44,995 nucleotides of DNA from Chitinophaga pinensis. GTDB taxonomy: Bacteria; Bacteroidota; Bacteroidia; NS11-12g; UBA955. Made by a program: the position numbers and the translations under genes. The stretch covers positions 1 to 44,995 of the forward strand of contig CAMDAF010000018.1 of assembly GCA_945888525.1 (NCBI GenBank), read 5' to 3'. Under the pieces are notes generated by a model. The model was not told where the DNA came from. It was given only the letters and a program-made list of their open reading frames with translations, and ran no database searches. Shown piece by piece: positions 1 to 44,995 of this stretch (the stretch's first letter is position 1; the number at the start of each line of letters is the position of its first letter).

Positions 1-1466
1 GTCGGTTTGTCGTTGATGTAAAAATTGCCGGCTGCGTGTCTTAAGTATTCGGTTGCTTCGGTTATTGCATATCTATCTTGGGCAATTACAGCTCCAGTTA
101 GTGCATATTCACTTGTGGTATTCACTAATTCTAGTGCTTTTTCAAATTCATTTTCTTCGTAAACATAGATGCTTAAAACCGGGCCAAATAATTCATCGCA
201 CATGGTAATATAATTAGGCTCTTTTGCAAGGATAATTGTAGGGTGAATAAAATATCCTTTTGTTTTATCGCTTTCTCCACCGCATATGATTTCTGCATTA
301 CTGTCTGATTTTGCTTTTTCGATATACGAAGTGATTTTGTCAAATGCCTTTTCATCGATAACTGCATTGACAAAGTTTCTGAAATCTTCTGTTGGGCCTA
401 CTTTCATCGTTGCAACTTCTGCTATTAATTTAACTTTAACTTCAGGCCATAAATTCGATGGTATGTAAGCTCTAGATGCCGCTGAGCATTTCTGCCCTTG
501 GTATTCAAAAGCGCCTCGCGCCAAGGCCGTTACAGTTGTATCAACATCTGCACTTTTGTGAACCAATACAAAGTCTTTTCCTCCGGTTTCTCCAACAATT
601 CTTGGGTATGTTTTGTATTTATGGATGTTGGCTCCAATAGCATTCCACATGCCTCTAAATACACCAGTTGAACCTGTAAAATGAAGGCCTGCAAAATCAG
701 GATGGTTGAAAATAACATTTCCTGTAACAGGTCCATCTGTATAAATTAGGTTAATCACTCCGGCTGGAAGTCCGGCTTCCATAAAAATTTCCATAATAAC
801 TTTTGCCGAATATATTTGAGTAAAGGCAGGCTTCCAAACCACAACATTGCCCATCATGGCCATGCTGCTGGGCAGATTTCCTGCAATAGCTGTGAAGTTA
901 AATGGCGTCAAAGCAAATGTGAATCCTTCAAGTGGCCTATGCTCCAATCTGTTCCAAATAGTCTTGCTGTTTGCACTTGGTTGATCAGCGTAAATTTCGG
1001 ACATATATTGAACATTGAATCTTAAGAAGTCTATTAGTTCGCAGGCAGAATCTATTTCTGCTTGATACGCGTTTTTAGATTGTGCCAGCATCGTAGCTGC
1101 ATTCATTTTTGCTCGGTAGGGTCCTGCTAACAATTCACCAGCTTTTAAAAAAATCGCTGCTCTTTGTTCCCAAGGCATGTTTTCCCAAGCTGGTTTGGCT
1201 GCTAAAGCGGCTTCAATAGCCATATGAACATGAGCCTCTTCACCACGGTGAAATGTACCAATTTGGTGTTGTAAATCATGTGGAGGGAAAATTGCTTTGG
1301 TTTTTCCAGTTCTAATTTCCTGTCCGTTGATATACATAGGAATATCAATTATTTGAGCCCGTGCATCGGCAAGCGCCTTCTTGAGGTCTAATTTTTCCTT
1401 GCTATTTGGTGCATAATCGAGAACTGCTTCGTTAACAGCATTGGGAACTTTAAAAAATCCATTCAT
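1..1466 (-). CDS. pruA: L-glutamate gamma-semialdehyde (1-pyrroline-5-carboxylate) dehydrogenase, 3' end cut by window
   Basis: Oxidises glutamate semialdehyde/P5C to glutamate with NAD, the second step of proline catabolism in the cytoplasm. Reading leftward from the ATG at 1466 gives MNGFFKVPNAVNEAV and 488 codons before the window edge; the family is about 540 residues, so roughly the last 50 are missing. Aldehyde dehydrogenase signatures are present: VGETGGKD near residue 291 (general base Glu293) and YQGQKCSAASR with the nucleophile Cys327. The sequence resembles the stand-alone (ALDH4A1-type) enzyme rather than the PutA fusion, and a separate proline dehydrogenase lies at 41358-42518. 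Its neighbour, the helicase gene, is on the same strand about 136 bp upstream but has its own terminator, so pruA is probably a separate transcript. A TATTTTCG sequence upstream may be a weak -7 element. Confidence 0.95.
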   Translation of the reverse strand, partial: MNGFFKVPNAVNEAVLDYAPNSKEKLDLKKALADARAQIIDIPMYINGQEIRTGKTKAIFPPHDLQHQIGTFHRGEEAHVHMAIEAALAAKPAWENMPWEQRAAIFLKAGELLAGPYRAKMNAATMLAQSKNAYQAEIDSACELIDFLRFNVQYMSEIYADQPSANSKTIWNRLEHRPLEGFTFALTPFNFTAIAGNLPSSMAMMGNVVVWKPAFTQIYSAKVIMEIFMEAGLPAGVINLIYTDGPVTGNVIFNHPDFAGLHFTGSTGVFRGMWNAIGANIHKYKTYPRIVGETGGKDFVLVHKSADVDTTVTALARGAFEYQGQKCSAASRAYIPSNLWPEVKVKLIAEVATMKVGPTEDFRNFVNAVIDEKAFDKITSYIEKAKSDSNAEIICGGESDKTKGYFIHPTIILAKEPNYITMCDELFGPVLSIYVYEENEFEKALELVNTTSEYALTGAVIAQDRYAITEATEYLRHAAGNFYINDKP

Positions 1467-1547
1467 ATATATTCTTATTTGAGACTGCGAAAATACAAAA
1501 AAAATATCCTGAAAAGGGCAACTTTGATTGCTGGTATTTATTTAAAA

Positions 1548-1577
1548 CAAAAAAAAATGCGATTATAAATCGCATTT
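1548..1577 (-). terminator. Rho-independent terminator of the DEAD-box gene
   Basis: A perfect 10 bp inverted repeat (AAATGCGATT at 1555-1564 and AATCGCATTT at 1568-1577, loop ATA) is followed on the minus strand by a run of T, seen as the A-run ending at 1557. It lies 25 nt after the helicase stop codon and before pruA, so it should separate the two transcripts. Confidence 0.85.
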
Positions 1578-1602
1578 CTGAATATTAAATTAATGGAAAG
1601 TA

Positions 1603-3372
1603 TTAGTACGACTTGCGTTTGTATCCGCCACCGCCACCGCCACTGTTTCCACCACCACTTCTTCCTCTGTTTTCAAAGCGTCTTTCTCCGCCGCCGCCAC
1701 CGTTGCCTCTGCCACGGTCTCTATCACGGCCACCACCACCACCGCCACCACCCCAACCTCCACGGCTGTTGCGGCCTCCACCTGTGCGGTCGGCTGATAC
1801 TTCGATTTTGATTTGTCTGCCTCTGAATTTTTTACCTTCAAAAGCTGTCATGAATTCTTGAACGATGTCTTTTTCAACTTCCACAAAACTGTAAGCATCC
1901 ATTAGTTCAATTTTGCCTAATTGTGCTTTAGTATGTCCAGTTGTATCAAGCAAGAATTCTAAGAAGGCAGCTTTGTAGAAGCCATCTTTTTCACCTAAGC
2001 TGATAAACAATCTGCTGTACTTGCCATGGTCGCTGTTTCTAGAATCACCAGCATTCAAATCGCCGGCTTTTTCGTAGTACTTTAAGAATCTATTAAATTC
2101 AAGTGAGGCCATTCTTTTGATGATGTCTTCTTTGCTCATCTCATCAAATTGCTCCTTTAGATATGGCAGATAATTTTCATAATCACCATGGCTAATGTCT
2201 GCTTGCTTTAATTTTTCAATAAAAGCAAAGAATTGTTTTTCGCAAACTTCTCTTCCGCTAGGAATATCAATTTTTTCAAATTGAACTTTCATCATGTTTT
2301 CGACTTCTCTTAAACGGCCAGTTTCTCTGCTGTGAATAATGCTAATACAAACACCAGTTTTCCCTGCACGCGCTGTACGACCACTTCTGTGCGTATACAC
2401 CTCTGGTTCATCTGGCAAAGCATAGTTGATAACGTGGGTAATGTCATTCACATCAATTCCTCTTGCTGCAACGTCTGTTGCAATAAGTAACTTGATTGTT
2501 TTTTCTCTAAATCGGCCCATAACTTTATCACGTTGTTGTTGACTTAAGTCGCCGTGTAAAGCATCAATTTCATAACCTTCTTTTAAAAGTTTTTCAGTGA
2601 TATCTTGAGCCTCTAATTTGGTACGGGTAAATACGATACCGTACATACCCGGATTAAAGTCAATTAATCTCTTAAGTGTTTCATACTTTTGAGATGATTG
2701 ACATTGGTAGTAGACGTGTTTAATGTTTTGAGCAGTAGCAATCGAATTTACTTTGATTTCTACTGGGTTTTCCATGAAAGTTTGCGCAATTCTGCGAACT
2801 TCTTTGGGCATTGTAGCACTGAATAGCCAAGCGGCTTGTCTAGCTGTAGCATGGGATAAGATAAATTCTATATCCTCTCTGAATCCCATATTGAGCATTT
2901 CGTCTGCCTCGTCCAATACCACGTGGGTAACGGCATCGAGTTTTACAGCTTTACGTTCAATAAGGTCAATCAAACGACCAGGGGTAGCTACTACAATTTG
3001 AACACCTTTTCTAAGGTATTTAATTTGATTGTCAATGCTACTTCCGCCGTAAACGGCGACATGATGGAAGTCTTCTAAATATTTGCCGTACGCTTTGAAA
3101 TCATTTGTGATTTGAATACACAATTCTCTCGTTGGGCAAATAACAAGACCTTGGACCTGTTTGTTTGAAGTGTCTATTAAAGACAATAATGGTAAACCAA
3201 AAGCGGCGGTTTTACCTGTTCCGGTCTGAGCCAGACCTACGAAATCCTTAGTTCCTTGTAAAAGAACTGGGATGGCTTGTTGTTGGATGGGAGTGGGGCT
3301 GACGTAGCCTAGATCACTGATCGCATCAAACACAGGTTTACTTAAACCCATGTCTTGAAATGTTTCTGTCAT
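1603..3372 (-). CDS. DEAD-box ATP-dependent RNA helicase with DbpA-type RNA-binding domain and Gly/Arg-rich tail
   Basis: Unwinds RNA duplexes using ATP; related proteins (CsdA/DeaD, DbpA) act in ribosome assembly and cold-shock RNA remodelling. In the 589-residue product, motif I AQTGTGKT is at 48-55, DEAD at 154-157, SAT at 185-187 and motif VI HRSGRTARAG at 328-337. A DbpA-like RNA-binding fold is at about 452-526, and the last 60 residues are glycine runs with RGG/RDRDRGRG motifs. I chose the ATG at 3372 (MTETFQDMG) over the in-frame ATG at 3393, because a TACCTTTG -7 element at 3383-3390 overlaps the longer reading and would put the transcript start downstream of it. The tail is locally very GC-rich (about 1615-1790). 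Which of csdA, deaD or rhlE it corresponds to cannot be decided, so no symbol is given. Confidence 0.95.
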   Translation of the reverse strand: MTETFQDMGLSKPVFDAISDLGYVSPTPIQQQAIPVLLQGTKDFVGLAQTGTGKTAAFGLPLLSLIDTSNKQVQGLVICPTRELCIQITNDFKAYGKYLEDFHHVAVYGGSSIDNQIKYLRKGVQIVVATPGRLIDLIERKAVKLDAVTHVVLDEADEMLNMGFREDIEFILSHATARQAAWLFSATMPKEVRRIAQTFMENPVEIKVNSIATAQNIKHVYYQCQSSQKYETLKRLIDFNPGMYGIVFTRTKLEAQDITEKLLKEGYEIDALHGDLSQQQRDKVMGRFREKTIKLLIATDVAARGIDVNDITHVINYALPDEPEVYTHRSGRTARAGKTGVCISIIHSRETGRLREVENMMKVQFEKIDIPSGREVCEKQFFAFIEKLKQADISHGDYENYLPYLKEQFDEMSKEDIIKRMASLEFNRFLKYYEKAGDLNAGDSRNSDHGKYSRLFISLGEKDGFYKAAFLEFLLDTTGHTKAQLGKIELMDAYSFVEVEKDIVQEFMTAFEGKKFRGRQIKIEVSADRTGGGRNSRGGWGGGGGGGGRDRDRGRGNGGGGGERRFENRGRSGGGNSGGGGGGYKRKSY

Positions 3373-3382
3373 AAAGAAGCTG

Positions 3383-3390
3383 CAAAGGTA
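3383..3390 (-). promoter_or_regulatory. Bacteroidota -7 promoter element for the helicase
   Basis: The minus strand reads TACCTTTG, an exact match to TAnnTTTG, ending 10 nt before the ATG at 3372. The implied 5' leader is only a few nucleotides. No convincing TTTG -33 element is present at the usual 19-20 nt spacing. Confidence 0.6.
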
Positions 3391-3493
3391 CAATAAATTA
3401 TCAACATTATAGCATTTTTAATTATTTATAAGTTAAAACCTAAGTAAAGATAAGCTTTTGACTCGTTTTTTGATTTAGATAAATGTGGAGAAA

Positions 3494-3548
3494 AAACCTT
3501 TCTAAAAACAAAGGTTTATCAAAACAAAGTTTTAACTGCGGAGTTAAA
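3494..3548. repeat. Two adjacent hairpins in the divergent helicase/queG intergenic region
   Basis: AAACCTTT (3494-3501) pairs with AAAGGTTT (3510-3517) across an 8 nt loop. TTTAACT (3531-3537) pairs with AGTTAAA (3542-3548) across GCGG. They lie just upstream of queG. Neither is followed by a T-run, so neither is an obvious terminator; they could be operator sites or leader structures. Function unknown. Confidence 0.45.
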
Positions 3549-3576
3549 TGTTTTGTGTATAATTGTTGCGGTTTTT

Positions 3577-4503
3577 ATGTCTAGTCCGAGATCTAATTCA
3601 GAATTGGTTAAAAGTTTGTCGAGGCAACTTGGTTTTTTAGATTGTGGAATATCAAAAGCTGATTTTTTAGTTGATGAGGCTTCAAGATTGGAATTGTGGT
3701 TACAAAATAAATTTCACGGTGAAATGCACTACTTGGAAAATTATTTTGACCAACGACTTGACCCAAGATTGCTAGTACCCGGTGCAAAAACAGTCATCAG
3801 CCTACTCTATAATTATTACCCTGATACCAAGCAGAATTCGGATACATTTAAAATAGCGAAGTATGCGTATGGAGAAGATTACCATACAGTTTTGAAAGAC
3901 AAGTGCAATCAACTCTTGGCTGAACTTCGACTGGCAGTTGGAGAAATTGATGCTAGGGTTTTTGTTGATTCTGCGCCAATCTTAGAAAGAACTTGGGCCG
4001 AACGATCTGGAATAGGATGGGTAGGAAAGCACGGTTTATTGATTAATAAAAACCATGGTTCTTTCTTTTTTTTAGCAGAATTGGTCTTAGACTTAGAATG
4101 CGAACCTGATGGAAAAATAAAGGACTACTGCGGGAATTGCACAAAGTGCATAGATTCCTGTCCTACCGAGGCGATTTTGCCCAATAAAACCTTGAATGCT
4201 TCAAAATGTATATCCTATTTAACCATTGAGTTAAAAAATGAAATCCCTACCGGGTTTAAAGACAAAATGAATGATTGGATTTTTGGGTGCGATATCTGTC
4301 AAGATGTTTGCCCTTGGAATAGATTTTCTGCTCCGAATCAAGAGCCTCGGTTTGAAGCCCATTCTCAGATTCTCAATATGGAAAAGGCTGATTGGGTCGA
4401 GTTGTCAGAGGCAGCTTTTAAACAAATATTTTCAAAAAGTGCGGTTAAAAGGACCAAATTCACTGGATTAAAAAGAAATATACAATTTCTTGATGAATCT
4501 TAA
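3577..4503 (+). CDS. queG: Epoxyqueuosine reductase (iron-sulfur, cobalamin-dependent)
   Basis: Catalyses the last step of queuosine synthesis, reducing epoxyqueuosine to queuosine in the anticodon wobble position of GUN tRNAs. In the 308-residue product VDSAPILER at 130-138 supplies the catalytic Asp131. The first ferredoxin-like cluster motif CGNCTKCIDSC is at 185-195, the second, CDICQDVC, at 238-245, and an extra Cys is at 211. This set is typical of QueG and separates it from simple ferredoxins. The frame is open back to a TTG at 3553, but the ATG at 3577 (MSSPRSNSEL) is the better start. The HEAT-like C-terminal extension found in longer homologues is absent; this is the short form. It faces the helicase gene divergently, and no other queuosine genes are in the window. 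Confidence 0.95.
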   Translation: MSSPRSNSELVKSLSRQLGFLDCGISKADFLVDEASRLELWLQNKFHGEMHYLENYFDQRLDPRLLVPGAKTVISLLYNYYPDTKQNSDTFKIAKYAYGEDYHTVLKDKCNQLLAELRLAVGEIDARVFVDSAPILERTWAERSGIGWVGKHGLLINKNHGSFFFLAELVLDLECEPDGKIKDYCGNCTKCIDSCPTEAILPNKTLNASKCISYLTIELKNEIPTGFKDKMNDWIFGCDICQDVCPWNRFSAPNQEPRFEAHSQILNMEKADWVELSEAAFKQIFSKSAVKRTKFTGLKRNIQFLDES

Positions 4504-4581
4504 TGACCTTTAATATAGCTAAATCATAGTTGGTATTCAACTTTTTTATTCTGATTTTAATGAATAATTTCGTTTAAAACT

Positions 4582-5271
4582 ATGAATGAATTTGTATCCA
4601 TAAAAAATTGGGGAGAGGATGAACGGCCAAGAGAGAAACTCATAAAAAAAGGCAGATCATCCTTAAGTAATGTCGAATTGTTGGCTATTTTAATATCAAG
4701 TGGAACAAACAACAAAACAGCACTCGATATAGCAAGAGAATTGTTGCATAAGGCTGGACAGAATATTCAAGAATTGGCAAAATGGACAGTTCATGATTTT
4801 TGTAAGATTGACGGAATTGGTCCAGCAAAGGCAGTGACAATAATTACAGCAATCGAGCTTTCTGCTCGCAAACAAATATCGGAAGGGAAAGCAAAATTAG
4901 TTGTACAGTCGAGCAGGGATGCTTATGGTTTGATGCGGCATTTAATGGAAGATTTGAACCATGAAGAATTTTGGGTCTTAACCTTGAACCGAAAAAATGG
5001 CGTTATTTCGGAGCATTGCATCAGTGTTGGAGGCATTACAGCAACTATTGTTGACCAGAGAAAAATTTTCAAATTGGCGCTCGACGATAAAAGCACCGGA
5101 ATAATTTTATTTCACAACCACCCAAGCGGCAATCAATTTCCAAGTGAGTCGGACAATCAATTAACCAAAAAGTTAAAAGAGGCCGGAAAGTTGTTGGATA
5201 TTAATGTATTAGACCATTTAATTATAACACAGAACGGCTATTACAGTTATGCCGATGAGGGTTCAATTTAA
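4582..5271 (+). CDS. radC: RadC family protein (JAB/MPN metalloprotein)
   Basis: The 229-residue product has the two RadC parts. An N-terminal helix-hairpin-helix (KIDGIGPAKA at 75-84) is followed by a JAB domain with the metal site HNHPSGN (His178, His180) and Asp191. The family was named for DNA repair, but that role is not established and the biochemical function of chromosomal RadC is uncertain. Copies also occur on mobile elements; here the surroundings are housekeeping genes and the length is normal. It stands 78 bp after queG and 52 bp before the bamD start, which has its own promoter. Confidence 0.92.
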   Translation: MNEFVSIKNWGEDERPREKLIKKGRSSLSNVELLAILISSGTNNKTALDIARELLHKAGQNIQELAKWTVHDFCKIDGIGPAKAVTIITAIELSARKQISEGKAKLVVQSSRDAYGLMRHLMEDLNHEEFWVLTLNRKNGVISEHCISVGGITATIVDQRKIFKLALDDKSTGIILFHNHPSGNQFPSESDNQLTKKLKEAGKLLDINVLDHLIITQNGYYSYADEGSI

Positions 5272-5276
5272 CTAAT

Positions 5277-5308
5277 TTTGACTTTGTCCGTTTATTGTAT
5301 TACTTTTG
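5277..5308 (+). promoter_or_regulatory. Bacteroidota promoter for the bamD operon
   Basis: TTTG at 5277-5280, a 20 nt spacer and TACTTTTG at 5301-5308 match the TTTG-N(17-20)-TAnnTTTG consensus. Because the -7 box overlaps an in-frame TTG at 5306, it argues for translation starting at the downstream GTG (5324). Confidence 0.7.
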
Positions 5309-5323
5309 CGGATTCCATCAACT

Positions 5324-6208
5324 GTGAACAAACTTTTCATCTATAGCCTATTGATCTTGCTCGTTTCCTCGTGTTCCGAGTACAGCACTGTTGTTAAGAA
5401 AGGTAGCAATGATGAAAAATATGATTTAGCAAAAAAACTTTACCTAAAGAAAGACTACGTAAGGGCATTGCCTTTATTTGAAGATTTGCTGGCGGTTTAT
5501 CGAGGCAAGGAAAAAAGTGAAGAGATTTATTATTATTACTGTTATTCTTATTATGGCTTGGGCCAATATGAGCTCGCAGCATTTCACTTTAAAAATTTCA
5601 CAGAGAATTATTACAACAGCAAACATATTGAAGAATGTAGCTTCAGATACACCAATTGTCTTTATAAAGATGCACTTGAATATTTTTTAGACCAAACCTC
5701 TACTGTTAAGGCAATTTCAGAAATTCAATTATATCTGAACCAATACCCCAATTCAAAATCGATATATGAAGTTTTAGATAAGGATAGAACTGTTGGCGGG
5801 CAGACAATAGCTTTCAAAGACACCATAACTTTCAAAGACAAATGCAATGATCAGATTGATGAATTGAGAGGTAAATTGAAAACAAAAGCATTCGAGAATG
5901 CCATGTTGTTTTACAAAATTGAAGATTATCTAGCGGCTATAGTTTCTTTCAAAAATGCCATCAAAGATTTTCCAGATATGGACAACAAAGATGAGATAGA
6001 ATTTTTAATTGTTAAATGTTCCTATTTGTATGCGAAATTTAGTATAGACGAAAAGAAAGAGGAGCGATTAAATATTGTTTTTGCCGAATATTCAGAATAC
6101 GCTAGAAACAATAAGCCGTCGAATAAGTGGCATGATGAAGCCACTAAATTAAATAAGAAAGCTCAAGAAGAATTAACCAAACACCAAAAAATCCATAAAA
6201 TTCAATAA
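5324..6208 (+). CDS. bamD: Outer membrane assembly lipoprotein BamD (TPR)
   Basis: BamD is the essential lipoprotein partner of BamA in folding outer membrane beta-barrels; it sits on the periplasmic face of the outer membrane. From the GTG at 5324 the product is 294 residues and begins MNKLFIYSLLILLVSSC, a classic lipoprotein signal with the lipidated Cys at 17. The rest is TPR-like helical repeats, for example KKLYLKKDYVRALPLFEDLL and YYYYCYSYYGLGQYELAAFHF. An in-frame TTG at 5306 would give a slightly longer protein but lies inside the -7 promoter element, so it was rejected. rpoZ starts 1 nt after the stop codon. The order bamD-rpoZ-coaBC-porD is, from memory, conserved in many Bacteroidota. 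Confidence 0.92.
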   Translation: MNKLFIYSLLILLVSSCSEYSTVVKKGSNDEKYDLAKKLYLKKDYVRALPLFEDLLAVYRGKEKSEEIYYYYCYSYYGLGQYELAAFHFKNFTENYYNSKHIEECSFRYTNCLYKDALEYFLDQTSTVKAISEIQLYLNQYPNSKSIYEVLDKDRTVGGQTIAFKDTITFKDKCNDQIDELRGKLKTKAFENAMLFYKIEDYLAAIVSFKNAIKDFPDMDNKDEIEFLIVKCSYLYAKFSIDEKKEERLNIVFAEYSEYARNNKPSNKWHDEATKLNKKAQEELTKHQKIHKIQ

Positions 6209-6209
6209 T

Positions 6210-6533
6210 ATGAAAGAACAAAAATTGTCTCCCAGTGCTGAAGCCCGTAATTTGAAAGACATTGAAAGTGTAACTGGAAACTTATACCTTTCAACTGTAA
6301 TCATTGCTAAAAGAGCCAATCAAATTTCACAACAAATGAAAGATGAGCTTACCAATAAGCTTTCTGAATTTGCTTCAGACCATGACAACTTGGAAGAAGT
6401 TCATGAAAATAGGGAGCAAATTGAAATTAGTGCGTTGTACGAGAAAATGCCTAAACCAACACTTGTCTCTACTCATGAATTTTTAAACGGTAAAGTTTAT
6501 TATCGTCTACCAGACAATGAGTCTCAAGGGTAA
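6210..6533 (+). CDS. rpoZ: RNA polymerase omega subunit (Bacteroidota type)
   Basis: Small subunit that wraps around the beta' C-terminus and helps RNA polymerase assembly. The 107-residue product contains the omega/Rpb6-like segment ESVTGNLYLSTVIIAKRANQ followed by a helix rich in charged residues. Similarity to proteobacterial omega is weak; the call rests on this motif and on the bamD-rpoZ-coaBC context. It begins 1 nt after bamD and its 3' end overlaps the coaC start by 17 nt, so the genes are probably translationally coupled. Confidence 0.85.
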   Translation: MKEQKLSPSAEARNLKDIESVTGNLYLSTVIIAKRANQISQQMKDELTNKLSEFASDHDNLEEVHENREQIEISALYEKMPKPTLVSTHEFLNGKVYYRLPDNESQG

Positions 6534-7065
6534 GCATATCTTACTTGGAGTTTCTGGCAGTATAGCTGCATATAAGGCAGCATTTTTAACCCGACTTTTC
6601 GTAAAGGAACACGCAGAGGTTAAAATCATCATGACCGAATCTGCGAAGTCATTTATAGCCCCTGTCACCTTAGCTACTTTAAGCAAAAACCCTGTATTAA
6701 GCGATTTTTTTATCGGCAAAACTGGAGAATGGAACAACCATGTTGAGCTAGGTTTATGGGCCGATGTTATGCTTGTTGCTCCTGCTAGTGCCAATACCAT
6801 TGCAAAAATGGCGAATGGGATATGTGATAATTTACTTTTGGCTACCTATTTGTCTGCAAGGTCAAAAGTTTTTTTTGCGCCTGCCATGGATTTGGACATG
6901 TACCTACATCCCGCAGTTCAAAATAATATTTCTAAACTCCAGACTTATGGAAACATACTTATAGATGCTGAACAAGGAGAATTGGCAAGTGGTTTGGATG
7001 GGAAGGGAAGAATGGCCGAGCCTGAAAATATTTTAAAATTATTATCTGAGCATTTTGCTTATTGA
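6517..7065 (+). CDS. coaC: Phosphopantothenoylcysteine decarboxylase (CoaC half of CoaBC), separate ORF
   Basis: FMN-dependent decarboxylation of 4'-phosphopantothenoylcysteine to 4'-phosphopantetheine in CoA synthesis. The 182 residues match the N-terminal half of bifunctional CoaBC: GVSGSIAAYK at 11-20, His75 in NNHVELG (equivalent to E. coli His75), the PAMDLDM substrate loop at 122-128, and ELASGLDGKGRM at 155-166. Ser158 falls where E. coli has its catalytic Cys158; I recall an ASG form being common in this phylum but cannot verify that here. The frame ends with a TGA at 7065, exactly where the linker to CoaB would be. The CoaB half continues in the +1 frame, overlapping by 11 nt. This is a genuine gene split, a programmed +1 frameshift, or a sequencing indel. 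Confidence 0.88.
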   Translation: MSLKGKHILLGVSGSIAAYKAAFLTRLFVKEHAEVKIIMTESAKSFIAPVTLATLSKNPVLSDFFIGKTGEWNNHVELGLWADVMLVAPASANTIAKMANGICDNLLLATYLSARSKVFFAPAMDLDMYLHPAVQNNISKLQTYGNILIDAEQGELASGLDGKGRMAEPENILKLLSEHFAY

Positions 7066-7720
7066 TTATTATTCTGGTAAAAAGATTCTCATAACCGCCG
7101 GACCTACATACGAAAAGATAGATCCTGTGCGATTTATTGGCAATTATTCAACAGGAAAAATGGGTTACGCCATTGCCGAGGAGTTAGCCAATCTTGGCGC
7201 AGATGTGCATTTAGTATCTGGTCCGGTGCACATTCAAACTCAGAATCCCAAAATTAAACTTTATAAGGTTGAATCTGCATTAGAAATGCTAGAGATTTGC
7301 ACAAATCTATTTGCTGATTGTGATGTTGCAATTATGGCTGCAGCAGTAGCTGATTATAGGCCTGAAAGTTTTGAAACAAATAAAATTAAAAAGAGTTCGG
7401 ATGATTTGGTTTTGAAATTGCTTAAGAATCCTGATATACTTGCAACTCTAGGAACAATAAAGAAACAAGGTCAATTCTTAATTGGTTTTGCCCTTGAAAC
7501 CAACAACGAAATTAACAATGCCAAAGAAAAGCTTCTTAGGAAAAATGCTGATGCCATTGTCTTAAATTCACTAAATGATCCTGGCGCTGGCTTTAGCCAT
7601 CAAACCAATAAAATTACAATTATTCTTCAAAAAGATGTTATTTTTGAATATCCATTAAAAGATAAAAAGCTTGTTGCAAAAGATATAATTACATGCATAT
7701 CAGAAAATTTAAAAAACTAA
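7055..7720 (+). CDS. coaB: Phosphopantothenate-cysteine ligase (CoaB half of CoaBC), separate ORF
   Basis: Joins 4'-phosphopantothenate and cysteine (CTP-dependent in most bacteria), the step before CoaC. The 221 residues match the C-terminal half of CoaBC. They carry the nucleotide-binding start KKILITAGPTYEKIDPVRFI, then GKMGYAIAEE, AAAVADYRP, the NPDIL segment, GFALET and ADAIVLNSL. No ATG exists between the upstream in-frame stop (TAA at 7034) and the conserved region. The only plausible initiator is the TTG at 7055, within the end of coaC, which implies translational coupling. All expected motifs are kept in both halves, so the pathway step is probably active whichever way the break arose. 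The gene overlaps porD by 28 nt. Confidence 0.88.
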   Translation: MLIDYYSGKKILITAGPTYEKIDPVRFIGNYSTGKMGYAIAEELANLGADVHLVSGPVHIQTQNPKIKLYKVESALEMLEICTNLFADCDVAIMAAAVADYRPESFETNKIKKSSDDLVLKLLKNPDILATLGTIKKQGQFLIGFALETNNEINNAKEKLLRKNADAIVLNSLNDPGAGFSHQTNKITIILQKDVIFEYPLKDKKLVAKDIITCISENLKN

Positions 7721-8610
7721 GTTACGTATTATTTTGTCTCTTTATTCTTGCAGATACTAGGACGTATGGTCAAGATGTTGAAGCTAAAATAACCATCATT
7801 CATCCAAAGGTTCAGATTTCAAATACCCAAATTTTTAAATCATTAGAATCTTCAATTTCTCAATTTGTTAACCAAAGACTTTGGTGTGCAGATAAGTTAA
7901 CATCTGTCGAGCACATTAAGATGACTTTTTTGATTGATATAACCGGATATGAGCTCAATTCAAATGACTTTACAGGAACCATTCAGGTTCAAGCTACAAG
8001 ACCGGTATTTGGCAGTACTTACAATACTGTAATTTTTAATCAATTGGATTTAGACTTTAATTTTCAATATCAAGAATTCCAAGCAATGGAATTTCAGCAA
8101 AATGCGAATGTATACAACTTGACAGGGATGCTAGCCTTTTACGTTAACGTTGTATTGGGCCTTAATTACGATACCTATTCTCTTGATGCCGGAACCCCAT
8201 ACTATCAAAAGGCAAGAGAGATATTAAATGTAAGCCAAAGCATGTCAGGTTGGAGATCAAATGATGGTCAGAGTTTGAAAAATAGATATTATCTAATTGA
8301 CAATTTGACCAACGACCGCTATTCACCTGTAAGAAAAAGTCTATACAATTACCATATGTCTGGTTTGGACATTATGCACAAAGATATTGCCAAGGGTCGC
8401 GATGAAGTTTTCAAAGCGTTGGAAAATTTTCAAGAGTTAACTAAAATTTACCCCAATTCAATGTTGGTTAAGGTATTTTTCAATGCAAAGTATCGCGAGA
8501 TAATTGAAATTTTCAAAGGAGCCCCAAGCGCAGAACAAACAAAAGCAATTGAGTTGCTTTCAAATATGGATCCAGCCAATAAATCGTTTTACGATCAAAT
8601 TAAGACCTGA
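7693..8610 (+). CDS. porD: PorD/DUF4835 family protein, type IX secretion-associated
   Basis: The 305-residue protein begins with a signal peptide (SYVLFCLFILADTRTYGQ, cleaved around residue 26). It continues with the family pattern: a strand-rich N-terminal half containing FTGTIQVQATRPVFGSTY and FNQLDLDFNFQYQ, then a region around NVYNLTGMLAFYVNVVLGL, and a helical C-terminus. DUF4835 corresponds to PorD, linked to T9SS function in Porphyromonas; its exact mechanism is unclear. The position directly after coaBC matches my memory of gene order in other Bacteroidota. Two T9SS-sorted proteins (22635 and 29589) in the same window make a functional T9SS likely. It overlaps coaB and touches aroB. 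Confidence 0.85.
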   Translation: MHIRKFKKLSYVLFCLFILADTRTYGQDVEAKITIIHPKVQISNTQIFKSLESSISQFVNQRLWCADKLTSVEHIKMTFLIDITGYELNSNDFTGTIQVQATRPVFGSTYNTVIFNQLDLDFNFQYQEFQAMEFQQNANVYNLTGMLAFYVNVVLGLNYDTYSLDAGTPYYQKAREILNVSQSMSGWRSNDGQSLKNRYYLIDNLTNDRYSPVRKSLYNYHMSGLDIMHKDIAKGRDEVFKALENFQELTKIYPNSMLVKVFFNAKYREIIEIFKGAPSAEQTKAIELLSNMDPANKSFYDQIKT

Positions 8611-9626
8611 TGCAAATGCCAGAATTGGTTTTTACAAAAACCATCTCGGAATCTTTGAGGCAGTATTGCGCACTAAGTAAGATTACAAATGCAATAGTCT
8701 TATGCGACACCAATACTCAAAGGTGTTGTTTGCCACTTATTGCCGAATTGAACCTTCCAGTCATCGAATGTGAAGCTGGCGAAAATTCAAAATCTTTTGA
8801 AGAAGTTATTCGAATAATCGATAAGTTAATTGATTTAAAGGCGGACAGACAAACCGTATTGATAAATCTTGGAGGTGGCATGGTAACTGATTTGGGCGGC
8901 TTTGTAGCTTCAATCTATAAAAGGGGTATTCCATTTATAAACATCCCAACAAGTTTGTTAGGAATGGTAGATGCAGGCATTGGGGGTAAAACAGGCATAG
9001 ACTATTTGAACTATAAAAATATTGTAGGGGTATTCAAACAAGCCAACGCGATTTTTATTTCTACAGAATTTTTGAAGACATTGCCGGAAGAAGACTATAA
9101 GAGCGCTTGGAGTGAGATTATTAAAACTGCAGCTGTTGCCAATGAATCGCTGTTCGAATTAATAGAGTCAGATGGCAATTTAGATGAGATCATAAAACAA
9201 TGTGCTTTAACAAAATCAGAATTGGTTGAAAGGGATTTTATGGATCAAAATGTAAGACAATTGTTGAATTTTGGGCATACTTTCGGGCATGCTTATGAAT
9301 CATATTTCTTAGAAATTGATAAACCAATTAAGCACGGTTTTGCTGTTGCATATGGCATGCGGATTGAGCTTAAGATTGCATTGTTTATTAACAATATTTC
9401 AGCAAATGAATTTGAAAGAATAAATAAATTACTGAACGAGAAGCTTGGAGTAGTCGAAGATGGTAATGATTTATTTAATCTCTATTTAAAATACATCGCT
9501 TCAGACAAGAAGAATGTAGATTCTAATGTCATTTTTTCATTGCCAAAATCAATCGGAAAAGGACAATACCAATACAAAGTTTCTATTGAGCAATTAAAGA
9601 AATGGAAAATTGAGGGGATTATATAA
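8610..9626 (+). CDS. aroB: 3-dehydroquinate synthase
   Basis: Converts DAHP to 3-dehydroquinate, the second step of the shikimate pathway, using NAD and a divalent metal. The 338-residue product has the NAD-binding stretch NLGGGMVTDLGGFVASIYKR, GGKTGIDYLNYKNIVG and the metal-binding FGHTFGHAYE. The length is at the short end of normal. Its ATG overlaps the porD stop (TGATG), so it is translated with the bamD operon. No other aromatic-pathway gene is nearby. Confidence 0.95.
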   Translation: MQMPELVFTKTISESLRQYCALSKITNAIVLCDTNTQRCCLPLIAELNLPVIECEAGENSKSFEEVIRIIDKLIDLKADRQTVLINLGGGMVTDLGGFVASIYKRGIPFINIPTSLLGMVDAGIGGKTGIDYLNYKNIVGVFKQANAIFISTEFLKTLPEEDYKSAWSEIIKTAAVANESLFELIESDGNLDEIIKQCALTKSELVERDFMDQNVRQLLNFGHTFGHAYESYFLEIDKPIKHGFAVAYGMRIELKIALFINNISANEFERINKLLNEKLGVVEDGNDLFNLYLKYIASDKKNVDSNVIFSLPKSIGKGQYQYKVSIEQLKKWKIEGII

Positions 9627-9658
9627 AAAAACATCTTTAATTTGCACATTTAAATTTT

Positions 9659-11221
9659 ATGGGTACACAGACTCAAGAAACTATGAATAAAAGAGAAATA
9701 CTAGATCAAAAACGCCAAGAATCTTTGCTAGGTGGTGGTGAAGAAAGAATAAAATCACAGCACGCAAAAGGTAAGTTGACGGCTAGAGAAAGAATCCATT
9801 TTCTAATGGATGAGAATAGCTTCAATGAAATCGGTGCTTTTGTAATGCACAGAAGCAATGACTTTGGAATGCAAAAACAAAAGTTTGCTGGCGATGGAGT
9901 TGTTACAGGATATGGAACCATCTCAGGGCGCTTGGTTTATGTTTTTTCTCAAGATTTTACTGTGTTTGGAGGTTCATTGAGCGAGACACACGCAGAGAAA
10001 ATTTGTAAAATAATGGATTTAGCCATTCAAAATGGTGCTCCAGTTATAGGGTTAAATGATAGTGGTGGTGCAAGAATACAAGAAGGAGTCGTTTCATTGG
10101 GTGGCTATGCAGATATTTTTTATAGAAATACTATAGCCAGTGGAGTAATTCCTCAGATATCAGCAATTATGGGCCCTTGTGCTGGTGGGGCTGTATATTC
10201 ACCTGCTATCACAGATTTTATCGGAATGGTTGAAAACACAAGTTATATGTTTGTTACAGGACCAAATGTTGTGAAAACTGTGACTAATGAGGAAGTAAGT
10301 AGTGAGCAATTAGGCGGCGCATCTGTGCATTCTTCAAAATCTGGTGTCGCTCACTTTTCGTTTGCCAATGAAATTGATTGTTTAAGCAGTTTGAAAAAAT
10401 TACTTAGTTATGTTCCTCAAAATTGTGAAGAAAAAGCACCAATGCTGCCTTATCAAGCGGCCAACGAGACCAGGGAGCAATTAAAGAATATAATTCCTGA
10501 AAATGCAAATCAACCATACGATATGCGCGAGGTCATTGAAGGTTTGGTTGATGAAGCAAGTTTTTTTGAAGTACACAAGAATTTTGCAGAAAACATATTG
10601 GTTGGATTTGCGCGTTTAGCCGGAAGAAGTATTGGCATAGTGGCAAATAATCCTTCCTCTTTGGCGGGTGTTTTAGACGTTAATTCATCAACAAAAGCAG
10701 CAAGATTTGTAAGATTCTGTGACGCCTTCAATATACCTCTTTTGGTATTAGAGGATGTTCCAGGCTTTTTGCCGGGAACAGATCAAGAATGGAATGCAAT
10801 TATTACCAATGGCGCTAAATTACTATATGCTTTTAGCGAAGCCACCGTGCCTAGAATTACAGTAATAACCAGAAAGGCCTATGGCGGGGCTTATGATGTA
10901 ATGAACAGCAAACATATTGGTGCTGATATGAATTATGCTTGGCCAAGTGCTGAGATAGCAGTAATGGGAGCAAAAGGTGCAGCTGAAATTATCTTTAAAA
11001 AGGAAATTTCAAATGCAGACAATCCTGATCAAGCTTGGAAAGAAAAAGAAGCTGAATACGCTGAGATTTTTGCGAACCCATATAGAGCTGCTGAACGCGG
11101 TTTTATTGATGACGTTATTTATCCAGAAGAAACCAGATCAAGATTAATAACAGCGTTTTCTATGCTTGAAAATAAAGTTAAAAATCTACCTAGAAAGAAA
11201 CACGGCAACATTCCATTATAA
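9659..11221 (+). CDS. pccB: Acyl-CoA carboxylase carboxyltransferase (beta) subunit, propionyl-CoA carboxylase type
   Basis: Transfers carboxyl from carboxybiotin to an acyl-CoA, usually propionyl-CoA, giving methylmalonyl-CoA. The 520-residue protein has the tandem crotonase-like carboxyltransferase halves: [16 protein letters not shown] and [16 protein letters not shown] in the first, [19 protein letters not shown] in the second, ending with the basic RKKHGNIPL tail common in the family. No biotin carboxylase or biotin carrier gene is adjacent. The substrate is inferred: methylmalonyl-CoA decarboxylase or another acyl-CoA carboxylase beta subunit would look alike. The cobalamin adenosyltransferase at 21314 fits a B12-dependent methylmalonyl-CoA route. 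It begins 32 nt after aroB, with the glycosyltransferase gene 5 nt downstream. Confidence 0.9.
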
Positions 11222-11226
11222 ATTCA

Positions 11227-12168
11227 ATGAAGTTAATATCAATTGTCGTCCCTTGCTTTAATGAGCAGGAAGTTTTTGACGAAACCTACAAACGTCTAAC
11301 AGAAACTTTCGAGCATTTAGACAAAAGTAAATATACTTATGAAATCATATTTGTAAACGATGGAAGCAAAGACAATACAATTGACTTAATTCAGAAGGTT
11401 ATTAACTCAGATTCTCGGGTTAAGGGAATTAATTTTTCCAGGAATTTTGGACACCAAATAGCAATTACTGCTGGTTTGGATAATTGCAAGGGGGATGCAG
11501 CGGTGGTTATTGATGCTGATTTACAAGACCCCCCAAGTGTTATATTAGAAATGGTAAAAAAATGGGAAGAGGGCTATGATGTTATTTTTGGTAAAAGAAG
11601 AGAAAGGGCTGGGGAAAGCACTTTTAAGCTTTTAACTGCTAAATGGTTTTATCGTTTCATCAACCGCTTAAGCGATGTTGATATGCCCCTTGATACGGGT
11701 GATTTTAGGTTAATGGATCGCAATGCCCTTAATCAATTCTTGAAAATGCGGGAAACTTATCGTTTTGTAAGAGGTATGGTCGCATGGATAGGGTTTAGGC
11801 AGACTTTTGTTGAGTACGACAGGGAGAGTAGATTTGCCGGAACGACTAAATATCCATTGAAGAAAATGTTGCGCCTAGCCAGTGACGCAATATTGTCATT
11901 TTCAAATACACCATTAAAAGTTGCAACTTTTGTTGGCTTTATAACCTCAATTGGCGCATTTTTTGGAATAATATACTCCTTGTATATGCGGCTGTTTACC
12001 GATGATTTTGTGGAAGGTTGGACCTTGCTTATGATTTCTGTTTTGCTCATAGGAGGTATTATTTTATTGGTTTTAGGCATTATCGGCGAATATGTTGGTA
12101 GGATTTACGGAGAGATAAAACAAAGACCGCTTTATATTATACAAGATAAGTTAGGATTTGATAAATAA
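11227..12168 (+). CDS. Polyprenyl-phosphate glycosyltransferase, GT2/DPM1-like, with two C-terminal membrane helices
   Basis: The 313-residue protein has the GT-A fold signature of family 2: SIVVPCFNEQ near the N-terminus, FVNDGSKDNT, then DADLQDPP as the metal/nucleotide-sugar motif. Two hydrophobic helices follow at about 230-255 and 265-290. This arrangement (GtrB/ArnC/DPM1-like) transfers a sugar from a nucleotide donor to undecaprenyl phosphate at the inner membrane, for later use on the periplasmic side. The donor sugar cannot be deduced. It begins 5 nt after pccB and ends 5 nt before the FAD oxidoreductase; the tight pair suggests a shared glycolipid or surface-glycan step. Confidence 0.88.
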   Translation: MKLISIVVPCFNEQEVFDETYKRLTETFEHLDKSKYTYEIIFVNDGSKDNTIDLIQKVINSDSRVKGINFSRNFGHQIAITAGLDNCKGDAAVVIDADLQDPPSVILEMVKKWEEGYDVIFGKRRERAGESTFKLLTAKWFYRFINRLSDVDMPLDTGDFRLMDRNALNQFLKMRETYRFVRGMVAWIGFRQTFVEYDRESRFAGTTKYPLKKMLRLASDAILSFSNTPLKVATFVGFITSIGAFFGIIYSLYMRLFTDDFVEGWTLLMISVLLIGGIILLVLGIIGEYVGRIYGEIKQRPLYIIQDKLGFDK

Positions 12169-12173
12169 ATAGA

Positions 12174-13481
12174 ATGTCAAGGAAGTCAATAATTATAGTT
12201 GGGGCAGGATTTACCGGCCTAAGTTTGGGTTATTATTTAGCTAAAGCAGGATGGAAAGTTGATATTTTTGAAAAAGATTCTGAGCCAGGAGGATTGGCAG
12301 GTTCTTTCAAAGTTGAAGGCGAAAATTTAGAGAAATTTTACCACCATTGGTTTACCAATGACCTACACATAATGAATTTAATCAAAGAATTGGATTGTGA
12401 AGACCATATTGTGATTAGACCGACAAGAACGGGAATGTATTATGCAAATAATTTTTTCAAATTAAGCTCTCCATTAGACCTATTAAAATTTAATCCTCTA
12501 AGCTTTATTAATAGAATTAGACTTGGCTTTGTTGTATTGGCGGTGCGGATTGTGAATGATTGGAAAAAGTTAGAAAACATTACTGCAAAAGACTGGCTGA
12601 TTAAGATTTGTGGCAAACAAGGATATACAGTAGTTTGGGAGCCTTTGCTAAAAGGGAAATTTGGAAGATACGCTGAGACTGTTTCTGCAGTTTGGTTTTG
12701 GAATAAATTGAAATTAAGAGGCGGAAGTAGAGGAGAAAAAGGAAAAGAAAATCTAGCCTATTATAAAGGAGGATTTGCTTCTCTAGCTGAATCAGTAGCA
12801 AATAAAATAGTCGAATTTGGTGGCACAATTAGATACAACACTGAGGTTTTATCTGTAAATAACGAATCAACTTTAATGTTAGCAGATGGAAGTGTTGTAA
12901 GCGCTGATAAAACAGTTTTAACAGCTCCATTGCCAATTATTGCTAAGATATTGGATGGTTCTGTAGACCCATCATATATTGAACAAATAAAGCAAATACA
13001 ATATATTGGAAATATATGTTTGACTTTGGAGTTAAATCGCAGTTTGAGTGAAATCTATTGGTTAAATGTAAATGACCCAGGATTTCCTTTTGTCGGGATA
13101 ATAGAACATACCAATTTTGAGCCAATAGAGACTTATAAAGGACGTCACATAGTTTATTTGTCTAAATACCTGCCAACCGATGAAACATTATATAATATGA
13201 GTGAGGAAGAGTTTTTCGAGTACGCCATTCCTTACATTCAAAAAATGTTTCCAGACTTTCAAAAGGATTGGGTTTTGGATTATCATGTATGGAAAGAGGC
13301 TTATTCTCAACCATTGGTTACAAAACATTACAGTAAAATCATTCCAGGTTTTAAGACTCCATTATCAGGTGTTTATATCAATACAATGGCCCAGATTTAT
13401 CCAGAGGATAGGGGCACAAACTATGCTGTAAGAGAGGGTAGACTTATGGCAGAACGTTTTTTGAATAAAGAACTGGATTGA
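12174..13481 (+). CDS. NAD(P)/FAD-dependent amine-oxidase-like oxidoreductase
   Basis: The 435-residue protein starts with a Rossmann FAD-binding motif, IIIVGAGFTGLSLGYYLAKA, followed by FEKDSEPGGLAGSF, the second part of the flavin site in the protoporphyrinogen oxidase/phytoene desaturase/UDP-galactopyranose mutase superfamily. TMAQIYPEDRGTNYAVREG near the C-terminus is the usual FAD-closing segment. Substrate unknown. Members of this subgroup often sit beside GT2 glycosyltransferases in polysaccharide loci, as here, so a sugar- or polyprenol-linked substrate is a reasonable inference. No signal peptide or obvious membrane helix. Confidence 0.82.
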   Translation: MSRKSIIIVGAGFTGLSLGYYLAKAGWKVDIFEKDSEPGGLAGSFKVEGENLEKFYHHWFTNDLHIMNLIKELDCEDHIVIRPTRTGMYYANNFFKLSSPLDLLKFNPLSFINRIRLGFVVLAVRIVNDWKKLENITAKDWLIKICGKQGYTVVWEPLLKGKFGRYAETVSAVWFWNKLKLRGGSRGEKGKENLAYYKGGFASLAESVANKIVEFGGTIRYNTEVLSVNNESTLMLADGSVVSADKTVLTAPLPIIAKILDGSVDPSYIEQIKQIQYIGNICLTLELNRSLSEIYWLNVNDPGFPFVGIIEHTNFEPIETYKGRHIVYLSKYLPTDETLYNMSEEEFFEYAIPYIQKMFPDFQKDWVLDYHVWKEAYSQPLVTKHYSKIIPGFKTPLSGVYINTMAQIYPEDRGTNYAVREGRLMAERFLNKELD

Positions 13482-13509
13482 GAATTTCTACCATGAATAT
13501 TAAAATACG

Positions 13510-13532
13510 AATCTCAAATTGAGTTTGAGATT
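13510..13532. repeat. Inverted repeat after the FAD oxidoreductase gene
   Basis: AATCTCAAA (13510-13518) and TTTGAGATT (13524-13532) form a 9 bp perfect stem with a 5 nt loop, 29 nt after the stop. There is no T-run, so it is a possible factor-dependent terminator or mRNA-end stabiliser rather than a classical intrinsic terminator. Confidence 0.45.
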
Positions 13533-13653
13533 GTCATTAAATGTTCATTTTTCAAATAATTTTTGAAAACCATGAAACGTTTTTGAATTTAATACGTCTA
13601 ATATTTAAATAAGGCACAATAATTGACTTATTAATTGTGTTAAAACTATAAAC

Positions 13654-13761
13654 ATGAGCACCGAAAAAAAATATCCGAAAGTGCGCAGCCGTAAAAAAGG
13701 CTTAGAAAAACCTGTGCGGAAAGACGGCAATGGCGTTAAACAAGGTCCTGCAGGCGTTTAA
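13654..13761 (+). CDS. Possible 35-residue basic protein
   Basis: An ATG at 13654 opens a short frame reading MSTEKKYPKVRSRKKGLEK, then PVRKDGNGVKQGPAGV, ending at a TAA whose last base is next to the prfA stop codon on the other strand. The product is strongly basic (about 11 Lys/Arg of 35) with a glycine-rich end, like small nucleic-acid-binding proteins. The ORF is clearly more GC-rich than the intergenic DNA before it, which favours a real gene. No family is recognised. Against it: very short, no clear TAnnTTTG promoter, no visible homologue. Confidence 0.45.
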   Translation: MSTEKKYPKVRSRKKGLEKPVRKDGNGVKQGPAGV

Positions 13762-14835
13762 TTAATCTACGCTGCCTTCTTGCATTCTATCTGCATTTTC
13801 GGCCACTTTTAAGGCGTCAATCATGTCTTGTATTCCGCCACCCAGAAAACTATCTAAAGAATAGACAGTCATATTGATCCTATGATCTGTCACGCGGCTT
13901 TGAGGAAAATTGTATGTTCTGATTTTTGCACTCCTATCACCACTTGATACCAATGTTTTTCTTTTGCTTGCTATTTTCGAATTATGCTCTTCCAAAGCAC
14001 GTTCATAAAGCTTAGTTCTAAGCATCTGCATAGCCCTTTCTCTATTGCCTAATTGAGACCTTTCAACTTGACAAACAACGACAATTCCTGAGGGTCTATG
14101 CGTTAATTGCACTTTGGTTTCAACCTTGTTCACATTTTGACCGCCTGCACCTCCACTTCTACTGGTTTGTAAATCAATATCAGCCGGGTTTAATTGAACA
14201 TCAACTTCTTCTGCTTCTGGCATCACAGCAACCGTTGCTGCTGAAGTATGCACTCTTCCGGCGCTTTCTGTTTTGGGTACCCTCTGAACGCGGTGTACAC
14301 CACTTTCATATTTCATGTCACCGTATACATTGCTGCCGGTAACTTCTAAAATAACTTCTTTATATCCGCCTGCAGTGCCTTCACTTTCATCTAAAACTTC
14401 TACTTTCCATCCCCTGTTTTCACAATAGCGCATGTACATTTTCATAAGGTCTCCAGCAAATAAACTTGCTTCATCTCCACCAGTTCCTGCCCTAATCTCT
14501 ACAATCGCGTTTTTAGCATCTTCTGGGTCTTTTGGAATAAGGAGTAATCTAATTTTATCTTCTAAAGGCCCAATCTTAGCTTCCATTTCTTCAGCCTCCA
14601 TTCTCGCCATTTCTTTTAGTTCTTGGTCCTTTTCATTGACAATGATGTCCTTCGCCTGTTGGTGGTAATTTAAGACTGTTTTGTATTCATTTGCTGTATC
14701 GACAACTTCTTTCAAGTCACTGTACTCTTTGTTGAGTTGAGTGAATCTTTTCATGTCTTGCATGGTTTCTGAATTACTTAGAAGCAATTCAACTTCTTTG
14801 AATCTCGCCTCTATGGCGTCAAATTTATCTAACAT
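13762..14835 (-). CDS. prfA: Peptide chain release factor 1
   Basis: Recognises UAA/UAG stop codons and triggers peptide release. In the 357-residue product the peptide-release motif GGQ is at 231-233 within [15 protein letters not shown]. The codon-recognition tripeptide is PKT (187-189, a PxT), which assigns it to RF1 rather than RF2 (SPF). [16 protein letters not shown] is also RF1-like. It is last in the leftward operon lpxH-propeller-prfA, 24 nt after the preceding gene. Its stop codon abuts that of the small ORF on the opposite strand. Confidence 0.96.
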
Positions 14836-14859
14836 TTTTATTTGGACTTCAGAATGCTT

Positions 14860-15663
14860 TCATTCTAAAATGGAGCGCAAAATTACGAATTCATCTTTTA
14901 AAATGAACAATCTTTCTTTTTCAATTCGAATGCCTTTTGTTCCAAATGGAAGAGTTTGGTTAATTTTCTCCATTTTTAGCATTGATTTGTTGTAGACATA
15001 AATGGAATTGTTTTTTAGAAAGACGATTTTACTGTTTAAGACTTGGAATGACTTTAAGGTATCTATTAAAACAGTTTTGTTGAAATTAGCATATAAATCA
15101 AATTCAAGCAAATTGAAATTATTGAGTAATAATATACTTGAATTAATGTCTAATATTATACTTGGATTAATCTCATTTCCAACAGTGAAGTTATTAAGCG
15201 ATGCACTTTCATTTAGAAGCTTAAGATCTTTGCTGTATTTTTTTAGTTTCTGATCGGACATATCAAACAGCCATATTTGGTTGTCAGAACTCCGAGCTAT
15301 GCATGCTATTTGTGAAATGCCTATGCTTTCTAAATCACATTCACCTCTAATATTTAACATGTTATCTAAAAAGATAATTTTATTCTGATCACGGTAAAAA
15401 ACATATATTTCAAAGGGGTTTCCAGCATCAAAAGAACTAATATTACCTAGGACCTTAAAATTGACAGTAGCTAACTTTTGTCCATTCTTATTATATTTAA
15501 CAATGTCGTTTGTGGGCGTAATAATGTAAAGATTTTCTAAATTGTCACTGCTAATGGTGCTTCCTAAGGGGATTTTGATTGTATCAGTCGATAAACTTTG
15601 TGATTGTATTTGAGAAATACATAGAAACGAAATGCAAACAATTAGTTTATTGATAAATGTCAT
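14860..15663 (-). CDS. Exported hypothetical protein, probable beta-propeller
   Basis: The 267-residue product starts with a signal peptide (NKLIVCISFLCISQIQSQ) and is then made of repeated strand-rich segments such as DNLENLYIITPTNDIVKYN, DNQIWLFDMSDQKLKKYS and NSILLLNNFNLLEFD. The xLYII...IxKY pattern resembles NHL/6-bladed propeller blades. No catalytic motif is seen. Its ATG overlaps the lpxH stop by 4 nt, so the two are translationally coupled. From memory, such propeller-like proteins occur next to lpxH-like genes in other Bacteroidota, but a function in lipid A synthesis is not shown. Confidence 0.7.
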   Translation of the reverse strand: MTFINKLIVCISFLCISQIQSQSLSTDTIKIPLGSTISSDNLENLYIITPTNDIVKYNKNGQKLATVNFKVLGNISSFDAGNPFEIYVFYRDQNKIIFLDNMLNIRGECDLESIGISQIACIARSSDNQIWLFDMSDQKLKKYSKDLKLLNESASLNNFTVGNEINPSIILDINSSILLLNNFNLLEFDLYANFNKTVLIDTLKSFQVLNSKIVFLKNNSIYVYNKSMLKMEKINQTLPFGTKGIRIEKERLFILKDEFVILRSILE

Positions 15664-16457
15664 TGGAATTGTTTTAATTCAAGATTTATGCCATCAAATT
15701 CAGCATAAGTAAAATCATTCACCCACTCGCCCAAATTAATGTATCTTGAGTTGTTTTGAAGCTGTAAGTCTTGCGCCAAATGCCTGTGCCCACAAATGAA
15801 AAAATCAACATGCTTTTTCTTTAACAGCTCTTTGCAATGAATGATTATAAATTCGTTGTCCTCGCCTAGGTATATTTTATCTTTATTTCCTTTGCTTATG
15901 CGGCTTCTACGCGATAAAAAATTGGCCAATCCAACGCCTAAATATGGATGAAGGAAGCCGAATAATTTGACTGAAAGTTTGCTTCTAAAAATTTTCTTGA
16001 TCATTTTATATCCATTATCTCCTGGTCCTATTCCATCGCCATGGTGGATATAAAATCGTTTGCCATTTCTTTCAATTTCTAGCTCATTGCTCACGATTTT
16101 AGCACCTATTTCTTTTTCAAGATATCCAAAGGTCCACATGTCGTGATTTCCTTTAAAGAAAGTAATTTTAATGCCTTGGTCAGACAAATCAGAGAGTTTG
16201 CCTAATAAGCGGGTATAACCTTTTGGAACGACGTGTTTGTATTCAAACCAAAAGTCAAAGACATCCCCTACCAAATATATTTCAGCTGCATTGTGTCGAA
16301 TTGACTCCAGCCACGCACATATTTTCTTTTCTCTTACCAATGAAGACGCATAATTTGGTACACCTAAATGGAAATCTGAAGCGAAGTATATATGTGTTTT
16401 GTTATTCTCCAATTTATATTTTTGTTCAAAGGTTATTGTTTTTACTGAGAAATCCAA
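15660..16457 (-). CDS. lpxH: UDP-2,3-diacylglucosamine diphosphatase, LpxH-like metallophosphoesterase
   Basis: Hydrolyses UDP-2,3-diacylglucosamine to lipid X and UMP in lipid A synthesis, at the cytoplasmic face of the inner membrane. The 265-residue product shows the five calcineurin-like metal motifs in order: FASDFHLG, GDVFDFW, KGNHDMW, HHGDG and GHRH. DFHLG with GDVFDFWFE is characteristic of LpxH and relatives. The only in-frame initiator before the conserved start is a TTG at 16457 (LDFSVKTITF). It heads the leftward operon that continues through the propeller protein to prfA. The 75 bp repeat array begins 79 bp upstream. Confidence 0.88.
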   Translation of the reverse strand: MDFSVKTITFEQKYKLENNKTHIYFASDFHLGVPNYASSLVREKKICAWLESIRHNAAEIYLVGDVFDFWFEYKHVVPKGYTRLLGKLSDLSDQGIKITFFKGNHDMWTFGYLEKEIGAKIVSNELEIERNGKRFYIHHGDGIGPGDNGYKMIKKIFRSKLSVKLFGFLHPYLGVGLANFLSRRSRISKGNKDKIYLGEDNEFIIIHCKELLKKKHVDFFICGHRHLAQDLQLQNNSRYINLGEWVNDFTYAEFDGINLELKQFQ

Positions 16458-16535
16458 TTTTCAATTGCATTAAGCCGCTTATGGATCTTGTGTTTTTTGG
16501 ATCTAAAGGCAATTTTAGGTATTTATTTACTGCGG

Positions 16536-16676
16536 AAGAAAATATAACGATTTGTTGAATACCGTTAAAGGAAGGGATTATTGACATGATCCGTAAGGGG
16601 GCAGTCCTTCAAGAAAAAATAACGATTTGTTGAATACCGTTAGAGGGAAGGGATTATTTCATGATCCGTAAGGGGG
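16536..16676. repeat. Left array of the 75 bp tandem repeat (two units)
   Basis: Unit 1 spans 16536-16610 and unit 2 16611-16676, where it breaks off after AAGGGGG. Each unit begins AAGAAAA.ATAACGATTTG, continues TTGAATACCGTTA, then a GGGATTAT...CATGATCC segment able to pair GGAT with ATCC, and ends CGTAAGGGGG. The same unit recurs at 18009-18130. Not coding in any convincing frame. Function unknown. Confidence 0.85.
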
Positions 16677-16780
16677 ATTAGAATTTATTTGATTTATTTG
16701 ACAATTTGATTATTTAAGCTAAGCGGTCGTTTTTTTGAAATATCAATATAATTCGACTTACAGGTATTTATAGATTTGTA

Positions 16781-16924
16781 TCAGCTTATTTTGAAAAAAT
16801 TTGAATACGCTAAAGATTTTCCAATTGAAGTAATGCTCACATATCTGACGTCTGTTTGAGTAAATCCATTTGTTGTAGCCAACAATATGAAAAATATTGA
16901 TAGAACTGTTTTTAAACTTTTCAC
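16781..16924 (-). CDS. Possible 47-residue exported peptide or gene fragment
   Basis: A GTG at 16924 opens a frame reading VKSLKTVLSIFFILLATTNG then FTQTDVRYVSITSIGKSL, ending at 16781. The N-terminus is an excellent signal peptide (Lys, hydrophobic core, cleavage after the FTQ region), but only about 25 mature residues follow. It lies 26 nt downstream of the Cys-rich exported protein on the same strand. It may be a small secreted peptide or the 5' remnant of a degraded exported-protein gene. CACCAA-GA-TTGGTG, a short hairpin, covers the start codon. Low confidence: no ATG and no recognised homologue. Confidence 0.3.
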   Translation of the reverse strand: MKSLKTVLSIFFILLATTNGFTQTDVRYVSITSIGKSLAYSNFFKIS

Positions 16925-16950
16925 CAAGATTGGTGGCTAAAGTTTAAAAA

Positions 16951-17850
16951 TTATTCTTTGAGTTTCATACAATATTGCTCAGCACATGGTACAGAACAAA
17001 ATATAGTTGGCGCTGAAGTTTTTCCCCATAAACCACCATCCTCAATTTCCGTTGAACAAATCTTATTGGATTTTATTTTAACAGCCGACCCAGTAAACTT
17101 TTTATTACAATGATCACACTCTTTTTCTGATGCCAACCATTCTGCTCTTCTGTTTGTTATATCTTGTAACCTTTCAGTTAGCAGTTGCTCATCAATAATA
17201 CCATAAGTAAACTTATAATATATAGCCGTATAAATAAAAATCGCCTTGAATGGATCATAATATTTATAAGTGCCAATTGGCGAATTATTCGATTTTTGAT
17301 TTGCCGTTAAATCATAGATTTTTCCACAAGAAAATCGAGCAAAGGGTTTAAAACCTTCATCTTTCTTCATATTTTTCGATATCGCTTTAAAAGTATCAAT
17401 ATTATCAATTTCATTCAAATAAATCACAGAATCTACGATTAAAAACAAACTAAACTTTGCGCCATTAGGATAGTCGGCGTTATAGGGTTGCCTTTCTATT
17501 AAATGTGAAATTACAATTGCAGTATCGTTTAGGCGAAAATAGCCAAAACTGTAGTCACTCCCTTTTAATGAACTCCCAGCTCTATCCTGTAAATATATGT
17601 CCTTATAAACCGAAATAAATTCTTTGCCACCTTGATTTATCTTATATTTAACATCTCCATTTTCAATTGCTGATTGAAAAGCAAAAGTTGTCCCACCTAT
17701 TGTTAAAGACGTATTTTTCAATGCAGCGTCTATACCCTCGCTCAAAGCTTTATCAAGTAATTTTATGCCCACATTTTTTAATAGTTGAGCATTTGAAAAT
17801 TGTATATTCAAGCAGAATAATGCAATTGTGATAATTTTTTTAATTTCCAT
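16951..17850 (-). CDS. Exported hypothetical protein with C-terminal Cys-rich (zinc-finger-like) segment
   Basis: I do not recognise the family. From the ATG at 17850 the product is 299 residues and begins MEIKKIITIALFCLNIQFSN followed by AQ, a signal peptide. The body has a strand-rich half (TIGGTTFAFQSAIENGDVKY, YSFGYFRLNDTAIVISHLI) and then a helical stretch around LTERLQDITNRRAEWLASEK. The last 55 residues hold CDHCNKKF, a lone Cys, and CSVPCAEQYC: six cysteines plus His, arranged like a structural zinc site. A TATATTTG -7 element at 17873-17880 supports this start over the in-frame ATG at 17871. It lies alone between the two 75 bp repeat arrays and looks accessory. Confidence 0.75.
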   Translation of the reverse strand: MEIKKIITIALFCLNIQFSNAQLLKNVGIKLLDKALSEGIDAALKNTSLTIGGTTFAFQSAIENGDVKYKINQGGKEFISVYKDIYLQDRAGSSLKGSDYSFGYFRLNDTAIVISHLIERQPYNADYPNGAKFSLFLIVDSVIYLNEIDNIDTFKAISKNMKKDEGFKPFARFSCGKIYDLTANQKSNNSPIGTYKYYDPFKAIFIYTAIYYKFTYGIIDEQLLTERLQDITNRRAEWLASEKECDHCNKKFTGSAVKIKSNKICSTEIEDGGLWGKTSAPTIFCSVPCAEQYCMKLKE

Positions 17851-17872
17851 ATTTTTTAAAAGTAGGCACATT

Positions 17873-17880
17873 CAAATATA
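17873..17880 (-). promoter_or_regulatory. -7 promoter element for the Cys-rich exported protein
   Basis: The minus strand reads TATATTTG, an exact TAnnTTTG match, 22 nt before the ATG at 17850. No TTTG is seen at the usual -33 spacing. Confidence 0.5.
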
Positions 17881-18008
17881 GAATGTATTAACAATATTAA
17901 AACTTTTAGGGGATATTTAAAAGTATTAAATTGTTTTTTTGCAAAATATTTACCGATCTAAAAATAGTGTTCATTAAATCATTGACTTTTTGTATGTTAT
18001 AGACGACA

Positions 18009-18130
18009 GGATACATCCGTGAGGGGGTGGTCCGACAAGAAAAAATAACGATTTGTTGAATACCGTTAGAGGGAAGGGATTATTTCATGATCCGTAAGGG
18101 GGTGGTCCGACAAGAAAAAATAACGATTTG
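18009..18130. repeat. Right array of the 75 bp tandem repeat (partial, full, partial)
   Basis: A partial unit (18009-18036), a full 75 bp unit (18037-18111) and a unit cut after 19 nt (18112-18130). 18037-18102 is identical over 66 bp to 16611-16676, so the two arrays are direct repeats of each other about 1.4 kb apart. The final unit is broken at the palindrome starting at 18125. Confidence 0.85.
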
Positions 18131-18205
18131 ATCTTTGATCAAATCTATTTTTTTGTCTCAAATTCCCTTACAAGCGAGCTTGACGGGATTTTTGAGACAA
18201 AAAAA
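18125..18205. repeat. Two nested hairpins between the repeat array and the tRNA-Cys terminator
   Basis: GATTTGATC (18125-18133) and GATCAAATC (18137-18145) form a perfect 9 bp stem with loop TTT. TTTTTTTGTCTCAAA (18148-18162) and TTTGAGACAAAAAAA (18191-18205) form a 15 bp stem enclosing about 28 nt, part of which can also pair (TTCCC with GGGA). The second stem's right arm runs into the terminator hairpin at 18201. Confidence 0.65.
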
Positions 18206-18235
18206 TAAGACTTCACTGTGTGAAGTCTTATTTTT
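18201..18235 (-). terminator. Strong terminator downstream of tRNA-Cys
   Basis: AAAAATAAGACTTCAC (18201-18216) pairs perfectly with 18220-18235 around a TGT loop. Both flanks are A/T runs, so it could work in both directions. On the minus strand it starts about 6 nt after the tRNA-Cys 3' end. Confidence 0.8.
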
Positions 18236-18240
18236 TCTTG

Positions 18241-18311
18241 AGGTCGGAAGCGGATTCGAACCGCTGTAGAGGGTTTTGCAGACCCGTGCCTAGCCACTCG
18301 GCCATCCGACC
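18241..18311 (-). tRNA. tRNA-Cys (GCA)
   Basis: The minus strand folds as a tRNA. The acceptor GGTCGGA pairs with TCCGACC, the anticodon loop is CTGCAAA (anticodon GCA), and the T arm is AGCGG-TTCGAAT-CCGCT. The discriminator base is U, as expected for tRNA-Cys. CCA is not encoded. It has its own promoter and terminator, so it is a single-gene transcript. Confidence 0.95.
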
Positions 18312-18331
18312 TTTTTTTCTTAAGAGAGGTG

Positions 18332-18363
18332 CAAATTTAAGTGATTTATAATATAAATTCAAA
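18332..18363 (-). promoter_or_regulatory. Promoter of tRNA-Cys
   Basis: On the minus strand TTTG (18360-18363), a 20 nt spacer and TAAATTTG (18332-18339) match the Bacteroidota consensus. The -7 box is 20 nt upstream of the mature tRNA 5' end. Confidence 0.7.
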
Positions 18364-18398
18364 TAAATGTACGTTCCAAAAGAACTTAAGTATTTTGA

Positions 18399-18956
18399 TT
18401 AGGCCATCTTGCGGATGGTTCCTACAGATTTACCTTTGCTTTTGCTGTCGCCTTTAGGGCCAGCATTTTTAACAGGTTTTTCTATTTTGGCTTTTGCCTC
18501 AGTTTTAGCTTTTGCTTCAGACTTTTGCTCATCTGTAGCATTGTTTTCTTCATCTAGAGATTTTCTCAGCGCATCAAAATCAAGTTTGTCAGAAAGAATA
18601 ATATACCAATTGGCTAATTTCTTCATGTCAGACAAGTAAATCCTCTCATTGTCATAACTAGGAAGTACTTTTCCTAAAAACTGAGGGAATAAATCATCAT
18701 TGGATTTTTTTTCCGGAACCACTAAACCTTCTTTAACCTTTTCGTTAATTGTTAGTAAAATAGCAGCAAGCCTTTCTTCGCCATCCATGGTGAACATGGC
18801 GATATCAGACAAAATAGAAACCTTTGTATTGGCAGAGGTAGGGATTTTTTTGCCTGTGCCATCTAAGGCTTCAACAATCAAACCATTTGTTCTTTGACCA
18901 ATTACATGGTATAGGCCGGGCTGACCAGCAATAGCGACAATATCTTTCAATTCCAT
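18399..18956 (-). CDS. DUF5606-like conserved hypothetical protein
   Basis: Start taken at the ATG at 18956 (MELKDIVAIAGQPGLYHVIG), giving 185 residues; the frame is open 48 nt further but without support. The N-terminal half is a compact conserved domain (TNGLIVEALDGTGKKIPT, KVSILSDIAMFT) reminiscent of the Bacteroidota-specific DUF5606 family, whose function is unknown. The C-terminal third is low-complexity, Lys/Ala/Glu-rich (KSEAKAKTEAKAKIEKP) and probably disordered, ending in a basic tail. It lies divergent to the DUF4199 gene. The domain assignment is from memory. Confidence 0.7.
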   Translation of the reverse strand: MELKDIVAIAGQPGLYHVIGQRTNGLIVEALDGTGKKIPTSANTKVSILSDIAMFTMDGEERLAAILLTINEKVKEGLVVPEKKSNDDLFPQFLGKVLPSYDNERIYLSDMKKLANWYIILSDKLDFDALRKSLDEENNATDEQKSEAKAKTEAKAKIEKPVKNAGPKGDSKSKGKSVGTIRKMA

Positions 18957-19018
18957 AAACTGTTGCAAATTTTCTATAATTAATTGACAAAACAAAGCGT
19001 TCAAAGCTTTTTTTGTTA

Positions 19019-19026
19019 TAGTTTTG
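19019..19026 (+). promoter_or_regulatory. -7 promoter element for the DUF4199-plsC operon
   Basis: TAGTTTTG matches TAnnTTTG and ends 13 nt before the ATG at 19040. No TTTG at the -33 distance. Confidence 0.5.
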
Positions 19027-19039
19027 TGAACATTTCTAT

Positions 19040-19561
19040 ATGAGCAAAAAAATATTGATTTACGGACTCGCTTTTGGGAGCGCTGCTGCAGCCCTGAGCT
19101 ACATATACATGATTTATGTGGCGTTTAATCCGAATCTATCCATTCACCTAATATCAGTGTTAGCGGAGTTTATTATCATCCCAGGTACTGCTATTTTTCT
19201 TTTTTTAAGGTCAATGAAGCAAAGCAAGCAAGATGAATTCTTCATTGGAAGGGCAATTTTTTTCGGATTTTTCCTAAGTTTGATCATTTCTTCTTCCGTA
19301 TCTCTTTTCTTTTCCTACATCGCTCAATTCAGACCAGAAATTATCAATGGTTTTATCGACTTGAAGGTTAATCAATTGCTTAAGTCTGATTTTTTTGCAA
19401 AACTTTCATCTAAAGATCAACTGGACAATATTAATGCAGTTAAAGATTCATATTCTGTTGCAGGACAATTTAAATACCAGTTGTATTTAGGTGCAGCAAG
19501 AGGCTTGTTTTTGAGTGCAATTATTGCATTTATTTTAAGAGCGAAAACAAAAAGAGATTGA
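19040..19561 (+). CDS. DUF4199-like integral membrane protein
   Basis: 173 residues with four predicted membrane helices: about 5-28 (LIYGLAFGSAAAALSYIYMIY), 37-57, 71-93 (AIFFGFFLSLIISSSVSLFF) and 147-167. A soluble loop around 105-140 lies between helices 3 and 4. This layout matches DUF4199, a Bacteroidota inner-membrane family of unknown function often found beside glycosyltransferase or acyltransferase genes. It overlaps the plsC start by 4 nt, so the two are translationally coupled. Confidence 0.7.
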   Translation: MSKKILIYGLAFGSAAAALSYIYMIYVAFNPNLSIHLISVLAEFIIIPGTAIFLFLRSMKQSKQDEFFIGRAIFFGFFLSLIISSSVSLFFSYIAQFRPEIINGFIDLKVNQLLKSDFFAKLSSKDQLDNINAVKDSYSVAGQFKYQLYLGAARGLFLSAIIAFILRAKTKRD

Positions 19562-20301
19562 GAAAGATTTTTGGAAAAATAGGTTTTGTATGGTTTGCAG
19601 CAGTATTTGCAGGCACATTCCTGCTGCTTTACCCTTTCTTTTTTATTCTCTTAAGCCGTCCAGCTTGGTATCCTTTGGCCAACCGTTTAAGACGGGTTTG
19701 GGCTTGGATTGCCGTTTTGCTTACTTTCTCCGTTCCTAACATCATTAGGATGCAGAATAAATTTCCCAAGAAGTGCATTTTCGTAGCCAATCATACTTCT
19801 TATTTGGATATTATTGTACTTGGATTGTTTGCACCATCTAAGATGTCATTTATCGGAAAGAGAGAATTGGCAAACATCCCTTTGTTTGGAATATTCTTCA
19901 GAACAGTTGATGTGGCCGTTAATAGAGAATCCATGAAAGATGCGCACAAAGCCTTTCATCAGGCCAAGGAGAAACTTGATGCGGGATATAGTATACTTAT
20001 CTTTCCTGAGGGAACCATTTGGAACAATACCCCTGAACTTAAAGCGTTTAAAAACGGAGCATTTAAAATGGCTATCGAAACTAAGTTGCCGATTGTGCCA
20101 GTGGTTTTTTATAATAACTTCAAAATACTTCCTGATGAGAAAACAGAATATTATCCTTCAGTCATAAAATGCAAAATTCATCGGGCAATTGAGACGGGTC
20201 ATCTAAATATTGATGATGCCAACCAACTTAAAGATGAAATTTACACCCTTATAAGAACAGATTTAATAAAAAACAACGTTATACATGAAAATAACCAATG
20301 A
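19558..20301 (+). CDS. plsC: 1-acyl-sn-glycerol-3-phosphate acyltransferase (PlsC family)
   Basis: Transfers an acyl chain to lysophosphatidic acid, making phosphatidic acid at the inner membrane. The 247-residue product has an N-terminal hydrophobic helix (about 10-33), the catalytic NHTSYLD (His79, Asp84), and FPEGT, the glycerol-phosphate-binding motif. The start is a TTG at 19558 within the previous stop codon; no better in-frame start precedes the conserved region. It overlaps gatC by 17 nt. Acyl donor and exact acceptor cannot be read from sequence; ornithine-lipid acyltransferases look similar. Confidence 0.88.
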   Translation: MRKIFGKIGFVWFAAVFAGTFLLLYPFFFILLSRPAWYPLANRLRRVWAWIAVLLTFSVPNIIRMQNKFPKKCIFVANHTSYLDIIVLGLFAPSKMSFIGKRELANIPLFGIFFRTVDVAVNRESMKDAHKAFHQAKEKLDAGYSILIFPEGTIWNNTPELKAFKNGAFKMAIETKLPIVPVVFYNNFKILPDEKTEYYPSVIKCKIHRAIETGHLNIDDANQLKDEIYTLIRTDLIKNNVIHENNQ

Positions 20302-20581
20302 AAAAATAGATCAATTGGCACATTTGGCACGACTTGAATTTGATCCAAATGAACAAATGAAGATTAAGGCGGATCTTGAGAATATACTTGTTTTATGTGA
20401 AAAATTAAACGAGGTGAATACCGATGGTATTGATCCATTAATTTATATGACCGATGCTCAAAACAATGTTCGTGAAGACATCGTCGAGCAAAATTTTAGC
20501 CGCGAGCAGTTATTAAGAAACGCACCTAAAAAAGATTCTGATTATTTCAGAGTTCCAAAGGTTATTGATCAGAATAAATAA
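20285..20581 (+). CDS. gatC: Asp/Glu-tRNA amidotransferase subunit C
   Basis: Small structural subunit of GatCAB, which converts Glu-tRNA(Gln) or Asp-tRNA(Asn) to the amidated form. The 98-residue protein has the family pattern: KIDQLAHLARLEF at the N-terminus, ILVLCEKLNEVNTDGIDPL in the middle and a C-terminal RNAPKKDSDYFRVPKVID. gatA and gatB are not in this window, as is common in Bacteroidota. It overlaps plsC at its 5' end and is followed after 3 nt by the ABC ATPase gene. Confidence 0.92.
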   Translation: MKITNEKIDQLAHLARLEFDPNEQMKIKADLENILVLCEKLNEVNTDGIDPLIYMTDAQNNVREDIVEQNFSREQLLRNAPKKDSDYFRVPKVIDQNK

Positions 20582-20584
20582 TCC

Positions 20585-21301
20585 ATGGAGAAACTAATTG
20601 ATATCAATGGCATTCAAAAAGTGTATAAAGTTGGCCAAGAGTCAGTTTATGCTTTACGAAACATTGATTTAGATATTTACCGCGGAGAGTATGTTGCGCT
20701 TATGGGGCCTTCTGGTTCTGGAAAATCAACTTTAATGAATATTCTCGGTTGTTTAGATTCTTTCACTGCAGGTAAATATATCTTGAATGGGATAGATGTG
20801 AGCAGTATGAGCGAAAACCATTTAGCCGAAGTTAGAAACAAGGAAATTGGCTTTGTTTTTCAAACATTCAACTTATTGCCAAGGATGTCTGCATTAGAAA
20901 ATGTCGCCTTGCCACTTGTATATGCTGGTTGGAATAAAAAGGATAGGCTCGAAAAGGCAGAGGAAGTATTAATTCAGGTCGGTTTAAAGGATAGAATATC
21001 ACATAAACCAAACGAACTTTCAGGAGGCCAAAGACAGCGTGTAGCAATAGCCAGAGGTTTGGTCAACAATCCTAGTATTTTATTGGCTGATGAACCTACG
21101 GGCAATCTAGACTCTAAAACCTCTGTTGAAATAATGGCTTTGTTTAAAGAAATTCATGCAAAAGGGAATACAATTATTTTAGTTACCCACGAAGAAGATA
21201 TTGCATTAAATGCCAAAAGAATTGTTCGCTTAAGAGATGGAGTGGTTGAATCTGATCAAATAAATAATAAATTCGAACAAAATTCAAGTTTGCTTGTTTA
21301 A
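20585..21301 (+). CDS. ABC transporter ATPase, LolD/MacB-like
   Basis: The 238-residue protein is a complete nucleotide-binding domain: Walker [10 protein letters not shown], a Q-loop in [18 protein letters not shown], signature [14 protein letters not shown], Walker [13 protein letters not shown] and switch His in [28 protein letters not shown] is typical of the MacB/LolD/FtsE group, which drives extrusion or lipoprotein release via FtsX-type permeases. No permease gene is in the window, so the partner is encoded elsewhere and the substrate is undetermined. Confidence 0.88.
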
Positions 21302-21313
21302 GACAAAATACAA

Positions 21314-21859
21314 ATGAAAATTTATACTAAAAAGGGAGACAAAGGACAAACATCTTTGATCGGTGGTGATAGAGTTTCTAAACACCATATTAGGATAGAA
21401 GCCTATGGAACGATTGATGAATTGAATTCATATATTGGGATATTAAGAACATTTGTTACCGATGAGGTTAATTTAAATGTATTGCCAGAGATACAAGATA
21501 GATTATTTACCATTGGAAGTCTTTTGGCTCAAGCGCCAGGGAGTAAAATGATACTGCCAGATTTAATCGATTCAGATATTGTATTGTTGGAATTGTCTAT
21601 AGATAAAATGAATGAGACTTTGCCTGCCTTAAGGTCGTTTGTTTTGCCCGCAGGAAATATTGAAATTGCCCAATGTCATGTTGCGCGATGCGTTTGCCGA
21701 AGAGCAGAAAGACAAATAGTGCAATTGGATGAATTGGAAAATGTTGAACCTGAAATATTAAAGTATACAAACAGACTTTCTGATTACCTATTTGTATTGG
21801 GTAGGTACGTAGGGTTTCTTAAAAATATTCCAGAAGTTTCTTGGAAGCCAAGAATGTAA
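21314..21859 (+). CDS. Cob(I)yrinic acid a,c-diamide / cob(I)alamin adenosyltransferase, PduO type
   Basis: Adenosylates reduced corrinoid with ATP to form adenosylcobalamin. The 181-residue product has the PduO signatures: TKKGDKGQTSLIGGDRVSKH at the N-terminus for ATP binding, AYGTIDELNSYIG, CRRAERQIV with the conserved Arg cluster, and NRLSDYLFVLGRYV near the end. It closes the DUF4199-plsC-gatC-ABC run (12 nt gap). The likely client in this organism is methylmalonyl-CoA mutase, consistent with pccB at 9659; this link is inference. Confidence 0.92.
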   Translation: MKIYTKKGDKGQTSLIGGDRVSKHHIRIEAYGTIDELNSYIGILRTFVTDEVNLNVLPEIQDRLFTIGSLLAQAPGSKMILPDLIDSDIVLLELSIDKMNETLPALRSFVLPAGNIEIAQCHVARCVCRRAERQIVQLDELENVEPEILKYTNRLSDYLFVLGRYVGFLKNIPEVSWKPRM

Positions 21860-21861
21860 TC

Positions 21862-22545
21862 TTAGTTGCTTGGGTTTCTTAATTTTTCTTTAAAGTACAA
21901 AGCCTCTTGATAGTTCGGCTCTATAATTAATGCAGAGTCAATGTAGGCTAAAATTTGTAAAGGGTTTTTGGAAATTTTGGCTTTATCCATATAACACAAA
22001 GCTTTAATTTCGACCATCTGTGAGGATGCGTCGTCAATTGATACTTCAACCATTTCTGGTTTTGTTGAAGGGTCGTATAAAAAACCGTTTACAATTTTTG
22101 TATATTCTTCAATGTTTTTATCGCTAGCAAAAGTTGTTGCATACATGTATAAATGCTTTTTTAAGCCAGATAATTTATAGGCTTTCTGAAGCATTGTTCT
22201 AGATTCGTCAATCTTGTTGTCTGCGCTAAGAAATATGCTTTTAAATTCTAAAAAGTTATAGTTATTAGGGCTCAATTTTAGACCCTTTTCAACGATTGAT
22301 TTACCCGCTGTGTAGTTTCTTTGTTTTTTAATGTAATAGAAAGCCAATGAATCGTAGTATTGAGCGCGGTTGCTTGAGTCAGAAATAATTAAATGATTTA
22401 ACGCAACAACTGCTGTGTTATAGTCTTGGTTGGTATACGCGTTTTGATATACTTGTTTCCAATTATCAGAATTAGAAGTTTTGCTGTTGCATGAAAAAAG
22501 CAATGCCATTGAAGCAAGCAAAATGAAACAAAATTGTTTATCCAT
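21862..22545 (-). CDS. TPR-containing lipoprotein
   Basis: 227 residues starting MDKQFCFILLASMALLFSC, a lipoprotein signal peptide with the lipobox Cys at 19. The rest reads as tetratricopeptide-like helical repeats: YQNAYTNQDYNTAVVALNHL, NRAQYYDSLAFYYIKKQRNY, KGLKLSPNNYNFLEFKSIFL and YIDSALIIEPNYQEALYFKE. No specific partner or function is known. It is convergent with the adenosyltransferase gene, only 2 nt between the stop codons, and divergent from the PKD-type surface protein. Confidence 0.8.
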   Translation of the reverse strand: MDKQFCFILLASMALLFSCNSKTSNSDNWKQVYQNAYTNQDYNTAVVALNHLIISDSSNRAQYYDSLAFYYIKKQRNYTAGKSIVEKGLKLSPNNYNFLEFKSIFLSADNKIDESRTMLQKAYKLSGLKKHLYMYATTFASDKNIEEYTKIVNGFLYDPSTKPEMVEVSIDDASSQMVEIKALCYMDKAKISKNPLQILAYIDSALIIEPNYQEALYFKEKLRNPSN

Positions 22546-22611
22546 ATAAAATTAGGGGTTTGTATTTGGTGCGAAAGTAGTATTTTTTCGATAAATTGCC
22601 ATAATTTGTCG

Positions 22612-22619
22612 TATTTTTG
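22612..22619 (+). promoter_or_regulatory. -7 promoter element for the PKD-type surface protein
   Basis: TATTTTTG matches TAnnTTTG and ends 15 nt before the ATG at 22635. It overlaps the longer in-frame start at 22617, arguing against that start. Confidence 0.5.
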
Positions 22620-22634
22620 CTAGCTCAAGTTTAT

Positions 22635-25600
22635 ATGAAGCGCATTAGAATTGTACTTTTTTTAATAGGATGCTTTGGCTTATTTCAAGGATTGAGTGCA
22701 CAATGTGGCACTGCATATCTTACTTCAGACGATACGGTTGTTTGTGTGCCTAAGATTGTAAGATTTAAAGTTCATAAATTTCCTGCTGGCACTACATTTG
22801 AGTGGGATTTCGGCTCTGGATACGTGTCTTCAGATAGTACTTACACAAAATTATACTCAGCTGCGGGGAATTACAATGTGAGAATTAGGCTCACATATTT
22901 GGATGGCAGTACATGTTTATTTGACAATAAGAATATTGTTCAGGCCAAACCAATTCCGATCCCCAAATATACCATAACCCGAAGTATTTTATGTAAATAC
23001 AACGACAGCTTTATTTTGACTGATATAACAAATAAAACAGTTCAAAGAGATTGGTTGGTTGACAACACATTGTATCAAGATGGACCTAAAAATTTGAAAG
23101 CAAGTTTTAGTAAGCCATATGGATATAAGGGTTTTACTATGTTCATGAAAGACAGTTTCGGTTGCGAAGGAAGGAAGAGCTTTGATAGTGTGGCCTATGT
23201 TGCTGATTCAATTTCGGTAGACTTTGATGCCGATCAGTTTTCAGGCTGTATTCCTAAGAAATTAAAGTTTTACAACAAAACGGATACTTTAGGGCAAATA
23301 ATTTCTTCTTGGAATTGGTCATTTCCCGGAGCATCGCCCAGCTCATCAAATGCATATGAGCCCAGCAATATCATATATAATTCCAAAGACACATTTGATG
23401 TTCAATTAAGCATCACAACAAAAAGAGGGTGTACCTATTCAAAAATAGAGAAACAATTTTTAATGTTCGCCGATAGTGCTATTATAAGCGCTAATTTTTC
23501 TAAAACTGCCTTGTGTGCAAGTGAAAAACTTTTGGTCAATTTAATTGGAACAAGGGGGAAAAGTCCAAATATTTCAGTTAGTCCTAATTTTTTTACAGAA
23601 AATAAGCTAACATCTGTCCGCTACAGTTATAAGTTTACAAAGTTAGGCGTATACTCATTCAATATTTCTGATGAATTTAATGGATGTATATCAGAGAAAA
23701 CATATACCAATCAAACACAAGTTAATGGACCAATTGCAGGCTTCAAAATACCATTCAACTATAGTTGTTTAATGCCCGATACATTCAAAGTCTTTGATAC
23801 TTCTATTTTAAATGTTGGATTTACTAAAACATTAAAATGGGATTTGTTTTATGATTCTTTACCAAATACAAGCATACAGTCAGGGAATTCTTCACCTATC
23901 AATTTTACTTGCAGTAATTACGGGCGTTATACCGTTCGTTTAATTGTGACTGGTTCGAATGCCTGTGCCGATACCTCATTGGTATCAAGTGCAATTGAAA
24001 TTAAACGTATTTTGCCTAAATTTATTTGGTCACCTAAATCTGCCTGCCCCGCAGAAACGGTGTATTTTGATGACATTACGCCGCAAGGAACCAGTAAAGC
24101 CGTTAACCGAATTCGGTGGACATTTTATAATCTGAATAAATCTATATTGCGAAGGGATACCATTAAAAGTCCTAGAATTATTTACCCTGACACTGGCAAG
24201 TATTCTGTTAAATTGTTAATTTTTAATAATTTAGGCTGTAGAGATTCAATTACGCTTGCAAAAGTTATTATTTCCAATCCTACACCCAAATTCAAAGTTT
24301 ATGATTCAAGTGTTTGTTATGGGAAAACTGTAAAAATAAAAGCTTCCTACACGGACTCTAATTATTACACATCGTATATTCACAGATGGCTTTTTCAACA
24401 TACAGATAGCAATTCGATTAAGTATACATTTTATGGGGATTCTATAATTGCTAATTTATTGCCGGGTAAATACAATGTCATCTATTCAAGATTTTCGGTT
24501 AGAGGCACTTGTTATGATACCTTCAATTTAAAGGTAAAAATCAGAGTCAGTGGAATTCTTGTTGATGTGAGCACAAATCCAATTAAGGTATGCAACCCCA
24601 ATAAAACTGACTTAATTGCGAAATTTAAATACAATTATAATTTCATAAATAATAATACGGATCCGCTTGATTTTGCATGGTCTCACTACTATGATACTAC
24701 AAAAGTGGCAATTTGGAATCCCAATGTGAATCCAAGTTCTGCATTTGTTAAAAAGTCTGGTTATTTCAACTTTGTTTTTAATTACAAACACCCATCTGGA
24801 TGCAACAATCAAGTTGTTACAAGCACCCTCACATCTGGTGTAATAGCAGATTTTCAGCCTGGCAATTACGCCTGTGTTCTTAAGGTTTTAGATTTGAGAA
24901 ATAGGTCAGACAAAGATGCGGTAAAATATAAATGGTTTATGAAAGATTCAGGAAGTGGGGCAGTATTCTTGCCCTCTGACACGTCTAAAAATGCAAAAGT
25001 AGTATTTAAGAATGAAGGTGTTTTTAAATTAGGCTTGGTTGTATACGGAACTGGAAATTGCTCGGATACAACCTTGAGGTTATTGTATGTAAATAATATT
25101 AGAGCGAGCTTTGCGAGCAACGATACCTTGAATTATTGTGCACCAATTATTGCTAGAGTGGCTGCTCAGCGACACCCTGCAATTTTTAATTACAAATGGT
25201 ATATTGGACAAGATTCAATTACGAATAACGTCAGTACATTTGCTTATTTATTCCAAAAAAACACTGGGCCTGCAGGTGTGGATGTTAAATTAATGATTGA
25301 TGCCTATGGGTGCAGAGATACGATGGATAAGAAAGCATTTATTAAAGTTATTGGACCAATCCCTAAGTTTTATTTAGGCAATAATTTTGGTTGCGAGACA
25401 TTAAGGGTCAAATTTTATAATCAAAGTCAATATTTCAATCGTTTCTTCTTGGAGTACGGCGATGGAAGTACACTGGATTCTATCAACTTTAACAAACATA
25501 ACTATCTTATCAAAGATAGATCTTTGCCCTCCCAAGTATTTCGACCTGTTGTTTCAGTTATTGATTCTTTTGGCTGTTTGGTACAGCATACTAAGGATAC

Positions 25601-27548
25601 TATTGTGGTTTTGCGATCGCCAGAATCTAAATTTACAGTTAACAGAGATACTGGTTGCTCAAGCTTAGATGTAACATTTAGAAATAACTCAATTGGGGGC
25701 CTTTCTTTTAAATGGGATTTTGATGGCAATGGCACGATAGACAATGCTACTTTTGGGCCTAAACATAGCTACCCTGCTGGAGAATATAATCCTGTTTTAA
25801 TTACAACTGCTATCAATGGTTGCCAAGACACCGTTAACAATCTTGTGTTTATAAAGTCTTATGCAAGACCAGATGCAAAATTCACTGCCAGTGTAGACAC
25901 AATTTGTTATAATGGCAACATACAGTTTTACGGAAAAAATATTCCTTCAAGCTCAGATATAAAATCTTGGCTTTGGGATTTTGGCGATCCATATTCAATT
26001 CGCGATTCTTCCACGAAGCAAAACCCTTCCTATAATTTCAAAAAAATTGCTTTAAGCCAAGTAATTTTGCAGGTAACAGATAAAAACAATTGTACAGATA
26101 CCTTTGATCAATTTATTTATGTTTATGATACGGTTGGACCGGTGTCAAATCCAATGAATTATGTAAGTGTAGCCAATAGCAAAGACATTGACATTAGCTG
26201 GAGTAAAAGTACTTTTAAAAATTTTGACTCGTATAATCTATTCAACGACAATTCAAACAATTATTCTCTATTATACAATTCGTCGAATTTGAATGACACC
26301 AATTTTAAAGTATTACAGTCTTCGGGTATTAATGTAAATACCTCCAGGTATTGCTATGTAATTAAAACCAAGGATGTATGTAAAAATCTTGGTATTGTAA
26401 CTTTTCCTCATTGCACAATTTATTTAGAAATAAACAATGATTCTGCCAATGTTTTGGAGTTAAACTGGCTTCCTTACGAAGGCTGGGGTGCCGGTAAAGT
26501 ATCAAAGTATAGAATCTACAGACGCGTAAATAATGGACCATTTACTTTATATGATTCAACTTCAAACAGCAACTTAAACTATAAAGACAAAAAGCTTTGT
26601 ACCAATACCTATTGTTATTATGTTGAGGCTGTCTATATCAAAGGGTCTTGGACTTCAAAGAGCAACATTGTTTGCCAGATGCCGAAATATAAAGCGCCAA
26701 CTCAAATGGTTAATAGCATTCGAACCACGGTTTTGCCAGGTAATTTAACTTATACGCATTGGGATAAATACAATTTCATTAAGGATCTTGACCATTATGT
26801 TGTCTCAAAAGAATATCTGGCTTCATCTGGAATAGATTATTATGCTTTGACAGACACCAATGGGTTTATAGATAGAGATCCGTTTTTGGAAACCGATAAA
26901 TCATCTTATACCTATAAAATTAGGGCGGTTGACCATTGTGGCGCAGAATCTCCGACAGGCACTGAAAATACAACAATATTGTTGAAGGGAAAGAGTGAAG
27001 GCTACGTTGCAAAGCTTCAGTGGTCTGAATATAGAAAATGGTATAGTGGCGTAAAGAATTACAATGTACTTTTAAGGGATAACAATACGTTTACTATCGT
27101 TGGAAGTATTGGTTCAAGCAATGGTAATTTTTCTTTTGATTTTGCGGATACGAAGTTGGATGATTCCATATGTTTCAAAATCCAAGCCATTAAAGACACG
27201 AATCAATTTGTTGAAAGTTTCTCAAATATCTTGTGCTTGATTTCTGAAGCAAAAATATTTGTTCCCAATGCCTTTACACCTAACAAAGATGGCAAAAACG
27301 AAGTCTTTATCCCAAGAGCAATTTTAATATTTAACCAAACTGGCAACCCTATATTAGATTATAAATTTGAAATCTATAACAGATGGGGTGAGCAAATATT
27401 TGAAAGCAATGACTTAAACCTAGGGTGGGATGGAACCTATAAAGGAGAATTGTGCCAGGAAGGACATTATGTATACAAAGTCCGAGCTTTGTCAATTGAT
27501 GGTGTTACAGCCTTTAATTTAGAGGGGGTTTTGTTTTTATTGCGATAA
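22635..27548 (+). CDS. Giant cell-surface protein with PKD/Ig-like repeats and T9SS type B sorting domain
   Basis: 1637 residues from MKRIRIVLFLIGCFGLFQGL; a signal peptide ends around SAQ. The body has many PKD-like beta-sandwich repeats, recognised by W-DFG/W-FG patterns (FEWDFGSGYVSSDSTY, SWNWSFPGASPSSS, FKWDFDGNGTIDNATF, SWLWDFGDPY) each followed by S-G-Y-V-L-type strands. There are frequent cysteines. Fibronectin-III-like segments follow at roughly 1180-1530. The last about 90 residues (FVPNAFTPNKDGKNE, YNRWGEQIFES, GWDGTYKGE, GHYVYKVRA) form the gliding-motility-associated/T9SS type B sorting domain, so it is exported by T9SS and displayed on or released from the surface. Probably adhesin-like; ligand unknown. 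I chose the ATG at 22635 because the ORF's earlier start sits in the promoter. Confidence 0.9.
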   Translation: MKRIRIVLFLIGCFGLFQGLSAQCGTAYLTSDDTVVCVPKIVRFKVHKFPAGTTFEWDFGSGYVSSDSTYTKLYSAAGNYNVRIRLTYLDGSTCLFDNKNIVQAKPIPIPKYTITRSILCKYNDSFILTDITNKTVQRDWLVDNTLYQDGPKNLKASFSKPYGYKGFTMFMKDSFGCEGRKSFDSVAYVADSISVDFDADQFSGCIPKKLKFYNKTDTLGQIISSWNWSFPGASPSSSNAYEPSNIIYNSKDTFDVQLSITTKRGCTYSKIEKQFLMFADSAIISANFSKTALCASEKLLVNLIGTRGKSPNISVSPNFFTENKLTSVRYSYKFTKLGVYSFNISDEFNGCISEKTYTNQTQVNGPIAGFKIPFNYSCLMPDTFKVFDTSILNVGFTKTLKWDLFYDSLPNTSIQSGNSSPINFTCSNYGRYTVRLIVTGSNACADTSLVSSAIEIKRILPKFIWSPKSACPAETVYFDDITPQGTSKAVNRIRWTFYNLNKSILRRDTIKSPRIIYPDTGKYSVKLLIFNNLGCRDSITLAKVIISNPTPKFKVYDSSVCYGKTVKIKASYTDSNYYTSYIHRWLFQHTDSNSIKYTFYGDSIIANLLPGKYNVIYSRFSVRGTCYDTFNLKVKIRVSGILVDVSTNPIKVCNPNKTDLIAKFKYNYNFINNNTDPLDFAWSHYYDTTKVAIWNPNVNPSSAFVKKSGYFNFVFNYKHPSGCNNQVVTSTLTSGVIADFQPGNYACVLKVLDLRNRSDKDAVKYKWFMKDSGSGAVFLPSDTSKNAKVVFKNEGVFKLGLVVYGTGNCSDTTLRLLYVNNIRASFASNDTLNYCAPIIARVAAQRHPAIFNYKWYIGQDSITNNVSTFAYLFQKNTGPAGVDVKLMIDAYGCRDTMDKKAFIKVIGPIPKFYLGNNFGCETLRVKFYNQSQYFNRFFLEYGDGSTLDSINFNKHNYLIKDRSLPSQVFRPVVSVIDSFGCLVQHTKDTIVVLRSPESKFTVNRDTGCSSLDVTFRNNSIGGLSFKWDFDGNGTIDNATFGPKHSYPAGEYNPVLITTAINGCQDTVNNLVFIKSYARPDAKFTASVDTICYNGNIQFYGKNIPSSSDIKSWLWDFGDPYSIRDSSTKQNPSYNFKKIALSQVILQVTDKNNCTDTFDQFIYVYDTVGPVSNPMNYVSVANSKDIDISWSKSTFKNFDSYNLFNDNSNNYSLLYNSSNLNDTNFKVLQSSGINVNTSRYCYVIKTKDVCKNLGIVTFPHCTIYLEINNDSANVLELNWLPYEGWGAGKVSKYRIYRRVNNGPFTLYDSTSNSNLNYKDKKLCTNTYCYYVEAVYIKGSWTSKSNIVCQMPKYKAPTQMVNSIRTTVLPGNLTYTHWDKYNFIKDLDHYVVSKEYLASSGIDYYALTDTNGFIDRDPFLETDKSSYTYKIRAVDHCGAESPTGTENTTILLKGKSEGYVAKLQWSEYRKWYSGVKNYNVLLRDNNTFTIVGSIGSSNGNFSFDFADTKLDDSICFKIQAIKDTNQFVESFSNILCLISEAKIFVPNAFTPNKDGKNEVFIPRAILIFNQTGNPILDYKFEIYNRWGEQIFESNDLNLGWDGTYKGELCQEGHYVYKVRALSIDGVTAFNLEGVLFLLR

Positions 27549-27559
27549 GCAACTTTCTA

Positions 27560-27591
27560 TTTGGGATAAGCTTATTTTCATTGTATTTTTG
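27560..27591 (+). promoter_or_regulatory. Promoter of ffh
   Basis: TTTG at 27560-27563, a 20 nt spacer and TATTTTTG at 27584-27591 match the Bacteroidota consensus, with a leader of roughly 26 nt to the ATG. Confidence 0.65.
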
Positions 27592-27620
27592 AACCCTAAA
27601 TAAAGGGAGTTTCATAAACA

Positions 27621-28919
27621 ATGTTCGAAAATTTAAGTTTAAAGATTGAAAAGGCCATAAAGACTTTAAAAGGCCAAGGTAGAATATCTGAGATAAACGT
27701 CGCCGAAACCACTAAGGAAATTAGGAGAGCACTTGTTGATGCTGACGTTCATTTTAAAATAGCCAAAGAGTTTACCGATTTAGTTAAAGTAAAAGCCTTA
27801 GGTCAAAATGTTCTGACAAGCGTTTCTCCGGGACAATTGTATACAAAAATTGTCAATGACGAATTAACCCAATTATTAGGAGGAGAGCATAAGGAAATCG
27901 CAATAACTGGTAATCCAGCCATTATATTAATTGCCGGTCTACAAGGATCAGGTAAAACCACTTTTTCAGGTAAATTAGCCAAATACATTCGCTCAAAAGG
28001 AAGAAATCCCCTCTTGGTTGCCTGTGATGTATATAGACCAGCCGCAATTGAGCAATTAAAAGTATTGGGTGCGTCTATCAATACGGATGTGTACACCGAA
28101 CTTGAGAATAAAAATCCGGTTGAAATTGCAAAGAATGCCATTGCTTATGCAAAAGAACACAACAACAATGTAGTTATTGTCGATACCGCAGGCCGTTTGA
28201 GTATTGATGAAGATATGATGCAAGAAATCTTCAATATCAAGCAAGCCTTAAATCCTTCAGAGATTTTGTTTGTGGTTGACGCAATGACTGGTCAAGATGC
28301 TGTTAACACAGCAAAGAACTTTAATGACCGTTTGGACTTTGATGGTGTTGTATTGAGTAAAATGGATGGTGATACGCGCGGTGGTGCAGCACTATCAATT
28401 AAATCTATTGTAAATAAGCCGATTAAGTTTGTAAGTAACGGCGAGAAATTAGATGCCTTAGATGTTTTTTATCCAGACCGCATGGCAGGTAGAATTCTTG
28501 GGATGGGTGACGTTGTCAGTTTGGTTGAAAGGGCTCAATCTGTTTATGATGAAGAAGAGGCAAAGAAATTAAATAAGAAGATTAGTAAAAATAATTTTGA
28601 TTTTGATGACTTTCTTCAACAATTACAGCAGATTAAAAAGATGGGTAACATCAAAGATCTGATGGCTATGATTCCTGGCGTTGGAAATAAAATAAAAGAT
28701 TTGGATATCGACGAAAATGCATTCAAAGGTATAGAGTGTTTGATTCAATCAATGACACCCTCTGAACGCCAGAATCCTGATATTTTAAATGCTTCTCGTA
28801 AAACTAGAATTTCAAAAGGCAGTGGAAAGTCTATTCAAGAATTAAATAAACTCCTGATACAATTTAATGAAATGAAGAAGATGATGAAGAATATGAACAA
28901 TATGCGCGCTAAGAACTAA
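27621..28919 (+). CDS. ffh: Signal recognition particle GTPase Ffh
   Basis: Binds signal sequences at the ribosome with SRP RNA and docks to FtsY to deliver membrane proteins. The 432-residue product has an N domain, then the G domain with GLQGSGKTT (P-loop), DVYRPAAIEQL, DTAGR and KMDGDTRGGAALS. The RILGMGDVVSLVE linker leads to a C-terminal M domain with helices and SRP RNA-binding residues around MTPSERQNPDILNASRKTRI. The C-terminus is methionine-rich (MKKMMKNMNNMRAKN), as usual. Its stop codon abuts that of msrA on the opposite strand. Confidence 0.97.
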   Translation: MFENLSLKIEKAIKTLKGQGRISEINVAETTKEIRRALVDADVHFKIAKEFTDLVKVKALGQNVLTSVSPGQLYTKIVNDELTQLLGGEHKEIAITGNPAIILIAGLQGSGKTTFSGKLAKYIRSKGRNPLLVACDVYRPAAIEQLKVLGASINTDVYTELENKNPVEIAKNAIAYAKEHNNNVVIVDTAGRLSIDEDMMQEIFNIKQALNPSEILFVVDAMTGQDAVNTAKNFNDRLDFDGVVLSKMDGDTRGGAALSIKSIVNKPIKFVSNGEKLDALDVFYPDRMAGRILGMGDVVSLVERAQSVYDEEEAKKLNKKISKNNFDFDDFLQQLQQIKKMGNIKDLMAMIPGVGNKIKDLDIDENAFKGIECLIQSMTPSERQNPDILNASRKTRISKGSGKSIQELNKLLIQFNEMKKMMKNMNNMRAKN

Positions 28920-29468
28920 TTATTTTAGTAAATGCGCATATGATTTTCTTATTTTATTGACTTTTGGGTCAATTACAACGGTACAGTAACTGTTTTTTTC
29001 TCTGTTTAAATTGTAGTAATCCTGATGGTAAGCTTCTGCAGGATAAAATGTTTCTGTTGGGCTAATTTCGGTAACTATTTTGTCTTCAAATACATTCTGA
29101 TTTTCCAATTCAATAATATAGTTTTCGGCTATTGCTTTTTGATCTAAATTATGGTAATAAATTGCTGAACGGTATTGAGTTCCAACATCACCACCTTGTC
29201 TATTAAGTGTTGTTGGATTGTGCATGCTAAAAAATACGTTTAATAGCATATCATAGCTGATAATTTCTGGAACAAAATGCACTTCTACAGCTTCAGCATG
29301 GCCAGTTAAACCGCTACAAACCTCTCGGTAAGTAGGGTTTTTGATTTTCCCTGCCGTATATCCACTGATCACTTTTTCTACGCCCTTTAATCTGAGCAAA
29401 ACTGCTTCTAAGCACCAGAAACAGCCTCCAGCTAATGTGGCAATTTCTAAATTGTTTTTATCATTCAT
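28920..29468 (-). CDS. msrA: Peptide methionine-S-sulfoxide reductase
   Basis: Reduces methionine-S-sulfoxide in proteins and free methionine. The 182-residue product has the catalytic GGCFWCLEAV (active Cys16 and Cys19), VEVHFVPEIISYDMLLNVFF, HNPTTLNRQGGDVGTQYRSAI and the AYHQDYY motif, all hallmarks of MsrA. No signal peptide, so cytoplasmic. There is no msrB partner nearby. It is convergent with ffh with no intergenic DNA. Confidence 0.96.
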   Translation of the reverse strand: MNDKNNLEIATLAGGCFWCLEAVLLRLKGVEKVISGYTAGKIKNPTYREVCSGLTGHAEAVEVHFVPEIISYDMLLNVFFSMHNPTTLNRQGGDVGTQYRSAIYYHNLDQKAIAENYIIELENQNVFEDKIVTEISPTETFYPAEAYHQDYYNLNREKNSYCTVVIDPKVNKIRKSYAHLLK

Positions 29469-29552
29469 GTTTTTTCAAATTATAAAACAAAATCAATACC
29501 ACAAAGTTATATCAATTTAATTTATATAAGCGTTTTCAAATCAAAGTCCTGT

Positions 29553-29581
29553 TTTGTTCTTGTCTCAATTCTTTATATTTG
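29553..29581 (+). promoter_or_regulatory. Promoter of the BNR-repeat protein
   Basis: TTTG at 29553-29556, a 17 nt spacer and TATATTTG at 29574-29581 (TAnnTTTG). The -7 box ends 7 nt before the ATG at 29589, so the leader is nearly absent. Confidence 0.55.
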
Positions 29582-29588
29582 CCAATTC

Positions 29589-31970
29589 ATGTTAAAATAT
29601 AAATATTCTTTTGTTGCTGTTTTGCTTATTTTATTAAGCGCTTGTGGCTCACACCTTAAAAAATCAACTGCTTTACCCGGCTATTACGATCAGTGGCTAT
29701 ATATTAAAACCAATGGTTCCAATGTTTTGCCGGATATGGGTAAATACAATTGGACTCAAACTTCTTCGAAAAGAGCTGTATCAAATGCCTTGTTAAATGT
29801 TGCGGAGCTTGGCCCTAACAATGTTGGCGGAAGAATTAGAGCCATCGTTATAGATAAGGCTAATATCAATCGAATAATTATTGGAGGTGCTTCTGGAGGG
29901 GTTTTTATTTCTGAAAACAAAGGTTCTTCTTGGCGTCCAATAAACGATCAGGCTATTTCACCTAGTGTAACCTATATGGATCAAAATTCTTTGACCCCTT
30001 CTGTAATTTATTATTGTACAGGAGAGGCCTCTGGTAATAGTGCAGATTTAACAGGTGCTGGAGTGTTTAAATCAGTTGACGGTGGAAATACTTTTTCTCA
30101 ATTGGCTTCTACGAACAATACCAATTTCTCGTTTTGTTGGTCTGTTAAATGTTCTCCAATTGATACCAATACACTTTATGTAGCAACGCACAATACCGGA
30201 TTATGGAGAAGCAACGATGCAGGCTTAACTTTTAGCCGCGTTTATAACACTGGCACTCAAATAAATGATTTAGAGGTATTGCCAGATGGCGCTGTTTTGT
30301 TTACCATTAAAGGTTCAGGCGTATACCGTTCTGCAACAGGAGCCATTAATACTTTTGCTAAAGTAGCTTCAGTAAATTCTGCGTCTTCTGCAAGGGCAGA
30401 AGTAGCGTATTGTAAGGATTTTCCAAACGTCGTTTATGCAGCGGTATCTGGACCTGATAATTCATACAGCGGTGTGTTAAAGGCCTTTTATAAATCGAGC
30501 GATGGCGGGAAAACCTTTATGGAAAAGGGCAATCCTAATGGAACAGTCAATTTTGGGTTTACGTGGTATTGCATGGGCATGGCTGTGAAAGACAATGATT
30601 CTAATTCTATATTTATCAGTGGAGTGGATGTTGGTTACAGTAAAAACGGTGGTGTTTCTTGGAGTGCAGGCAATGAGATGCATGCCGATAATCAGGTTTC
30701 TGTTTTCTCGGGTAATAACCTATACTTGGGCAGTGATGGTGGTTTGTGTGTTTATGATTGGTCAAATCCTAATGTCTACACAAGTCTAAACAATGGAATT
30801 AACATAACACAGTTTTACCATGGGGATGCTTCGCCTCACAGCAATGCCATTTTTGCAGGAACTCAAGACAATGGCACCAAGCAGAGTATCAATTCTAATA
30901 AAACGTTCTCAAATGTATATGGAGGTGATGGCGGTTATTCATTTTACCATGCAAACGATGCAACCATAAGGTATTTTGCGACCCAAAACGGAGCTGTATA
31001 TAGAAATGGTGTAAACATAAGCAACAATATCCCTACAACCGATACAAAATGGTTTATTCAACCATACCATGTGAATGCGTTTCAAGGGAATTATGTGGTT
31101 TATCCGTCCAGTACCAATTTGTATTTTTCAAAAAATGCTGGAAGTAGTTTTACGTTGGCGGGCAGTATTAAGGTTGGTCGATTTTTCTCGGCTGCGTCTT
31201 CAAATGACGCCAATCCTTCTGTTTTTTCAGGTGGCAGTGCTGCGTTCATGGCCATTGATTCGATATTGAATGCTACCCCAATTGTGAAAGATTTGCGTTT
31301 AGCAATGCCTTCAATTTTGAGGTCATCTTTCATTGGCGGGATAACAGTTTATCCAGGGTCTAGAGACAAAGTTTTCCTAGCGTTGAACAATGTATCTGAT
31401 TCTGGCCGTGTTTATTTGGCTTCTGATTTGTTTGGTGCAAAACCAGTATTTAAGAACATTAGTGGTAATTTGCCTAAAGGCCTGCCAGTTAATTGGGTGG
31501 AATGTGACCCATTAAATCCTGCTAATGTAATATTTGCTGGAACAGATTACGGTTTGTATGTAACAGAAGATGGAGGTTTAACATGGATAAAAGACACCCG
31601 ATTGCCTTCTACGGTTATTAGCAGCATTAAGATTCACAAAAATAAAAAAGATATTTATTTCTTTACCCACGGTAGAGGTATTTTTAAAGGTCAGATAAAC
31701 AATGCGGGTATCAGTTCTATTGATGAAAATACTTTATCTTCATTAAAGGTATATCCTGTGCCTGCCGCGAAACAGATTAGTGTTGAATTTAAGACTTCAA
31801 TTGTTGGTTCATATGAGGTAATCGATTCAAAAGGTTCTAGCCTATTAAACGGCGAATTTGAAGGCAATTTAGTTCAGATAAATACTTCAGCTTTATCAAG
31901 TGGTGTTTATGTTTTAATTTGCAGAACAAGTGAAGGAGACATATCGAAATCCTTTACAATATCTCAATAA
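29589..31970 (+). CDS. Secreted BNR/sortilin-like repeat protein with lipobox and T9SS type A sorting domain
   Basis: 793 residues. The N-terminus (YKYSFVAVLLILLSACGSHL) has a lipoprotein signal with lipobox Cys at 19. The body has Asp-box (BNR) beta-propeller repeats of the S-x-D-x-G-x-T-W type (ISENKGSSWRPI, KSVDGGNTFSQL, RSNDAGLTFSRV, KSSDGGKTFMEKG, VTEDGGLTWIKD), as in VPS10/sortilin and sialidase-like glycosyl hydrolases. The last about 75 residues (LSSLKVYPVPAAKQISVEF, GVYVLICRTSEGDISKSF) match the type A T9SS sorting domain (Por_Secre_tail). Lipobox plus T9SS tail together is unusual. No catalytic residues were identified; it may bind or process surface glycans or proteins. TPK follows immediately, with its ATG next to the stop. 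Confidence 0.88.
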   Translation: MLKYKYSFVAVLLILLSACGSHLKKSTALPGYYDQWLYIKTNGSNVLPDMGKYNWTQTSSKRAVSNALLNVAELGPNNVGGRIRAIVIDKANINRIIIGGASGGVFISENKGSSWRPINDQAISPSVTYMDQNSLTPSVIYYCTGEASGNSADLTGAGVFKSVDGGNTFSQLASTNNTNFSFCWSVKCSPIDTNTLYVATHNTGLWRSNDAGLTFSRVYNTGTQINDLEVLPDGAVLFTIKGSGVYRSATGAINTFAKVASVNSASSARAEVAYCKDFPNVVYAAVSGPDNSYSGVLKAFYKSSDGGKTFMEKGNPNGTVNFGFTWYCMGMAVKDNDSNSIFISGVDVGYSKNGGVSWSAGNEMHADNQVSVFSGNNLYLGSDGGLCVYDWSNPNVYTSLNNGINITQFYHGDASPHSNAIFAGTQDNGTKQSINSNKTFSNVYGGDGGYSFYHANDATIRYFATQNGAVYRNGVNISNNIPTTDTKWFIQPYHVNAFQGNYVVYPSSTNLYFSKNAGSSFTLAGSIKVGRFFSAASSNDANPSVFSGGSAAFMAIDSILNATPIVKDLRLAMPSILRSSFIGGITVYPGSRDKVFLALNNVSDSGRVYLASDLFGAKPVFKNISGNLPKGLPVNWVECDPLNPANVIFAGTDYGLYVTEDGGLTWIKDTRLPSTVISSIKIHKNKKDIYFFTHGRGIFKGQINNAGISSIDENTLSSLKVYPVPAAKQISVEFKTSIVGSYEVIDSKGSSLLNGEFEGNLVQINTSALSSGVYVLICRTSEGDISKSFTISQ

Positions 31971-32639
31971 ATGTCATCGCACCATATAGTTCGCGAAGGC
32001 CAAGAGCCAGCCTTGCTGATAGCAAATGGAGAAGCTTGTAGCAGAGAACTATTAGACCAATTATTGGAGTGGAGTCCTTATGTTTTGGTTTTGGATGGTG
32101 CATTGAAGCGTGTGCTAAACTTGGGCATTAAGTTTGACGGTATTTTAGGCGATTTCGATACTTATACGCAAGAAGAAATTATTGGAATGGTTCAGCCAAA
32201 TACAGAAGTTGTTTACACGCCCGACCAGGAAAAATCGGATCTTGAAAAGGGCTTGGAGTTTTTAATTTCAAAAAAGTTTGCAGCTGTAAATATAGTTTGG
32301 GCAACCGGAATGCGCAGCGACCATTATATGAACAACATTGCAACTTTGGCTAGGTATAAAGACCAAATTAATTTGGTGATGTTAGACAATTATTCGAAGA
32401 TATATCCAATCAACTCAGGCTTTAAAAAGCACTTCTCTGAAAATACCAATGTTTCGCTTATTCCATTGAATAAAGTTGAAAATGTTAAAACGGGTAATTT
32501 GGTTTGGAATCTAAACAATGAAACACTTGATTATCCATACCGCACAAGCAGCAGCAATAAAGTTTTAAGTATGGGGATGGTTGAAGTTCAGTTTGATTCA
32601 GGTATTTTATTGATGATGGAATGTATTGATGTCTATTGA
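31971..32639 (+). CDS. Thiamine pyrophosphokinase
   Basis: Transfers pyrophosphate from ATP to thiamine, giving thiamine diphosphate. The 222-residue product has VLDGAL for substrate binding, GILGDFDTYTQEEI (the conserved GDFD-S/T motif), TPDQEKSDLEKGLEFL (the DxxKSDxxKAL motif), ATGMRSDHYMNNIATL with the conserved RxDH, and an S-L-I-P-L segment near the C-terminus. The gene starts directly after the BNR protein stop codon. It is a stand-alone salvage-type enzyme; no other thiamine genes are nearby. Confidence 0.9.
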   Translation: MSSHHIVREGQEPALLIANGEACSRELLDQLLEWSPYVLVLDGALKRVLNLGIKFDGILGDFDTYTQEEIIGMVQPNTEVVYTPDQEKSDLEKGLEFLISKKFAAVNIVWATGMRSDHYMNNIATLARYKDQINLVMLDNYSKIYPINSGFKKHFSENTNVSLIPLNKVENVKTGNLVWNLNNETLDYPYRTSSSNKVLSMGMVEVQFDSGILLMMECIDVY

Positions 32640-32741
32640 GGCATTTAAATGAATTTTACAATATTTTCAAAGTGTCCAATTCTATTGGATTTCAGTTCAT
32701 TATGTGAAAACATTTTGATGCCGTTATTCTACAAAATGTTA

Positions 32742-32749
32742 TAAGTTTG
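32742..32749 (+). promoter_or_regulatory. -7 promoter element for the M3 peptidase
   Basis: TAAGTTTG matches TAnnTTTG. The implied start of transcription is around 32753, which excludes the in-frame TTG-type start at 32752 and favours the ATG at 32800. Confidence 0.45.
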
Positions 32750-32799
32750 AAGTGCTTTTTAACTTCAAGTCGGCTTGGACGAAAATTAAGTATTTATAT

Positions 32800-34506
32800 A
32801 TGACATCAAAAAGACACTTTATCTCCGAAAACTTTAAGGTTACGACTTGGGAATTATTGCTACCATATTTTCAAAATTGCGCAGATCGAAGCATTTCTAC
32901 TCTTCAAGAATTTCAAGCTTTATTAAAAGATTTAAGCGAGCTTGAAAGTGTTGTCAGCGAAGATTTAGCCTGGCGTTATATCCGAATGACCTGCGATACC
33001 GCAAATAAAGAACTTGAAGATTCATACATCAATTTTGTTACCGAAATACAACCAAATATTGCGCCGTTTGAAGATCAATTAAATCAGAAAATTGCAGCAT
33101 CTAATTTTGTAAATGACTTGTCAAAAGACCAAGCATATTTTATTTATTTTAGATCTATAAAAAATGCAATTGAATTGTTTAGAGATGCAAATATTCCATT
33201 GAATGCAGAAATGCAGACTCTGTCTCAGAAATACGGGACAATTACGGGTGGAATGTCTGTAGAAATTAATGGAGAAACCCTAACATTGCAACAGGCTTCT
33301 AACCATTTAAAATCGACTGACAGGGGTATGAGAAAAATGGCTTATGAAACGATAAATAATCGCCGTTTGGAAAATAAGGGTGAATTGGATGAGCTATTTG
33401 ATTCATTGGTTAAATTAAGGCATACAGTTGCTTCAAATAGCGGGTTTGCAAACTATAGAGATTACATGCATAGTGCTTTGGGCCGTTTTGATTATTCTGT
33501 AAATGATTGTTTCAGTTTTCATGAAGCCATAGAAAATGTCGTTGTTCCACTTTGTAAAAAAATTGAATTAGAACGCAAGAATAGTTTAGGTTACTCGGAT
33601 TTGATGCCCTATGATTTGGCTGTAGATCCATTAAATAGAGAACCACTGCATCCTTTTACAGATGGAAAAGACTTATTAGAGAAATCTATAAAATGTTTTG
33701 AGCGCATTGATCCATCCTTTGCTGACAACCTGCGCATTATGGCCAATAAAGGTTTCTTAGATTTAGAAAGCCGATTAGGTAAAGCGCCAGGAGGATACAA
33801 TTATCCATTGGCTGAAAGTGGTATTCCTTTTATTTTTATGAATGCTGCGGGCAGCTTGCGCGACGTAGAAACGATGGTGCATGAAGGTGGACATGCCATG
33901 CATTCGTTTTTAAGTGAAGAACTTGAATTAAATGCATTTAAGAATGTACCTATGGAAGTGGCTGAAGTTGCGAGTATGGCTATGGAGTTAATCAGCATGG
34001 AAGCTTGGGATGTCTTCTTTGAAAATGCAGAGGACTTAAAACGCGCAAAAATTGAACAGCTAGAGGGCGTAATAGCTACCTTGCCTTGGATTGCTACCAT
34101 TGATGCTTTTCAGCATTGGATTTATACGAATCCACAACACACCAAAGAGGAGAGAACAACTGCATGGATTCAAATAGCCGGCAAATTTGATGCAGGTGTA
34201 TGCGAGTTGGGATTGTATAAAAATTTCTTAGCGAATAGTTGGCAAAAGCAATTGCATGTCTATGAGGTTCCGTTTTACTACATAGAGTATGGGTTTGCCC
34301 AACTTGGCGCTATTGCTATATGGAGAAATGTACTATTGGATAAAAAGAATGGTCTTGATGGGTATAAAAAAATGTTGAGTTTGGGATACACCAAAGCAAT
34401 TCCAGAATTGTTTGAGGCAGGTCAAATTAAGTTTGATTTTTCAGCAGAGTATGTAGGTGAATTGTTTGCCTTTGTTTGGGATGAATTACAAAAATTAAAA
34501 GCGTAA
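32800..34506 (+). CDS. M3 family oligoendopeptidase (PepF-like)
   Basis: Zinc-dependent cytoplasmic peptidase cleaving short oligopeptides. From the ATG at 32800 (MTSKRHFISENFKV) the product is 568 residues. The gluzincin motif HEGGH is at 361-365 (ETMVHEGGHAMHSF), and the third zinc ligand Glu is in NVPMEVAEVASMAMELIS about 20 residues later. PGGYNYPLAESGIPFIFMNA upstream is typical of the M3B oligoendopeptidase F group. No signal peptide. The exact subfamily name is uncertain, so no symbol is assigned. The DUF3352-like gene follows after 2 nt. Confidence 0.9.
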   Translation: MTSKRHFISENFKVTTWELLLPYFQNCADRSISTLQEFQALLKDLSELESVVSEDLAWRYIRMTCDTANKELEDSYINFVTEIQPNIAPFEDQLNQKIAASNFVNDLSKDQAYFIYFRSIKNAIELFRDANIPLNAEMQTLSQKYGTITGGMSVEINGETLTLQQASNHLKSTDRGMRKMAYETINNRRLENKGELDELFDSLVKLRHTVASNSGFANYRDYMHSALGRFDYSVNDCFSFHEAIENVVVPLCKKIELERKNSLGYSDLMPYDLAVDPLNREPLHPFTDGKDLLEKSIKCFERIDPSFADNLRIMANKGFLDLESRLGKAPGGYNYPLAESGIPFIFMNAAGSLRDVETMVHEGGHAMHSFLSEELELNAFKNVPMEVAEVASMAMELISMEAWDVFFENAEDLKRAKIEQLEGVIATLPWIATIDAFQHWIYTNPQHTKEERTTAWIQIAGKFDAGVCELGLYKNFLANSWQKQLHVYEVPFYYIEYGFAQLGAIAIWRNVLLDKKNGLDGYKKMLSLGYTKAIPELFEAGQIKFDFSAEYVGELFAFVWDELQKLKA

Positions 34507-34508
34507 TA

Positions 34509-36506
34509 ATGAAAAAATTTCTAATTGTTTTATTGCTCATAGCCGCAATAATTGGCGGGTATTTTTTATGGTTAAAATGGTCTCCTAATAATTTTGTAGA
34601 CGGCTATTATTTGGTGCCTAATGATGCTGTAATGGTTGTTGAAACAGAAGACCCGATTAACAATTGGCAAACTATTAGTGCCAGTAATATGTGGCAAGGA
34701 ATTAAAACATTTCCAGCTTTTGCTGAGCTAACACAAAGCGCCGACATGATGGATGATGTCATAAATTCCAATCAACAGGTTTTTGCATTATTGGGGCAAA
34801 AGCATTTGTTGATTTCAGTTCATATGACAAAGGCTAAGGATTATGATTTTGTTTATTATGCTGACATGAAAGAAGCTTCTAAATCGAGTGTTTTGAAAGC
34901 GTCGTTAACCAGCATCATCAAGCAATTGGATTATACCCATACCGTAAGAAATTACAACAAGATTGAAGTGAACGAATTCTTGGATCCGAAAAGTAGGGAT
35001 GTTTTATCTATTGCATTTGTCAATAATTATTTGGTGTGTTCTTACAGCAAACAATTAATAGACCGCGTAATTGATGCAAGTTTAAATCCTAGTGCGCAAA
35101 CTGGTTTAGATCCGCGATTTACTGAAGTAAATCAATTGACTTCGGCGGATGGCATGTGCCGTTTGTTTATCAATTACAGCACATTCCATCAATACTTGGG
35201 CGTATACATGGATGATGTTGCTGATGTAAAAGCATTGTTTTCTAGTATGTTTTATACAGGCTTAGATGTGAAATTGGAGGACGACTTGCTGTTGGCTGAC
35301 GGTTATAGCATCGTTAACGACAGCATGAGTTCTTATCTCCAGGCCTTGTCAATTTCGGGTAAATCCAGTACCGATGCTGAAAAGGTTTTTTCTGAAAAAA
35401 CATCCTTTTTTGTAAGTCTAGGTTTTAACGACTTCAATACGTTTTACAGCAACCTTGAAAAGACTCTGCAAAAGAACACCAAAGCCTATCAAGACCAACA
35501 GGCGGCCTTAAAGAAACTTGAACGTTTATTAAATATTAACATTCAAAAAAATGTGTTTGATTGGATAGGAACTGAAATTGCAATCGCTCAATATGAAACA
35601 GATGTTTTAATTGGCAATAAAGTGCGCAACGTTATGGCAATTAAAGCCTCGAATATTAATTCTGCTAAAGAGAATTTAGCCATGATAGAGAAGCAGATCC
35701 GCAAGCGCACACCAATTCGTTTTAACGATGTGGTTTACAATGGGTATGAAATCAAATACCTAGAGGTAAAAGGTTTGTTTAAAGCCTTCTTGGGTAAATT
35801 GTTTTCTAAAATAGAAAAACCGTATTACACGGTATTGGGTGATTACGTGGTGTTAAGCGACGATCCAAAGACATTGCTGTTGACCATTGATGATTTTATT
35901 GCCCAAAAGACCTTATCCAACAAAACAGAATACCGCGATTTTAGATCCCGTTTTGCAAACCAAACAAGTGTAATGGCCTACATCAGTCCTAACCACCACT
36001 TTGCTAATTTCAAAGGTTTGTTAAATCCAGAAAGTTGGAAGAGTACACAAAAGAATGAGGCTTATGTTAGATGTTTTGAGCATGTAGGGTTGAGTTTAAG
36101 CGGCGATGGTGACAGAATGCGCACCGTAATGGGAACTCAATATCTACCTTGGGTTGCGCCAGAGCTTGTTTTAGATACTACAGATAGTGAAACAGATACT
36201 TTAAGCAGCATGGACTTGTTTTTAATACAAAACTTCCAAGGAGACATGAACACTTCTTATTTTGAAAATGGCAATCCACGCGTTTCAGTTGAAATGGATG
36301 GAACCATTATGGATGGTGTTTATGTTGAGTATTACGAAAATGCGGTAATAAGCATTAAGGGACGCTACAGAAGCGGACAGAAGCACGGAACCTGGAAGTA
36401 TTACAAGCCAAACGGCGAGTTTGACTATAAAGAGAAATATAACAACGGCGAGTTGAAGAAGCAGAATTTGCTGGATCGATTGTTTGGCAGCGAATCGGGT
36501 GATTGA
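34509..36506 (+). CDS. DUF3352-like membrane-anchored protein with C-terminal MORN-type tail
   Basis: 665 residues. A single N-terminal membrane helix (KKFLIVLLLIAAIIGGYFLW) is followed by a long periplasmic domain reminiscent of DUF3352: DGYYLVPNDAVMVVETEDP at the start, and TSVMAYISPNHHF, YYTVLGDYVVLSDDPKTLL later. The C-terminus (about 590-655) has MORN/YwqK-like repeats: ENGNPRVSVEMDGTIMDGVY, KGRYRSGQKHGTWKYYKPNG, KEKYNNGELKK. These repeats are known in antitoxin YwqK and in surface proteins but have no fixed function. The domain assignment is from memory and moderate. It is co-transcribed with the M3 peptidase (2 nt gap). Confidence 0.7.
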   Translation: MKKFLIVLLLIAAIIGGYFLWLKWSPNNFVDGYYLVPNDAVMVVETEDPINNWQTISASNMWQGIKTFPAFAELTQSADMMDDVINSNQQVFALLGQKHLLISVHMTKAKDYDFVYYADMKEASKSSVLKASLTSIIKQLDYTHTVRNYNKIEVNEFLDPKSRDVLSIAFVNNYLVCSYSKQLIDRVIDASLNPSAQTGLDPRFTEVNQLTSADGMCRLFINYSTFHQYLGVYMDDVADVKALFSSMFYTGLDVKLEDDLLLADGYSIVNDSMSSYLQALSISGKSSTDAEKVFSEKTSFFVSLGFNDFNTFYSNLEKTLQKNTKAYQDQQAALKKLERLLNINIQKNVFDWIGTEIAIAQYETDVLIGNKVRNVMAIKASNINSAKENLAMIEKQIRKRTPIRFNDVVYNGYEIKYLEVKGLFKAFLGKLFSKIEKPYYTVLGDYVVLSDDPKTLLLTIDDFIAQKTLSNKTEYRDFRSRFANQTSVMAYISPNHHFANFKGLLNPESWKSTQKNEAYVRCFEHVGLSLSGDGDRMRTVMGTQYLPWVAPELVLDTTDSETDTLSSMDLFLIQNFQGDMNTSYFENGNPRVSVEMDGTIMDGVYVEYYENAVISIKGRYRSGQKHGTWKYYKPNGEFDYKEKYNNGELKKQNLLDRLFGSESGD

Positions 36507-36532
36507 TTTATTAGAATAAATTAACTCAAGCA

Positions 36533-36563
36533 TTTGATAAATTAATCAAATTAGTTACCTTTG
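36533..36563 (+). promoter_or_regulatory. Promoter of the tRNA(CAU) gene
   Basis: TTTG (36533-36536), a 19 nt spacer and TACCTTTG (36556-36563) match the consensus exactly. The tRNA begins 12 nt after the -7 box. The second tRNA copy at 40219 lacks this promoter. Confidence 0.75.
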
Positions 36564-36574
36564 CACTCCCGTAA

Positions 36575-36648
36575 GGGCCCTTAGCTCATTTGGTTAGAGC
36601 ATCTGACTCATAATCAGAGGGTACTTGGTTCAATCCCAAGAGGGCCCA
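36575..36648 (+). tRNA. Elongator tRNA with CAU anticodon (Ile2, lysidine-type, or Met)
   Basis: GGGCCCT and AGGGCCC pair over 7 bp. The D arm is GCTC/GAGC, the anticodon stem TCTGA-CTCATAA-TCAGA (anticodon CAU), the T arm CTTGG-TTCAATC-CCAAG, and the discriminator A. CCA is not encoded. It lacks the initiator features (no C1:A72 mismatch, no GGG/CCC in the anticodon stem). The acceptor resembles E. coli tRNA-Ile2 (GGCCCCU) more than tRNA-Met (GGCUACG), so Ile2, a TilS substrate, is the favoured call. It serves as the left end of the island. Confidence 0.88.
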
Positions 36649-36849
36649 CAAAATGAGAGTGAATGTGAAAGCGAAAGCGGCAACATTACTCTCTTTTTTT
36701 CTTCACACTCATTCTCACACTCACACCCACTCTAGGAAGAAATTTTCGAAAGCGGCAACATTGCTCTCATTTTTCGTCACACTATACCCTGTAATGTGAC
36801 AGAGTAAAGCGGAGTCTCTATTATGGGGCATTCTCACATTCACACTCAC
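36578..36849. repeat. Left copy (A) of the 272 bp tRNA-plus-flank direct repeat
   Basis: 36578-36687 is identical (110 bp) to 40222-40331: the tRNA from its fourth base onward plus 39 bp downstream. The remainder matches 40332-40494 with small differences. The downstream part contains degenerate tandem copies of a unit reading GCGGCAACATTGCTCTCATT followed by TTTCGTCACACT. It also has a GTCACA...TGTGAC inverted repeat and runs of CACTC/CTCAC. It forms one end of the putative island. Confidence 0.85.
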
Positions 36850-37133
36850 ACTTTTTGCCTAAAGAAAAATCTTCTTGAGGGTTTAGAACTTGGACTCAAA
36901 TAGTCTAAAAAATCAGCTGTATTGGCAAATTTTTTCTTTAACCTCCTTGTAGGATACTTGGTGGTTTTTGCAGTTCTAAACTCACTATATTGTTGATGAT
37001 AAATTACTGTATTTAGAATTTCCAATTTTTTAAAGTGCATCAAAAACCATAAATTCTCTGAGGTATTACTTATCCCCAACCTAAAACTTTTTTGGTTTGA
37101 TAATAATTCAATATTTGTGATAAGTTGGTTCAT
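36846..37133 (-). CDS. Small hypothetical protein ending in the left repeat
   Basis: 95 residues, starting MNQLITNIELLSNQKSFRLG, with a basic C-terminal part (TKYPTRRLKKKFANTADFLD, KPSRRFFFRQKV). No family recognised, no signal peptide. The stop codon (36846-36848) lies in the last bases of repeat copy A, so the 3' end of the frame was created at the island junction. It may be a truncated gene or a chance ORF. Not convincingly linked to the neighbouring lipoprotein gene, which lies 157 bp upstream. Confidence 0.35.
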   Translation of the reverse strand: MNQLITNIELLSNQKSFRLGISNTSENLWFLMHFKKLEILNTVIYHQQYSEFRTAKTTKYPTRRLKKKFANTADFLDYLSPSSKPSRRFFFRQKV

Positions 37134-37290
37134 TCTAAATTATTTATGTTTTAAACGCTGTAGGTTTACTTCCTATCTGCCCCCCAGCTAATTTTGAAAG
37201 ATGCATCTCCCCCTCTGTAGTGAGTAGAAATAGCAAAAAATCATAAAAAAAGTAAATTTATTAGTTTCTGCTTCATTATTATATATCTAG

Positions 37291-37809
37291 CTAACGCAGG
37301 TTCAACTTAAAATGTTTAATACTTCTCCCTAATGAAATAGTATCCTTTGTTTCATTATTTTCAACAAGGGTAACAATAGAATCCATTTCAAAAACTATAG
37401 TGTTTTTAACTAGTTTTAGCTTACCTTTTCTTTTAATCCAATTGTAATTACCTGCTGTTTTATCATTAATTTGAATTTCTTTACTAATATTTAACTCTTT
37501 AAAGAAAAGGGTATCTAGAAAAGTAGCATCCTCCAATGACCACAAACCAAACGTTTGATAATTATCTCCTCCATTATTCATTTCACAACTAGTAAATAAA
37601 TATTCTTTGTCTAAATGCTTTAATAATTTATGTTCAGGAGTATGCCCAAACTGACAATCATAAATAGTATCTACCAAATCCCCTTTCTTTACAACTAATT
37701 TACCAGGAGTGCCTCTCCAACCTGAAGATACTTCAATAGGAGTGATGGATACCTCTGTGTTGCATGAATAAAGAGGTAATAATAAAAATATATAAAAAAG
37801 TTGTTTCAT
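37291..37809 (-). CDS. Hypothetical lipoprotein in the island
   Basis: 172 residues beginning MKQLFYIFLLLPLYSC, with the lipobox Cys at 16 and LLPLYSC as recognition sequence. The mature part is strand-rich (GKLVVKKGDLVDTIYDCQFG, YLFTSCEMNNGGDNYQTFGL) with two internal cysteines and no recognised domain. Unique cargo of the putative island with no clue to function. It is on the same strand as the exonuclease, 171 bp downstream of it; that gap holds a hairpin (CCCATAAGCT...AGCTTTTATGGG), so co-transcription is uncertain. Confidence 0.65.
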   Translation of the reverse strand: MKQLFYIFLLLPLYSCNTEVSITPIEVSSGWRGTPGKLVVKKGDLVDTIYDCQFGHTPEHKLLKHLDKEYLFTSCEMNNGGDNYQTFGLWSLEDATFLDTLFFKELNISKEIQINDKTAGNYNWIKRKGKLKLVKNTIVFEMDSIVTLVENNETKDTISLGRSIKHFKLNLR

Positions 37810-37980
37810 TAATATTTAATCAGATTTGGAGTTGGTAAAATGTTAATAGACGTTTTGTTTTAAATCTCTGAATCTTTAGAATGAAGAAGTAGTCACAGGT
37901 TTCTTGTGTTTTCATCCCATAAGCTAAAGCTTTTATGGGTGGAGAAAAGTCCAATGTAGTTAATTAAATATGACTACATT

Positions 37981-39684
37981 TTAGCTGAGAATTTTTACAA
38001 ATAAATCAAGAGTTCTCTTTATATACAAATTAATCCGTTCATTGTCTTTAAATAAAACTACAAGAGAAGGAGATGTTTTATAGTAGATTTTTATAAATAT
38101 TCTGCCAAATAAATAGTTGTTGAGAATATTGTCCCTAAACTTCCTAAGCATAATAACATTTTCATGATTGTAATCACCATATGCCATTGTTGCAATGTAA
38201 CAACCTCCTTTGTTTTCTGCCCCATTTTTAAAAATAGTTAATAAATATTCTCTACTAAGTTCTTTTTTCCAATTGTTTTCCAGAAATTTTCTAAATATTG
38301 GGCAGTACCAATCTTCACAACAAATTTCAAGCGTAACTTTTTTTTTGTTTTCAAAAAATTGAAGTATAAATAATGAGCCTTTTGAGTCTTTTAGATTTTT
38401 GACATTGTCTTCAATACTAATTATTGCATCAAGTGCCAAAAGTGGAATTAGCCCACCCGGCAAAGCTCCTCCCGCTTTTGAGGCAAACCTTAATGATTTA
38501 GAAGTCTTAAATGTTTTGAATTTAGTATTTTCAATTTCTTGGTAACCTACAATATCAGCTCTTTTGATATTAAGGAAAGCTGAACAATTATTTTTTTCTC
38601 TAACATAGTGTCTGAATAATCTCTTTTCAAAAAACTCAAATCCTATAATAATACTATTAAACGTTGAACAGAAAAAAGTAGCAGGGGAATTAAGTACTAT
38701 GTTGTCAGGGTTAGTTTTAAAATGATTATTTGATCTGATATGTATTGTATTAATTACTTGTTCATCTTGCACACCTACTGTTGTTTCATCTAAAACAAAA
38801 TTGTAATTATTTTTCTTAATCTCCATTAACAAAAATGAGATCTGATCATCTTGTGATTTTGAAAATTCAATCATTGGCTTTCCAGATGCTTTCTCAATCT
38901 CCGCTATTTTTTCAGGGTCATTTTCCATGGATTCAATAGATTCAATAAAAGCATCCAATGTACTTTGTTTTGTACAACCATTAATCTCAAGGTGTTTTTC
39001 ATAAATTATTGAATCTGATTTTAATTTATTGATATCCAATATATTCGAAACAATATTACCTTCACTGCCCTTATTTTTTAGAACTTTATCATTGGGATTG
39101 TTTTTTCTAATTGGGTCAATTATTTTTTTATCCCTAAGTGCCCAAAAACAACGTGCAGTCGCCCTAATATCTTCAAGTGCATTATGTGCATTGAAAGACT
39201 CTCCAAACAGAATATCATACAATTCCTCAAGCTTTGGCCATTTATTTCCATATTGGCCTGAAATATTACAAAAGTCAGTAGAGGCATTCATAGTGCATAT
39301 ATGCTCTTTATCTTTTAAGCTATTTTCAAGACCGTTTCTTAAGAGCTCTGACCCCATAATATTATAATCAAAACTATAATTGTGGGCTACCATTAAACCA
39401 CAGCTTTTAACTGAAGATGAAAAAACCTTTAAAATAGTTAATAAATCTACACCTGTTTCTAATGCTTTTTCTGTAGTTATCTTGTGCACAGCACTAGCTT
39501 CTGATGGGATTATAAAACCAACTGGCTTAATAATATACTCATGCTCTTCTAATAAATCACCTTCTTGATTGTAAACCTGCCAAGCGATTTGAACTAGTCT
39601 TGGCCAATTATCTAGCTGCTCTACAGGGGCATTCCAGTCTTTTGGCAATCCAGTGGTTTCAGTATCAAAAAATAATATTCTCAT
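37981..39684 (-). CDS. DEDDh 3'-5' exonuclease fused to an uncharacterised region and a CFI-box-like C-terminus
   Basis: 567 residues. Residues 1-185 are a DnaQ/RNase T-type exonuclease with all five catalytic residues: Asp7 and Glu9 in FFDTETTG, Asp106 in AHNYSFDYNIM, His167 and Asp172 in AHNALEDIRAT. Residues about 190-290 look like a charged linker. About 310-460 is strand-rich and may be a PH-like fold, with a glycine/hydrophobic stretch near 408-425 (GGALPGGLIPLLALDAI). From 493 the sequence is GGCYIATMAYGDYNHENVIM followed by LRKFRDNIL, FGRIFIKIYYKTSPSL and a hydrophobic end, close to the CFI-box-CTERM pattern (C-F-I-A-T-AYG, LRxFRD, GRxFVxxYYxxSP). The combination is not one I know. 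Possible roles: DNA/RNA processing linked to a membrane or a defence effector. Its role is not established by sequence. Confidence 0.8.
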   Translation of the reverse strand: MRILFFDTETTGLPKDWNAPVEQLDNWPRLVQIAWQVYNQEGDLLEEHEYIIKPVGFIIPSEASAVHKITTEKALETGVDLLTILKVFSSSVKSCGLMVAHNYSFDYNIMGSELLRNGLENSLKDKEHICTMNASTDFCNISGQYGNKWPKLEELYDILFGESFNAHNALEDIRATARCFWALRDKKIIDPIRKNNPNDKVLKNKGSEGNIVSNILDINKLKSDSIIYEKHLEINGCTKQSTLDAFIESIESMENDPEKIAEIEKASGKPMIEFSKSQDDQISFLLMEIKKNNYNFVLDETTVGVQDEQVINTIHIRSNNHFKTNPDNIVLNSPATFFCSTFNSIIIGFEFFEKRLFRHYVREKNNCSAFLNIKRADIVGYQEIENTKFKTFKTSKSLRFASKAGGALPGGLIPLLALDAIISIEDNVKNLKDSKGSLFILQFFENKKKVTLEICCEDWYCPIFRKFLENNWKKELSREYLLTIFKNGAENKGGCYIATMAYGDYNHENVIMLRKFRDNILNNYLFGRIFIKIYYKTSPSLVVLFKDNERINLYIKRTLDLFVKILS

Positions 39685-39742
39685 GATTTATTATAAAAAC
39701 TTAATAATAGGTAAAATTGACACTATAATTTGACAATTCAAA

Positions 39743-40170
39743 ATTTTAAATCATGGGCATGTCTTCCACTTTTAATTCAGAAACTTCAAGCCCTCTTAAA
39801 TACGTCATACTCACTATTAAATTAGAGTGACCCATAACCAATTGTAGTTTTTTTAATGAACCAGTTCTTCTATATACCTCAATGGCTCCCGAATGTCTCT
39901 CTTTAAATACTCTAAATCAGAAAGTTTACCACTAACAACTTCCGTGGATCTATAATTAGTTAATATACCACCCAGTAATAAGTAACTGTATATTACAGTA
40001 GCTAGTACCTTGCCAATAGATTGTCTTTGGTCAATAGGGTAAGAATTAGGGTCTGTTGAAGAACCTATTCTTTTACCATTGTATAATCTATACCTCTTTT
40101 CATTTATGTAAAATGAAATAAAAACTTGTTGCTTTGAATCAACGTGAACTTTTGGAAATCGTAATGTCAT
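39743..40170 (-). pseudogene. Tyrosine recombinase (integrase) with the catalytic core deleted
   Basis: 40170 leftward encodes MTLRFPKVHVDSKQQVFISF, then YINEKRYRLYNGKRI and further to about 90 residues, matching the N-terminal arm-binding and SAM-like domain of Bacteroidota phage-type integrases. In another frame, from about 39916 down to 39743, it continues KERHSGAIEVYRRTGSLKKL, then LQLVMGHSNLIVSMTYLRG and ELKVEDMPMI. This is the integrase C-terminus with the Arg-His box, the second GHS box and the catalytic Tyr (TYLRG). About 150 or more residues between the two, including the first catalytic Arg, are missing and the frame is shifted. The gene is dead. It sits beside the right tRNA copy, as expected for an integrase next to its attachment site. 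Confidence 0.82.
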
Positions 40171-40218
40171 TTGGCAGTGTTTAGTCAGTTAAAAATAATT
40201 TACTGTATAAATACGCGC

Positions 40219-40292
40219 TCCCCCTTAGCTCATTTGGTTAGAGCATCTGACTCATAATCAGAGGGTACTTGGTTCAATCCCAAGAGGGCCCA
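40219..40292 (+). pseudogene. Broken second copy of tRNA(CAU)
   Basis: Identical to the intact tRNA from base 4 to the discriminator (40222-40292), but the first three bases GGG are replaced by CTC/TCC-type sequence (the arm reads TCCCCCT). The top three acceptor pairs with GGGCCC are therefore lost. No TAnnTTTG promoter precedes it. It is probably not expressed or functional and marks the right end of the island. Confidence 0.8.
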
Positions 40293-40494
40293 CAAAATGA
40301 GAGTGAATGTGAAAGCGAAAGCGGCAACATTGCTCTCATTTTTCGTCACACTCATTCTCACATTCACGCTCACTCTAAAAAGGAAAATTTTTGTAAGCGG
40401 CAACATTGCTCTCATTTTTCGTCACACTATACCCTGTAATGTGACAGAGCTAAGCGGAGTCTCTATTATGGGGCATTCTCACATTCACACTCAC
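40222..40494. repeat. Right copy (B) of the 272 bp tRNA-plus-flank direct repeat
   Basis: Pairs with 36578-36849. Downstream of the tRNA part it contains two degenerate copies of the GCGGCAACATTGCTCTCATT unit. A third, weaker one follows at about 40515-40550 (AAGCGTAAGCAGTGCTCTCA), giving an irregular tandem array. This side leads into the conserved gene at 40607, so copy B's flank is likely the original chromosomal sequence. Confidence 0.85.
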
Positions 40495-40586
40495 TCTCAA
40501 AAGGACTTTCTTGAAAGCGTAAGCAGTGCTCTCATTTTTTTGTCCTCCATCCTGTATTTCAATTTCATTCATCCTTCGAATAGTTT

Positions 40587-40594
40587 TACCTTTG
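40587..40594 (+). promoter_or_regulatory. -7 promoter element for the RluA-family gene
   Basis: TACCTTTG matches TAnnTTTG exactly; a TTTC 20 nt upstream may serve as -33. The -7 box ends 12 nt before the TTG at 40607, so translation cannot begin at the in-frame ATG at 40526. Confidence 0.6.
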
Positions 40595-40606
40595 TACTTT
40601 AATATT

Positions 40607-41278
40607 TTGAGACCAATACAAGTTTTTGATATCGCTGCAAGTATTCTGTATGAAGACAACCATTTAATTGCTGTAAATAAACCAGCAGGGGTATTGGTGC
40701 AAGGAGATGAGACCGGAGACGTTCCTTTGTCGGAATTGGTAAAAGCCTTTATCAAAGAAAGAGATCAGAAGCCAGGCAATGTATTTTGTGGGGTCATTCA
40801 TAGGATTGATAGACCAGTTAGCGGAATTGTTGTGTTGGCCAAAACCAGCAAGGGTTTATCCAAAATGAATGAGTTGTTTCGCGAGGATAAGATCCGCAAG
40901 ACTTACCGCGCTTTGGTGAATGGAATTCCTGAACCTATAGAAGCTGAATTAAGACATTACTTAAGGAAGAACAGCAAATCGCACAAAGCTGATGTGTTCA
41001 AAAAGCCAGTTGATAATTCAAAAGAGTCGGTTCTAACTTATAAAGTAATAGAAAGTAGAGGCCATCAGGCGCTGCTAGAAGTTTATCCGATTACGGGTCG
41101 ATTCCACCAAATTAGGGCACAGCTTTCAGCCAATAAAACGCCCATAGTCGGCGATTTGAAGTATGGAGCACCTCAGGTATTGAAAAACAAGTCCATATGT
41201 TTGCATGCCTATGGTATTTCGTTTGTGCATCCTATCAAGAATGAACCTGTTGAAATAGCTTGCCCACAAAGTTTTTAA
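40607..41278 (+). CDS. RluA-family pseudouridine synthase
   Basis: Isomerises uridine to pseudouridine in rRNA or tRNA. From the TTG at 40607 the product is 223 residues. ILYEDNHLIAVNKPAG at the N-terminus is the classic family opening, HRIDRPVSGIVVLAKTSKG carries the catalytic Asp68, and GRFHQIRAQL and ICLHAYGISFVHP are the conserved C-terminal motifs. No S4 domain precedes the catalytic domain. It is a small, single-domain form, and the target site (RluC, RluD or TruC-like) cannot be told from the sequence. It lies just outside the island. Confidence 0.88.
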   Translation: MRPIQVFDIAASILYEDNHLIAVNKPAGVLVQGDETGDVPLSELVKAFIKERDQKPGNVFCGVIHRIDRPVSGIVVLAKTSKGLSKMNELFREDKIRKTYRALVNGIPEPIEAELRHYLRKNSKSHKADVFKKPVDNSKESVLTYKVIESRGHQALLEVYPITGRFHQIRAQLSANKTPIVGDLKYGAPQVLKNKSICLHAYGISFVHPIKNEPVEIACPQSF

Positions 41279-41343
41279 GGTCAAATTTTTATTTAATGGG
41301 TTTTTATGGGAAAGAATCATTAAAATAATTAGCAATACATGCT

Positions 41344-41351
41344 TAATTTTG
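41344..41351 (+). promoter_or_regulatory. -7 promoter element for proline dehydrogenase
   Basis: TAATTTTG matches TAnnTTTG and ends 6 nt before the ATG at 41358, predicting an almost leaderless mRNA. No good -33 element. Confidence 0.5.
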
Positions 41352-41357
41352 TGCCCG

Positions 41358-42518
41358 ATGCCAAGTATTTCTTTTAATAACACTGAGGTTGCATTTGCTC
41401 ATAAAAGCAATGCTGAACTTAAGAAAGCAAGACTATTATTTCAAAGTTTCAATTATCCACTATTAATTAAATATGGACCTGGCATTGCGGCTTCGGTTAT
41501 TGAGTTTATAAGCCCAGTAAAAACAATCATTAAAAATACACTCTTCGCTCAGTTTTGTGGAGGTGAAAGCATTGAAGATTGTGCAAAGGCAATTTCTACT
41601 TTAACCGCCAATAATATTGGAACTATTTTAGACTATTCTGTTGAAGGTGAAGAAAATGAACTTGCTTTTGATTATACCTGCAAGGAGGTTATATTAACCA
41701 TTGTAAAAGCTTCTGAGGATAGAAAAAATATTCCGTTTTCGGTATTTAAAACCACGGGCATCGGCCGCATGGAATTACTCACCAAAGTGAATGCCGGTGA
41801 ATCAATCAATGAATCTGAACAGGCAGAATTTGAACGAATTAAAAATAGATTTTCATCCATCTGCAAGGCTGCATCAGACCATGATGTTAAACTGTTTGTT
41901 GACGCCGAAGATTCATGGATTCAAGATGTGATTGATGATTTGACCTATGATGCAATGGCCTTGTACAACCAGGAGAAGGCAATCATATTCAATACGGTTC
42001 AATGTTACAGGACTGGCAGAGTTGCGCACATTCAAAGAAAATTAAGTGAGTTGAATTGTTACTTAGGCTTTAAATTGGTGAGAGGTGCTTACATGGAAAA
42101 AGAACGTGAGCGCGCCTCGAAAATGGGGTATCAGAGTCCAATTCAGCCTGATAAAGTTGGGTCAGACAAAGAATACAACGATGCCATCTCATTATGTGTG
42201 GAGCACATAGACAGAGTTAGCATTTGTGCTGGTACCCATAACGAAGATAGTGCATTGTATTTAGTTGATTTAATGGAGAAGAAAAACATCGCTAAGTTTC
42301 ATCCTCATATTTACTTTGCTCAGTTATTAGGTATGAGTGATCATATTAGTTTTAATTTGGCCCATGCCGGGTATAATGTTGCAAAATACGTTCCTTACGG
42401 TCCAGTAAAAGCAGTATTGCCATATCTTAGTAGACGTGCTCAGGAGAATAGTTCGGTTCAGGGACAGGTAGGAAGAGAATTGAGTTTGATTAGCCAGGAG
42501 TTGAAAAGAAGGAAATAA
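41358..42518 (+). CDS. Proline dehydrogenase (single-function)
   Basis: FAD-dependent oxidation of proline to P5C, passing electrons to the membrane. From the ATG at 41358 (MPSISFNNTEVAFAHKSNAE) the 386-residue product is a TIM barrel with DAEDSWIQDVIDDL, YRTGRVAHIQ, KLVRGAYMEKERERA, CAGTHNEDS, FAQLLGMSDHI and YVPYGPVKAVLPYLSRRAQEN; the last carries the Arg-Arg substrate-binding pair. This is the monofunctional (PRODH/PutB) form; its product is handled by pruA at 1-1466. The longer frame start at 41349 overlaps the promoter and is rejected. Confidence 0.93.
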   Translation: MPSISFNNTEVAFAHKSNAELKKARLLFQSFNYPLLIKYGPGIAASVIEFISPVKTIIKNTLFAQFCGGESIEDCAKAISTLTANNIGTILDYSVEGEENELAFDYTCKEVILTIVKASEDRKNIPFSVFKTTGIGRMELLTKVNAGESINESEQAEFERIKNRFSSICKAASDHDVKLFVDAEDSWIQDVIDDLTYDAMALYNQEKAIIFNTVQCYRTGRVAHIQRKLSELNCYLGFKLVRGAYMEKERERASKMGYQSPIQPDKVGSDKEYNDAISLCVEHIDRVSICAGTHNEDSALYLVDLMEKKNIAKFHPHIYFAQLLGMSDHISFNLAHAGYNVAKYVPYGPVKAVLPYLSRRAQENSSVQGQVGRELSLISQELKRRK

Positions 42519-42644
42519 TTAAGGATTTCGGTTTGGCTTAGCTGAAGAATTATAAGTTAATTATAGTGCTGTATACCAAATTATTAATGAAGAAATACTA
42601 GGACATTAGTCTTGTTTAACAATATAAAGGAACTTTATAAGTCC

Positions 42645-42674
42645 AAAATCCCGCAGAAATACGGGATTTTTTTT
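42645..42674 (+). terminator. Rho-independent terminator between proline dehydrogenase and ahcY
   Basis: AAAATCCCG (42645-42653) and CGGGATTTT (42662-42670) pair over 9 bp, loop CAGAAATA, followed by a T-run to 42674. It precedes the ahcY promoter by 12 nt. The 126 nt between the proline dehydrogenase stop and this stem holds nothing else recognisable. Confidence 0.8.
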
Positions 42675-42685
42675 CATAAAAGTAT

Positions 42686-42693
42686 TACCTTTG
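42686..42693 (+). promoter_or_regulatory. -7 promoter element for ahcY
   Basis: TACCTTTG matches TAnnTTTG and ends 18 nt before the ATG at 42712. The in-frame TTG at 42691 lies inside it, so it is not the start. Confidence 0.6.
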
Positions 42694-42711
42694 CAGAACT
42701 TTTATAATATC

Positions 42712-44028
42712 ATGTCAACAGAAACAAGCACATACGTACCTTACAAAGTTAAAGACATCTCTTTAGCAGAATGGGGAAGAAAAGAAATTAAATTGGCTGA
42801 AGCAGAAATGCCAGGTCTAATGGCACTAAGAGCTGAATACGGTAAAAGCAAGCCTCTTGCTGGTGCAAGGGTTGCTGGTTGTTTGCACATGACCATTCAG
42901 ACTGCAGTATTAATCGAAACACTTACTGAATTAGGCGCTGAGGTTACTTGGTCATCTTGTAATATTTTCTCAACCCAAGACCACGCTGCCGCTGCCATTG
43001 CTGCTGCTGGTATTTCTGTTTATGCTTGGAAAGGTATGACAGCTGAAGAGTTTGACTGGTGTATTGAACAAACTTTGTTCTTTGGCGATTCAAAACAACC
43101 ATTAAATATGATTTTGGATGATGGTGGTGATTTAACCAATATGGTTTTTGACGTATATCCAGAACTTGCTGCAGGAATAAAAGGATTAAGCGAAGAAACC
43201 ACAACAGGTGTTCACCGTTTATATGAAAGAATGAAGAAAGGCACCTTGATGATGCCAGCAATCAATGTAAATGACAGTGTTACCAAGTCTAAATTTGACA
43301 ATAAATATGGTTGCAAAGAATCGTTAGTAGATGCAATCAGAAGAGCAACAGATATTATGATGGCAGGTAAAGTTGCCGTTGTGGCTGGTTATGGTGATGT
43401 AGGAAAAGGTTCTGCAGAATCTTTGCGCGGTGCAGGTTGCAGAGTTCTAATAACTGAAATCGATCCAATTTGTGCGCTGCAAGCAGCAATGGATGGTTTT
43501 GAAGTGGTTACCATGAACGAAGCTTGTACAAGAGCAAATATTTTTGTTACAGCCACTGGTAACGTAAACATTATTAAGGAAAGACATTTCAAAACAATGA
43601 GAGACAAATCAATTGTTTGTAACATTGGCCATTTTGATAATGAAATTGATATGAATTGGTTAAATTCTAACCATGGCGATACCAAGTATACCATCAAACC
43701 ACAAGTTGATGTTTACACTGTAGATGGTAAAGAAATTATCATTTTAGCTGAAGGTAGATTGGTTAATTTGGGTTGTGCGATGGGCCATCCATCATTTGTG
43801 ATGAGTAACTCATTCTCGAACCAAACATTGGCACAATTAGAACTTTGGAACAACAGCCAAAACTATGAGAACAAAGTATATGTTTTGCCTAAGCAATTGG
43901 ATGAGAAGGTAGCCTATTTACACTTAGCACACATTGGTGCAACCCTAGAGACATTAGACGCTGAACAAGCTGAATACATAGGTGTTGAGATGAATGGTCC
44001 GTTCAAAAAAGACACATACAGATACTAA
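42712..44028 (+). CDS. ahcY: S-adenosylhomocysteine hydrolase
   Basis: Cleaves S-adenosylhomocysteine to adenosine and homocysteine, using bound NAD, in the activated methyl cycle. From the ATG at 42712 ([15 protein letters not shown]) the product is 438 residues, normal for the family. It has the substrate segment [21 protein letters not shown], the NAD-binding [19 protein letters not shown] and [24 protein letters not shown] and the C-terminal [10 protein letters not shown] with the conserved Lys and Tyr. It has its own promoter and a terminator immediately upstream, so it is not coupled to proline dehydrogenase. Confidence 0.97.
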
Positions 44029-44033
44029 TATAA

Positions 44034-44540
44034 TTGATTAAATATTTAAACGTCCTTCTTTGGGTTTTGATCCTGCCTGTTATTTTGGCCATGGAGACAG
44101 CACCAAAGAAGGACGTTTTTTATGCCTCACATAGCGCAGTTAAGAACAGACCTGAACTATGCGATTCTTTAATAAATTACGCCAAACAATATTTGAATAA
44201 ACCATATTGTTATGGTTCAAATGTTCCAAAATGCTTTGATTGCAGTGGGTTTGTGCAATTTGTGTTTTCTCATTTTGGAACCAAACTGCCCAATTCATCT
44301 GGCAATATTGCCTACTCTGGGAAGTTTATAAGTTTTAAAAACGCCAGTGCCGGGGATCTTATTTTCTTTAATGGCAGAAATACGGGCGAAACGGTTGGCC
44401 ATATTGGAATCGTAACCAAAACGGAAGGGAATGCTATTTATTTTATACATGCCTCTGTACAAGCAGGTGTTATCGTTTCTAATTCCCTTGAATCCTATTA
44501 TAGCAAAAGGTTATTATTTGTAAAAAGGGTACATATTTAA
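44034..44540 (+). CDS. NlpC/P60 family (C40) peptidase, exported
   Basis: Cysteine peptidase of the family that cuts peptidoglycan stem peptides in the envelope. The 168-residue product has a signal-like N-terminus (LNVLLWVLILPVILA) and the catalytic triad pattern FDCSGF (Cys70), VGHIGIV (His123) and IHAS (His139). The start used is the TTG at 44034, 5 nt after the ahcY stop. An ATG at residue 20 would remove the signal sequence and is less likely for an envelope enzyme. It is short, with no SH3 or LysM domain. Confidence 0.87.
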   Translation: MIKYLNVLLWVLILPVILAMETAPKKDVFYASHSAVKNRPELCDSLINYAKQYLNKPYCYGSNVPKCFDCSGFVQFVFSHFGTKLPNSSGNIAYSGKFISFKNASAGDLIFFNGRNTGETVGHIGIVTKTEGNAIYFIHASVQAGVIVSNSLESYYSKRLLFVKRVHI

Positions 44541-44559
44541 TTTTTCTATCTTAATACAT

Positions 44560-44567
44560 TAATTTTG
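44560..44567 (+). promoter_or_regulatory. -7 promoter element for murQ
   Basis: TAATTTTG matches TAnnTTTG and ends 20 nt before the TTG start at 44588. Confidence 0.5.
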
Positions 44568-44587
44568 CATTTTAAATTATTAGTATT

Positions 44588-44995
44588 TTGATACCAAGCA
44601 CTGAACAAGACTCTTTATACCCAAATTTATCTTCATTAACAATTAAGGAGATTATTACAGCAATAAATTCTGAAGACAAAAAAGTTGCAACTGCTGTGCA
44701 AGATGAAATTAATTCAATTTCTAAGTTGGTAGAAAAACTGGTTCAGAATATGGAGAATGGCGGGCGCTTATTTTATATAGGTGCCGGTACAAGTGGAAGA
44801 TTAGGCATTCTGGATGCGAGCGAATGTCCACCAACTTATGGGGTGCCTCAGGGCTTGGTTATTGGAATAATTGCGGGCGGCGATACTGCAATTCGAAAAG
44901 CTGTAGAATTTGCTGAAGATGACAGCGAGCAGGCCATTCTAGATTTATTGGATTACAATGTATGCGAAAAAGATTTTGTCCTTGGCTTATCTGCT
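44588..44995 (+). CDS. murQ: N-acetylmuramic acid 6-phosphate etherase, 3' part beyond window
   Basis: Cleaves the lactyl ether of MurNAc-6-phosphate, giving GlcNAc-6-phosphate and lactate, in peptidoglycan recycling. The 136 codons present read from TTG at 44588 (LIPSTEQDSLYPNLSSLTIK) and include the SIS-domain motif YIGAGTSGRLGILDASECPP with the catalytic-region Glu79, and GIIAGGDTAIRKAVEFAEDD. The family is about 270-300 residues, so half the gene is outside. The upstream C40 peptidase could supply muropeptides, but that link is inferred from position only. Confidence 0.93.
   Translation, partial: MIPSTEQDSLYPNLSSLTIKEIITAINSEDKKVATAVQDEINSISKLVEKLVQNMENGGRLFYIGAGTSGRLGILDASECPPTYGVPQGLVIGIIAGGDTAIRKAVEFAEDDSEQAILDLLDYNVCEKDFVLGLSA

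Follow-up and report, generated by a model that had tools for sequence, protein, structure and literature searches.

What is a single gene for an exported, cysteine-rich protein doing between two arrays of a 75-bp repeat, directly beside a tRNA gene? The arrangement lies next to tRNA-Cys in the window—the whole stretch of DNA analysed here, 44,995 nucleotides long—and an earlier note proposed that it is a gene cassette captured between repeats. The key feature, which goes beyond that proposal, is that the repeat belongs to a unit copying the 3' end of the tRNA itself. We explain the repeats best as tRNA-tail units, fragments left by small mobile elements, with the gene as a passenger; we give this reading an even chance of being right.

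Repeats spaced at 75 bp do stand on both sides of one exported-protein gene by tRNA-Cys. Copies lie at 16544-16618, 16619-16676, 18015-18044, and 18045-18119, with a further start at 18120-18130. Of the two arrays, Tandem Repeats Finder picks up the first (16536-16676; 1.9 copies with period 75 and score 245); the second is absent from its output. The 66-bp block said to be shared by 16611-16676 and 18037-18102 is exact and extends at least one base further to the left, and the flanks of the gene have a 13-bp block in common (ATCCGTAAGGGGG at 16664-16676 and ATCCGTGAGGGGG at 18015-18027, 12 of 13 positions identical). Read in the sense of tRNA-Cys, the order is a 130-nt structure, a repeat unit, the gene, two more repeat units, and then lpxH; the protein of 15660-16457 has a metallophosphoesterase family match, which is consistent with lpxH. 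The features, with stems and hairpins labelled P1 to P5, are as follows.

18240..18311, minus strand: intact tRNA-Cys(GCA), the array anchor (ARAGORN and Rfam tRNA)
18111..18240, minus strand: structure adjoining the tRNA, with outer stem P1 (CAAGAAAAAATAA / TTATTTTTTCTTG) around hairpins P2, P3, and P4 (DNA fold, inverted repeats, and a like architecture behind other tRNAs)
18077..18110, minus strand: C-rich linker and core hairpin P5 no. 1 (GGATCATGAAATAATCC, tRNA sense)
18063..18076, minus strand: behind P5, a degraded copy of the tRNA-Cys 3' end (CTTCCCTCTAACGG; the tRNA has GCTTCCGACCTC), by direct reading
18009..18062, minus strand: repeat unit 2, with a degenerate P5 as its end (GGATGTATCC, tRNA sense)
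16951..17847, minus strand: putative passenger gene, 298-aa predicted exported protein
16781..16927, minus strand: 48-aa ORF with a signal-peptide-like start, below every family cut-off
16651..16676, minus strand: linker and P5 no. 3, beyond the gene as seen from the tRNA
16544..16650, minus strand: tail copy, repeat unit, P5 no. 4 (16575-16592, GGATCATGTCAATAATCC, tRNA sense), and last tail copy

The stretch adjoining tRNA-Cys is a complete unit—outer stem, three hairpins, C-rich linker, and P5. Generally, the interval from a tRNA to its first P5 holds a terminator-like hairpin and two further hairpins inside the outer stem, followed by the C-rich linker; in the window the terminator-like hairpin is P2, which carries a T-run. 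Folded as DNA, the minus strand of 18077-18240 reaches -42.4 kcal/mol, against a mean of -13.1 for dinucleotide shuffles (z -10.8). The core P5 reads GGATCATG-N(1-2)-AATAATCC in tRNA sense and GGAT-C-AT-GNA-AT-A-ATCC in the window repeats: inside a GGAT/ATCC stem come a C.A mismatch and then a short inner stem, which is closed by a GNA or GNNA loop. The hairpin-capable parts noticed earlier are real, and GGAT...ATCC is this structural core. On the tRNA side of the gene the core is degenerate (GGATACATCC, 18009-18018), and the gene is placed between this degenerate P5 and an intact one.

What follows P5 on its 3' side is a copy of the tail of the very tRNA that the array stands behind. Clear examples are found at the tRNA-Arg of genome G022 (...GAATCCCTACGAGTGCACGA against ...ATAATCCCTAAGGGTGCACGA) and at the tRNA-Cys of G003. 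Over 12 nt, 32 of 77 units have a tail copy that matches its own tRNA with an identity of 75% or higher, compared with 1.8% in shuffles. In the window the tail copies of tRNA-Cys are, by eye, decayed, and an intact tRNA tail is not present at the gene boundaries.

We read the structure as being under selection. P1 strands pair with their own partners at a mean of -17.2 kcal/mol versus -8.7 with strands of other units, and the own partner falls within the best 5% for 25 of 38 units (units with N, loci L060, L067, and L112, bodies shorter than 100 nt, and repeated starts were left out). This own-versus-cross test was used because MAFFT is not structure-aware and P5 is fixed by the search pattern; RNAalifold on MAFFT alignment A1 (32 of 40 usable units) recovered P5 alone. 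The inner stems of P5 differ in length yet still pair: 34 distinct inner sequences form 74 end pairs, versus 21 in shuffles—a count that includes 14 inner sequences whose form the search pattern dictates. By manual count, 11 of the 20 inner sequences free of that pattern close a GNA or GNNA loop, and the constancy of the P5 sequence in the large set is partly a product of it. The outermost P5 pair goes with tRNA identity; it is G-C in 50 of 60 for Ser and 4 of 6 for Arg, C-G in 4 of 8 for Cys, and A-T in 4 of 5 for Pro, Met, and Tyr.

The unit is tied to tRNA 3' ends across Bacteroidota. We scanned genome_contigs, with one genome per species for 84,980 species, using the pattern GGATCATGN{1,2}AATAATCCCT, and 95 stretches matched: 82 are Bacteroidota by title, 11 are other, and two with ambiguous titles (L081, and L082 with the title Rhizobium) were tallied separately. 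A same-strand tRNA within 1500 nt upstream accompanies 61 of the 82 Bacteroidota loci, 0 of the 11 non-Bacteroidota loci, and 1 of the 2 ambiguous ones, counts that are only partly independent because several loci come from shared genomes; an opposite-strand tRNA at that distance upstream accompanies none of the 95. No upstream tRNA was detected at 21 of the 82, six of which are less than 300 nt from the locus edge. The fetched loci hold 79 distinct tRNA-P5 pairs with 12 anticodon types (Ser with four, Arg with three, Pro with two, Cys, Met, and Tyr), and in 65 of these pairs the distance is about 126-156 nt. In an earlier set, with loci partly selected by the pattern itself, the looser form GGATC...AATCC occurs in 106 distinct sense contexts within 450 nt behind tRNAs, in none in antisense, and in five before tRNAs.

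Closer to the window, the exact core is present in 12 of 108 genomes of the order sample, all 12 in the window's family. At least one match lies behind an intact tRNA-Cys, -Ser, or -Arg in ten of them; G014 and G019 have exact-core matches only beside tRNA fragments. An extra exact-core match in G003 (L019) seems, by eye, to lie within a coding region. A relaxed pattern, also run on 13 genomes picked for holding P5, matched 58 of 345 phylum genomes versus 1 with a reversed control. This search yields no prevalence, because the control, which includes ACTAGG, may understate the chance rate, and because just 4 of 30 relaxed-pattern loci, taken one per genome, have a tRNA on their own strand in the 1500 nt upstream. 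In G165 and G151, such tRNA-linked places are at other contig positions than the relaxed-pattern loci fetched. A phage origin was rejected: the one match in viral_contigs has no adjoining tRNA and, by eye, no C-rich linker, and is taken as chance.

Behind identical tRNAs the unit is patchy. At 30 Flavobacterium loci with identical tRNA-Ser(UGA) it is present in two and absent in 24, with four too short (hence 2 of 26). In the window's family, units stand behind tRNA-Cys in several genera, and by eye there is no unit at 26 loci or more. What lies between lpxH and tRNA-Cys differs among relatives as well: G017 has four units and lacks the gene; G008 and G019 have units and then, judged by eye, a membrane-protein-like ORF ahead of lpxH; G010 has units with no clear ORF seen by eye; and G007 has no unit and a different exported-looking ORF (by eye). 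The presence/absence comparison suggested in the earlier note thus returns congeners with units and without this gene, or without units.

Units also occur in tandem, and genes lie between them. Flavobacterium sp. 14A (L063) has three near-identical units of about 170 bp, the first two ending in a full tRNA tail; units at L255 and L266 resemble the L063 unit at the same tRNA in related species. Flavobacterium noncentrifugens holds a lone 1058-aa helicase gene (ResIII and DEAD domains; best PADLOC match PbeA, 9e-14) that runs antisense to the tRNA, with unit 1 on one side and a displaced tRNA tail plus unit 2 on the other, and G173 has a GIY-YIG nuclease as a lone gene between units. In Taibaiella koreensis two P5 are separated by 8.8 kb of genes, and in Ekhidna lutea two P5 enclose a tRNA-Arg gene. 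The idea of a captured cassette is consistent with the tRNA-side site, the gene-free place in G017, and these lone genes in other genomes. The genome search that the earlier note proposed as a check goes against it: BLAST finds the 75-bp unit at one locus, and a relaxed-core match considered as a second locus (C1:194298) forms no hairpin and has no same-strand tRNA upstream, so we reject a dispersed repeat or cassette family here.

How could such arrays be built? We infer that the units are insertion products: small mobile elements would insert at the T-loop of tRNA-Cys, each insertion giving the rebuilt tRNA a fresh 3' end and trailer. The old 3' end would be pushed downstream and its T-loop (TTCGAATCC) turned into hairpin P5. 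Repeated insertion and tandem amplification could then build the array, and accessory genes—the exported Cys-rich protein gene of the window among them—may lodge between units. The driver we infer is most likely a small free-standing SegB-like GIY-YIG nuclease that would cut tRNA genes and leave the copying to repair; the window array would be a remnant without the nuclease.

SegB of T-even phages, a GIY-YIG protein, is described in PMC13096335 as cutting inside tRNA genes, with a preference for RAWTSGAAC, a motif that 23 of 83 sites show, and as required for tandem amplification of a tRNA segment. The reverse complement of that motif, GTTCSAWTY, would by our own reading fit the usual T-loop string. 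It is found in 79 of 83 P5-bearing tRNAs and 0 of 78 P5 copies; since 106 of 135 other tRNAs in the loci carry it too, we take it as compatibility with the SegB model and not as proof.

Relatives of one GIY-YIG protein, searched for over L001-L304 and the window (1.42 Mb of loci), occur at only four independent places, so most P5 arrays have no GIY-YIG gene nearby. At L042, L101 (three copies, one truncated at the locus end), and L302 the gene lies between or directly behind P5; at L180 it lies between a tRNA-Cys 5' fragment and an intact tRNA-Cys. No relative of the query protein lies in the window array. The window's genome, in an assembly that is 98% complete, yielded no small stand-alone GIY-YIG gene—its two GIY-YIG matches are both in long frames, of 612 and 479 aa—and the array may therefore be a fossil. 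G165 has only two GIY-YIG matches despite 13 pattern matches, mostly in tandem arrays. Because the genome has no small GIY-YIG gene, most arrays in the loci have neither the nuclease nor a recombinase of the type found at L014, and no cutting, excision, or transposition event was observed, the window array is best called a remnant.

Independently, 50 loci were picked by GIY-YIG score among 118 Bacteroidota: the top locus in each of 30 genomes, then the next 20 in rank; a same-strand tRNA lies within 400 nt upstream of 13 of 59 distinct GIY-YIG domains, and a tRNA lies downstream of one. Nine of these 13 tRNA-linked genes have a copy of the tRNA tail behind the gene, several from the D arm onward, and in several such copies a hairpin replaces or splits the anticodon arm or T arm (both by eye). 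At four of the 13 a displaced tail was not found by a 12-nt search; by eye, L320 and L322 have split tRNA fragments, and L323 and L350 no clear fragment. With tail copies behind nine of 13, the pairing of a nuclease gene and a tRNA remnant scarred by a hairpin recurs, and the P5 units look like versions reduced to a T-arm scar.

The rival driver is a tyrosine recombinase. Island accretion would then have left P5 as attR-like scars of small or deleted elements targeting the tRNA 3' end, and the gene would be island cargo; we consider this possible, though unlikely. Displaced tRNA 3' ends do stand behind regenerated tRNAs, and proteins with Arm-DNA-bind_5 and Phage_int_SAM_5 domains (with a Phage_integrase domain as well in L014 and L072) are found directly beside a displaced fragment and unit in L014, L072, and L089. 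However, all 11 displaced tRNA-Ser tails examined in Flavobacterium keep TTCGAATCCC, whereas P5 junctions lose TTCG; eight of these 11 presumed island ends stand behind another shared arm. Relatives of the L014 integrase, taken as a single query, are at only three independent arrays in the loci, with none among window ORFs of at least 90 aa, and a double-stranded core site should not tolerate the variable inner-stem length of P5. We also rejected the unit as an ancestral resident behind Flavobacterium tRNA-Ser that islands moved: 11 of 15 stretches carry the exact 14-nt displaced tail, none with a P5 within 260 nt after it, and the other four either have no exact tail (L290 and L294) or hold intact tRNAs only (L295 and L296).

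A P5 form that is constant despite variable inner stems is what an integron-like recombination of folded single strands would lead one to look for, with P5 as an attC-like site recognized by structure and the units as cassettes, one of them with a gene. The GNA/GNNA loops of the 11 pattern-free inner sequences fit this, as do the 74 end pairs and the position of the window gene from P5 to P5, and the third of four loop letters is a pyrimidine, which would suggest DNA rather than GNRA RNA loops. Nonetheless, we hold this reading improbable: the unit has one box and its complement in place of paired GTTRRRY/RYYYAAC boxes, on which ground attC was rejected, and the L014-type recombinase is at three arrays only. 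Integron cassette arrays hold genes between repeated, structure-conserved sites; unlike them, the arrays here have units without the attC box pair, tandem empty units, and a tRNA anchor. There is also a slim chance that the unit is immobile, being either a conserved RNA or a terminator that works in both directions for tRNA operons, with slippage as the source of its copies. P2 is terminator-like and directly behind the tRNA, the whole unit folds strongly, and some related species have similar units at the same tRNA (L255 and L266 versus L063). Against this, only tRNA reached the Rfam gathering score in window 16300-18500 and ten loci, and a known RNA family was rejected accordingly; the unit is missing behind 24 of 26 identical tRNA-Ser genes and, judged by eye, behind 26 or more of the family's tRNA-Cys genes; and slippage leaves P5 with tail copies behind many tRNA species unexplained.

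The reading that we prefer, tRNA-tail units with a SegB-like driver, has partial precedents. Phages T4 and T6 have a GIY-YIG gene by tRNA genes (PMC13096335, PMC2988022), and the tandem amplification of a tRNA segment that follows SegB cutting can be likened to the tandem units here. The tRNA location of a SegB-like homing element recurs in our loci, with a nuclease gene in L042, L101, and L302 and not in the window. Unlike SegB as described there, the units are in bacterial chromosomes and at tRNA 3' ends, their displaced tails carry hairpins, and the window array is nuclease-less. Gene gain anchored at tRNAs, with tRNA-end repeats, is already known from additive flexible genomic islands (PMC10872708, PMC5217437), which likewise gain and lose cassettes. 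Two traits of such islands are found here, namely variable content among relatives at the lpxH to tRNA-Cys site and a regenerated tRNA with a displaced 3' end copy (the 32 of 77 units above, decayed in the window by eye). The repeats of these islands are described as plain tRNA ends, whereas here they are a structured hairpin unit of about 75-170 bp that also occurs gene-free. Tycheposons, tRNA-linked mobile elements with a tyrosine recombinase and cargo, are given as 4-200 kb in the same source (PMC10872708), versus the size of our units and about 1.7 kb from the tRNA to the last repeat in the window.

Word searches of the open-licence literature, in which absence is weak evidence, returned nothing that describes the hairpin unit, or GIY-YIG genes accompanied by scarred tRNA tails on bacterial chromosomes. 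There is a fair chance that the unit is a class of its own; unit and array point to a little-known kind of tRNA-targeting mobile DNA. More tentatively, and with rather more doubt than belief, we suggest an undescribed class of minimal tRNA-tail elements, with GIY-YIG-bearing autonomous and hairpin-only non-autonomous members. On entering a tRNA gene, such an element would restore the tRNA and leave a stable DNA hairpin on the displaced tail, abolishing the site that the nuclease cuts. Tandem multiplication and the uptake of passengers (possibly defence genes) would follow, making Bacteroidota tRNA tails small gene-capture platforms. Few integration sites are used by bacterial islands as commonly as tRNA genes, and tiny elements there are nearly invisible to annotation, having no ORF and no Rfam family. 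A recognisable tRNA-tail scar would allow old and new insertions to be mapped and small passenger genes to be searched for systematically; it would also let one test Bacteroidota free-standing GIY-YIG nucleases as tRNA-directed selfish genes, as in T-even phages.

As for the gene itself, the best reading is that it is a rare passenger. It lies on the same strand as tRNA-Cys, and its 298 aa are counted from the second ATG, the listed ORF start being 17871; its putative promoter is only a TAnnTTTG-like string spotted by eye. The protein has a signal-peptide-like start and a Cys-rich C-terminus, and it has no match in Pfam or PADLOC. A structure prediction from two sequences reached a mean pLDDT of 48.7 and gave no usable model. 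The gene is not conserved: a homologue is present in 1 of 69 other family genomes (G038, where it stands at a contig start and is 44% identical), the phylum sample holds none in 344 other Bacteroidota genomes, and the alignment with this sole homologue found keeps the six C-terminal cysteines. The possible second fragment between the arrays was also found alongside the one full gene—the 48-aa ORF at 16781..16927 probably represents the eroded beginning of another exported protein.

Small GIY-YIG genes lie immediately behind tRNA genes, and are followed by a displaced tRNA fragment, at eleven of the Bacteroidota loci picked by GIY-YIG score (L306, L313, L318, L320, L322, L324, L333, L343, L347, L349, and L353); in many of these, a hairpin interrupts or takes the place of the anticodon arm or the T arm of the displaced fragment. 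The mirror image of this usual arrangement is found at tRNA-Cys in locus L180—here a 5' fragment of the tRNA (positions 1-41) precedes the GIY-YIG gene and the intact tRNA-Cys follows it (approximately 1150-1703).

Other arms and units are seen at tRNA-Ser. Eight displaced tRNA-Ser tails in Flavobacterium (L282-L289) share a different conserved left arm, AATGCAGTATAAAAGCGGGATG...TTTTGTTCGAATCCC with minor variations; a single integrase family may use this as its arm site. In Sphingobacterium allocomposti (L109, approximately 2200-2400), a second type of small unit lies at tRNA-Ser(GGA), upstream of a unit carrying the P5 core hairpin; this second type ends in GGGCTGAACC, and a full tRNA tail follows. 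In Ekhidna lutea (L045, 3076-3268), two P5 hairpins enclose a complete tRNA-Arg(UCU) gene, as if the tRNA gene were a passenger in its own right.

Typical P5 units are also present on a contig titled as a Rhizobium sp. Q54 MAG (L082), perhaps a misbinned Bacteroidota contig. Among the sampled genomes, several relatives (G005, G006, G009, G014, G018, G031, and G032) have a contig start only about 40-510 bases from the tRNA-Cys gene—such breaks are expected if the region behind tRNA-Cys is repetitive or strain-variable.
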